From: Clostridia bacterium
GTDB lineage: Bacteria > Bacillota > Clostridia > Lachnospirales > Anaerotignaceae
Assembly (NCBI GenBank): GCA_022651385.1
Contig: JALCQR010000016.1
Coordinates: 1-35,995, forward strand
Direction: 5' to 3'
Length of the DNA stretch: 35,995 nucleotides
The position numbers were made by a program, and so were the translations under genes. Below are positions 1 through 35,995 of the stretch, in pieces. The notes beneath the pieces were generated by a model. That model saw nothing but the letters and a program-made list of their open reading frames with translations, was not told the DNA's origin and did not search any database. Numbering within the stretch: position 1 is the first letter of the stretch; each line of letters opens with the position of its first letter.

Positions 1-125
1 AGGGCAGTTGATGAAATGCCGTATTCCGATTTAATTTGGGAATATGTTTTTCCGGAATGATACAGATTCACAATAGTTTTTTTAAATTCCGGTGTGTATG
101 TGTTGTTTGACTTTTTTGTGGACAT
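1..125 (-). CDS. IS3-family transposase OrfA, N-terminal fragment
   Basis: Translation from the ATG at 125 to 123 gives a protein starting MSTKKSNNTYTPEFKKTIVN and continuing LYHSGKTYSQIKSEYGISST. This is the typical N-terminal helix-turn-helix region of IS3-family OrfA proteins (the TPEFK..IV.LY..GK pattern). OrfA binds the element's ends and, by programmed frameshifting with OrfB, makes the transposase. About 41 codons are visible before the window ends. A ribosome binding site AAAGGAGA sits 7 bases before the ATG. Family assignment is firm; the subgroup is not determined. Confidence 0.8.
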   Translation of the reverse strand, partial: MSTKKSNNTYTPEFKKTIVNLYHSGKTYSQIKSEYGISSTA

Positions 126-171
126 AATACACTCTCCTTTACTTGTCTAATATTATAATATCACTTGTCCA
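1..171 (-). mobile_element. IS3-family insertion sequence, partial (one end)
   Basis: This is the upstream end of an insertion sequence whose transposase gene runs leftwards out of the window. Read on the minus strand, the probable terminus is TGGACAAGTG (171 back to 162), followed by a short A+T-rich leader, the ribosome binding site AAAGGAGA and the orfA start. The right boundary at about 171 is inferred, because cas4-like protein sequence resumes immediately after it. The other end and any target duplication lie outside the window. The element differs in sequence from the one at the right edge of the window. Confidence 0.75.
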
Positions 172-542
172 CTTATTTAGTATATATCCAAAGAGAAACA
201 AAGCATATTAATATAGATAATGTCATAAATATAGATTTTATTAAGGAAAACAAGGTACTTAACGAAGTAAAGAAAAGCAGAAAGATTGAAGAAGCCGGAA
301 TATGGCAGTTAAAATATTATATATGGTATCTGGAAAAACGAGGTGCAGCCGGAATAACAGGCAAAATTGATTATCCTCTTCTCAAAAAAAGCATTGAAAT
401 TAAACTTGATGAAAACGATAGACAGGAGTTAGCAAAAAAACTTAAAGAAATAGAAAAAATCGGGGATAGTGAACTTCCGCCAAAGGAAAGTAAAAAGGCA
501 ATTTGCAAAAAGTGTGCATATTTTGATTTGTGCAATATTTGA
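172..542 (+). pseudogene. cas4: cas4, 5' end removed by IS insertion
   Basis: The reading frame to the TGA at 540-542 encodes the C-terminal two thirds of a Cas4 nuclease. It has the core acidic/lysine motif (INIDFI, then NEVKKSRKIEEAGIWQLKYY), the YPLLKK segment, and a C-terminal cysteine cluster CKKCAYFDLC that would ligate the Fe-S cluster. Family members are about 165 residues and start with a conserved Cys (CKRKLWL-like) and a GxxxH motif; both are missing here because the IS at 1-171 replaces them. A TTG at 165 inside the IS terminus keeps the frame open but has no ribosome binding site and cannot restore the lost residues. Cas4 normally trims prespacers and checks the PAM with Cas1-Cas2, so this copy is expected to be inactive or unexpressed. 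Confidence 0.85.
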
Positions 543-557
543 AGGGTGGTAGACTAT

Positions 558-1550
558 TTGAAGAAGAGTTTTTATTTATATAATTCAGGACAGCTTAAGA
601 GAAAGGACAATACAATAAGATTTATAAATGAAGACGGAAAACAAAGAGATTTGCCAATTGAGCAGGTATCTGATTTATATGTAATGACAGAAATGGATTT
701 AAACACAAATTTTTTATATTTAATGGGGCAAAATGGCGTGGCGGTTCATTTTTTTAATTACTATAACTTTTATATAGGAAGTTTTTATCCAAGGGAACAG
801 TTTCTTGCAGGAAATTTAACAGTGAAACAATCAGAATTTTATATTGACAGCAATAAACGTCTGCAAATAGCCATTAAGTTTATTAAAGCGGCATCATCAA
901 ATATTTACAGAAATTTGAGGTATTACAACGGCAGAGGAAAAGACTTGTCTTATCAAATGGAACGTATACAGGATATAAAAAAGCATTTGGAGATGAGCAA
1001 AAGTATAAAAGAACTTATGGGATACGAAGGAAATATCAGAAAAGAGTATTATGATGCATGGAATATAATAATTTCACAGGATATAGATTTTGAAAAAAGA
1101 GTAATGCATCCGCCTGATAACATGATAAACAGTCTCATATCATTTGTAAATTCAATTATATATACAAGAACATTGTCTGAAATTTATAAAACACAGCTTA
1201 ATCCTACTATAAGTTATCTTCATGAGCCTGGCGTAAGAAGGTTTTCTCTTTGTCTTGATATATCTGAAATTTTTAAGCCCTTAATTGGAGACAGAGTTAT
1301 ATTTTCAATGCTGAACAGAAAACAGATTACGGAAAAGAGCTTTACAAAAGAACTGAATTTTCTTCATTTAAATAAAAAGGCTTCTATGGCAATAGTAAAT
1401 GAAATTGATAAAAAGCTCAAGCAAACAATATTTCATAAGGATTTAGAAAAGAATGTAACATATGAATATCTTATAAGGCTTGAAGCCTATAAGCTAATAA
1501 AGCACATTTTGGGCGAAAAGGAATATGAGGGATTTGAGATATGGTGGTGA
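558..1550 (+). CDS. cas1: CRISPR-associated endonuclease Cas1, type I-B
   Basis: Cas1 is the integrase of CRISPR adaptation: with Cas2 it inserts new spacers at the leader-proximal repeat. The protein (about 330 residues) opens MKKSFYLYNSGQLKRKDNTI, the usual start of type I-B Cas1. The metal-binding triad is visible: Glu in GYEGNIRKEYY (about residue 157), His in YLHEPGVRRF (about 222) and Asp in LCLDISEIFKP (about 234). I chose TTG 558 because GGGTGG lies about 7 bases upstream and the protein then matches the family start; GTG 546 in the same frame would add VDYL and lacks a good ribosome binding site. It follows the broken cas4 by 15 bases and precedes cas2 by 12, so the three form one operon. 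The gene looks intact. Confidence 0.93.
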   Translation: MKKSFYLYNSGQLKRKDNTIRFINEDGKQRDLPIEQVSDLYVMTEMDLNTNFLYLMGQNGVAVHFFNYYNFYIGSFYPREQFLAGNLTVKQSEFYIDSNKRLQIAIKFIKAASSNIYRNLRYYNGRGKDLSYQMERIQDIKKHLEMSKSIKELMGYEGNIRKEYYDAWNIIISQDIDFEKRVMHPPDNMINSLISFVNSIIYTRTLSEIYKTQLNPTISYLHEPGVRRFSLCLDISEIFKPLIGDRVIFSMLNRKQITEKSFTKELNFLHLNKKASMAIVNEIDKKLKQTIFHKDLEKNVTYEYLIRLEAYKLIKHILGEKEYEGFEIWW

Positions 1551-1562
1551 GGTGCAGAAAAT

Positions 1563-1841
1563 ATGTATGTAGTTCTTGTTTATGATATATGCATGGATGA
1601 TAAAGGGGCTAAGGTTTCAAGAAATATATTTAAGATTTGCAAAAAATATTTAAGTCATATACAGAATTCTGTTTTTGAGGGTGAACTATCAAAAGTTCAA
1701 ATAAAAGAGCTTAATTTAGAGCTTTCAAAATACATAAGAAAAGATAAAGATTCTGTCATTTTGTTTAAAAGCAGAGATGAAAGATGGCTTGAAAAAGAGT
1801 TTTGGGGGAAGGATGATGATTTAACAAGTATTTTTTTATAA
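1563..1841 (+). CDS. cas2: CRISPR-associated protein Cas2
   Basis: Cas2 is the small dimeric partner that holds two Cas1 dimers during spacer integration. The 92-residue product begins MYVVLVYDICMDDKGAKVSR, with the beta-strand plus YD motif (Asp at about residue 8) that defines the family. It also has the ferredoxin-like pattern, including HIQNSVFEGEL and VILFKSRDERWLEKEFWG. Length is normal. The ATG at 1563 follows a GGTGAGGTG stretch that overlaps the end of cas1, consistent with translational coupling. The CRISPR array starts 180 bases downstream on the same strand. Confidence 0.93.
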   Translation: MYVVLVYDICMDDKGAKVSRNIFKICKKYLSHIQNSVFEGELSKVQIKELNLELSKYIRKDKDSVILFKSRDERWLEKEFWGKDDDLTSIFL

Positions 1842-2021
1842 AATATATTGTCGACCTAAGATTACGTAAAAAGGCATGTACTTTGACAATTAAAAAATTT
1901 GAATAAAATAGGGAATTGTCGAAAACGAAAACTATATTTTCAAATTGCAATAAAAATTTTTAATTAGGTTGACAAAATAGATTTTCTTAAGCCTTGATTT
2001 TATTACCTTGTGTGCATACGG
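1842..2021 (+). promoter_or_regulatory. Probable CRISPR leader
   Basis: This 180-base A+T-rich gap separates cas2 from the first repeat and is the natural leader by position. It holds a TTGACA at 1969-1974 that could be a -35 box for the array, but I see no convincing -10 at 17 bases. It also contains a perfect match to the Spo0A-box core TGTCGAA at 1917-1923, a short motif that may be chance. The leader side is supported by repeat orientation, since the repeats end TGGAATGTAAAT as in C. difficile arrays. Confidence 0.55.
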
Positions 2022-2576
2022 ATTTGAATTTGACCATAGTGGAATGTAAATATTAAAATACCGCTTAATGCACCGTAGGCGCAAGGATTTGAATTTGACC
2101 ATAGTGGAATGTAAATGCGGTTTAAAAGGCGTTATTAAAACCGTGGCGACATTGATTTGAATTTGACCATAGTGGAATGTAAATTATTTTTAATATGGAT
2201 ACAGACGATTTTAAAACATTTGAATTTGACCATAGTGGAATGTAAATCATGGCAGTTAATGACATTCAATAGCCTATTGGCAATTTGAATTTGACCATAG
2301 TGGAATGTAAATGATGATATGAATAATGTAAAATCTGTTGATATTACATTTGAATTTGACCATAGTGGAATGTAAATTAAACACGGCGTTTACTCTTATG
2401 CTTGGGATACCATTTGAATTTGACCATAGTGGAATGTAAATTTTCGCACAATTGAGCAGATGAACTCATTTAACGCCCCGATTTGAATTTGACCATAGTG
2501 GAATGTAAATATGTATATTAAATATATAAGCGATTACGACTGTTGGATTTGAATTTGACCATAGTGGAATGTAAAT
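2022..2576 (+). CRISPR. Type I-B CRISPR array, 9 repeats and 8 spacers
   Basis: Nine identical 30-base repeats start at 2022, 2087, 2155, 2218, 2283, 2348, 2412, 2481 and 2547. Each begins ATTTGAATTTGACC and ends TGGAATGTAAAT. The eight spacers are 35, 38, 33, 35, 35, 34, 39 and 36 bases long. The last repeat is not degenerate, so repeat decay does not show which end is the trailer. The 3' end of the repeat equals that of the C. difficile type I-B repeat as I remember it, which would make the crRNA handle ATGTAAAT and the array transcribed left to right from the cas2 side. Spacer 7 matches a gene in this window. I found no convincing match in the window for the other seven. Spacer 8 has an open frame (MYIKYISDYDCW) but its source is unknown. 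Confidence 0.98.
2442..2480 (+). other. CRISPR spacer 7, self-targeting
   Basis: This is the longest spacer (39 bases). Its reverse complement equals the + strand at 5088-5125 over 38 consecutive bases; only the final spacer base (G; the genome would need T) differs. Read as codons, the spacer encodes FRTIEQMNSFNAP, the same residues as the chromosomal CYTH gene, and the mismatch is a synonymous Pro codon change (CCG against CCT). A 38-base exact match cannot be chance. Confidence 0.97.
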
Positions 2577-2779
2577 ATTAGGATTAGAAAGAAATAAGGA
2601 ACTTAATATTAAATGTCTTAAAGTTTTATAGATGCAGAAATTATTATGATTATAGAATCAACTTATATATCGATGATATATCGTTTATAGAATATTAATA
2701 TAGCTTTTTTTAATATACTTTTAAAGGTATACCGTTATTAGTAAGCTGCATAAGTGTGTTAAGGCGGTATATAAAAATT

Positions 2780-2800
2780 GGCAAGCTATAATAGCCTGCC
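2780..2800. terminator. Probable bidirectional terminator between CRISPR array and recombinase
   Basis: GGCAAGC (2780-2786) can pair with GCCTGCC (2794-2800) around a 7-base loop, with one A-C mismatch. On the + strand it is followed by TTTTCTTTAT. On the minus strand the same hairpin is followed by an AATTTTTAT tract, just past the stop of the recombinase. The preceding 2577-2779 is A+T-rich array trailer in which I see no gene. Confidence 0.5.
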
Positions 2801-2806
2801 TTTTCT

Positions 2807-3783
2807 TTATCTCATTCTTGCCAAAGGACTGAACTTCTGATAGTTTTCTCTGATATCATCATCTGTCAGGTCAAGGTATGCTTGTTCAGTCACAGTAACG
2901 CTGCTGTGGCCAAGTATCTGTGAGAGGGTATATATATTGCCTCCGTTCATTAGAAAGCGTTTTGCAAAGTTATTACGTAACGTATGGGGTGATACATTTT
3001 CAAGACCTATTCTTGTACAATATTTTCTGAAATTCTTTTCATAAACCATATTTTGAATCGGGTTTCCTTTTTGCGTCGGAAACAGATAATCTGAACTTGT
3101 ATAAATGTCTTTGTATTTAAGCCACCTTTTTATAATTACATTCATTTCGTTAGAGAAAAAAACATACCTGTCCTTTTTGCTTTTAGTATTGTCGGCATAT
3201 AGAAGAATACAGCGTTTTATCAAATCTATATCTTCCGATTTTATTAAAAGACATTCTGATATTCTCATTCCAGTATCTATCAATAGGTTTGTTATAACAA
3301 AATCCCTGTACTCGTGGAACAAAGACAAGTTAAATGAGCGTAAGAGCATTTTAAATTGGCCGTCTGTAATAAATTCTTTTTTTGTTCTTTTATGAGACAG
3401 ATATTTTATTTTAGAGGCGGGATTAGTTTTTGTTATCTGATATTCTACACAATAAGATGAGAATGCTTTTAAGTTTCTTATGTAATTATTTATTGTGCAA
3501 GTGGATACTTTTTTACCGAAGTCTGTTCTGTTATCAGGCTTATTTTGCATTTTAGAGTTTTCGTCATATACTACGGTGTATTTTCCTCTTTCTTTTATAG
3601 ACTTTATATATTCCATAATGGTTTTATTAGTAACTTTGGAATTTTTGTTATTCCTTTTTCCATACAAAACTTTTCAAACAGCTTTAAACTTTGCTCATAA
3701 CTTTTAATTGTCTTTTTAGACAATCCCTTGGTGTTACAGTAAATTAAATAATCTTCTATCTGCATAAACATTTCAGAAAACAT
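2807..3783 (-). pseudogene. Tyrosine recombinase (phage integrase/XerCD-like), frameshifted
   Basis: Two minus-strand frames together encode a tyrosine recombinase of roughly 320 residues. The N-terminal piece (3783 to 3604) has the SAM-like core-binding start (QIEDYLIYCNTKGLSKKTIK, then SYEQSLKLFEKFC). The C-terminal piece, read to 2807, carries the catalytic set: Arg in DTGMRISECL, Lys in KSKKDRY, HTLR in SPHTLRNNFA, His in ILGHSS and the nucleophile Tyr in EQAYLDL. The frames join if one A is added to the run of five A's in the codons for ITK/NSK near 3645. The start at 3783 is preferred because AGGAGG lies 8 bases before it; an earlier in-frame ATG at 3804 would have that site inside the gene. 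The gene is probably inactive unless the A-run slips. No other phage genes are nearby. Confidence 0.8.
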
Positions 3784-3899
3784 TAAAAAAACCTCCTGAT
3801 TCATGGATAATTACTACCCAATAAATCAAAAGGTTTATAGACTTTGATAAAATATATTTATTGCCTCAGTGGGCTTAAAATCTGCAATTAAGGCTGTAA

Positions 3900-3917
3900 A
3901 CATATGAAATCATATGT
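3900..3917. repeat. Short inverted repeat ACATATGA/TCATATGT
   Basis: An 8-base inverted repeat with a 2-base centre lies in the 150-base gap between spo0A (ending at 3955) and the recombinase (starting at 3783), both on the minus strand. There is no T-run beside it, so it is not an obvious terminator. It could be a protein site. Confidence 0.35.
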
Positions 3918-3954
3918 GTTGGTTAAATACTTGAAGCCTTGATTTTACAAGCTT

Positions 3955-4752
3955 TTAGCCTGCTTTTTGTTCAAGTCTTAATCTGTCGGCTATAAGAGCA
4001 ATAAATTCGCTGTTTGTAGGTTTGCCCTTATGGTTATTGATTGTATAGCCGAAAAGCTCATCAATGGCGTCGATTTTGCCCCTGTTCCATGCAACTTCAA
4101 TTGCATGGCGGATAGCACGTTCTACGCGACTTGGCGTTGTATTGCATTTCTTGGCAATAGACGGATAAAGCTCCTTTGTGATGTAATTTAAAACGTCCAT
4201 GTTGTTTACACTCATAATTATTGCTTCACGCATGTAGTGGTAGCCTCTGATATGTGCCGGAACTCCGATTTCATGAAGTATGTTTGTAACTTTTGCTTCG
4301 AGGTCATATTCAGGATTGAATTTTTTAACCTCGTTTCGCTGTGTAAATACGCCGCTTGTTACTGTAGGAATACTGCTGCGGAATTGACGTATACGATTTA
4401 CAAGAGACTCCATGTCAAATGGCTTTACTATGTAATAATCTGCTCCGAGCTCAAATGCTCTTTGCGACAGTTTTTCTTGCCCGAGAGATGAAAGAATTAT
4501 ACATACAGGACGTTTTTCGATATTGCTTTGATTCAATTTATCAAGAAGTCCAAGACCGTCGAGACGAGGCATAATAGCATCTATTATAGCTATGTCGGGC
4601 TTTGTTTCACAAATGCGTGAAAAAGCATCTGTGCCGTCGAATGATACTGAAACCACTTCGATATCATCTTTGGAATTCAGGTAATTTTTTACCATATCGC
4701 AAAAATCTTTATTATCATCTGCTACTGATACTTTTATCTTATTTTCATTCAA
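3955..4752 (-). CDS. spo0A: Sporulation master regulator Spo0A
   Basis: Spo0A is the phosphorylation-activated transcription factor that commits the cell to sporulation. The 265-residue product has an N-terminal receiver domain with the acidic pair in VADDNKDF (residues 12-13), phosphoacceptor Asp58 in [13 protein letters not shown] and the Lys in YYIVKPFDM. The C-terminal DNA-binding domain shows the diagnostic [20 protein letters not shown] and IDELFGYTI motifs. The length is normal for clostridial Spo0A. The ATG at 4752 follows a GGAGGGG site. It stands alone between the recombinase and the CYTH gene rather than behind spoIVB, the usual clostridial neighbour. Function is certain; which kinases feed it cannot be seen. 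Confidence 0.97.
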
Positions 4753-4860
4753 AATAAACCCCTCCGTTTTGCTTGATTTTTGATAATTTGTAACTTATGA
4801 GCTGATTATAGAAGATTTATTTGTAATTTTCAACGGTTTTTTATCTTTAAAAAACAAACG

Positions 4861-4945
4861 TTTTCGTCATAATTTACAATTAATTTTAAAATTTTAATGT
4901 TTTTTTCATCGAAAACAATCGTAACAGTAACAATGATGACGAAAA
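4861..4945. promoter_or_regulatory. Candidate Spo0A boxes upstream of spo0A
   Basis: The 253-base A+T-rich gap upstream of spo0A holds TGACGAAAA twice in opposite orientation: on the minus strand at 4861-4869 and on the + strand at 4937-4945. TCATCGAAAA lies between them at 4906-4915. Each differs from the Spo0A-box core TGTCGAA by one or two bases. spo0A is known to be autoregulated in several Firmicutes, so these are reasonable but unproven sites. No gene is visible in 4753-5005. Confidence 0.3.
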
Positions 4946-5005
4946 AATGTTGATAAAAATTTATAATTTTTGTATTTAAAGCATCACTTTGGGGATGATA
5001 AGGGG

Positions 5006-5464
5006 TTATGTCTTAGGAATTCCGTCAATTGAAAGAGCTGTATTTTTAAACCTTTTGTCTAAAGACACATCTTTACCAAACCATAAAGGGGCGTTAAATG
5101 AGTTCATCTGCTCAATTGTGCGAAATTCAACCTCTGTTGTAATTAATCCCTCAAGAAAGCCGTGATATATGTCAACTTCCGCTGTCAAATTATTTTCAAT
5201 GGGGATATAATATCGAGTTTTGATAACCTGTGGCGTTTCGGCTTTTGACAAAAGATGTATATATTGTTTTTCCGTAATTTCAAGCTCAAATTCCTCATGC
5301 GATATTTTTCCGCTGCCTTTCATGGTCAGGGTATATGTATTGTCCAATTTGCGTATGCGTATTGTGGGAGTAATTGAAATATAGCACTGACTTATTTCGC
5401 TTTTTTTATATTCACTTATTTCAAAGGGTATTTTTTCGGTATGGTATTTTTTTTCTATTTCCAT
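5006..5464 (-). CDS. CYTH-domain protein (triphosphate tunnel metalloenzyme family)
   Basis: The 152-residue protein has the CYTH signature ExExK at its very N terminus (MEIEKKY). It then alternates charged residues as expected for the eight-strand tunnel: RIRKLDNTYTLTMKGSG, EEFELEIT, IKTRYYIP, AEVDIYHGFLEGLITTEVEF, and FGKDVSLDKRFKN. CYTH proteins bind triphosphates with divalent metals; bacterial members are often inorganic triphosphatases or adenylate cyclases of unknown role. The short single-domain form here fits the bacterial triphosphatase-like branch, with substrate unknown. It is transcribed leftwards, divergently from the DJ-1 gene. A ribosome binding site AAAAGGAG precedes the ATG. 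Codons for residues 114-126 are the target of CRISPR spacer 7; the gene itself is intact. Confidence 0.85.
   Translation of the reverse strand: MEIEKKYHTEKIPFEISEYKKSEISQCYISITPTIRIRKLDNTYTLTMKGSGKISHEEFELEITEKQYIHLLSKAETPQVIKTRYYIPIENNLTAEVDIYHGFLEGLITTEVEFRTIEQMNSFNAPLWFGKDVSLDKRFKNTALSIDGIPKT
5088..5125 (-). other. Chromosomal protospacer matching CRISPR spacer 7
   Basis: 38 consecutive bases are identical to spacer 7 when read on the minus (coding) strand. The 5' flank on the spacer-like strand is TTGAA, so the position where a C. difficile-type CCW PAM would sit reads GAA. The 3' flank reads TTTATGG. Reading the + strand, CCATAAA precedes the other end, putting a CCA 4 bases outside the match. 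The protospacer lies fully within the CYTH gene. Confidence 0.96.
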
Positions 5465-5488
5465 TTTGGACTCCTTTTTAATAATTGA

Positions 5489-5517
5489 TTGTTTTGAAAC
5501 GGCTTTTTGTATATAAT
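5489..5517 (+). promoter_or_regulatory. Probable sigma-A promoter of the DJ-1 gene
   Basis: TTGTTT (5489-5494), a 17-base spacer and a perfect TATAAT (5512-5517) lie 25 bases upstream of the DJ-1/PfpI start, in the short divergent gap with the CYTH gene. Confidence 0.55.
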
Positions 5518-5542
5518 ATAACAGAGATTGGAGGAATTTAAA

Positions 5543-6091
5543 ATGATAAAAGTAGCTATATTTTTAGCGGATGGATTTGAAGAGGTTGAAGCATTAACTC
5601 AGGCAGATCTTCTAAGACGTGCCGGGATAAGTGTTTTTATGGTAGCTATTAAGAATGAAAAGATTGTGAAAGGTGCCCATGGTATAAAAACAGAGGCGGA
5701 TATGGTTTTTAACAGTTCATTTCTTGAAAGAATGGATGCTTTAATTCTTCCGGGAGGACCTGGCACGTCTAATTTGGAAGCTCATAGCGAGCTTAAAAAG
5801 CTGATTTTAGAATTTGATTCAGAAAGAAAAATCATAGCTGCTATTTGTGCCGCTCCTATGATTTTGGGAAAACTTGGCATACTTAAAAACAAAAAAGCCT
5901 GCTGTTATCCGGGATATGAGAAATACCTTGAAGGAAGTATAGTTGAAAACGGCAAAGTATCTCACGACGGGCATATAATTACATCAAGGGGAGTGGGAAC
6001 TGCTGTTTATTTTGCTCTTGAAATAATTAAAGCGCTTACTGATGATAAGACAGCAGCTAAAGTCAAAGAAAGTATAGTGTGTTTTGACTGA
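5543..6091 (+). CDS. DJ-1/PfpI family protein
   Basis: The 182-residue product starts MIKVAIFLADGFEEVEALTQ, the standard DJ-1/ThiJ N terminus with the conserved Glu in DGFEEVEA. The reactive cysteine sits in the nucleophile elbow IAAICAAPMIL at about residue 100, followed by the HIITSRGVGTAVYFALEI segment. Relatives include DJ-1 deglycase/chaperone-like proteins and YajL-type enzymes; the exact activity is unknown. The ATG at 5543 is chosen because GGAGGA lies 7 bases upstream; an in-frame TTG at 5528 would overlap that site. It is probably co-transcribed with the next gene, 29 bases downstream. Confidence 0.9.
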   Translation: MIKVAIFLADGFEEVEALTQADLLRRAGISVFMVAIKNEKIVKGAHGIKTEADMVFNSSFLERMDALILPGGPGTSNLEAHSELKKLILEFDSERKIIAAICAAPMILGKLGILKNKKACCYPGYEKYLEGSIVENGKVSHDGHIITSRGVGTAVYFALEIIKALTDDKTAAKVKESIVCFD

Positions 6092-6120
6092 AAAATACTT
6101 TTTTCAGGGATGTGGTATAA

Positions 6121-6642
6121 GTGAACAATATTCAGAAATATTTTCGTTATAGGCAGGCTCTTATAGACCAATATTTAAAAGGCGATATGACAAAAAGCGA
6201 GTATCTTCAGAAAAATTATGAAGCTGTTATAAATAATGATATTGGGCCTTTTAGGTATATAGACACAGTTGAAAAGGGCCTTTATAATTATCAATACTAT
6301 AATGCATTGGCAAAAGAAATGAGAAAGGCAAGCACATGTAAAATAGATTATGAGCTTAGAAAAGATTATCGCCATCAGTCAAATTATTACTATCACAAAA
6401 AAGATATGGCAACAAAGAAAGTGCTGAAAATGATAGATTATAAAGGTATTGAGGCATATTTTGTAAAGGTAAAAAGCAAGGTCTTAAAGGGCAGGCTTTT
6501 TGAGATAGTATGCAGCGATTATTATGGAATGATTCTTCATTCCACAAATTTGGACATACTTAAAAGACTCAGAGAAGAAGGTGTGTTTTCCGAAGGCAGC
6601 AGAGTATCGCTTATAGATGAATATGTAAACGAGAAATACTAA
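6121..6642 (+). CDS. Conserved clostridial hypothetical protein (DUF6648-like)
   Basis: The 173-residue protein starts at GTG 6121, with MNNIQKYFRYRQALIDQYLK then GDMTKSEYLQKNYEAVINND. It is rich in Tyr, Lys and Asp and has no signal peptide or membrane segment. The pattern YFRYRQALIDQYLKGDMTKSEYL with GLYNYQYYNALAKEMRK resembles a family of clostridial proteins that I believe is catalogued as DUF6648; I recall this from memory and have not searched. No enzymatic motif is visible. It follows the DJ-1 gene closely and shares its direction, so they may be one unit. Confidence 0.7.
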   Translation: MNNIQKYFRYRQALIDQYLKGDMTKSEYLQKNYEAVINNDIGPFRYIDTVEKGLYNYQYYNALAKEMRKASTCKIDYELRKDYRHQSNYYYHKKDMATKKVLKMIDYKGIEAYFVKVKSKVLKGRLFEIVCSDYYGMILHSTNLDILKRLREEGVFSEGSRVSLIDEYVNEKY

Positions 6643-6735
6643 AATAATAGCGTTTTTTTGCTTAAAAATTTTATTGTCATTGAAGGCTCGTTAATAGTCC
6701 GGATTTTAAACGGCGGCCTCACAAATACATATAAT

Positions 6736-6990
6736 AAGCCTCAGAAAATATGAGGTTTCAGATTGTCGAAGAAGTTATTTTTGTATAAGCGGAAGGGTTT
6801 GGGAAACAAAGAGTTTCCCAGTTTAATCCGCAGACGGAATTTATTTCCGTCGAGGAAAACAGTGAGTTTCAAGGCATTTGTGCCGCTGGAACTCATCTGT
6901 TTATACATACAGTACTTGTCAAAATCATGATTTTGACAAAAGGCTGTTGATTTTATCGACAGCCTCAAGCCTCAGAAAAACATGAGGCTT
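6736..6990. repeat. Intergenic element of six consecutive hairpins
   Basis: The 348-base gap 6643-6990 has no gene but is unusually structured. Hairpins in order: AAGCCTCA/TGAGGTTT (6736-6758); TGGGAAAC/GTTTCCCA (6800-6820); GACGGAA/TTCCGTC (6833-6851); a 24-base perfect palindrome whose left half is TTGTCAAAATCA (6916-6939); GGCTGTTGAT/ATCGACAGCC (6942-6964); and AAGCCTCA/TGAGGCTT (6967-6990). The first and last share AAGCCTCAGAAAA and so bracket the element. The last is followed by TTTTATTTTT and would act as a terminator for + strand transcripts. Short pieces recur elsewhere: TTGTCGAAGAAGTTATT (6763-6779) at 33908-33924, and AGGGTTTGGGA (6794-6804) inverted at 17617-17627. Confidence 0.7.
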
Positions 6991-7209
6991 TTATTTTTGC
7001 AACATGGAGTCAATCATATTGCTTATGCGGTCGCTGTCAAATTTTTCCTGAACTGCTTTTTTGGCAAATTCTTCTACTGTCATACCTTTTTGGGCAGCAA
7101 AACTTGACAGCTCCTGATAGTATTCCTTTTCAAAAGAAACAGTAATCTTTTTAACGGACTTTGCTGTTTTTTTTATTCCGTTTGCTGCTTTTTTTATTTT
7201 TTCAGCCAT
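6991..7209 (-). CDS. Small basic protein, ribbon-helix-helix-like
   Basis: The 72-residue product has a Lys-rich N terminus (MAEKIKKAANGIKKTAKSVK) followed by KITVSFEKEYYQELSSFAAQ and KGMTVEEFAKKAVQEKF. A beta-strand with alternating residues followed by two helices fits a ribbon-helix-helix fold of the CopG/Arc type, but no family is certain. GAGGTG about 8 bases upstream supports ATG 7209. The start overlaps the previous gene's end by 16 bases, so the two are translationally coupled. It might be a DNA-binding antitoxin-like protein, with the preceding gene as partner; that is only inference. Confidence 0.6.
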   Translation of the reverse strand: MAEKIKKAANGIKKTAKSVKKITVSFEKEYYQELSSFAAQKGMTVEEFAKKAVQEKFDSDRISNMIDSMLQK

Positions 7210-7454
7210 GCTTCAAACACCTCTGCCATATCACAATATCCGTTGCCTTTTAGTATGGACAATATATCTTCTTTGGTTCCGTCGGTTTCCTCAAACATGC
7301 CTTCGCTGCATTCATTTGTGTCAAGACACAGCAATATATGGTTTTCGCTTATGCTTATACCCAAAGCCGGTATTCCCGTGTCGGAAAAAATCAATGTGTT
7401 TTTTGCCTTGTCATGCCATGAATTTTTTAGCAGTATTTCTTTATTTATTTTCAT
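7194..7454 (-). CDS. Small hypothetical protein downstream of lgt
   Basis: This 86-residue acidic protein (MKINKEILLKNSWHDKAKNT) has no motif I recognise and no membrane segment. Its start overlaps the last codons of lgt by 14 bases and its end overlaps the next small gene by 16 bases. This stop/start overlap on both sides argues that it is a real coupled gene in the lgt operon. The start ATG at 7454 has only a weak GGCGCGG upstream, consistent with coupling. Function unknown. Confidence 0.6.
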   Translation of the reverse strand: MKINKEILLKNSWHDKAKNTLIFSDTGIPALGISISENHILLCLDTNECSEGMFEETDGTKEDILSILKGNGYCDMAEVFEAWLKK

Positions 7455-8316
7455 TTGCCGCGCCTGCTATTTTTGTACTTCGTTTCATAAGTATAATGTA
7501 AAATGCAATTCCGACAATTATTAGCACTATAGATACTACCTGCGAAACTGCAATTCCGGTATCAAAAAGTTTAAGCTGGTCGGTTCTGAGACCTTCCACA
7601 AAAAATCTTATAATTCCGTATCCAATCATATAAAGTGTACCTATCTGACCGTCAAATTTTTTGTGTTTTCTTAATATTATAAGGAATATAAACAGGCACA
7701 GATTTGGAAATGACTCGTAAAGAAATGTAGGCTGAACCTGAATATATTCTGTACCGTTTACGGTTATAACATGCGCAAGCACGGAAGGGGCTATGTTGGC
7801 AACTTGGTTTTTGAGATATCTCATTGCAAAAAGTCCGTTTGTATAGCCTCCGAAAGCCTCTCGGTTAAAAAAGTTTCCCCATCTGCCGAGTATCTGGCCC
7901 AGCAATACGCTCGGAAGCACTGTATCTGCTACGAGCCAAAAAGGTATTTTTCGCCTTTTTGAAAATATAATGCCGCATACTATTCCTGTTAAAACGCCCC
8001 CGTATATGGCAAGCCCGCCTTCGCGGATTGCAAATATTTTTAAAAGGTCAGTTTTGTAATTGTCCCATGAAAATATAACATAGTAAAGCCTTGCGCCTAT
8101 TACGGAAGCAATTATTCCGAAGGAAGCCAAATCTATATAGTCCTCTTTTTTCTGGCCGCTTCTTTCGGCCTCGTGCAAAACCAAAAGCGTGGCAAGCACA
8201 ATTCCTATGCCGATTATTGCACCGTACCAATAAATGTTGAAATTGCCGATTGAAAAAAGCACACGGCTTAAATGGTAGATTTTTATCCCAATATTGGGAA
8301 ACCATATCTCAGGCAT
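7441..8316 (-). CDS. lgt: Prolipoprotein diacylglyceryl transferase
   Basis: Lgt transfers diacylglycerol from phosphatidylglycerol to the lipobox cysteine of preprolipoproteins, the first step of lipoprotein maturation in the membrane. The 291-residue product has about seven hydrophobic segments. It shows the family motifs IYWYGAIIGIGIV, GARLYYVIFSWDNY, GGLAIYGGVLTGI (with the H/Y-GG region) and the Lgt signature GRWGNFFNREAFGG. The late motif QPTFLYESFPNL is also present. GGGGGAA sits before ATG 8316. It follows the M16 pair by 21 bases and overlaps the next small gene, so it belongs to their operon. A likely substrate in this window is the PstS lipoprotein. Confidence 0.96.
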   Translation of the reverse strand: MPEIWFPNIGIKIYHLSRVLFSIGNFNIYWYGAIIGIGIVLATLLVLHEAERSGQKKEDYIDLASFGIIASVIGARLYYVIFSWDNYKTDLLKIFAIREGGLAIYGGVLTGIVCGIIFSKRRKIPFWLVADTVLPSVLLGQILGRWGNFFNREAFGGYTNGLFAMRYLKNQVANIAPSVLAHVITVNGTEYIQVQPTFLYESFPNLCLFIFLIILRKHKKFDGQIGTLYMIGYGIIRFFVEGLRTDQLKLFDTGIAVSQVVSIVLIIVGIAFYIILMKRSTKIAGAANENK

Positions 8317-8337
8317 TTAATATTCCCCCCATAAATG

Positions 8338-9591
8338 CTACTCGACAACTGAAAGAACAGCATCTTCCCTTGAAAATGCGGTTTCCAGTATATCCTCTAC
8401 ATATTCCTTTGTAATTGTTATTATTGCTTCTTCGGCATCCCACATATCCGCCTTAAAATAAGAAAGTTCTGCCTGAGCCATGCACAGTGCATCTATACTG
8501 TTAAATCCGCGCAGAAATCTCCCCAGCATCATTTTTTTAAGACGCAGAAATTCACTGTCGCTTATTCCCTTATATAGTATCCTCTCGGCTTCATCTATTA
8601 TCATGTTTGATATTAGAATTGCCTGACGGCTTTTGCCGGTTATAATGCCTGTACAAAAATCTTTTGAAAACATAAGATTCCATCCAAGAGGTTCAAAAAG
8701 CATCATTTTCATAAAAAGTTTTGAGTATAAAGCCGAACCTGTGCCGGCTATAAGCTCAAAAGCCATTCTGAAAGCATATGTGCTTTTAAGCCCCGGAGTA
8801 AAATCACGGTAATGAAAACCAAGACTGAACACCGGCTCATTTACGCCCATACGCTCCTTTATAAAATCTCCGGCACGGCGTTTTTCGTCAGACGGATAAT
8901 ACTTTATTGCTGTCGGATTTGTTGGAAAAGTTATGCTTTCAGCAATTTCTGCCACTTTTTTGGGTGATATGTCGCCTGTACAGATTATTGACATATTTGA
9001 AGCTGTATAAAAACTTTTAAAACAGTTATATAAAATTTCAGGCGTAATTTTCTCAAGGGAATTTTCTGTACCGGCGATATTAACTTTTAAAGGTTTTTTC
9101 CGGTACATAACTTTAAGCATGTTATAATAAACTCTCCAATTGGCCTGGTCATTGCACATAGCTATTTCTCTTTTGATTATTTCTCTTTCGCTTTTAATGC
9201 CTTCGTCATCGAAATATGGCTCGGATACCATTTTAAGCAGCCTTTTTAAGTTATCATAAAAATTGTTGCTGCATGAAAAATAATATGCCGTACGTCTATG
9301 GTCGGTAAAAGCATTGCAGTAAGCTCCGGATGAAGAAAATTCCGAAAAGAAACTGTGCTCTTTTTTTTCAAACATCCTGTGTTCAATAAAATGTGCCGTT
9401 CCGGAAGGTGAAAGATACATATTGCCTTCTGACGAAAAAGCTATATCCGCTGAACCGTAATCAACCACAACACATGCCTGTGATGTTTTAAACCCATTTC
9501 TTGGAATTATATAACATTTGGTACCAGATGACAATGTATAATCAAAAAATTCGGTATTGCTAAGCTCTGATTTTTTCATTTCAAGATACAT
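8338..9591 (-). CDS. ymfH: M16 family zinc peptidase, YmfH-like (active subunit)
   Basis: The 417-residue protein carries the inverted zinc motif HxxEH in SGTAHFIEHRMFEKKEHSFF (His at about 67 and 71, Glu at about 70). The distal Glu lies in KSEREIIKREIAM, and the AFTDHRRTAYYF substrate region follows. These define an active M16 (pitrilysin/processing peptidase) subunit. The start is ATG 9591 because AAGGAG lies 8 bases before it; GTG 9600, three codons earlier, would abut that site. The next upstream gene encodes a second M16 protein without the zinc motif, the usual YmfF/YmfH arrangement in Firmicutes. NCBI naming links these to EF-P modification (as YfmF/YfmH), but their true substrate is unknown. 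Confidence 0.9.
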   Translation of the reverse strand: MYLEMKKSELSNTEFFDYTLSSGTKCYIIPRNGFKTSQACVVVDYGSADIAFSSEGNMYLSPSGTAHFIEHRMFEKKEHSFFSEFSSSGAYCNAFTDHRRTAYYFSCSNNFYDNLKRLLKMVSEPYFDDEGIKSEREIIKREIAMCNDQANWRVYYNMLKVMYRKKPLKVNIAGTENSLEKITPEILYNCFKSFYTASNMSIICTGDISPKKVAEIAESITFPTNPTAIKYYPSDEKRRAGDFIKERMGVNEPVFSLGFHYRDFTPGLKSTYAFRMAFELIAGTGSALYSKLFMKMMLFEPLGWNLMFSKDFCTGIITGKSRQAILISNMIIDEAERILYKGISDSEFLRLKKMMLGRFLRGFNSIDALCMAQAELSYFKADMWDAEEAIITITKEYVEDILETAFSREDAVLSVVE

Positions 9592-9606
9592 CTGTTTCAC
9601 TCCTTT

Positions 9607-10854
9607 TTATCTGCCTTCGAGAAAAAAAGTAAGACGTTTTTTTACATTTGAGGCTGTTTGAGATATTTTGTTTTTAGGTATATCATCTATATTTTTAACA
9701 AAAGACTCGGGACTTTCGTTTAAGTCCATAATGCGGCAGGCGTACAAAAATCCGCTCAAGCCGTCCATACTGTCTGAAAGTGTAAGATAATGCTGTGAAA
9801 GCGAGTTTTTGGCTTTTTCCACAATGTCGTCCGATAAACTGCCGGACATGATATCGGATAAAGTTTTGTCAATAGCTTCTTCGGTTTTTAAAAACTCACT
9901 TTTTTCTATGCCGCACTGTATAATAAATGCCGAGCTGTTTATATAAAGTTTTGAGGATATGCTGTAGCAGAGGCCTTTTTCTTCACGGACATTTTTAAAA
10001 AGCATAGAATCGGAACAGCCTCCAAGAATTTCATTAAACAGCAGCATACTATAAATGTCAGCATTTGAAAAAGTATATCCTATGCAAAGCTGGCTTTGTT
10101 CCATATCGCTTTTTTTGACTATGCTTTTGCTTTCATCACTTGAAAATTCAAGGTTTTCCCAAGATGAAATTTTACTTTGTGTTCCCGGAAATATAAAGTT
10201 TTTAAGAAATATTTCCTTAACTTTTTTTTCATCATGCGGCCCGGAATAATATATATCGCATGGGAATGAGCATACGGTTCTTTTGTAAAAATTATAAAGA
10301 GATGAGCTTGTTATTTCTTTTATTTCGTTTTCATATCCCAAAGGGCACATGCCGAATGCGGAGTTCTTTTTTGAGCATTTTGATATTTCTTCCTCACATC
10401 GGCTTAAAGCGTAAAAAGCTTTGTCATCATTTGCGGTACGAAGATTTTTAACAGCAGCATTTTTGCTTGAAGCTGTGAGCTTTTCGGAGAACACGCCGTT
10501 TTTTACACATGGGTCAAAAAGCACACAGCATATAAATTTGACTGCCTTTTGAAGCTCGCTTATGCCTCCGGAAAATTCAAAATACAGTGCCAGTACCTGC
10601 GACGAGCCTTTTTTGAAAGTATAAATATCAAACACAGCGCCGTACATCTCCTGCAATCGGCGATTTATTGAGCTTACGGAAGGAAAACGATTGCAGCCGC
10701 TTTTAAGCGCGTTTGAAAGCACGTTCATTTTTGACGTGCATTTTTGAGCTGAGGGTACAGTAAAAAAAAGTGAAATGGATGATGTTGTAAATTTATCAGT
10801 CTTTAATATATTAAGGGTATAAGAATTATTGAAAAAAGTTTTTAAGCCGTCCAT
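9607..10854 (-). CDS. ymfF: M16 family protein, YmfF-like (zinc-free subunit)
   Basis: The 415-residue product has the M16 fold pattern: SSISLFFTVPSA, SSINRRLQEMYGAVFDIYTF, and late in the protein LFNEILGGCSDSMLFKNVRE followed by EKGLCYSISSKLYI. The position of the zinc motif reads NALKSGCNRF, so HxxEH is absent. Such catalytically dead members pair with an active subunit, here the adjacent YmfH-like protein 15 bases downstream. The LxGxxxSxLFxxVREExGLxYSISS motif is typical of the second M16 domain. AAGGAGAGG precedes the ATG. The operon then runs on into lgt. Confidence 0.88.
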   Translation of the reverse strand: MDGLKTFFNNSYTLNILKTDKFTTSSISLFFTVPSAQKCTSKMNVLSNALKSGCNRFPSVSSINRRLQEMYGAVFDIYTFKKGSSQVLALYFEFSGGISELQKAVKFICCVLFDPCVKNGVFSEKLTASSKNAAVKNLRTANDDKAFYALSRCEEEISKCSKKNSAFGMCPLGYENEIKEITSSSLYNFYKRTVCSFPCDIYYSGPHDEKKVKEIFLKNFIFPGTQSKISSWENLEFSSDESKSIVKKSDMEQSQLCIGYTFSNADIYSMLLFNEILGGCSDSMLFKNVREEKGLCYSISSKLYINSSAFIIQCGIEKSEFLKTEEAIDKTLSDIMSGSLSDDIVEKAKNSLSQHYLTLSDSMDGLSGFLYACRIMDLNESPESFVKNIDDIPKNKISQTASNVKKRLTFFLEGR

Positions 10855-11057
10855 AAAAAAACCACCTCTCCTTTTGAGATAGTATGGTTATTGAAGGCGG
10901 AAAAAATACCAAAAAAATGACAGTTCTAAAATGATATAAGGCTGCAGAATATAAATGTTTTTGTTTTTTACAGTTTCTTAAAAGCAGCAGTTTCAAAAAG
11001 CAATGCAGTACAACTACAAGTTTTGTTTTACAAAGCTTAAATACATTCAGAAAAATA

Positions 11058-11080
11058 GGGCGCAGACAAAGTCTACACCC
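11058..11080 (-). terminator. Rho-independent terminator after the DUF4364 gene
   Basis: On the minus strand GGTGTAGAC pairs with GTCTGCGCC (two G-U pairs) around a TTT loop and is followed by CTATTTTTC. It lies 32 bases past the DUF4364 stop. The remaining gap to ymfF (11081-11111 and 10855-11057) holds no gene that I can see; the ymfF promoter must be there. Confidence 0.7.
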
Positions 11081-11111
11081 TAAAAAGTCTCAAAATACTA
11101 TCTAAAAAAAT

Positions 11112-11639
11112 TTATTCTTTTATTATTGCCTGATATATTGTTGAACAGATATTATTTATGTTTCTTTTCCAGTTATTACATATAAGCTGAGCCTGGCTTT
11201 TTGTGGGAACAACCACGTCAAGTTCCATAATTTGATTTCCGTCAAGGCCGCATACGGCGCATTTTACAAGATATTCGCCGTTTATTTCAGGAAAATAATT
11301 TGCTGAAGTTTCATATTCGCTTCTTATACGCTGTTTGTTGTTTAGTATATATTCGTTGGCTGCGCTTTTAAGCCACTCTGTTATGCGGTTGTGGAAAAGA
11401 CTGAGCACACCGGAGCCCTCATGAGTTATACTGTATCTCGTTGTGCTTTTTTCGTTAAATGCTTCTATGTATCCTGAGTCTGTCAGCTGTGACAGGGCCT
11501 GCTGTACGTTTATATAGTCCATTATATTTCTCTCCATGGCAAATTGGCTGATGTCATTATTTGAAAGAGCCACATCCATTTTGTCAAGCAAATATAATAT
11601 TATCAATTTATTTTCAGCCAGCTTATTATCATCAGCCAC
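11112..11639 (-). CDS. DUF4364 family protein (winged-helix-like)
   Basis: From GTG 11639 the protein is 175 residues: MADDNKLAENKLIILYLLDK then MDVALSNNDISQFAMERNIM. This is the characteristic start of the DUF4364 family, with a winged-helix-like N-terminal region (NDISQFAM, VQQALSQLTDSGYIEAF, TRYSITHEGSGVL). DUF4364 proteins are common in Clostridia and function is unproven; a transcriptional regulator is a reasonable guess. I chose GTG 11639 because GGGAGG lies 8 bases upstream; an in-frame ATG at 11666 would place this site inside the gene. It is followed by its own terminator. Confidence 0.85.
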   Translation of the reverse strand: MADDNKLAENKLIILYLLDKMDVALSNNDISQFAMERNIMDYINVQQALSQLTDSGYIEAFNEKSTTRYSITHEGSGVLSLFHNRITEWLKSAANEYILNNKQRIRSEYETSANYFPEINGEYLVKCAVCGLDGNQIMELDVVVPTKSQAQLICNNWKRNINNICSTIYQAIIKE

Positions 11640-11768
11640 TTTCTTTTCCTCCCCCATAAAGCGCATTCTGTATTATACAATAAATTTTACCATTTCTCAA
11701 TAAATTTTGACATATTTTTTTAATAATTATATACTTTTATATTTATGTTTTATCTGAACCGGCTTTTT

Positions 11769-12689
11769 TTATTTTTTACATAAACTTCCCTGCCTGAAAG
11801 ACGTTTCAGACATTCTTTTGTGTATCGAATTTAATACATCTCTTTTGTTAAGACTCCACTTGGGGGCTATGAGCAAGTCTTTTGGTCCGTCTCCGGTAAG
11901 ACGGTGTATCACTATATTTTCGGGAACATACGAAAGAGCTGTTAAAACAAGGTCAATGTATTCATCTTTTTCAAGAATATGAAAATGTGTCGAGTTATAT
12001 ATTTCTTCAAGGGGAGTGTCTTTAAGCACATGAAGAAGCTGTATCTTTATTCCTTTTATTTCGCATGACACGGCATATTTTACAGAATTTACCATATCGT
12101 CCATATTTTCTCCCGGAAGGCCGAAAATTATATGACAAACTGTGTCAAGACCTGCTTCATTAAGCAATTTTACAGCTTTTTTAAATACTTCGTTTTTGTA
12201 GCCTCTGTTTATAAAATCAGCTGTTTTTTCATTTGATGTTTGAAGCCCCAACTCGACACATACGTAACTTTTTTGAGAAAAATCAGACAAAAGTTTTATT
12301 ACTTTTTCATCAATACAATCGGGCCTTGTGGCTATTGAAATACCCTCAATGCCTTTACATGACAAAGCCTCCGTATATTTTTTACGCAAAACTTCTATTG
12401 GGGCGTAAGTATTTGTAAATGCCTGAAAATACGCAATAAAACCACAATTTTGCCATTTTTTGCTGATAAGATTTTTTTGCTGTTCTATTTGCTGTGTTAT
12501 AGACAGTTGTCTTTCACCTGCAAAATCACCGCTTCCTTTTGCACTGCAAAAAATACATCCTTTTGCACTGATTTTTCCAGTGCGATTAGGGCATGAAAAG
12601 CCTGCATCAAGTGAAAGTTTTACCATTTTTTTGCCGAACAAACTGCGGTAATAATCATTGAGAGAGTTGTAGAGGCCCTGATTTTTCAA
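11769..12689 (-). CDS. TIGR01212-type radical SAM protein (YtqA-like)
   Basis: The 306-residue protein has the radical SAM cluster cysteines in AGFSCPNRTGKISAKGCIFC: Cys33, Cys45 and Cys48, with the long first gap typical of the Elp3-like/TIGR01212 subfamily. Later motifs fit the TIM barrel: EGISIATRPDCIDEKVIKLL, YVCVELGLQTSNEKTADFIN, and HIIFGLPGENMDDMVNSVKY. TIGR01212 proteins are widespread in Firmicutes and the reaction is unknown. The start is TTG 12689, with AAGGATG 8 bases before it; there is no better ATG in frame. A 28-bp palindrome lies 18 bases upstream of the start, at the probable promoter, so expression may be controlled by a dimeric regulator. Confidence 0.9.
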   Translation of the reverse strand: MKNQGLYNSLNDYYRSLFGKKMVKLSLDAGFSCPNRTGKISAKGCIFCSAKGSGDFAGERQLSITQQIEQQKNLISKKWQNCGFIAYFQAFTNTYAPIEVLRKKYTEALSCKGIEGISIATRPDCIDEKVIKLLSDFSQKSYVCVELGLQTSNEKTADFINRGYKNEVFKKAVKLLNEAGLDTVCHIIFGLPGENMDDMVNSVKYAVSCEIKGIKIQLLHVLKDTPLEEIYNSTHFHILEKDEYIDLVLTALSYVPENIVIHRLTGDGPKDLLIAPKWSLNKRDVLNSIHKRMSETSFRQGSLCKK

Positions 12690-12706
12690 TGTTTTTTCAT
12701 CCTTTC

Positions 12707-12734
12707 AAATATCTAATGTATACATTAGATATTT
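12707..12734. promoter_or_regulatory. 28-bp perfect palindrome, candidate operator
   Basis: The left half AAATATCTAATGTA is followed at once by its exact reverse complement, giving 28 bases of perfect two-fold symmetry with no loop. It lies between the divergent radical SAM gene and gdhA, much closer to the former (18 bases from its start). There is no T-run characteristic of a terminator beyond the A+T-rich ends. A dimeric repressor site is the simplest reading; the protein is unknown. Confidence 0.65.
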
Positions 12735-12818
12735 TTGAACATATATATTGAATTTTTTTAATAAATAAATTATTACCTATAAAATATATCAAAAATTTTA
12801 TAAATTTGCAAAAAAGTG

Positions 12819-12847
12819 TTGAATATAAAAAATAAAAAGTTTATAAT
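12819..12847 (+). promoter_or_regulatory. Probable gdhA promoter
   Basis: TTGAAT (12819-12824), 17 bases, then TATAAT (12842-12847), about 77 bases before the gdhA start. A second TATAAT at 12866-12871 has no clear -35 partner. Confidence 0.6.
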
Positions 12848-12870
12848 CAATTACTGTAAAAAATATATAA

Positions 12871-14256
<1,386 letters not shown>

Positions 14257-14346
14257 TTTAATATAATATAAATAAATTAAAATAAAAGCGGGGCGGGCTT
14301 GCTTTTGAGCAGGTCTGTTTTGTTTTTTTTAATTTTTATATAAAAA

Positions 14347-14370
14347 ACAGACGGATAAAATTCCGTCTGT
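14347..14370. terminator. Bidirectional terminator between gdhA and groEL
   Basis: ACAGACGGA (14347-14355) pairs perfectly with TCCGTCTGT (14362-14370) around a 6-base loop. The + side is followed by TCTTTTTGTT. The minus side runs into TTTTTTATA, so the hairpin can end both gdhA and the convergent groESL transcript. Confidence 0.88.
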
Positions 14371-14498
14371 TCTTTTTGTTGGGCTGTTTCTTTTTTAAGA
14401 AGGGATAGCTTTATTTAGCTTTATTGTTTATTAATATTATAATCATATATTGTGTATGTTATATAAACACTTTGTAAACAAAATTTAAACTTTTTTGA

Positions 14499-16130
<1,632 letters not shown>

Positions 16131-16170
16131 TTATATTACCTCCTATAATAATGTTTTCAAATCAAATATA

Positions 16171-16458
16171 TCAGTCTTCGACAATGGCAAGAATGTCGCC
16201 TTGTTTTATGATAATATATGTCTCATTGTCAAATTTGATTTCGGTTCCCGAATATTTTGAATATATAATTTTATCGCCGGGCTTTACATTCATTTTAACT
16301 TCTTTGCCGTCTACCATTCCGCCGGGACCTACTGATATTACTTCGGCTTCCTGTGGTTTTTCTTTGCTTTGTGTTGGGAGAACAATTCCTGATTTTGTTT
16401 TTTCTTCAGCTTCCATTTGTTTAATAACTACTTTATCTCCTAATGGTACAAGTTTCAT
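16171..16458 (-). CDS. groES: Co-chaperonin GroES (10 kDa)
   Basis: GroES is the heptameric lid of GroEL. From ATG 16458 the product is 95 residues: MKLVPLGDKVVIKQMEAEEK, then KTKSGIVLPTQSKEKPQEAE with the mobile loop, VISVGPGG, and KPGDKIIYSKYSGTEIKFDN. AAGGAGG lies 8 bases before the ATG. A longer in-frame start at 16518 would overlap the CIRCE operator and is rejected. First gene of groESL. Confidence 0.98.
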   Translation of the reverse strand: MKLVPLGDKVVIKQMEAEEKTKSGIVLPTQSKEKPQEAEVISVGPGGMVDGKEVKMNVKPGDKIIYSKYSGTEIKFDNETYIIIKQGDILAIVED

Positions 16459-16511
16459 TAAAAAAACCTCCTTATGAATTAAATCTATGAGCGATTTATT
16501 TGTTTTGATTA

Positions 16512-16538
16512 TTAGCACTCACTCAAACTGAGTGCTAA
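16512..16538. promoter_or_regulatory. CIRCE operator (HrcA-binding site)
   Basis: TTAGCACTC, nine bases, GAGTGCTAA: an exact match to the CIRCE consensus. It lies between the groES promoter and start codon. HrcA binds this to repress heat-shock genes; hrcA itself is not in the window. Confidence 0.98.
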
Positions 16539-16550
16539 CTGATACTCTTA

Positions 16551-16579
16551 ATATTATCCATATACGTTTTTTTATGCAA
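16551..16579 (-). promoter_or_regulatory. groESL sigma-A promoter
   Basis: On the minus strand TTGCAT (16579-16574), 17 bases, then TAATAT (16556-16551), directly upstream of CIRCE. The rest of the 350-base gap up to the SDR gene (16580-16808) is A+T-rich, and I see no gene or clear structure in it beyond the SDR ribosome binding site. Confidence 0.75.
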
Positions 16580-16808
16580 ACTGCCTAATTTTGAAATATA
16601 ATGAAATATATGGAATATATGCATAAAAATATTTAATTATCTCGCTGTATCTTTTATTTTCTGTGTATTTCTTTGATTTTTAGTTATTTGGCTTTTAAAT
16701 ATGTAAATTGGTGCTTTTAAGAGATGAAAAATATTGTAAAAACCAATGTTTTGTGGTAATTTTTATTTGCGAAGAAATTTATTTAAAGTGTGTGAAGGAG
16801 GAATAGCA

Positions 16809-17582
16809 ATGGAAATATCTTTTAATGGAAAGACCGCTGTTGTTACGGGAGCTTCAGAAGGAATCGGATATGCCGCTGCCGAACTTTTCGGAAAGCTTGG
16901 GGCAAATGTTGCCATATGTGCAAGAAATATTGACAAGCTTGAAAATGCAAAAGCCCAATTGGAAAAGCAGGGCATAAAAGTTTATATACAAAGTGTTGAT
17001 GTTGCAAAAATGGACCAGCTTATGGATTTTGCAGATAATGTTGAAAAGGAATTTGGAAGAATTGACATAATTGTAAATAACGCAGGATATATGCCTTTTA
17101 CACTGCTTAAAGATACATCTGAGCAAATGTGGGATACGGTAATTGACACTAATCTTAAATCGGTTTTTGTGGGCGGAAAAATTGCCTATGAAAAAATGAA
17201 AGATAACGGCGGAGTTGTAATAAACGCTTCCTCTTTTGCAAGCGTTATACCGTCTGTTGGGTACACGGCATATGCTGCGGCAAAGGCCGGTGTAAGCAGC
17301 CTTACTAAAACGATGGCATCGGAACTTGCCCCATATAAAATAAGGGTTTTAGGCTATATACCTGGGCTTATTGATACTGCTCTTACAAAGAAATCACAGA
17401 AAATGAACGGAGACAAACTTCTTGAGCCTATTTCAATGAGAAGGTTTGGCACTCCGGAGGATGTGGCAAAAGTAATTGTGTTTATGGCGTCGGACTTGGC
17501 AGGGTATATGTCAGGCACATGTGTCGAGATAACAGGGGGAAAATTTGCTACTCAAAATCCTATGAAGGCATGGAATATCTGA
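16809..17582 (+). CDS. SDR family oxidoreductase (FabG-like)
   Basis: The 257-residue protein is a classical short-chain dehydrogenase/reductase. It shows the NAD(P)-binding TGASEGIG near residue 13, the NNAG motif, and the catalytic Ser-Tyr-Lys in INASSFASVIPSVGYTAYAA followed by AAKAGV. The C-terminal SDLAGYMSGTCVEITGG is typical. The Arg in ICARN after strand 2 suggests NADP preference. Substrate is unknown; it could be a 3-oxoacyl reductase, a sugar or a polyol dehydrogenase. ATG 16809 follows GAAGGAGGA by about 7 bases; an earlier frame opening is rejected. It stands alone. Confidence 0.9.
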   Translation: MEISFNGKTAVVTGASEGIGYAAAELFGKLGANVAICARNIDKLENAKAQLEKQGIKVYIQSVDVAKMDQLMDFADNVEKEFGRIDIIVNNAGYMPFTLLKDTSEQMWDTVIDTNLKSVFVGGKIAYEKMKDNGGVVINASSFASVIPSVGYTAYAAAKAGVSSLTKTMASELAPYKIRVLGYIPGLIDTALTKKSQKMNGDKLLEPISMRRFGTPEDVAKVIVFMASDLAGYMSGTCVEITGGKFATQNPMKAWNI

Positions 17583-17607
17583 GTTATAATAAACAAATTA
17601 AGACCTT

Positions 17608-17742
17608 GAGACTCTGTCCCAAACCCTGCCAGCCTTTAAAAAGGCTTGAGCTAAACTTTGATAGGCTTCGCCCAAGTAATTACTATTGTGCAGAATCATT
17701 TTTAAAGGGTCAGGGGAGCTTTTTGCAAGTGAAAAAGCTCCC
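17608..17742. repeat. Mosaic intergenic repeat, copy B, with terminator-like hairpin
   Basis: The 382-base gap 17583-17964 begins with a copy of a dispersed repeat. The right module (17697-17742, 46 bases) is 45/46 identical to 34125-34170 and contains GGGAGCTTTTT/AAAAAGCTCCC around GCAAGTG. The middle module (17651-17692) matches 33938-33979 in inverted orientation at 38 of 42 positions. The left part contains TCCCAAACCCT, found inverted in the hairpin element at 6794-6804, and an AGCCTTTAAAAAGGCTT hairpin. The 11-bp stem lacks a strong T-run on the + side, so it may or may not terminate the SDR transcript. Confidence 0.8.
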
Positions 17743-17869
17743 TAAACTTATATCTTTTATGCAATTTTATTTTTGATATAGTTTTTTCTACTCGATGAGC
17801 ATGGCATCTAAACAGTGTCATGCTTTATTTTTGCTTATTTTTTTTAGCTGGATTGTAAAAATAATGTAT

Positions 17870-17946
17870 TTTACATACGTTTTACTTGACTATGATTACG
17901 TATTTAACACAGCCGCCATATACTAATACTCGTACATGAGAGTACG
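17870..17946 (+). promoter_or_regulatory. Candidate Pho-box promoter of the pst operon
   Basis: TTTACA (17870), TTTACT (17881) and TTTAAC (17903) fall on an 11-base spacing with one weak unit between. This resembles the repeated TT(A/T)ACA-type Pho box of Firmicutes. A TATACT at 17919-17924 could be the -10, with no good -35, as expected for an activated promoter. A small hairpin CGTAC/GTACG (17931-17946) precedes the ribosome binding site. The regulator is not proven. Confidence 0.4.
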
Positions 17947-17964
17947 TTGAAAGGAGATTAAAAA

Positions 17965-18939
17965 ATGAAAATCAAAAAAATTTTAGCAAGTGCATTGGCG
18001 TTAACACTTCTCACAGCAACGTTGGCAGGCTGTGGAACCAGCAAAACGGAGACATCACAAACTCCGAGCAATACTACACAGGAAAGTGCATCAAAAGAAA
18101 ACGATATTAAAAGCGGCGCTTCTCAGACAAACAGCACATCAGCGCAAAACAGTAAAACAGATGTTTCGGGAACTGTAACCGGATCCGGCTCATCGGCTCT
18201 TCTTCCTCTTGCTCAGGACGCAGCCGACAAGTTTAAATCAGTTAATCCTGACATTTCAGTTACATTTAACGGCGGCGGCTCAGGAACAGGCTTAAAGCAA
18301 GTCGCAGACGGATCTGTAGACATTGGGGATTCCGATGTGTTTGCAGAGGAAAAACTCGATGCAGACAAAGCAAAAGAGCTTGTGGACCACAAGGTATGCA
18401 CAATAACAATGGCAGCTATAGTAAACAGCGATTTGGGTTCAAGCGTAAAAAATCTTACAAAACAGCAGCTTATTGATATCTTTACAGGCAAAATTGCAAA
18501 CTGGAAAGATGTGGGCGGCCCTGATGAAAAAATCCTTCTTGTAACGCGTCCTGATTCTTCGGGAACAAGGGCTTTGTTTACAAAATGGGCTCTTGACGGA
18601 AACCAGGAAAGCTCCGGCGCTTCTTATCTTGAAACAGATAACTCCGGTGAACTTCTTGAAACCGTTAAATCAAACAAGGGAGCTATCGGATATCTCGCAT
18701 TATCATATCTTGTAAACAATAAAGATGTAACACCTGTTTCAATCGACGGAGTAGCACCGACACTTGAAAATACATATAGCGGCAAATATCCTGTATGGGG
18801 ATACGAACACATGTATACAAAGGGTGAGCCAAACCAAGCAGTAAAAGCCTTTCTTGATTACATTATGTCTGACGAATACGGAAAGAACATGGAAGCTCAG
18901 GGCTACGGCGTATCCTCAAAAATGCAGGTTACACGATAA
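17965..18939 (+). CDS. pstS: Phosphate ABC transporter substrate-binding lipoprotein PstS
   Basis: PstS captures phosphate outside the membrane and delivers it to PstCA. The 324-residue product begins with a lipoprotein signal: MKIKKILASALALTLLTATL followed by AGC, with lipobox Cys at residue 23. A Ser/Thr/Asn-rich linker to about residue 58 follows. The binding domain starts GTVTGSGSSALLPLAQDAAD. It has the phosphate-contact motifs FNGGGSGTGLKQVADGSVDI and TRPDSSGTRALFTKWAL, and the hinge segment KGAIGYLALSYL. It is the first gene of pstSCAB-phoU and is separated from pstC by a stable hairpin. Maturation would use Lgt, encoded at 7441-8316. Confidence 0.97.
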   Translation: MKIKKILASALALTLLTATLAGCGTSKTETSQTPSNTTQESASKENDIKSGASQTNSTSAQNSKTDVSGTVTGSGSSALLPLAQDAADKFKSVNPDISVTFNGGGSGTGLKQVADGSVDIGDSDVFAEEKLDADKAKELVDHKVCTITMAAIVNSDLGSSVKNLTKQQLIDIFTGKIANWKDVGGPDEKILLVTRPDSSGTRALFTKWALDGNQESSGASYLETDNSGELLETVKSNKGAIGYLALSYLVNNKDVTPVSIDGVAPTLENTYSGKYPVWGYEHMYTKGEPNQAVKAFLDYIMSDEYGKNMEAQGYGVSSKMQVTR

Positions 18940-18948
18940 ATCAAAAAT

Positions 18949-18994
18949 AAAAAAGTCAGGCGGACGGCTTCAAAGCTGCTGCTTGGCTTTTTTT
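18949..18994 (+). terminator. Attenuating hairpin between pstS and pstC
   Basis: AAAAAAGTCAGGC (18949-18961) pairs with GCTTGGCTTTTTT (18981-18993) with only two G-U pairs, and an inner GGCTT/AGCTG stem can extend it. The T-run makes it terminator-like inside the operon. Such hairpins let the binding protein be made in excess over the permease and protect the pstS message 3' end; both roles are inferred. Confidence 0.7.
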
Positions 18995-19010
18995 GCAAAG
19001 GAGGGTGTTT

Positions 19011-19928
19011 ATGCAGCTTCAAAAAGGAATGTTTCGCAAAGAATATTTCTGGAAATGGCTTATTTCCGTATGCGGAATAATTATGATTGTAATTACGATT
19101 GTCATCGGAGCGTTTTTAATATACAAAGGCTCATACACGTTTACAGGTTTTGGCCACAGCATAGGCGAATTTTTATTTTCTGCTAAATTCAGTCCAAATG
19201 ACAGCTACAGCGGCAGCAACGGCTCTGTAGGAGCTGCCGTATTCATAGTCGGTTCTGTTTTGACATGCGGTTTGGCACTTTTGATTTCAACTCCGTTCAG
19301 TTTGGCTGCCGCTATATTTATGACGGAGATTTCACCTAAATTCGGAAATAAATTTTTTCAGCCTGCTGTAGAAATATTTGTGGGTATTCCATCCATTGTA
19401 TACGGCTGGACCGGACTTACGGTTTTGGTTCCTGCTGTCCGCGATGTTTTTAATCTTCCCTACGGAAACAGCGTTTTTACAGCAGCTCTGGTTTTGGCTT
19501 TAATGATATTTCCATCTATAACAAGTGTTGCCACAGATGCCATTCGCGGTGTTCCATCGTCATACAGAGACGCCGCTTACGGCATGGGCTCAACACGCTG
19601 GCAGATTATAAAAAATGTAGTGCTTCCGGCTGCTTCTTCCGGCATAATGACAGGGATTATTTTGGGGCTTGCGCGTGCTTTCGGTGAAGCCTTGGCTGTG
19701 GCTATGGTAATAGGAAAAACAAGAGTATTTCCCAAAAACATTTTTAGTTCCACAAGTACTCTTACTTCTGTTATTGCTTCCAATATGGGCAACACTTTTG
19801 ACGGTACCGAATATAACAGCGCATTATGGTCAATGGCGTTGCTGCTGTTTATTATATCTTTGCTGTTTATATTCTTAATTCATTTTATTTCTGCAAAAGG
19901 GGAGAAAAAAGCTAATGGAAAAGATTAA
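19011..19928 (+). CDS. pstC: Phosphate ABC transporter permease PstC
   Basis: PstC is one of the two membrane subunits of the phosphate importer. The 305-residue protein has about six hydrophobic segments and the ABC-permease EAA loop in AAYGMGSTRWQIIKNVVLPA followed by ASSGIMTGIILGLARAFGEA. The conserved VGIPSIVYGWTGL of PstC/PstA is also present. ATG 19011 follows AAAGGAGGGTG; an earlier TTG at 18993 in the same frame overlaps the hairpin and is rejected. Its last codons overlap pstA by 14 bases. Confidence 0.96.
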   Translation: MQLQKGMFRKEYFWKWLISVCGIIMIVITIVIGAFLIYKGSYTFTGFGHSIGEFLFSAKFSPNDSYSGSNGSVGAAVFIVGSVLTCGLALLISTPFSLAAAIFMTEISPKFGNKFFQPAVEIFVGIPSIVYGWTGLTVLVPAVRDVFNLPYGNSVFTAALVLALMIFPSITSVATDAIRGVPSSYRDAAYGMGSTRWQIIKNVVLPAASSGIMTGIILGLARAFGEALAVAMVIGKTRVFPKNIFSSTSTLTSVIASNMGNTFDGTEYNSALWSMALLLFIISLLFIFLIHFISAKGEKKANGKD

Positions 19929-20793
19929 ACAGGCAAAATTGGAAGATAAAATTATGACCATTGTTTTTTACATTGTGGCCGGTTTTTTCCTGATTTTATT
20001 GCTGGTTTTTGCCTCATATGTAATTATTAAAGGGTTTTCCGGCGCAACCTCTCAAATGTTTACTTTCACAAGCAAAGGTGTATTAAATCAGCTTTTTAAC
20101 ACGATTTATTTGGTTTTATTGTCTTTATTACTTAGCTGTCCGCTGGGCATAGGCGCCGGCATATATTTAGCGGAATATGCAAAACGCGGGAAACTTACCG
20201 AAACTATTCAAATATGTATCGAAACTTTGTCATCGCTTCCGTCAATTGTAGTAGGCTTATTTGGATATCTGGCGTTTATTCTGATGACGGGAATGAAATG
20301 GAATTTGTTTGCCGGTGCTCTGGCAGTAAGCATTCTCTGTCTTCCTCTTATAACCACAACCACATTTGACGCTGTAAGGGCACTGCCGGATTATTACCGT
20401 TACGGCAGCATGGGCCTTGGCGCCACAAAATGGCAGACAACTTATCATGTTTTGATACCTTCCTGTATGCCGCGAATAGTTACCGGAATTATTCTTGCTG
20501 CAGGCCGTGGATTTGGTGAAGCCGCAGCGCTTCTTTATACATCCGGAATGAGTACGGATATTAATTGGTCAAATTGGAATATTACATCTCCTTTGTGTCC
20601 GCTCAACCCATTTCGTCCGGGTGAAACATTATCGTTACATATTTGGGCCTCGTTTACCGAAGCGACTGCGGCAAACGCTAAGGATATTGCAAATTTGTCT
20701 TCGGCTATCCTTATGATACTGGTACTTATGTTCAATATTACAGTAAGGATAATTTCAAAAAGAATTGATGAAAGAGCAGGAGGCGGAAAATAA
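19915..20793 (+). CDS. pstA: Phosphate ABC transporter permease PstA
   Basis: This 292-residue partner permease has an N-terminal membrane segment ([20 protein letters not shown]) and an [11 protein letters not shown]-like segment ([11 protein letters not shown]). It also has [16 protein letters not shown] and the EAA loop in [20 protein letters not shown] with [15 protein letters not shown]. It begins inside pstC and its stop overlaps the pstB start (TAATG), so translation is coupled through the permease genes. The insert with [20 protein letters not shown] before the last helix is normal for PstA. Confidence 0.96.
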
Positions 20794-21557
20794 TGGGCGA
20801 TACAAGCAATATAAAGTTTAAGATACAAGACCTAAATTTGTTCTACAACTCATTTCAGGCTTTGAAATCCGTAAACATAGAAATAGAAAAAAATGAAATA
20901 ACTTCCCTTATAGGTCCTTCAGGGTGCGGAAAGTCCACGTTTTTAAAAACACTTAACCGTATGAATGATTTAGTTGAGGGAACAAAAGTCGAGGGCAGCA
21001 TTTTAATGGACGGCATTGATTTGTATAGAGAAATGGATGCAATTTTACTTCGGCGCAGAGTGGGAATGGTGTTTCAGCAGCCGAACCCGTTTCCAAAAAG
21101 CGTTTATGACAATGTAGCGTATGGCCCTCGTATTCAGGGAATAAAGAAAAAAATTGAATTGGATGATATTGTAGAAAGAAGCCTTAAACAGGCGGCTATT
21201 TGGGATGAGCTTAAAGACAGGCTTTATAAAAGCGCTCTCGGATTATCAGGCGGACAGCAGCAGCGTCTTTGTATTGCACGAACACTTGCAGTAAAGCCGG
21301 AGGTTATACTTATGGATGAGCCTACAAGTGCTCTGGACCCTATATCCACTACAAAAATTGAGGATTTAATTATAAAGCTTAAAGAGCACTATACAATTAT
21401 AATTGTAACGCATAATATGCAGCAGGCTGCAAGAGTGTCTGACAAAACGGCATTTTTCCTGCTTGGCGAAGCCGTAGAGTTTGGAGTGACTAAGGAACTG
21501 TTTTCGATGCCTCGGGACAAAAGAACTGAGGACTATATTACAGGGAGGTTTGGCTGA
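20793..21557 (+). CDS. pstB: Phosphate ABC transporter ATP-binding protein PstB
   Basis: The 254-residue ATPase powers phosphate import. The Walker A motif is [20 protein letters not shown], the Q-loop [20 protein letters not shown] (the NPFPKS motif is specific for PstB), the signature [16 protein letters not shown], the Walker [14 protein letters not shown] and the switch His in [15 protein letters not shown]. The start codon overlaps the pstA stop and GGAGGCGG lies upstream. The stop overlaps the run-up to phoU. Confidence 0.98.
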
Positions 21558-21558
21558 T

Positions 21559-22215
21559 ATGAGAGAAACTTTTATTCATGAGATTGAAGACTTAAACGAT
21601 GACCTTATTATGATGGGCAGTATGATTGAATCGGCAATTTCAAAAGCGGTGGAAGCTCTGACAAACAAGGATGTTGATTTGGCGCAGGAAGCAATCGAGT
21701 TTGACAATCAAATTGATAATAAGGAAAAAGAAATCGAAAGCCGCTGCATAGCACTTCTTGTTCAGCAGCAGCCGGTAGCCTCTGATTTGAGGCTTGTGAC
21801 CGCAGCCATTAAAATGATTACCGATATGGAAAGAATAGGCGACCATGCGGCTGATATTTCAGAAATAATGCTTATTATTGCCGACAGCGATTATACGTCG
21901 CATATGAGCAAAATTCCGGAAATTGCAAAAGCTACAATTAAAATGCTCAACGACAGCGTAAATGCCTTTGTGTCCCGTGACAGGAAACTTGCAAAAAGCG
22001 TCCAGAAATATGACGATGTGGTAGACGAATTGTTTGTAGATATTAAAGCGGAACTTACGGAGCTTATACGCTCTGATTTGGAGGAAAGCAATCAGGCCGT
22101 TGATATGATTATGATTGCCAAATATTTCGAAAGAATAGGCGACCATGCCGTAAATATAGCCGAATGGGTTGAGTTTTCTCAAACCGGAATGTACAAAGGC
22201 ACAAATATTATGTAG
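21559..22215 (+). CDS. phoU: Phosphate signalling protein PhoU
   Basis: PhoU links the Pst transporter to phosphate sensing and restrains phosphate uptake. The 218-residue protein is made of two similar three-helix bundles. Each has the metal-binding motif: ITDMERIGDHAADISEI in the first half and AKYFERIGDHAVNIAEW in the second. ATG 21559 starts 2 bases past the pstB stop, with CAGGGAGG 10 bases upstream; the in-frame TTG at 21550 is too close to that site. In many Clostridia a PhoR kinase sits nearby, but none is present here. Confidence 0.97.
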   Translation: MRETFIHEIEDLNDDLIMMGSMIESAISKAVEALTNKDVDLAQEAIEFDNQIDNKEKEIESRCIALLVQQQPVASDLRLVTAAIKMITDMERIGDHAADISEIMLIIADSDYTSHMSKIPEIAKATIKMLNDSVNAFVSRDRKLAKSVQKYDDVVDELFVDIKAELTELIRSDLEESNQAVDMIMIAKYFERIGDHAVNIAEWVEFSQTGMYKGTNIM

Positions 22216-22247
22216 ATGATTATAGAAATAATAACAGGTGGATGACT

Positions 22248-22919
22248 ATGGTTTATATCATTGATTCAAACAAACAGAGCAGACAGCGGGAATGTCTTAT
22301 GCTTAAAAGCTGCAAATTGGAAATAAAGGAATTTAAAAGCTCACAGGAAGCAATTTCATCTTGTGAGTTTGATATCAAATGCAATCATATTCCGCAGCTT
22401 ATAATTCAAAATGTGTATGATGATGCAGATAAAAACAGGATGCTTTCTTATATGCGTGAAAATATTATTACACAGCATATTCCTGTTATTGTAATTTCTG
22501 CAACAGACTCGGAACTTGACCGCACAAAAGCCTTTGATATGGACGCAAGCGCCTATATTGTTAAACCTATAAAAACGCTTAGTTTTATTGCTCAGATACA
22601 ATCACTGATTCGCAGAAATCTAAGCCATGATTCGTTAAAGCTTATGCATAAAGGAATTGTGCTTGACGACAGCCGCCACATTGTTTTGTCAGACGGCGTT
22701 TTATGTGATTTGACTTTAAAGGAATATGAAATACTTAAATATTTTTTAAACCATGTCGGACTTATTGTAAAAAAGGATGATTTGCTCAAGGCTGTTTGGA
22801 ACGGCACTTTAAACGAAAATCATACTGTAAGCGTACACATTAACAGCCTCAGAAACAAGTTGGGTACGTCCGGAAAAGTTATAAAGACATTGAGAAATAT
22901 AGGTTATAAAATGGAATAA
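22248..22919 (+). CDS. OmpR/PhoB-like response regulator with degenerate receiver
   Basis: The 223-residue protein has a receiver-like N-terminal domain and a clear winged-helix C-terminal domain (LTLKEYEILKYFLNHVGLIV, KKDDLLKAVWNG, HTVSVHINSLRNKLG, VIKTLRNIGYKME). The receiver is atypical. The acidic pocket reads YIIDSNKQ instead of the usual DD/ED pair. Where the phosphoacceptor Asp should be (the end of PQLIIQN) there is Asn, at about residue 55. The switch Ser (VISATD) and Lys (YIVKPI) remain. It may therefore act without phosphorylation. ATG 22248 has AGGTGG 6 bases before it; ATG 22242 would abut that site. It starts 32 bases after phoU on the same strand and no kinase follows, so it is probably the last gene of the pst operon. 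Confidence 0.85.
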   Translation: MVYIIDSNKQSRQRECLMLKSCKLEIKEFKSSQEAISSCEFDIKCNHIPQLIIQNVYDDADKNRMLSYMRENIITQHIPVIVISATDSELDRTKAFDMDASAYIVKPIKTLSFIAQIQSLIRRNLSHDSLKLMHKGIVLDDSRHIVLSDGVLCDLTLKEYEILKYFLNHVGLIVKKDDLLKAVWNGTLNENHTVSVHINSLRNKLGTSGKVIKTLRNIGYKME

Positions 22920-23040
22920 AAAAATAAAGCATATAGCAAAGATACAAAATAAAAATCGTTATTATTCATTTAATTTATATGTCCATGCACTTTTTGTGTT
23001 TTCTTATCATATAGATAAAAACAGAAAAGGAGGCATGATA

Positions 23041-23697
23041 ATGAAGTATCCCGAATTAAATGCGCAACAGCTGCAGAGAAGAAGAAGATCTTTCATAAGA
23101 TTTTTCCATGCACTGCCTAATGACCCGCCGGTAAATGTGGACGTATATGTAAACGGAAAACTTATTGTAAAAAACTTGAAATATCAAGATTTCACAGAAT
23201 ACCTTGCGGCAAAACCTGGCTCGTACATTATGCAGCTTTTCCCTACAGGCAATCATGATGAACAGCTTCTCGAAATGCACTTTAATCTTGGAGAAGGAAG
23301 TATTTACACTCAGGCAATAATAGGTACGGTAGATGACATATCAATTGAGCTTTTTGAGGATATGCCTGTGGCTGCCCCGGATGATGAATACGCTTATATG
23401 AGGTTTATTAACCTTTCACCGTCTGATGATGGACTTAATATTTCAATTGACAATACTCCTGTAGTTTACGATTTAAGATTTACTGAAGTAACAGACTATT
23501 TGCAGCTTACATCAGGCAAACATACAATGAAAATTAATCTTACTTCCAACGGACGTCAAGTTGTGTCCCATCCTAACCTTGTATTAAAACCGAAATACAG
23601 CTATACATGTTATGCGGTTGGTTTTACAGACGGAGAACCATTTATTCAAGTTGTTATCCCTGTTGAAGGGCCAAGTTATATTGATACCTCGCAATAA
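23041..23697 (+). CDS. DUF4397 protein with two tandem repeats
   Basis: The 218-residue protein contains two copies of the DUF4397 unit: RFFHALPNDPPVNVDVYVNG near residue 20 and MRFINLSPSDDGLNISIDNT near 115. Each is followed by a YLxLxxGxHxMxxxL-like strand (FTEYLAAKPGSYIMQLFPTG; VTDYLQLTSGKHTMKINLTS). The repeats are beta-rich and immunoglobulin-like. There is no signal peptide, and an RRRR stretch lies near the N terminus (QQLQRRRRSFIRFFH), so it is not an obvious secreted protein, unlike many DUF4397 members. A spore or cell-surface role is possible, but nothing in the sequence decides it. ATG 23041 has AAAGGAGG 7 bases upstream; ATG 23035 is too close. Confidence 0.85.
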   Translation: MKYPELNAQQLQRRRRSFIRFFHALPNDPPVNVDVYVNGKLIVKNLKYQDFTEYLAAKPGSYIMQLFPTGNHDEQLLEMHFNLGEGSIYTQAIIGTVDDISIELFEDMPVAAPDDEYAYMRFINLSPSDDGLNISIDNTPVVYDLRFTEVTDYLQLTSGKHTMKINLTSNGRQVVSHPNLVLKPKYSYTCYAVGFTDGEPFIQVVIPVEGPSYIDTSQ

Positions 23698-23763
23698 ATC
23701 GAATATTTTTTATAAAATAAGGCTGGTGTGCATTTTAGCAATCGGCCTTATTTTGTTTAATAT

Positions 23764-23797
23764 AAAAAACAGCATCTATAAAAGGATGCTGTTTTTT
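23764..23797. terminator. Bidirectional terminator between DUF4397 gene and mecA
   Basis: AAAAAACAGCATC (23764-23776) pairs perfectly with GATGCTGTTTTTT (23785-23797) around an 8-base loop, giving T-runs on both strands between two convergent genes. Confidence 0.92.
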
Positions 23798-23846
23798 ATG
23801 ATTTTATTACTTTTTATACTTTTTGTCATCTTCTGTATGTACCAAA

Positions 23847-24476
23847 TTACTTAAAGCTTTCTGCAAGTATTCTTACAGCAGGGTTTTTAACTACTGTCTC
23901 TCCATGCTCAATGAGAAAATATTTTGAAAGAGCCGTCGAGTCAGCCTTTTCTCCGTATTCATTCAATTCAGAAAGTGTTTGGTCATTGAGATTGTCCTGT
24001 ATAAGCAGATAATATCTGTGCTTATATCCAAAAAGCATATTTGTTCCTGTTATTTTTGATTCAACACGCATTGACGCATCTATAACATCATCGAGACAAT
24101 TGAAGCTATAGATGACGGCGTTTTCATCAAAATCGCCTGTTGATGAAAACGGAGAAACATCTTTTTTGCGGTAACGGCGCAGATCCTTGTTTTGCGTTAT
24201 AAGCGACATCTTATCCTCTTGAGTGTCTTTGTCAGGAAGTTTTGTTACAATAATCATCAGGCCGTCTATCGAAACAGGGGTTGCCTCAACCATAAGAGGT
24301 GTGTTGTCAACTTCAAAGCCACATTCGTTAAAAGCCTGTTCCATTATGCTTTTGAACAGTTCCTGAGTTTTATCTGTCGGCTTAATCAATTCGTCGAGCT
24401 TAATATTATGTTTTTCAAGGTCCGCCTTTGTTAGTGTCAGTTTTATCTGGTTTTCACTTATTTTTTCTATTTTCAT
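23847..24476 (-). CDS. mecA: Adaptor protein MecA
   Basis: MecA delivers substrates to the ClpC-ClpP protease; in Bacillus it targets ComK and also restrains Spo0A-dependent transcription. The 209-residue product begins MKIEKISENQIKLTLTKADL with the N-terminal substrate-binding domain. An acidic, charged linker (LPDKDTQEDKMSLITQNKDL) and a C-terminal ClpC-binding domain (IYSFNCLDDVIDASMRV, FGYKHRYYLLIQDN, ALSKYFLIEHGETVVKNPAV) follow. The length is close to the usual 200-220. It is a single gene with a GGAAGTG ribosome binding site, convergent with the DUF4397 gene. Confidence 0.94.
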   Translation of the reverse strand: MKIEKISENQIKLTLTKADLEKHNIKLDELIKPTDKTQELFKSIMEQAFNECGFEVDNTPLMVEATPVSIDGLMIIVTKLPDKDTQEDKMSLITQNKDLRRYRKKDVSPFSSTGDFDENAVIYSFNCLDDVIDASMRVESKITGTNMLFGYKHRYYLLIQDNLNDQTLSELNEYGEKADSTALSKYFLIEHGETVVKNPAVRILAESFK

Positions 24477-24700
24477 CTTATCACTTCCATTCTGTCTCTA
24501 TACCCCATAGTATAAATAAATTTTTGTTTTATGTAAAGAGGATAAGTATGTTAATTATAAAAATTATTTACTTATATATGTATTCAATTATAGACATAAT
24601 AAATCATGTCTTACAGTGATTTTATCACAAATTTTATTTTTGGGCTTGCAATTATTTTTTATTTTTGTGTTTCAAGTAAAAAAATTACCTAAAAATAAAA

Positions 24701-24756
24701 ACAAACGTTTATTAATTACTGAAACGCTTGTTTTTCTGATGTCTTTATTATATAAT
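24701..24756 (+). promoter_or_regulatory. uxaA-type operon promoter with overlapping inverted repeat
   Basis: TTGTTT (24728-24733), 17 bases, then TATAAT (24751-24756). An inverted repeat ACAAACGTTT (24701-24710) and AAACGCTTGT (24722-24731), with one mismatch, runs into the -35 box, the layout of a repressor operator. The rest of the 307-base gap 24477-24783 is A+T-rich and holds no gene I can support. Confidence 0.6.
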
Positions 24757-24783
24757 CTATTAAAAAAACAAGGAGGTTGTGTC

Positions 24784-25080
24784 ATGAATATAAACGCGAT
24801 TATGTTAAGACCTGAAGATAATGTGGCTACAGTCGTAAATGATGTTAAGGCAGGCGACACCGTTTCTTTTTCAAAAAACGGAGAACAATGTGTCATTAAA
24901 GCTGCCGAATCAATACCTGCATATCATAAAATTGCCGTAAGCGACCTTAAAAAAGGCGATCATATTATCAAATACGGCCAGATAATAGGCGGACTTACTG
25001 TTGACGAAGTTAAAAAAGGATGTTGGATTAGCCATAAAAATATTATGAGTCTTCCAAGAAATTATGAGGATGAATTATAA
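24784..25080 (+). CDS. UxaA-family small subunit, SAF domain
   Basis: The 98-residue protein matches the N-terminal SAF domain of altronate/galactarate dehydratases: INAIMLRPEDNVATVVNDVK, AGDTVSF, IPAYHKIAVSDLKKGDHIIK, and YGQIIGGLTVDEVKKGCWIS with the terminal HKNIMSL. In many Firmicutes the dehydratase is split into this small subunit and a large UxaA subunit, as here (the next gene starts 21 bases later). AAGGAGG precedes ATG 24784. The pair would dehydrate a sugar acid or related hydroxy acid; substrate unknown. Confidence 0.88.
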   Translation: MNINAIMLRPEDNVATVVNDVKAGDTVSFSKNGEQCVIKAAESIPAYHKIAVSDLKKGDHIIKYGQIIGGLTVDEVKKGCWISHKNIMSLPRNYEDEL

Positions 25081-25101
25081 TTTACAGGAGGTATTTTTAA
25101 A

Positions 25102-26262
25102 ATGAATTTCCTTGGATATAAAAGACCTGACGGAAAAGTCGGAATAAGAAATAAAGTGCTTATACTGCCTACATGTGCGTGTTCAAGTGAGACATGCCGT
25201 ATTGTAAGCGAGCAGGTTAAAGGTACTGTATATGTTAGCAATCAGGCAGGATGTTCAGAGGTTGAGCAAAACCTTAAAATATGTTATGACATGTATTCGG
25301 GATTTGCCGCAAATCCCAATATATACGGAACTGTGCTTCTTGGCCTCGGATGTGAGGGGTGTACTCCTCAGAACATGGCCGAAGAGATAAGAAAAAAGAC
25401 AAATAAGCCTCTTGAGATTGTTATTATTCAGGATGAGGGCGGTACTGTAAACGCCATAAATAAGGCTGTCAAGTATGCCAGAAAAATGGTTCAGGACGCT
25501 TCTCTTGTCCAGAAAGAGGAATGTCCTTTAAGCGAGCTTTTCCTTGGTATAGAATGCGGCGGAAGCGATGCCACAAGCGGTCTTGCTTCAAACCCTGTTG
25601 TGGGAAAAGTAAGCGATATGATAGTTGATGAAGGCGGTTCTGCTGTAATGAGCGAGACAACAGAGTTTATAGGAGCCGAACATGTGCTTGCAAAAAGAGC
25701 GGCTACACCTGAAATCAAAAAGCAGATTATTACTATCTGCAAAAATCTTGAGGAACACTTGGCAAATGTACATCAGAATCTCAGAACCGGACAGCCTACA
25801 CCGGGAAACAAAGAGGGCGGCGTTTCTACTATAGAGGAAAAATCTCTCGGATGTATATATAAAGGCGGCACAAAGCCTATAGTTGAAGTTCTTGATTATG
25901 CCCAGATGCCTACAAAAAAGGGTGCTCTTATTATGGATACACCTGGTTTTGATGTTGCTTCTGTTACGGCAATGGTAGCCGGCGGATGTCAGGTTATAAT
26001 ATTTACCACAGGCAGAGGAACGCCTACCGGAAACATAATTGCGCCTGTTATAAAAGTGACGGGAAACAGCAAGACATTTAAAAATATGAAAGACAATATT
26101 GACTTTGACGCAAGCGTTGTTTTAAACGGAGAAAAAACAATTGAGGAAAGAGGAAAAGACCTCTTTAACGAACTTATAGAAGTTGCAAACGGCAAGGTAA
26201 CAAAAGCCGAGGCTTTTGGATTTAATGAGTGTTCAATGAATAGAATATGCAAATTTATATAA
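25102..26262 (+). CDS. UxaA-family dehydratase large subunit
   Basis: The 386-residue protein is the catalytic half of a split altronate-dehydratase-type enzyme. It shows FLGYKRPDGKVGIRNKVLIL, SNQAGCSEVEQNLKICYDMY, the glycine/cysteine-rich LLGLGCEGCTPQNMAEEI, LGIECGGSDATSGLASNPVV, MSETTEFIGAEHVL and the C-terminal VAGGCQVIIFTTGRGTPTGN. Family enzymes use iron and lose water from D-altronate, galactarate or similar compounds. Which acid is used here cannot be told; the kinase and PdxA-like genes downstream point to a four-carbon-type acid or a novel substrate. AGGAGG is present about 10 bases upstream. Confidence 0.92.
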   Translation: MNFLGYKRPDGKVGIRNKVLILPTCACSSETCRIVSEQVKGTVYVSNQAGCSEVEQNLKICYDMYSGFAANPNIYGTVLLGLGCEGCTPQNMAEEIRKKTNKPLEIVIIQDEGGTVNAINKAVKYARKMVQDASLVQKEECPLSELFLGIECGGSDATSGLASNPVVGKVSDMIVDEGGSAVMSETTEFIGAEHVLAKRAATPEIKKQIITICKNLEEHLANVHQNLRTGQPTPGNKEGGVSTIEEKSLGCIYKGGTKPIVEVLDYAQMPTKKGALIMDTPGFDVASVTAMVAGGCQVIIFTTGRGTPTGNIIAPVIKVTGNSKTFKNMKDNIDFDASVVLNGEKTIEERGKDLFNELIEVANGKVTKAEAFGFNECSMNRICKFI

Positions 26263-26425
26263 CAGAATAAATCGATGTTCGCCTTCAGATTGCCGAAAAT
26301 AATAAAAACACAGAGTGCTTTTAATTTGAAAATGGCACCTTTATTTATAGCATTTTTTTCCGTCAGCTTGACGGCGGACATTTTTTTGGAAAACTTTTTT
26401 GCCTTATAAATTGTTTGTGTTTTTG

Positions 26426-26478
26426 AACAGTGTACATAGTCCGCTTTCGTTGACACTGTTGTGCCTTTGATATATAAT
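26426..26478 (+). promoter_or_regulatory. Consensus promoter with inverted repeat upstream of the acid-sugar kinase
   Basis: A perfect TTGACA (26450-26455), 17 bases, and a perfect TATAAT (26473-26478). An inverted repeat AACAGTGT (26426-26433) and ACACTGTT (26453-26460) has its right arm across the -35 box. The transcript would have a leader of about 110 bases. The rest of the 333-base gap 26263-26595 includes a CCGTCA/TGACGG hairpin (26360-26374) that may end the dehydratase transcript. Confidence 0.8.
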
Positions 26479-26595
26479 ATTAGTCAATAATTACAAATTA
26501 AGATTAAAAATATGCCGTTTTGTATTTAATTTGTATATTTTTTAACATTTTTATGTAAGGGTATTACTAATAGTTATATACAAGGGGGATTTTTG

Positions 26596-27906
26596 ATGCA
26601 CAAATGTGTTGTTATTGCGGATGATCTTACAGGCGGCAACGCAACCGGTGTTATGATTAGCGGTTATGGCTACGATACATATTCGATTGTAAATAAAGAC
26701 GGCCTAAACCTTGATGATATGCCTGAATGCGACTGTATTGTATATCCTACAAATAGCAGGGCTTTGCCTGCTAAAGAAGCATATGATCTTGTGTATGAGG
26801 CAACTAAATTTTTTAAAGACGATAGTATAAAAGTATATTCGAAAAGAATAGATTCCACACTTAGGGGAAATCTCGGCAGCGAAACTGACGCCATGCTTGA
26901 CGCTCTTGACAATGACGCCGTGGCAATGGTTGTGCCGTGTTTTCCGCAGGCTGAAAGAATTACTGTTGGAGGATATGTACTTGTAAAAGGAATACCACTT
27001 CATAAAACAGAGGCAGCTGCGGACCCTATTGCTTCAATTGACACACCGCTTCCTGTAAACCTTTTTAAAAAGCAGTCGAAATATGACATTGGCTCAATAA
27101 TGATAGATGATATGATGTACGGCGAAGAATATATTGCCGATAAAATCAAGATTTTTAAACAGGAGGGCAAAAGGATAATTGTATTTGATTCTCTTACACA
27201 GGAAGACATGGACCTTATTGCAAACGCTATTATAAAAAGCGGTGTTAATTTTATAGCGGTAGACCCTGGTATATTTACGGCTACTATGGTAAGCAGGCTT
27301 GTACCTAACGCTAAAAAAGAACAGCGGACAAACAGGGTGCTTGCCGTTGTGGGAACAACAAATGCCGTAGCAAGAGGACAGCTGGAGGAATTTTTGGAAA
27401 CACAGCCCGGTGCTCTTAATGTGTATGCAGAAACGGAAGAATTTCTTCGCAGTGAGGAAAGACGCGAAAAGGAAATAACAAGAGTTGTAAATGAAGTGCT
27501 TTATAAATGTCATGGATATGATATGTGTACTGTTGTGGGAGACGGAATATTTCCGGCAAAGCGTATATCATTTAAGACATATATGGAGTACTATAATATA
27601 AATGCTGACGGCGTATCAAAAATGATAAATGATGCGTTTGCTGAGATAACGGAAAAAATACTGAGAGGCGAAAAAACATTTCAGGGGCTTTACACATCCG
27701 GCGGTGATATTACGATAGCTGTATGCAAACGTCTGAAAGTGGCAGGGCTTAAGCTTATTGAAGATGTCGCGCCTCTTGCGGCACACGGCATTATGATGAG
27801 CGGAGAATTTAACGGCCTTAAAATAGTAACAAAAGGCGGAATGGTCGGCGATAAATATGCCATGAAAGTCTGCATGAATTACCTCAGCAGAAAAATAAAC
27901 AGCTGA
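26596..27906 (+). CDS. Four-carbon acid sugar kinase family protein (DUF1537)
   Basis: The 436-residue protein starts MHKCVVIADDLTGGNATGVM, the ADDLTGA signature of the DUF1537 kinases (DtnK, LtnK, OtnK). It continues with YSKRIDSTLRGNLGSETDAM, the substrate loop VPCFPQAERITVGGYVLVKG and the C-terminal ATP-binding LYTSGGDITIAVCKRLKV and GLKIVTKGGMVGD. These kinases phosphorylate D-threonate, L-threonate or D-erythronate at C4 and normally feed a PdxA2-type dehydrogenase, which is the next gene, 25 bases downstream. The ATG at 26596 follows GGGGGA; an adjacent TTG at 26593 is less likely. Confidence 0.93.
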   Translation: MHKCVVIADDLTGGNATGVMISGYGYDTYSIVNKDGLNLDDMPECDCIVYPTNSRALPAKEAYDLVYEATKFFKDDSIKVYSKRIDSTLRGNLGSETDAMLDALDNDAVAMVVPCFPQAERITVGGYVLVKGIPLHKTEAAADPIASIDTPLPVNLFKKQSKYDIGSIMIDDMMYGEEYIADKIKIFKQEGKRIIVFDSLTQEDMDLIANAIIKSGVNFIAVDPGIFTATMVSRLVPNAKKEQRTNRVLAVVGTTNAVARGQLEEFLETQPGALNVYAETEEFLRSEERREKEITRVVNEVLYKCHGYDMCTVVGDGIFPAKRISFKTYMEYYNINADGVSKMINDAFAEITEKILRGEKTFQGLYTSGGDITIAVCKRLKVAGLKLIEDVAPLAAHGIMMSGEFNGLKIVTKGGMVGDKYAMKVCMNYLSRKINS

Positions 27907-27931
27907 ATTTTAAAACAGGAGGATTTTTTTA

Positions 27932-28927
27932 ATGAAACCGTATATAGCTATTCCAATAGGCGATACTGCCGGTGTCGGTCCTGAAATTACTGTTAAGGCT
28001 CTTGCCAACAGCAAAGTTTTTGAGACAGCAAACTGTGTTGTGGTGGGAGACAAAAAAATAATGGAACAGGCAGTTAAGATTACAGGCGCTGATATGAAAG
28101 TAAATGTAATCGAAAAGCCGGAAGACGGCATATATGAAAAAGATGTGCTAAACCTTGTAGACCTTGACAATATTGATATGTCGAAATTTAAGTTTGGTGT
28201 GGTTCAGGCAATGTGCGGTAAGGCAGCTTATGAATATATCGCAAAATCAATTGAGCTTGCCAACAGCCGTAAGGTTGCGGCAGTTGCCACAACACCTATA
28301 AACAAAGAGGCTTTAAGAGCAGCCGGTATTCAATATATAGGACATACCGAGATATTCGGAGCTCTCACAAACACACCGGACCCTCTTACAATGTTTGAGG
28401 TTAGCGGCATGAGGGTATTTTTCCTTACAAGACATGTTTCGCTTAGGGAAGCATGCGATATGGTTAAAAAAGACAGAATAATTGATTATGTAAAAAGATG
28501 TACAGAAGCTCTTAAACGTCTTGGCGTTGAGGGCGGAACAATGGCTGTGGCCGGACTTAATCCTCACAGCGGCGAACATGGCCTTTTCGGCTGGGAGGAA
28601 GTTAACGAGATATCACCTGCCGTTGAGGAGCTCAAGAAAATGGGATATGATGTAGCAGGCCCTATTGGTGCAGATTCCGTATTCCATCAGGCACTTCAGG
28701 GAAGGTTCAACAGTGTTTTAAGCCTTTATCATGACCAAGGACATATTGCTACAAAGACTCTCGATTTTGACAGAACAATTGCAATTACATGCGGAATGCC
28801 TATTTTGCGTACTTCTGTTGACCACGGAACAGCATTTGATATAGCCGGAAAAAATATCGCAAGTGAAGTAAGTATGATAGAAGCAATACTTCTTGCGGCT
28901 AAGTATGCTCCTAATTTTGCAAAATAA
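27932..28927 (+). CDS. pdxA2: PdxA-family dehydrogenase (PdxA2-like, 4-phospho-threonate type)
   Basis: The 331-residue protein matches 4-hydroxythreonine-4-phosphate dehydrogenase: [20 protein letters not shown] (where vitamin-B6 PdxA has GDPAG), [20 protein letters not shown] with a metal His, [25 protein letters not shown] with the second His and [15 protein letters not shown] with the third. Its position after a DUF1537 kinase marks it as the catabolic PdxA2 type, which oxidises and decarboxylates the 4-phospho acid to dihydroxyacetone phosphate and carbon dioxide. This is established for threonate and erythronate pathways and inferred here. AGGAGG lies about 9 bases upstream. Confidence 0.93.
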
Positions 28928-28943
28928 CAGTTGAATAATTTAT

Positions 28944-28992
28944 AAATACCCTTTATACTTATTTGAGATAATCGAAAAAATGAAGGGTATTT
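28944..28992 (+). terminator. Terminator after pdxA2
   Basis: AAATACCCTT (28944-28953) pairs with AAGGGTATTT (28983-28992), followed by a T-run; it closes the kinase-pdxA2 transcript. Confidence 0.8.
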
Positions 28993-29001
28993 TTTTTGCC
29001 C

Positions 29002-29028
29002 TTGAACAAATAATGTTTGGGATATAAT
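29002..29028 (+). promoter_or_regulatory. Probable aminotransferase promoter
   Basis: TTGAAC (29002-29007), a short 15-base spacer and a perfect TATAAT (29023-29028), 26 bases before the aminotransferase start. Confidence 0.5.
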
Positions 29029-29053
29029 TGTAATAAGTTTAGGAGGAATTGAA

Positions 29054-30226
29054 ATGGAGTTTAAGTTTGCAGACAGAATGGATAATTTCCAGGAGGGTAT
29101 TTTTACTACTCTTGCAAACATCAAGAAAAAAAGAATAAATGAAAACAAGCCGGTATTTGACCTTTCGGTGGGAACACCTGATTTTGTACCCGAAAAACAT
29201 ATTATGGATGCTCTTGTTAAAGCTGCTCAGGTGCCTGAAAATTATAAGTATGCTCTTACTGATACAGATGAACTTATAGAAGCCGTTAAAATTTGGTATA
29301 AAAGAAGATACAGAGTTGACCTTGAAAGCGACCAGATAATGTCACTTTACGGTTCACAGGAGGGCTTAAGCCGTATAGCGCTTACAATATGCAATCCTGG
29401 GGACACAGTGCTTGTTCCTAATCCGGGATACCCTGTATTTGCTATGGGGCCAATGCTTAATGATGCTCATATTGAATATTACGAGCTGCGTGAAGACAAT
29501 AATTATGTTATAGATTTCAAATCAATACCGGAGGAGCTGGCAAAGAAAGCAAAAGCCATAGTTGTGTCATATCCGGCAAACCCTATATGCCGTGTTGCAC
29601 CCGTAAGCATGTACAAAGAGCTTATTGAATGGGCAAAGAAGTATAATGTAATTGTGCTTCATGACAATGCTTATTCAGAGCTTGTTTATGACGGAAAAGA
29701 GGGTATATCATTCCTTTCTGTAGATGGTGCAATGGATGTTGGAATAGAGTTTAATTCTCTTTCAAAAACTTATAATCTTACAGGAGCCAGAATTTCATTT
29801 GCTATAGGCAACAGCCAGATAATTTCTCAGTTTAAAAAACTTCGTTCACAAATTGACTACGGTATCTTTCTTCCTATTCAAAAAGCGGCGGTAGCTGCTT
29901 TATTGGGACCTCAGACAAGTGTTGAAAGAAATAAACAGGAGTATGAGGACAGAAGGAATGCTCTTGCAGATGGTCTTGCGTCTATTGGCTGGAAAGGCGT
30001 TATGTCTGAAGGCACAATGTTTGCGTGGGCTCCGCTTCCTGACGGATATACAGACAGCCAAGAATTTGTACTTGAGCTTATAAATAAAGCCGGTGTGGTA
30101 TGCGTACCGGGAAGTGCTTTTGGAAGCCTTGGAGAGGGACACGTAAGATTTGCCCTTGTATATCCTGTTGAAAAAATGAAGCTTATTGTACAGGCAATAA
30201 AAGAAAGCGGTATTATTAAAAAATAA
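29054..30226 (+). CDS. Class I/II PLP-dependent aminotransferase
   Basis: The 390-residue protein is a fold-type I aminotransferase. It shows FDLSVGTPDFVPEKHI, the cofactor region YGSQEGLSRIALTICNPGDT, NPGYPVFAMG, VVSYPANPICRVAP, the Asp that binds the pyridine N in VIVLHDNAYSELVYDG, and the Schiff-base Lys in FNSLSKTYNLTGARISFAIG. The C-terminal Arg is in GEGHVRFALV. The pattern is close to LL-diaminopimelate/aspartate-type enzymes, but the substrate is uncertain. It has its own promoter and terminator directly after the acid-sugar genes; whether it belongs to that pathway is open. AGGAGG precedes the ATG. Confidence 0.93.
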   Translation: MEFKFADRMDNFQEGIFTTLANIKKKRINENKPVFDLSVGTPDFVPEKHIMDALVKAAQVPENYKYALTDTDELIEAVKIWYKRRYRVDLESDQIMSLYGSQEGLSRIALTICNPGDTVLVPNPGYPVFAMGPMLNDAHIEYYELREDNNYVIDFKSIPEELAKKAKAIVVSYPANPICRVAPVSMYKELIEWAKKYNVIVLHDNAYSELVYDGKEGISFLSVDGAMDVGIEFNSLSKTYNLTGARISFAIGNSQIISQFKKLRSQIDYGIFLPIQKAAVAALLGPQTSVERNKQEYEDRRNALADGLASIGWKGVMSEGTMFAWAPLPDGYTDSQEFVLELINKAGVVCVPGSAFGSLGEGHVRFALVYPVEKMKLIVQAIKESGIIKK

Positions 30227-30247
30227 ATACCCATATTAAAATACAGT

Positions 30248-30297
30248 AAAAACCTCCAGATTGATATAAATGTGTATGTATCGGTTTGGAGGTTTTT
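30248..30297. terminator. Terminator after the aminotransferase
   Basis: AAAAACCTCCA (30248-30258) pairs perfectly with TGGAGGTTTTT (30287-30297). The loop is 28 bases and A+T-rich. T-runs on both strands allow it to serve the convergent coat gene as well. Confidence 0.82.
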
Positions 30298-30358
30298 AGT
30301 ATTCCTGAATTTTAATTTTTCTTATGTTTTTTATGCTGCATTTTTTGTTTTTTTGTTT

Positions 30359-31342
30359 CTAAAAAAGAGCTTTAATTATTTTTTCCTCATTCATAGAGCT
30401 GTCGATACATCTTTTAAACCGTTCATATGCCGGCTGCATGCAATAGGTCCTGCGCTTATTATAATACTCATTACATAAATTCATAAATTTCCACGGGAAA
30501 ACAAGCATAGAGTAAAGCACTTGTTTTTCATCATTATCTATAGGACGTATAAGACAATAGTTATCTATTATCCTTTTACAGCAGACAATGTCAAAAACCG
30601 GATTTTTCATAAGCCTGCGTATAAAATAGGCCAAATCTCTTATAGGCAAATCAAAGGCGCATTTTGAAAAGCTGTCTATAAATATACGTCCGTTAATATC
30701 ATTTTTCATAAAATTTCCGCTTTTAAATGAATTGTGTATAAACAGTCCATTTTCTTTGGCTTCATCACAAAGTCTTATATATCCGCTTTGTGAAAGTATA
30801 TCAGCCGCCGTTTGTGCTCTGTGGCAAAAATAGTCATAGTTGTCTTTAATAATCATATCCGTAAGGTCATAGCACTTTCGCCTGCTTATGCCCTTGCGTA
30901 TCTTTTTTAGCTCGTTCACACGTTTTGTATATAGCGTCGGGAGCCTGAAAAGTCCGCTTCTGCCGTTTTCGAAAACAAGACTGTGAGAAGCTCTGTGAAG
31001 CATGGCAAGTGTTTTTGCAGCCTCAGTCATTTGCTGCATATTCTCACTTTCTGTATTTGAAAGAGGAAGATACGGCTCAAGAGTGTATATGGTATCGGCA
31101 CACTCATAATATGGCTTATCGTCTTCTGTCTTAATAAATTTATTTATGTCACAAAATCCGTTTTCAATAAGTTTTTCTCTGGCTGCCGACTCAAACAACA
31201 CATATTGCACATCATTTATTGACTTTTTTAATGTAAAAGGACCATTTTCGGTGCTGCACAGCAAGCTGGTACGTGTACGCCTGCATGATTTAAGTTTTAG
31301 ACCGTAGCCCGCAAATAATATCCGTTCATATATTTCATCCAT
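30359..31342 (-). CDS. CotS-family spore coat protein (kinase-like fold)
   Basis: The 327-residue protein resembles the CotS/YutH family, which has an aminoglycoside-phosphotransferase-like fold. It has an N-lobe (GPFTLKKSINDVQYVLFESA), YTLEPYLPLSNTE, MTEAAKTLAMLHRASHSL, a catalytic-loop-like segment FIHNSFKSGNFMKNDINGRI followed by FIDSFSKCAFDLPIRDLAYF, and a C-terminal helix set with Trp/Tyr clusters. The loop reads HNSFKSGN where true kinases have HGDxxxxN, so catalysis is doubtful; CotS proteins are structural coat components made late in the mother cell. ATG 31342 is favoured because GGGGGAT lies just upstream; ATG 31357 would include that site. Family assignment is fairly sure. Confidence 0.78.
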   Translation of the reverse strand: MDEIYERILFAGYGLKLKSCRRTRTSLLCSTENGPFTLKKSINDVQYVLFESAAREKLIENGFCDINKFIKTEDDKPYYECADTIYTLEPYLPLSNTESENMQQMTEAAKTLAMLHRASHSLVFENGRSGLFRLPTLYTKRVNELKKIRKGISRRKCYDLTDMIIKDNYDYFCHRAQTAADILSQSGYIRLCDEAKENGLFIHNSFKSGNFMKNDINGRIFIDSFSKCAFDLPIRDLAYFIRRLMKNPVFDIVCCKRIIDNYCLIRPIDNDEKQVLYSMLVFPWKFMNLCNEYYNKRRTYCMQPAYERFKRCIDSSMNEEKIIKALF

Positions 31343-31434
31343 AATTAAATCCCCCATAACATCAGGACTATTGCCTGTTTTACATCTTATGAGGGATTTA
31401 TCGTAAATATTAATGTTTGACGCGGTTTGCTTGT

Positions 31435-32643
31435 TTATTTTCTCAAATATTTTTCGGCTTCATTAAGCAATGCATCTCTGCTGTTAAGACTTGGATTTTC
31501 AAGCACAAGCTGCAAAAGATAATTGAGGATTTCACCCATTTTTTTGCCAGGGGATATTCCAATGTTTTTTAAATCACTTCCGTTTATACTTAGGCTTTTT
31601 ATATCAATGCATTGTTTTTTTTCAAGTATGATTTTAAGAGTATTCAATGCTTTTAAAGCCTCGTTATTATTTTGAGCTGCTTTAAATTTATAAAGAAGCT
31701 CCGCGCCTCTTGCACCCAATTTTGAAGCTGTTTTTCTGACTGAAATTTCATCTGAAAAAATATCAGTATTTTTATTTGAATACAAAAGATTTATTTCTTT
31801 TAAAGTTTTGGTGTCGAACTTAAAAAGAGCAAGTGTGTTTTTAAGTCTGTTTTCAGGTACAAACTGAATTAACGCTGAAAATAATACTGATATTATTTTT
31901 CCTGAATTTGATATTTGTTTTATTATTTCGTCTTCATGTCCTATTATGCTTTCATGTATAGATTGAGAAATGTTTTTTAAAAGACCTGTGTCCCAAAGAA
32001 GGTGTATATTATTCGTGTATGGTGAAATAAGCAGTTTGCATATTTCCTCTCTTATTCTTTCTGAGCTTATTTTAGAAATTAAGTCTACATTTTCTTCTAA
32101 GGCTTTTTTTGTGTTTTCTTCAATGTCAAATCCAAGCTGAGAAGCAAATCTTATTGCTCTTAGCATACGCAGAGCGTCTTCCCTAAAACGTTCCGAAGGC
32201 TCGCCCACACCTCTGATTATTTTGTTTTTTATATCCTCTATTCCGCCGAATATATCAACATAGCCGTCTTTCATATTATATGCTATGGCATTCATTGTAA
32301 AATCACGTCTTAGAAGATCCTCATGCAGATTTTCAGTAAATTTCACTTCAACAGGATGGCGGCAGTCGGCATATTTGCCGTCGACACGGTAAGTTGTTAC
32401 TTCATAATTTGTGTTTCCCATTAAAACGGTGACGGTACCGTGCTTTATACCGCTGTCAAATGTATGAGGAAATATGCTTTTAACTTCCATAGGAGAAGCT
32501 GATGTTGTTATATCCCAGTCATGAGGTTCTATTCCCATTATACAATCGCGTACGCATCCGCCTACAATGTAGCCCTCATATCCGTGTTTTTCGAGATTTT
32601 TTATTATAAAAGCTGCGTCTGGCGGCATTTTTGGTATATTCAT
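31435..32643 (-). CDS. cca: CCA tRNA nucleotidyltransferase
   Basis: This class II enzyme adds or repairs the 3' CCA end of tRNAs. The 402-residue product has YIVGGCVRDCIMG and the catalytic Asp pair in EPHDWDITTSASPMEV, DSGIKHGTVTVLM, then LLRRDFTMNAIAYNMKDGYV and REDALRMLRAIRFASQLGFD, the tRNA-NTase motifs in order. The C-terminal helical body is normal in length. ATG 32643 follows GGAGG by 8 bases; a longer frame starting at 32676 overlaps this site. It is divergent from a tRNA-Lys gene without encoded CCA, which would be a substrate. Confidence 0.95.
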   Translation of the reverse strand: MNIPKMPPDAAFIIKNLEKHGYEGYIVGGCVRDCIMGIEPHDWDITTSASPMEVKSIFPHTFDSGIKHGTVTVLMGNTNYEVTTYRVDGKYADCRHPVEVKFTENLHEDLLRRDFTMNAIAYNMKDGYVDIFGGIEDIKNKIIRGVGEPSERFREDALRMLRAIRFASQLGFDIEENTKKALEENVDLISKISSERIREEICKLLISPYTNNIHLLWDTGLLKNISQSIHESIIGHEDEIIKQISNSGKIISVLFSALIQFVPENRLKNTLALFKFDTKTLKEINLLYSNKNTDIFSDEISVRKTASKLGARGAELLYKFKAAQNNNEALKALNTLKIILEKKQCIDIKSLSINGSDLKNIGISPGKKMGEILNYLLQLVLENPSLNSRDALLNEAEKYLRK

Positions 32644-32726
32644 TTTGTTTTTCCTCCATATACAATATATTTCCAATTTTATAATAAAAAAAATACAAAA
32701 TCAATTGAAAAATTTTGAAAAAATTG

Positions 32727-32755
32727 TTGACAAAAATAATGTGCCATGATATTAT
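32727..32755 (+). promoter_or_regulatory. tRNA-Lys promoter
   Basis: A perfect TTGACA (32727-32732), 17 bases, then TATTAT (32750-32755), 46 bases before the mature tRNA start. Confidence 0.85.
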
Positions 32756-32800
32756 ATGTCTTGCGTTGAGAAAATGCCTGATGAAAAAGACATAATATAT

Positions 32801-32873
32801 GCGCTTTTAGCTCAGTTGGTAGAGCAGGTGACTCTTAATCACAAGGTCCAGGGTTCGAGTCCCTGAAGGCGCA
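32801..32873 (+). tRNA. tRNA-Lys (anticodon CTT)
   Basis: A 73-base cloverleaf. The acceptor is GCGCTTT with AAGGCGC (one G-U pair). The D arm is GCTC/GAGC with AGTTGGTA. The anticodon loop CTCTTAA gives CTT. The T arm is CAGGG/CCCTG with TTCGAGT. The anticodon stem has a terminal G-A mismatch. The discriminator base is A and the CCA is not encoded (TTG follows), so the 3' end must be added by the enzyme encoded next door. Confidence 0.95.
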
Positions 32874-32878
32874 TTGAG

Positions 32879-32929
32879 AAAAGCGGTATTTTGTATGTTT
32901 AGCATATGGGGTGCCGTTTTTATTTTTTT
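32879..32929 (+). terminator. tRNA-Lys terminator
   Basis: AAAAGCGGTA (32879-32888) pairs with TGCCGTTTTT (32912-32921) with two G-U pairs, followed by ATTTTTTTC. Confidence 0.7.
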
Positions 32930-32930
32930 C

Positions 32931-32959
32931 TTGACAATATTTGAATAATAATGTAAACT
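32931..32959 (+). promoter_or_regulatory. Promoter of the fluoride-responsive operon
   Basis: TTGACA (32931-32936), 17 bases, TAAACT (32954-32959). It lies directly upstream of the riboswitch. Confidence 0.75.
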
Positions 32960-32960
32960 C

Positions 32961-33020
32961 ACCCATGGGAATGAAGCACTCCCGGGGTAACCAAACCGCT
33001 TTTTAAGCTGATGGCTTCTG
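32961..33020 (+). promoter_or_regulatory. Fluoride riboswitch (crcB motif) aptamer
   Basis: The leader contains GGGAATGAAGCACTCCC (32968-32984), then GGGGTAACC, AAACCGCTTTTTAAGC and TGATGGCTTCTG. These correspond to the crcB-motif blocks: the GAUG...CUCCC first stem, the AACCGC strand and the conserved GCUGAUGRCU end. The genes it precedes, fluC and a DUF190 gene, are standard members of this regulon, which strengthens the call. Binding of fluoride would keep the following terminator from forming. Confidence 0.82.
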
Positions 33021-33047
33021 TGTTTTTTACAGGAGTGTCAGCTTTTT
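33005..33047 (+). terminator. Riboswitch expression platform (intrinsic terminator)
   Basis: AGCTGATGGCTTCTG pairs imperfectly with CAGGAGTGTCAGCT across a T-rich loop and is followed by TTTTG. Its 5' arm uses the conserved 3' end of the aptamer, so folding of aptamer and terminator exclude each other. Confidence 0.75.
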
Positions 33048-33120
33048 GTGTTCATTGCGGATTATTGGCTTTTCCCGAAAAATTATTTTTATATCTTTGT
33101 TATGAAGGTGGTATAATATT

Positions 33121-33498
33121 ATGAAATTAAGTCATATCTTAATTGTTGGGCTTGGCGGATTTTTTGGCGCGGCACTCCGTTACATTATTTCAACAATTGC
33201 AGCCCAATATTTTGGAGATTTTCCGGTAGGGACTTTGATTGTAAATATTCTCGGCGGATTTATTATAGGATTTATAATGGAAGCAAGCATAAGCGCATGG
33301 CCTATTTCAGCTAATACCAGAATATTTTTAACTACAGGAGTTATGGGCGGACTTACTACTTTCTCCACATTCAGCTACGAAACAATTTCGTTTTTTTCTG
33401 ACGCTGAATATCTGATGGGCGGATTAAATGCAGGGTTAAACCTTTTTTCAGCATTGTTTGCCTGCTGGCTCGGAAAAGCAGCTGCCCAATTATTATAA
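33121..33498 (+). CDS. fluC: Fluoride ion channel FluC (CrcB)
   Basis: FluC dimers are selective fluoride channels in the cell membrane that export toxic fluoride. The 125-residue protein has four hydrophobic segments and the family residues: GGFFGAALRYIIS, the Asn in GTLIVNILGGFIIGF and the fluoride-box GGLTTFSTFSYETIS. The length is typical of one subunit. It is the first gene after the fluoride riboswitch, and only one fluC copy is seen, so a homodimer is expected. The start ATG 33121 is preceded by GAAGGTGG. Confidence 0.96.
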   Translation: MKLSHILIVGLGGFFGAALRYIISTIAAQYFGDFPVGTLIVNILGGFIIGFIMEASISAWPISANTRIFLTTGVMGGLTTFSTFSYETISFFSDAEYLMGGLNAGLNLFSALFACWLGKAAAQLL

Positions 33499-33510
33499 GG
33501 AGGATGCAAT

Positions 33511-33846
33511 ATGACTGGACAAGGTAAACTGCTTAAGATTTACATAGGAGAATCTAACGGTCATCATGGAGAACCTCTTTACCATGCCGTTATAAAAAAG
33601 ATTAAAGAGCTTGGTCTTGCCAGAGCCACAACAATTCGCGGCATTGAGGGTTTTGGAGCCAACAGTGTAATACACAGTGTTAGGATACTTAAACTTTCTG
33701 AGGACCTTCCTATTGTAATTGAAGTTGTCGATACAGAGGAAAAAATACGCAATTTAATAAAAGTACTGGATGAGACAATTACTGCCGGTGTTTTAATGAC
33801 ACTGCAGGATGTTGAAATAATAAAATATGAAAAGCCAAAACAGTAA
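33511..33846 (+). CDS. DUF190 protein (PII-like)
   Basis: The 111-residue protein has the DUF190 pattern: LLKIYIGESNGHHGEPLYHA, IKELGLARATTIRGIEGFGA, LSEDLPIVIEVVDTEEKI and ITAGVLMTLQDVEII. This is a PII-like ferredoxin fold known to be co-encoded with fluC in many bacteria. It starts 12 bases after fluC with AGGAGG and is covered by the same riboswitch. Its role in fluoride resistance is not established. Confidence 0.93.
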   Translation: MTGQGKLLKIYIGESNGHHGEPLYHAVIKKIKELGLARATTIRGIEGFGANSVIHSVRILKLSEDLPIVIEVVDTEEKIRNLIKVLDETITAGVLMTLQDVEIIKYEKPKQ

Positions 33847-33874
33847 TAATTAAGAGATAATTAAGCATAAAAAG

Positions 33875-33901
33875 AGGAGCAAACTCTGAAAGTTTGCTCC
33901 T
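33875..33901. terminator. Terminator-like hairpin, related to 35175-35209
   Basis: GGAGCAAACT (33876-33885) pairs perfectly with AGTTTGCTCC (33891-33900). It is 30 bases past the DUF190 stop, with only short T content behind it. The same stem sequence recurs on the far side of the GC-rich gene at 35175-35209, so it may also be a repeat. Confidence 0.6.
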
Positions 33902-33905
33902 TACA

Positions 33906-34171
33906 AACTGTCGAAAAAGTTATTGCCAAAGTAATGTTGTACAATAGTAATTATTTGTGCGAAGCCTATTAAAGTTTAGAGCCGCCTTCATTTTCAGTAA
34001 TTTTGCTAAAGCAAAATCCGCCTGCGGCGTCCGCATATCTTTGCGGTACTAAAAGGCTGTTTCCCGCAAGGAAATCACTGAACTTGCTATGCAGAGTCCC
34101 AAAGTCTTAATTTGCTTATAAGCACATTTTTAAAGGGTTAGGGGAGCTTTTTGCAAGTGAAAAAGCTCCCC
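33906..34171. repeat. Mosaic intergenic repeat, copy A
   Basis: Most of the 392-base gap 33847-34238 is repeat. Module CTGTCGAAAAAGTTATT (33908-33924) is like 6763-6779. The segment 33938-33979 is 38/42 identical to 17651-17692 inverted. 34125-34170 is 45/46 identical to 17697-17742 and ends with a perfect 12-bp hairpin GGGGAGCTTTTT/AAAAAGCTCCCC (34141-34171). In between are hairpins ATTTTGC/GCAAAAT, CCGC/GCGG and CCGCA/TGCGG. The same sequence modules in different order and orientation mark a composite repeat family. No coding frame is convincing. Confidence 0.78.
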
Positions 34172-34238
34172 TAATTATTATTGCCAAATCAGTGAGTTCT
34201 TTTTCTGATAATGATGCAAGTGAAATCTGTCAGTCCAA

Positions 34239-34940
34239 TTACCAGCGGTCTGTCCAGCCGGTTGCGCTTTCCTGATTAACAAATGGTTCAGGAATTGCGG
34301 CGCCGATTTCGATTTCTTTCCGTATTGCGGCCGAGACATCAGGTATAGTGTCAGAACTGTAGGCGGCAAAAGCTGCGCTGTCCATCAAAACAGCGCCTAT
34401 TCGCTCCATATCCTCCAGGTTGACACGCTGGATTTCCTCTGTTTGAGAGGAACAGCAATCTGTCAGCACCACGGCGTTGTACTCCAGCGCAATGGCATCG
34501 TAACAGGTCGTGCGTATGCAGTTGGGAGTTGTGGTGCCCGCCAGAATCACTGTCCGGATGTCCAGCCGCCGCAGAATCAGGTCAAGCTCCGTACCAAAAA
34601 AAGCACTCCAGCGTGGTTTGATAATGGTGTAGTCCCCGGGGCGGGGACGCAGAGACTCAGGAGCCTGAGCACTGTTAGGGCCGGCGGAGGCTGGGGTGCA
34701 AGCCCGGTCTTTGGCCTTCCATCCGGCATAGCGGGTCAGCTCCACATCGCTACCGTCCGAGCGGTAGATACGTTTTACAAAGAAAATGGGAATACCCTTG
34801 CTCCGTGCCACCTCCAGCGTGCGGGCACAGGCGGGAACGGTGGCAAGAGCGCCATGGATACAAAGTCCGCCTGCCGGATCCACAAATCCGTTTTCCATGT
34901 CTATCAGCAGCAGAGCGGAACGGGTTGGATTGGAATGCAT
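34239..34940 (-). CDS. Isochorismatase-family cysteine hydrolase, foreign base composition
   Basis: The 233-residue protein has the isochorismatase/nicotinamidase fold with the catalytic triad Asp14 in ALLLIDMENGFVDPAGG, Lys108 in YTIIKPRWSAFFGTELD and Cys141 in ILAGTTTPNCIRTTCYDA, plus the Thr-Thr/cis-peptide signature. Substrates in the family range from isochorismate and nicotinamide to N-carbamoyl compounds; nothing here decides. GAGAGAGG precedes the ATG. The codon use is strikingly GC-rich (runs of GCC, CGG, CTC, GGC), unlike all neighbours, and the gene sits between copies of the intergenic repeat. That points to recent horizontal gain. The 545-base gap behind its start holds an A+T-rich promoter region, the hairpin at 35175-35209, nothing I recognise in 35210-35422, and the marR promoter. 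Confidence 0.88.
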   Translation of the reverse strand: MHSNPTRSALLLIDMENGFVDPAGGLCIHGALATVPACARTLEVARSKGIPIFFVKRIYRSDGSDVELTRYAGWKAKDRACTPASAGPNSAQAPESLRPRPGDYTIIKPRWSAFFGTELDLILRRLDIRTVILAGTTTPNCIRTTCYDAIALEYNAVVLTDCCSSQTEEIQRVNLEDMERIGAVLMDSAAFAAYSSDTIPDVSAAIRKEIEIGAAIPEPFVNQESATGWTDRW

Positions 34941-35174
34941 AAAAATAACCTCTCTCTCTAAGTTCTCACAATCAAAAATGTCTATTTCAATATCATTATT
35001 ATTCAGGTTAATAAAATATCCACTTTATTGTAAATCAAATCTCATAAATGTCAATCGTTTTAATTTTGGGTGTATTCCGATATATGACAGGAGACAGAGA
35101 TTAATTTTATATCTTTTATCTTTATGACAACTGGTTGAAACTTTTCTGAATTATTCGTTTTTGGCGCGGGAAAA

Positions 35175-35209
35175 GTTAAGGAGCAAACTTTGTAAGTTTG
35201 CTCCTTAAC
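35175..35209. repeat. 16-bp perfect hairpin flanking the GC-rich gene
   Basis: The left arm GTTAAGGAGCAAACTT (35175-35190) is followed by TGT and its exact complement (35194-35209), then GTGTTTTTTCC. The core GGAGCAAACT/AGTTTGCTCC is shared with 33875-33901. It could act as a terminator on the + strand, but no + gene precedes it. Confidence 0.75.
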
Positions 35210-35422
35210 GTGTTTTTTCCTCGGGGAAGGATGGTATTATGAATTACTTTTTAGGGGTTCTTGCTAATTAGGGGTATGTAAGAGGTGGGTTACTCTTCCT
35301 CCTACGATTAATATTATGCCTTTTAATTATTAATTGAGTATTTACATTCTATGAACATTTTGTAAACGTTTTATTTATATATTTTTTAAATCTTATTTTT
35401 TTCTTAAAACAACTTTTCCCTG

Positions 35423-35469
35423 TTGACTTATTAATAATTAGTTAGTAGACTAACAGTTAGGCAACTAAC
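35423..35469 (+). promoter_or_regulatory. marR promoter and tandem operator
   Basis: TTGACT (35423-35428), 17 bases, TAGACT (35446-35451). Two palindromes overlap and follow the -10: GTTAGTAGACTAAC (35441-35454) and GTTAGGCAACTAAC (35456-35469), 15 bases apart. This is the usual layout for MarR autorepression. Confidence 0.7.
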
Positions 35470-35485
35470 AAAAGGAGGTGTTTTT

Positions 35486-35872
35486 ATGGAAAGACGTCGT
35501 CAGGTTTGTTTTGTATTAAAGGAAGTCGGCAACCTAATAAGACGCAAGATAGATAGAGAAAGAAAAAAAGAATGTAATAATGAATGCATGGGGCGTACGG
35601 CCATACAAAGATGGATAATAGATTTTATTTTTACGAATAGGGACAAAGATATTTTTCAAAAAGATTTAGAGAAAGAATTTTCAATACGCCGTTCTACGGC
35701 AACGAGCGTTCTGAAAAAAATGGAAAAAAAAGGGATGATAGTAAGAAGTCCATCAGAACATGACGCAAGGTTAAAAAAAATACAATTAACTCCTCAGTCT
35801 GCTGAAAATTATATTGAAATACGAAAGACAATAGAAGAATTTGAAAAAACAATAATTGAGGGCATAAGTTGA
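35486..35872 (+). CDS. MarR-family transcriptional regulator
   Basis: The 128-residue protein has the MarR winged helix: CMGRTAIQRWIIDFIFTNRD, the helix-turn-helix IFQKDLEKEFSIRRSTATSV followed by LKKMEKKGMIVRSPSEHDAR, and wing/helix LKKIQLTPQSAENYIEI. It is at the short end of the family (usual 140-160), with a short N-terminal dimerisation helix. AAAGGAGG lies 8 bases upstream of ATG 35486. The operator palindromes at its promoter suggest self-repression. A MarR gene normally precedes the transporter or enzyme it controls; here an IS begins 2 bases after the stop and may have separated it from its partner. Confidence 0.9.
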   Translation: MERRRQVCFVLKEVGNLIRRKIDRERKKECNNECMGRTAIQRWIIDFIFTNRDKDIFQKDLEKEFSIRRSTATSVLKKMEKKGMIVRSPSEHDARLKKIQLTPQSAENYIEIRKTIEEFEKTIIEGIS

Positions 35873-35874
35873 AG

Positions 35875-35995
35875 TGCACCCCAAATGTTAGACAAAATAT
35901 CTAACATTTGGAGGTGCACTTTTTTGTCAAAGTATTCTTATGAAGAAAAACTGGAAGCAGTTTTAAGGGTTATTAATGACGGTATGTCTTACAGG
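35875..35995 (+). mobile_element. IS3-family (IS150-like) insertion sequence, partial (left end)
   Basis: The element begins TGCACCCCAAATGTTAGACA, 2 bases after the marR stop, a typical IS150-group end beginning TG. A near-perfect inverted repeat (GTGCACC..CAAATGTTAGA, 35874 onwards, and TCTAACATTTGG..GGTGCAC, ending 35919) surrounds the leader of orfA. The rest of the element lies outside the window. Confidence 0.82.
35924..35995 (+). CDS. IS150-type transposase OrfA, N-terminal fragment
   Basis: From TTG 35924 the frame reads MSKYSYEEKLEAVLRVINDG then MSYR to the window edge (24 residues). The YS.EEKLEAV..V..G.S pattern is the helix-turn-helix start of IS150-group OrfA proteins. GGAGG sits 9 bases upstream. 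It differs clearly from the OrfA at the left edge of the window. Confidence 0.78.
   Translation, partial: MSKYSYEEKLEAVLRVINDGMSYR

Follow-up and report, generated by a model that had tools for sequence, protein, structure and literature searches.

A self-matching spacer beside its source gene in a clostridial type I-B CRISPR array, most likely harmless through the apparent absence of a PAM

Introduction

Spacers that match the chromosome of their own host are an established by-product of CRISPR adaptation. They make up 0.4% of spacers; of 330 CRISPR-bearing prokaryotes, 18% have them, as do about 7% of the genomes of a later database, according to the figures collected in PMC6990116. The natural self-targeting spacers covered there (Stern 2010, reviewed in PMC6990116) are described as non-effective for lack of a protospacer-adjacent motif (PAM). 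The type I-B system of Clostridioides difficile, with a measured PAM of YCN, provides the closest experimental case (PMC8406132). Almost all of its new spacers are reported to be 34–40 bp long, and those derived from the chromosome to have no PAM, with less than 10% showing CCN or TCN. The authors of that study explain the lack of PAMs among chromosomal spacers by the loss of the cells that had acquired functional ones.

The regions from which self spacers are drawn differ between the systems described. In Escherichia coli, Pyrococcus furiosus, and Haloferax volcanii, active CRISPR loci are described as hotspots of acquisition (PMC8406132). Acquisition near the CRISPR locus of E. coli is also given in PMC12539621, and one hotspot of this species is described upstream of CRISPR-1 (PMC10011333). 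In C. difficile, the preferred chromosomal regions do not include the arrays but are named as terC and Tn1549-like loci (PMC8406132), and those of H. volcanii are mainly transposase genes (PMC7521656). The latter source also describes primed adaptation, which is set off by a mismatched crRNA or by a non-functional PAM.

Here, we analyse a type I-B array from a clostridial genome in which one spacer matches a gene 2.5 kb away. The case resembles the reported C. difficile system in its cas1, cas2, and cas4 genes, its 34–40 bp spacers, the chromosomal source of the spacer, and the absence of a match to a known PAM; it differs in that the C. difficile spacers were obtained after overexpression of Cas1-Cas2-Cas4, whereas ours is a fixed spacer of a natural array with an interrupted cas4 (PMC8406132). 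It shares with the hotspots of E. coli type I-E, P. furiosus, and H. volcanii a source lying beside the CRISPR locus (PMC8406132, PMC10011333, PMC12539621), but those reports concern populations with many events and ours a single event on the trailer side. From the natural self-targeting spacers reviewed in PMC6990116 it shows no difference in kind. A search of the open literature showed, among the titles and beginnings of abstracts listed, no natural type I-B case of exactly this form. We regard the spacer as an ordinary, if fresh, example of a known autoimmune accident, explicable by known mechanisms. Its interest is that of a clean natural instance, contained in one contig, of a prediction from adaptation experiments: that the self-spacers which survive are PAM-less and that some of them come from next to the array.

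Results

The array and its leader side

The genome comprises 2,609,557 bases in 19 contigs, with a completeness of 99.88. The window, i.e., the whole stretch of DNA analysed, is the opening 35,995 bases of contig C16, position 1 being the start of the contig. The CRISPR array (2022–2576, + strand) contains nine identical repeats of 30 nt (ATTTGAATTTGACCATAGTGGAATGTAAAT) and eight spacers of 35, 38, 33, 35, 35, 34, 39, and 36 nt. The interval from cas2 to the first repeat (1842–2021, +) is AT-rich, and we presume from its position and composition that it is the leader. It contains TTGACA-like boxes at 1883 and 1969, and a promoter scan of positions 1500–2900 gave 16 sites, against 9.2 (sd 3.0) in shuffled sequences; neither result is proof of function. 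The leader end of the array would be the side that carries cas1-cas2 and the AT-rich stretch. Counted from this side, as it also was in the preliminary description of this DNA, the self-matching spacer is the seventh.

A type I-B locus interrupted in cas4

The adaptation genes precede the presumed leader. A cas1 gene of type I-B (546–1550, +) scores 433.1 bits with TIGR03641 (cut-off 304.1), and cas2 (1563–1841, +), which matches the Cas2b profile, scores 47.1 bits with TIGR01573 (cut-off 24.5). Upstream of them is the 3′ part of cas4 (191–542, +). It covers positions 45–160 of the 161 of the Cas4b profile, and its score with TIGR00372 (63.6 bits) is just below the cut-off of 65. The gene is split by an insertion, one end of which occupies positions 1–190 (−) and includes the start of a transposase gene (3–125, −) with a weak match to HTH_Tnp_1 (E = 0.0036, below the cut-off). 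We take this element to be IS3-like from this match, its terminal inverted repeats, and its target duplication.

The 5′ part of cas4 is on contig C17 (110–255, −), where 48 codons are followed by the other end of the element (1–109). The two ends are imperfect inverted repeats, and the target duplication AAG is present on both flanks. When the two parts of cas4 are joined with a single AAG, they form one frame of 164 codons. From the paired inverted repeats, the duplication, and the common frame, we infer that contigs C17 and C16 once formed a single operon and that the element interrupts its cas4. The break is the only one seen in the locus. It concerns the fidelity of adaptation, not the subtype of the locus, and the spacers may well have been in place before the element inserted.

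The element end occurs once in the genome at an E-value of 0.001 or less, despite the contig break at this place, and the inner part of the element is absent from the stretches of sequence examined. The break in the assembly is left unexplained by this single occurrence, the window lies at a contig end, and its link to contig C17 is deduced; these points would fit an assembly artefact. Against it, the array and the sequence matched by its spacer are on one contig, each in a single copy, and the two sides of cas4 fit together in repeats, duplication, and frame. We consider an artefact extremely improbable.

On contig C17, the operon runs from cas6 through cas8b, cas7 (a Cst2/DevR member), and cas5 to cas3, behind which the 5′ part of cas4 begins. 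Each of the five interference genes is an open frame with a PADLOC type I-B match. The matches of cas3, cas6, cas7, and cas8b extend over nearly the whole profiles, and that of cas5 over 194 of 217 positions. Cas3 retains its HD, GSGKT, DEIQ, and QRLGR motifs. The NCBIfam cut-offs are exceeded by cas7 and by cas3 (core and HD), whereas the type I-B Cas5 model (93.6 vs 96.7) and cas6 (55 vs 58.65) stay under theirs, and cas8b has no NCBIfam match. With Pfam, cas5, cas6, cas7, cas8b (CXXC domain), and the Cas3 helicase are over the cut-offs, and the Cas3 HD model just misses it (22.2 vs 23.1). A search with TIGR01587 located cas3 near the start of the contig; a genome search with the Pfam Cas7 profile PF05107 gave no match, PF05107 representing the wrong Cas7 family for a locus with Cst2/DevR. 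Judged by these profiles, the locus can be classed as a type I-B CRISPR-Cas system.

The preliminary description had listed missing interference genes among the possible reasons for tolerance of the self-match, and had suggested looking for cas3, cas5, cas7, and cas8 to the left of the window. All of them are there, upstream of the window across the presumed join and with open frames, as part of the full cas6-cas8b-cas7-cas5-cas3 set, and we reject this explanation. On the same contig (C17, L054), a gene resembling the lactate-racemase type and a TRAP-type transporter set, both named from their translations, adjoin the cas operon (7909–12214, −).

Spacer 7 matches a neighbouring gene

The first 38 bases of spacer 7 (2442–2480, +), i.e., positions 2442–2479, are identical at 38 of 38 positions to the minus strand of 5088–5125, which corresponds to nt 340–377 of a 459-nt gene encoding a CYTH-type protein. 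The 39th base (2480) is G, in contrast to a T in the coding strand (position 5087, minus strand). The difference is one between CCT and CCG, both encoding Pro, and falls on the third codon position, so that it is synonymous. This reproduces the match as first described, with 38 consecutive identities and a single, synonymous mismatch at the last base. A random 38-mer would match 2.61 Mb, on both strands, with a probability of about 7e-17, which excludes a chance match.

The target is in the same genome and outside any array, with no copy of the repeat at 5088–5125. Array and target are on the same contig, and each is present once in the genome. The gap from the end of the array to the target is 2512 nt (2645.5 from centre to centre). 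In a whole-genome search (19 contigs), the other seven spacers gave no convincing match, the next best having an E-value of 0.10. The length of spacer 7 was considered as an anomaly and dismissed, since 13 of 238 related spacers have at least 39 nt.

The source gene and the origin of the spacer DNA

The gene matched by spacer 7 (5006–5464, −) encodes 152 aa. The protein has PDB relatives 3typ and 2fbl and no Pfam or NCBIfam match at 0.001; several of its relatives on plasmids are annotated as 'CYTH domain-containing protein'. The gene is matched in 52 of the 58 genomes of the family, own genome included. We examined 22 relative loci, most of them with only 1.5 kb of flank and some perhaps from one species (e.g., L029 and L031). 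A DJ-1 gene adjoins the CYTH gene in all 22, and spo0A is on its other side in 16. The gene is evidently part of the chromosomal core, in a conserved block. A self-match directed at a prophage, with the target in a mobile element, was rejected on this conserved gene order. Between the array and spo0A, the window contains a gene for a tyrosine recombinase of the phage integrase family (XerA/XerC/XerD-like; 2807–3790, −). It seems frameshifted, because the N-terminal part (from about 3790) and positions 3667–2807 are in different frames.

We compared the spacer with 34 loci of relatives, including the 22 CYTH loci, in a set without other genomes of the genus. The best 38-mer had mismatches at 16 of 38 positions, equal to the best of a reversed-query control. 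Since the relatives' loci are no better than the control, the DNA of the site is not conserved among them, and the donor would be the same species or a very near one. This agrees with the earlier proposal that the spacer came from this chromosome or from that of a very close relative.

Searches among mobile elements gave little. The whole array had only weak matches to phages (39 records; best E-value of 0.2 among the 30 listed) and to plasmids (13 records; best E-value of 0.5). Viral contigs contained no exact match to seeds of 23 or 24 nt, one each from spacers 1, 2, 4, 6, and 7 (23 nt for spacer 7). Relatives of the CYTH protein, on 39 phage and 57 plasmid records, were all less than 60% identical. 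These results bear on the possibility that DNA of a sister strain entered the cell and was the source, the last base of the spacer being the allele of that strain. A single mismatch that is synonymous would be expected in this case, and a comparison set without other genomes of the genus leaves room for such a donor. However, chance must then have placed the strain difference at the very end of the 39 bases, the 2.5 kb between array and target are not explained by a foreign donor, and the phage and plasmid records and viral contigs revealed no mobile carrier. We find a sister-strain donor unlikely.

The last base of spacer 7

The synonymous nature of the mismatch carries little information, because the mismatch concerns the very last base of the spacer and could come from an imprecise junction at integration at least as readily as from a mutation. 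We considered whether this base is a part of the repeat. This is not supported by the related arrays, whose repeats share this register, have 30 nt (31 in one array, an apparent 29 in another), and are preceded by G in 48 of 253 copies (19%). This count covers 10 of the 12 regions, from eight of the nine genomes, and excludes L076 and L077, whose consensus repeats of 26 and 29 nt are in another register.

In the array studied here, G precedes five of the nine repeats, the first one included. The excess has a probability of about 0.016 and was noticed post hoc. The final bases of the eight spacers, at 2086, 2154, 2217, 2282, 2347, 2411, 2480, and 2546, are G, G, C, A, C, C, G, and G, i.e., never T despite the AT-rich DNA, and related arrays have A or T at this place in 163 of 253 cases. 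The odd base most likely arose at the junction or through a single change afterwards. We lean, short of proof, towards integration having slipped by one base into the leader, since G also precedes the first repeat, and a mutation must strike by chance the last of 39 bases.

The flank of the target and the tolerance of the match

The PAM position of the protospacer (5126–5128, −) reads GAA in the sense of the crRNA, on the 5′ flank. It matches none of the 11 type I-B PAMs given in the table of PMC8482600, nor the YCN of C. difficile, nor any of seven motifs of H. volcanii quoted in PMC8406132. The missing YCN is weak evidence alone, as it is expected at around 7/8 of random sites anyway. Read in the reverse sense over 39 nt, the target is flanked by TAA. 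This is among the seven motifs of H. volcanii, and it is relevant only if the array runs in the opposite direction. If the system has the kind of PAM requirement known from C. difficile and from the survey of type I-B arrays, spacer 7 is most likely harmless through the absence of a PAM. It looks like a PAM-less survivor of the kind described in C. difficile. A wrong PAM was among the earlier explanations of tolerance, and the GAA flank fits it, as judged by the PAMs of other type I-B systems. The accompanying statement that the spacer targets its own chromosome stands as far as the sequence match goes; the word 'targets' is probably too strong for a match with no PAM in view.

The array gives no sign of self-priming: none of the six leader-proximal spacers (1–6) convincingly matches the chromosome. 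From this and the GAA flank, spacer 7 appears inert. The target itself is unchanged over the 38 nt.

We searched related arrays for further information on the PAM. Among 392 genomes of the order, the array matches 54 at E-values of at most 0.01, its own included, and in part through related arrays. In 20 of the listed places outside arrays, the best spacer match, to AT-rich DNA, had 29 of 35 identities (spacer 5), and the next had 28 of 35. A comparison with phages, which took in six of the 12 regions with related arrays (three only partly), gave one weak match and otherwise none of use for a PAM. The spacer concerned (L072, 1656–1690) matches Fusobacterium phage JD-Fnp4 (ON464764.1, 60187–60221) at 32 of 35 positions (E = 5e-3), over exactly the full length of the spacer, and the match is preceded by GTTAA, which is not of the YCN type. 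The phage stretch resembles a ribosome site with a start codon, for which reason the match may be due to chance; otherwise, it may hint that systems with this repeat family use a PAM resembling TAA. We take the flank as a warning against the PAM-less reading of spacer 7.

Other phage records touch the related arrays. Two of Listeria phages and two of faecal phages match the flanks of related type I-B arrays outside the repeats (L072, 180–534; L069, 2079–2433; L075, 196–461 and 6403–6690). A match to a repeat-spacer-repeat stretch (L072, 1295–1392) comes from phiCDKH02, a phage of C. difficile, as would be expected if this phage had an array of similar repeats.

Spacer 7 might also be capable of interference in a system that is silenced by a lack of expression, a point defect, or an anti-CRISPR, or that uses another PAM and is tolerated through repair or low activity. 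Expression is unreadable from the sequence, the system's own PAM is not derivable from the spacer matches, an anti-CRISPR of the C. difficile type I-B system has been published, and the GTTAA flank raised the standing of this explanation. Yet all five interference genes are open, with the profile coverage given above, the motifs of Cas3 are kept, and an absent PAM would make silencing unnecessary. We judge it distinctly unlikely. The supposed paradox of a self-match in such a cell is softened: the interference genes are present, yet no anti-CRISPR is needed to explain its survival.

A type III system sharing the array would act independently of a PAM. A search confined to Csm1 gave two weak matches, far below the cut-off, and the crRNA would have the sense of the transcript; on these grounds we set this candidate aside. 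The crRNA of spacer 7 is predicted to have the same sense as the CYTH mRNA, which makes pairing between them impossible, and this also counts against a regulation of the CYTH gene by a crRNA that binds without cutting. A long and perfect match to a chromosomal gene could suggest such a role, but the site is late in the gene, has no known PAM, and is matched by a spacer from an array whose repeats are identical and regular. Regulation of the gene in this way is highly improbable.

Capture from the neighbourhood of the array

We favour, as the probable history of spacer 7, a naive capture of a fragment of the neighbouring CYTH gene, which persisted because its protospacer had no PAM. Free DNA ends near the array would supply the fragment to Cas1-Cas2, and it would be integrated as an ordinary spacer. 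It would then persist because, with GAA at the PAM position, its crRNA would neither cut nor prime against the chromosome.

If source sites were drawn uniformly from the genome, the probability of one lying within 2.7 kb of the array would be about 0.002. The nearness accords with the reported hotspots, yet a single event is inseparable from luck, and the target lies on the trailer side of the array, unlike the E. coli hotspot. The free ends could alternatively derive from an element, as the tyrosine recombinase gene is located between array and target.

The interrupted cas4 suggests another cause: once the gene was cut by the element, the DNA taken up by Cas1-Cas2 would no longer have been selected for a PAM, with spacer 7 as a product of this. 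The AAG duplication on both sides of the element attests to the insertion. The C. difficile study credits Cas4 with defining the PAM and the orientation of spacers, and raises the possibility that Cas1-Cas2, when Cas4 is lacking, are toxic because they acquire self DNA indiscriminately (PMC8406132). The rest of the array speaks against Cas4 loss as the cause. With no convincing chromosomal match among spacers 1–6, it is unlike an array filled from its own genome after the loss, and the 39 nt of spacer 7 are within the range of its relatives. Moreover, PAM-less self spacers of C. difficile are reported with Cas4 present (PMC8406132). Loss of Cas4 is thus an unlikely origin of the spacer. We find equally little reason to believe that the locus documents PAM-blind self-capture beside the array in a wild bacterium, made possible when an insertion sequence knocked out the cas4 gene of a type I-B system complete in other respects. 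Isolates with and without the insertion, if they exist, could show the effect of Cas4 loss on the natural choice of spacers.

Farther along the window, an isochorismatase-family gene (34239–34940, −) is in a stretch of about 55% G+C, against 37% G+C for the window, and was perhaps acquired recently.
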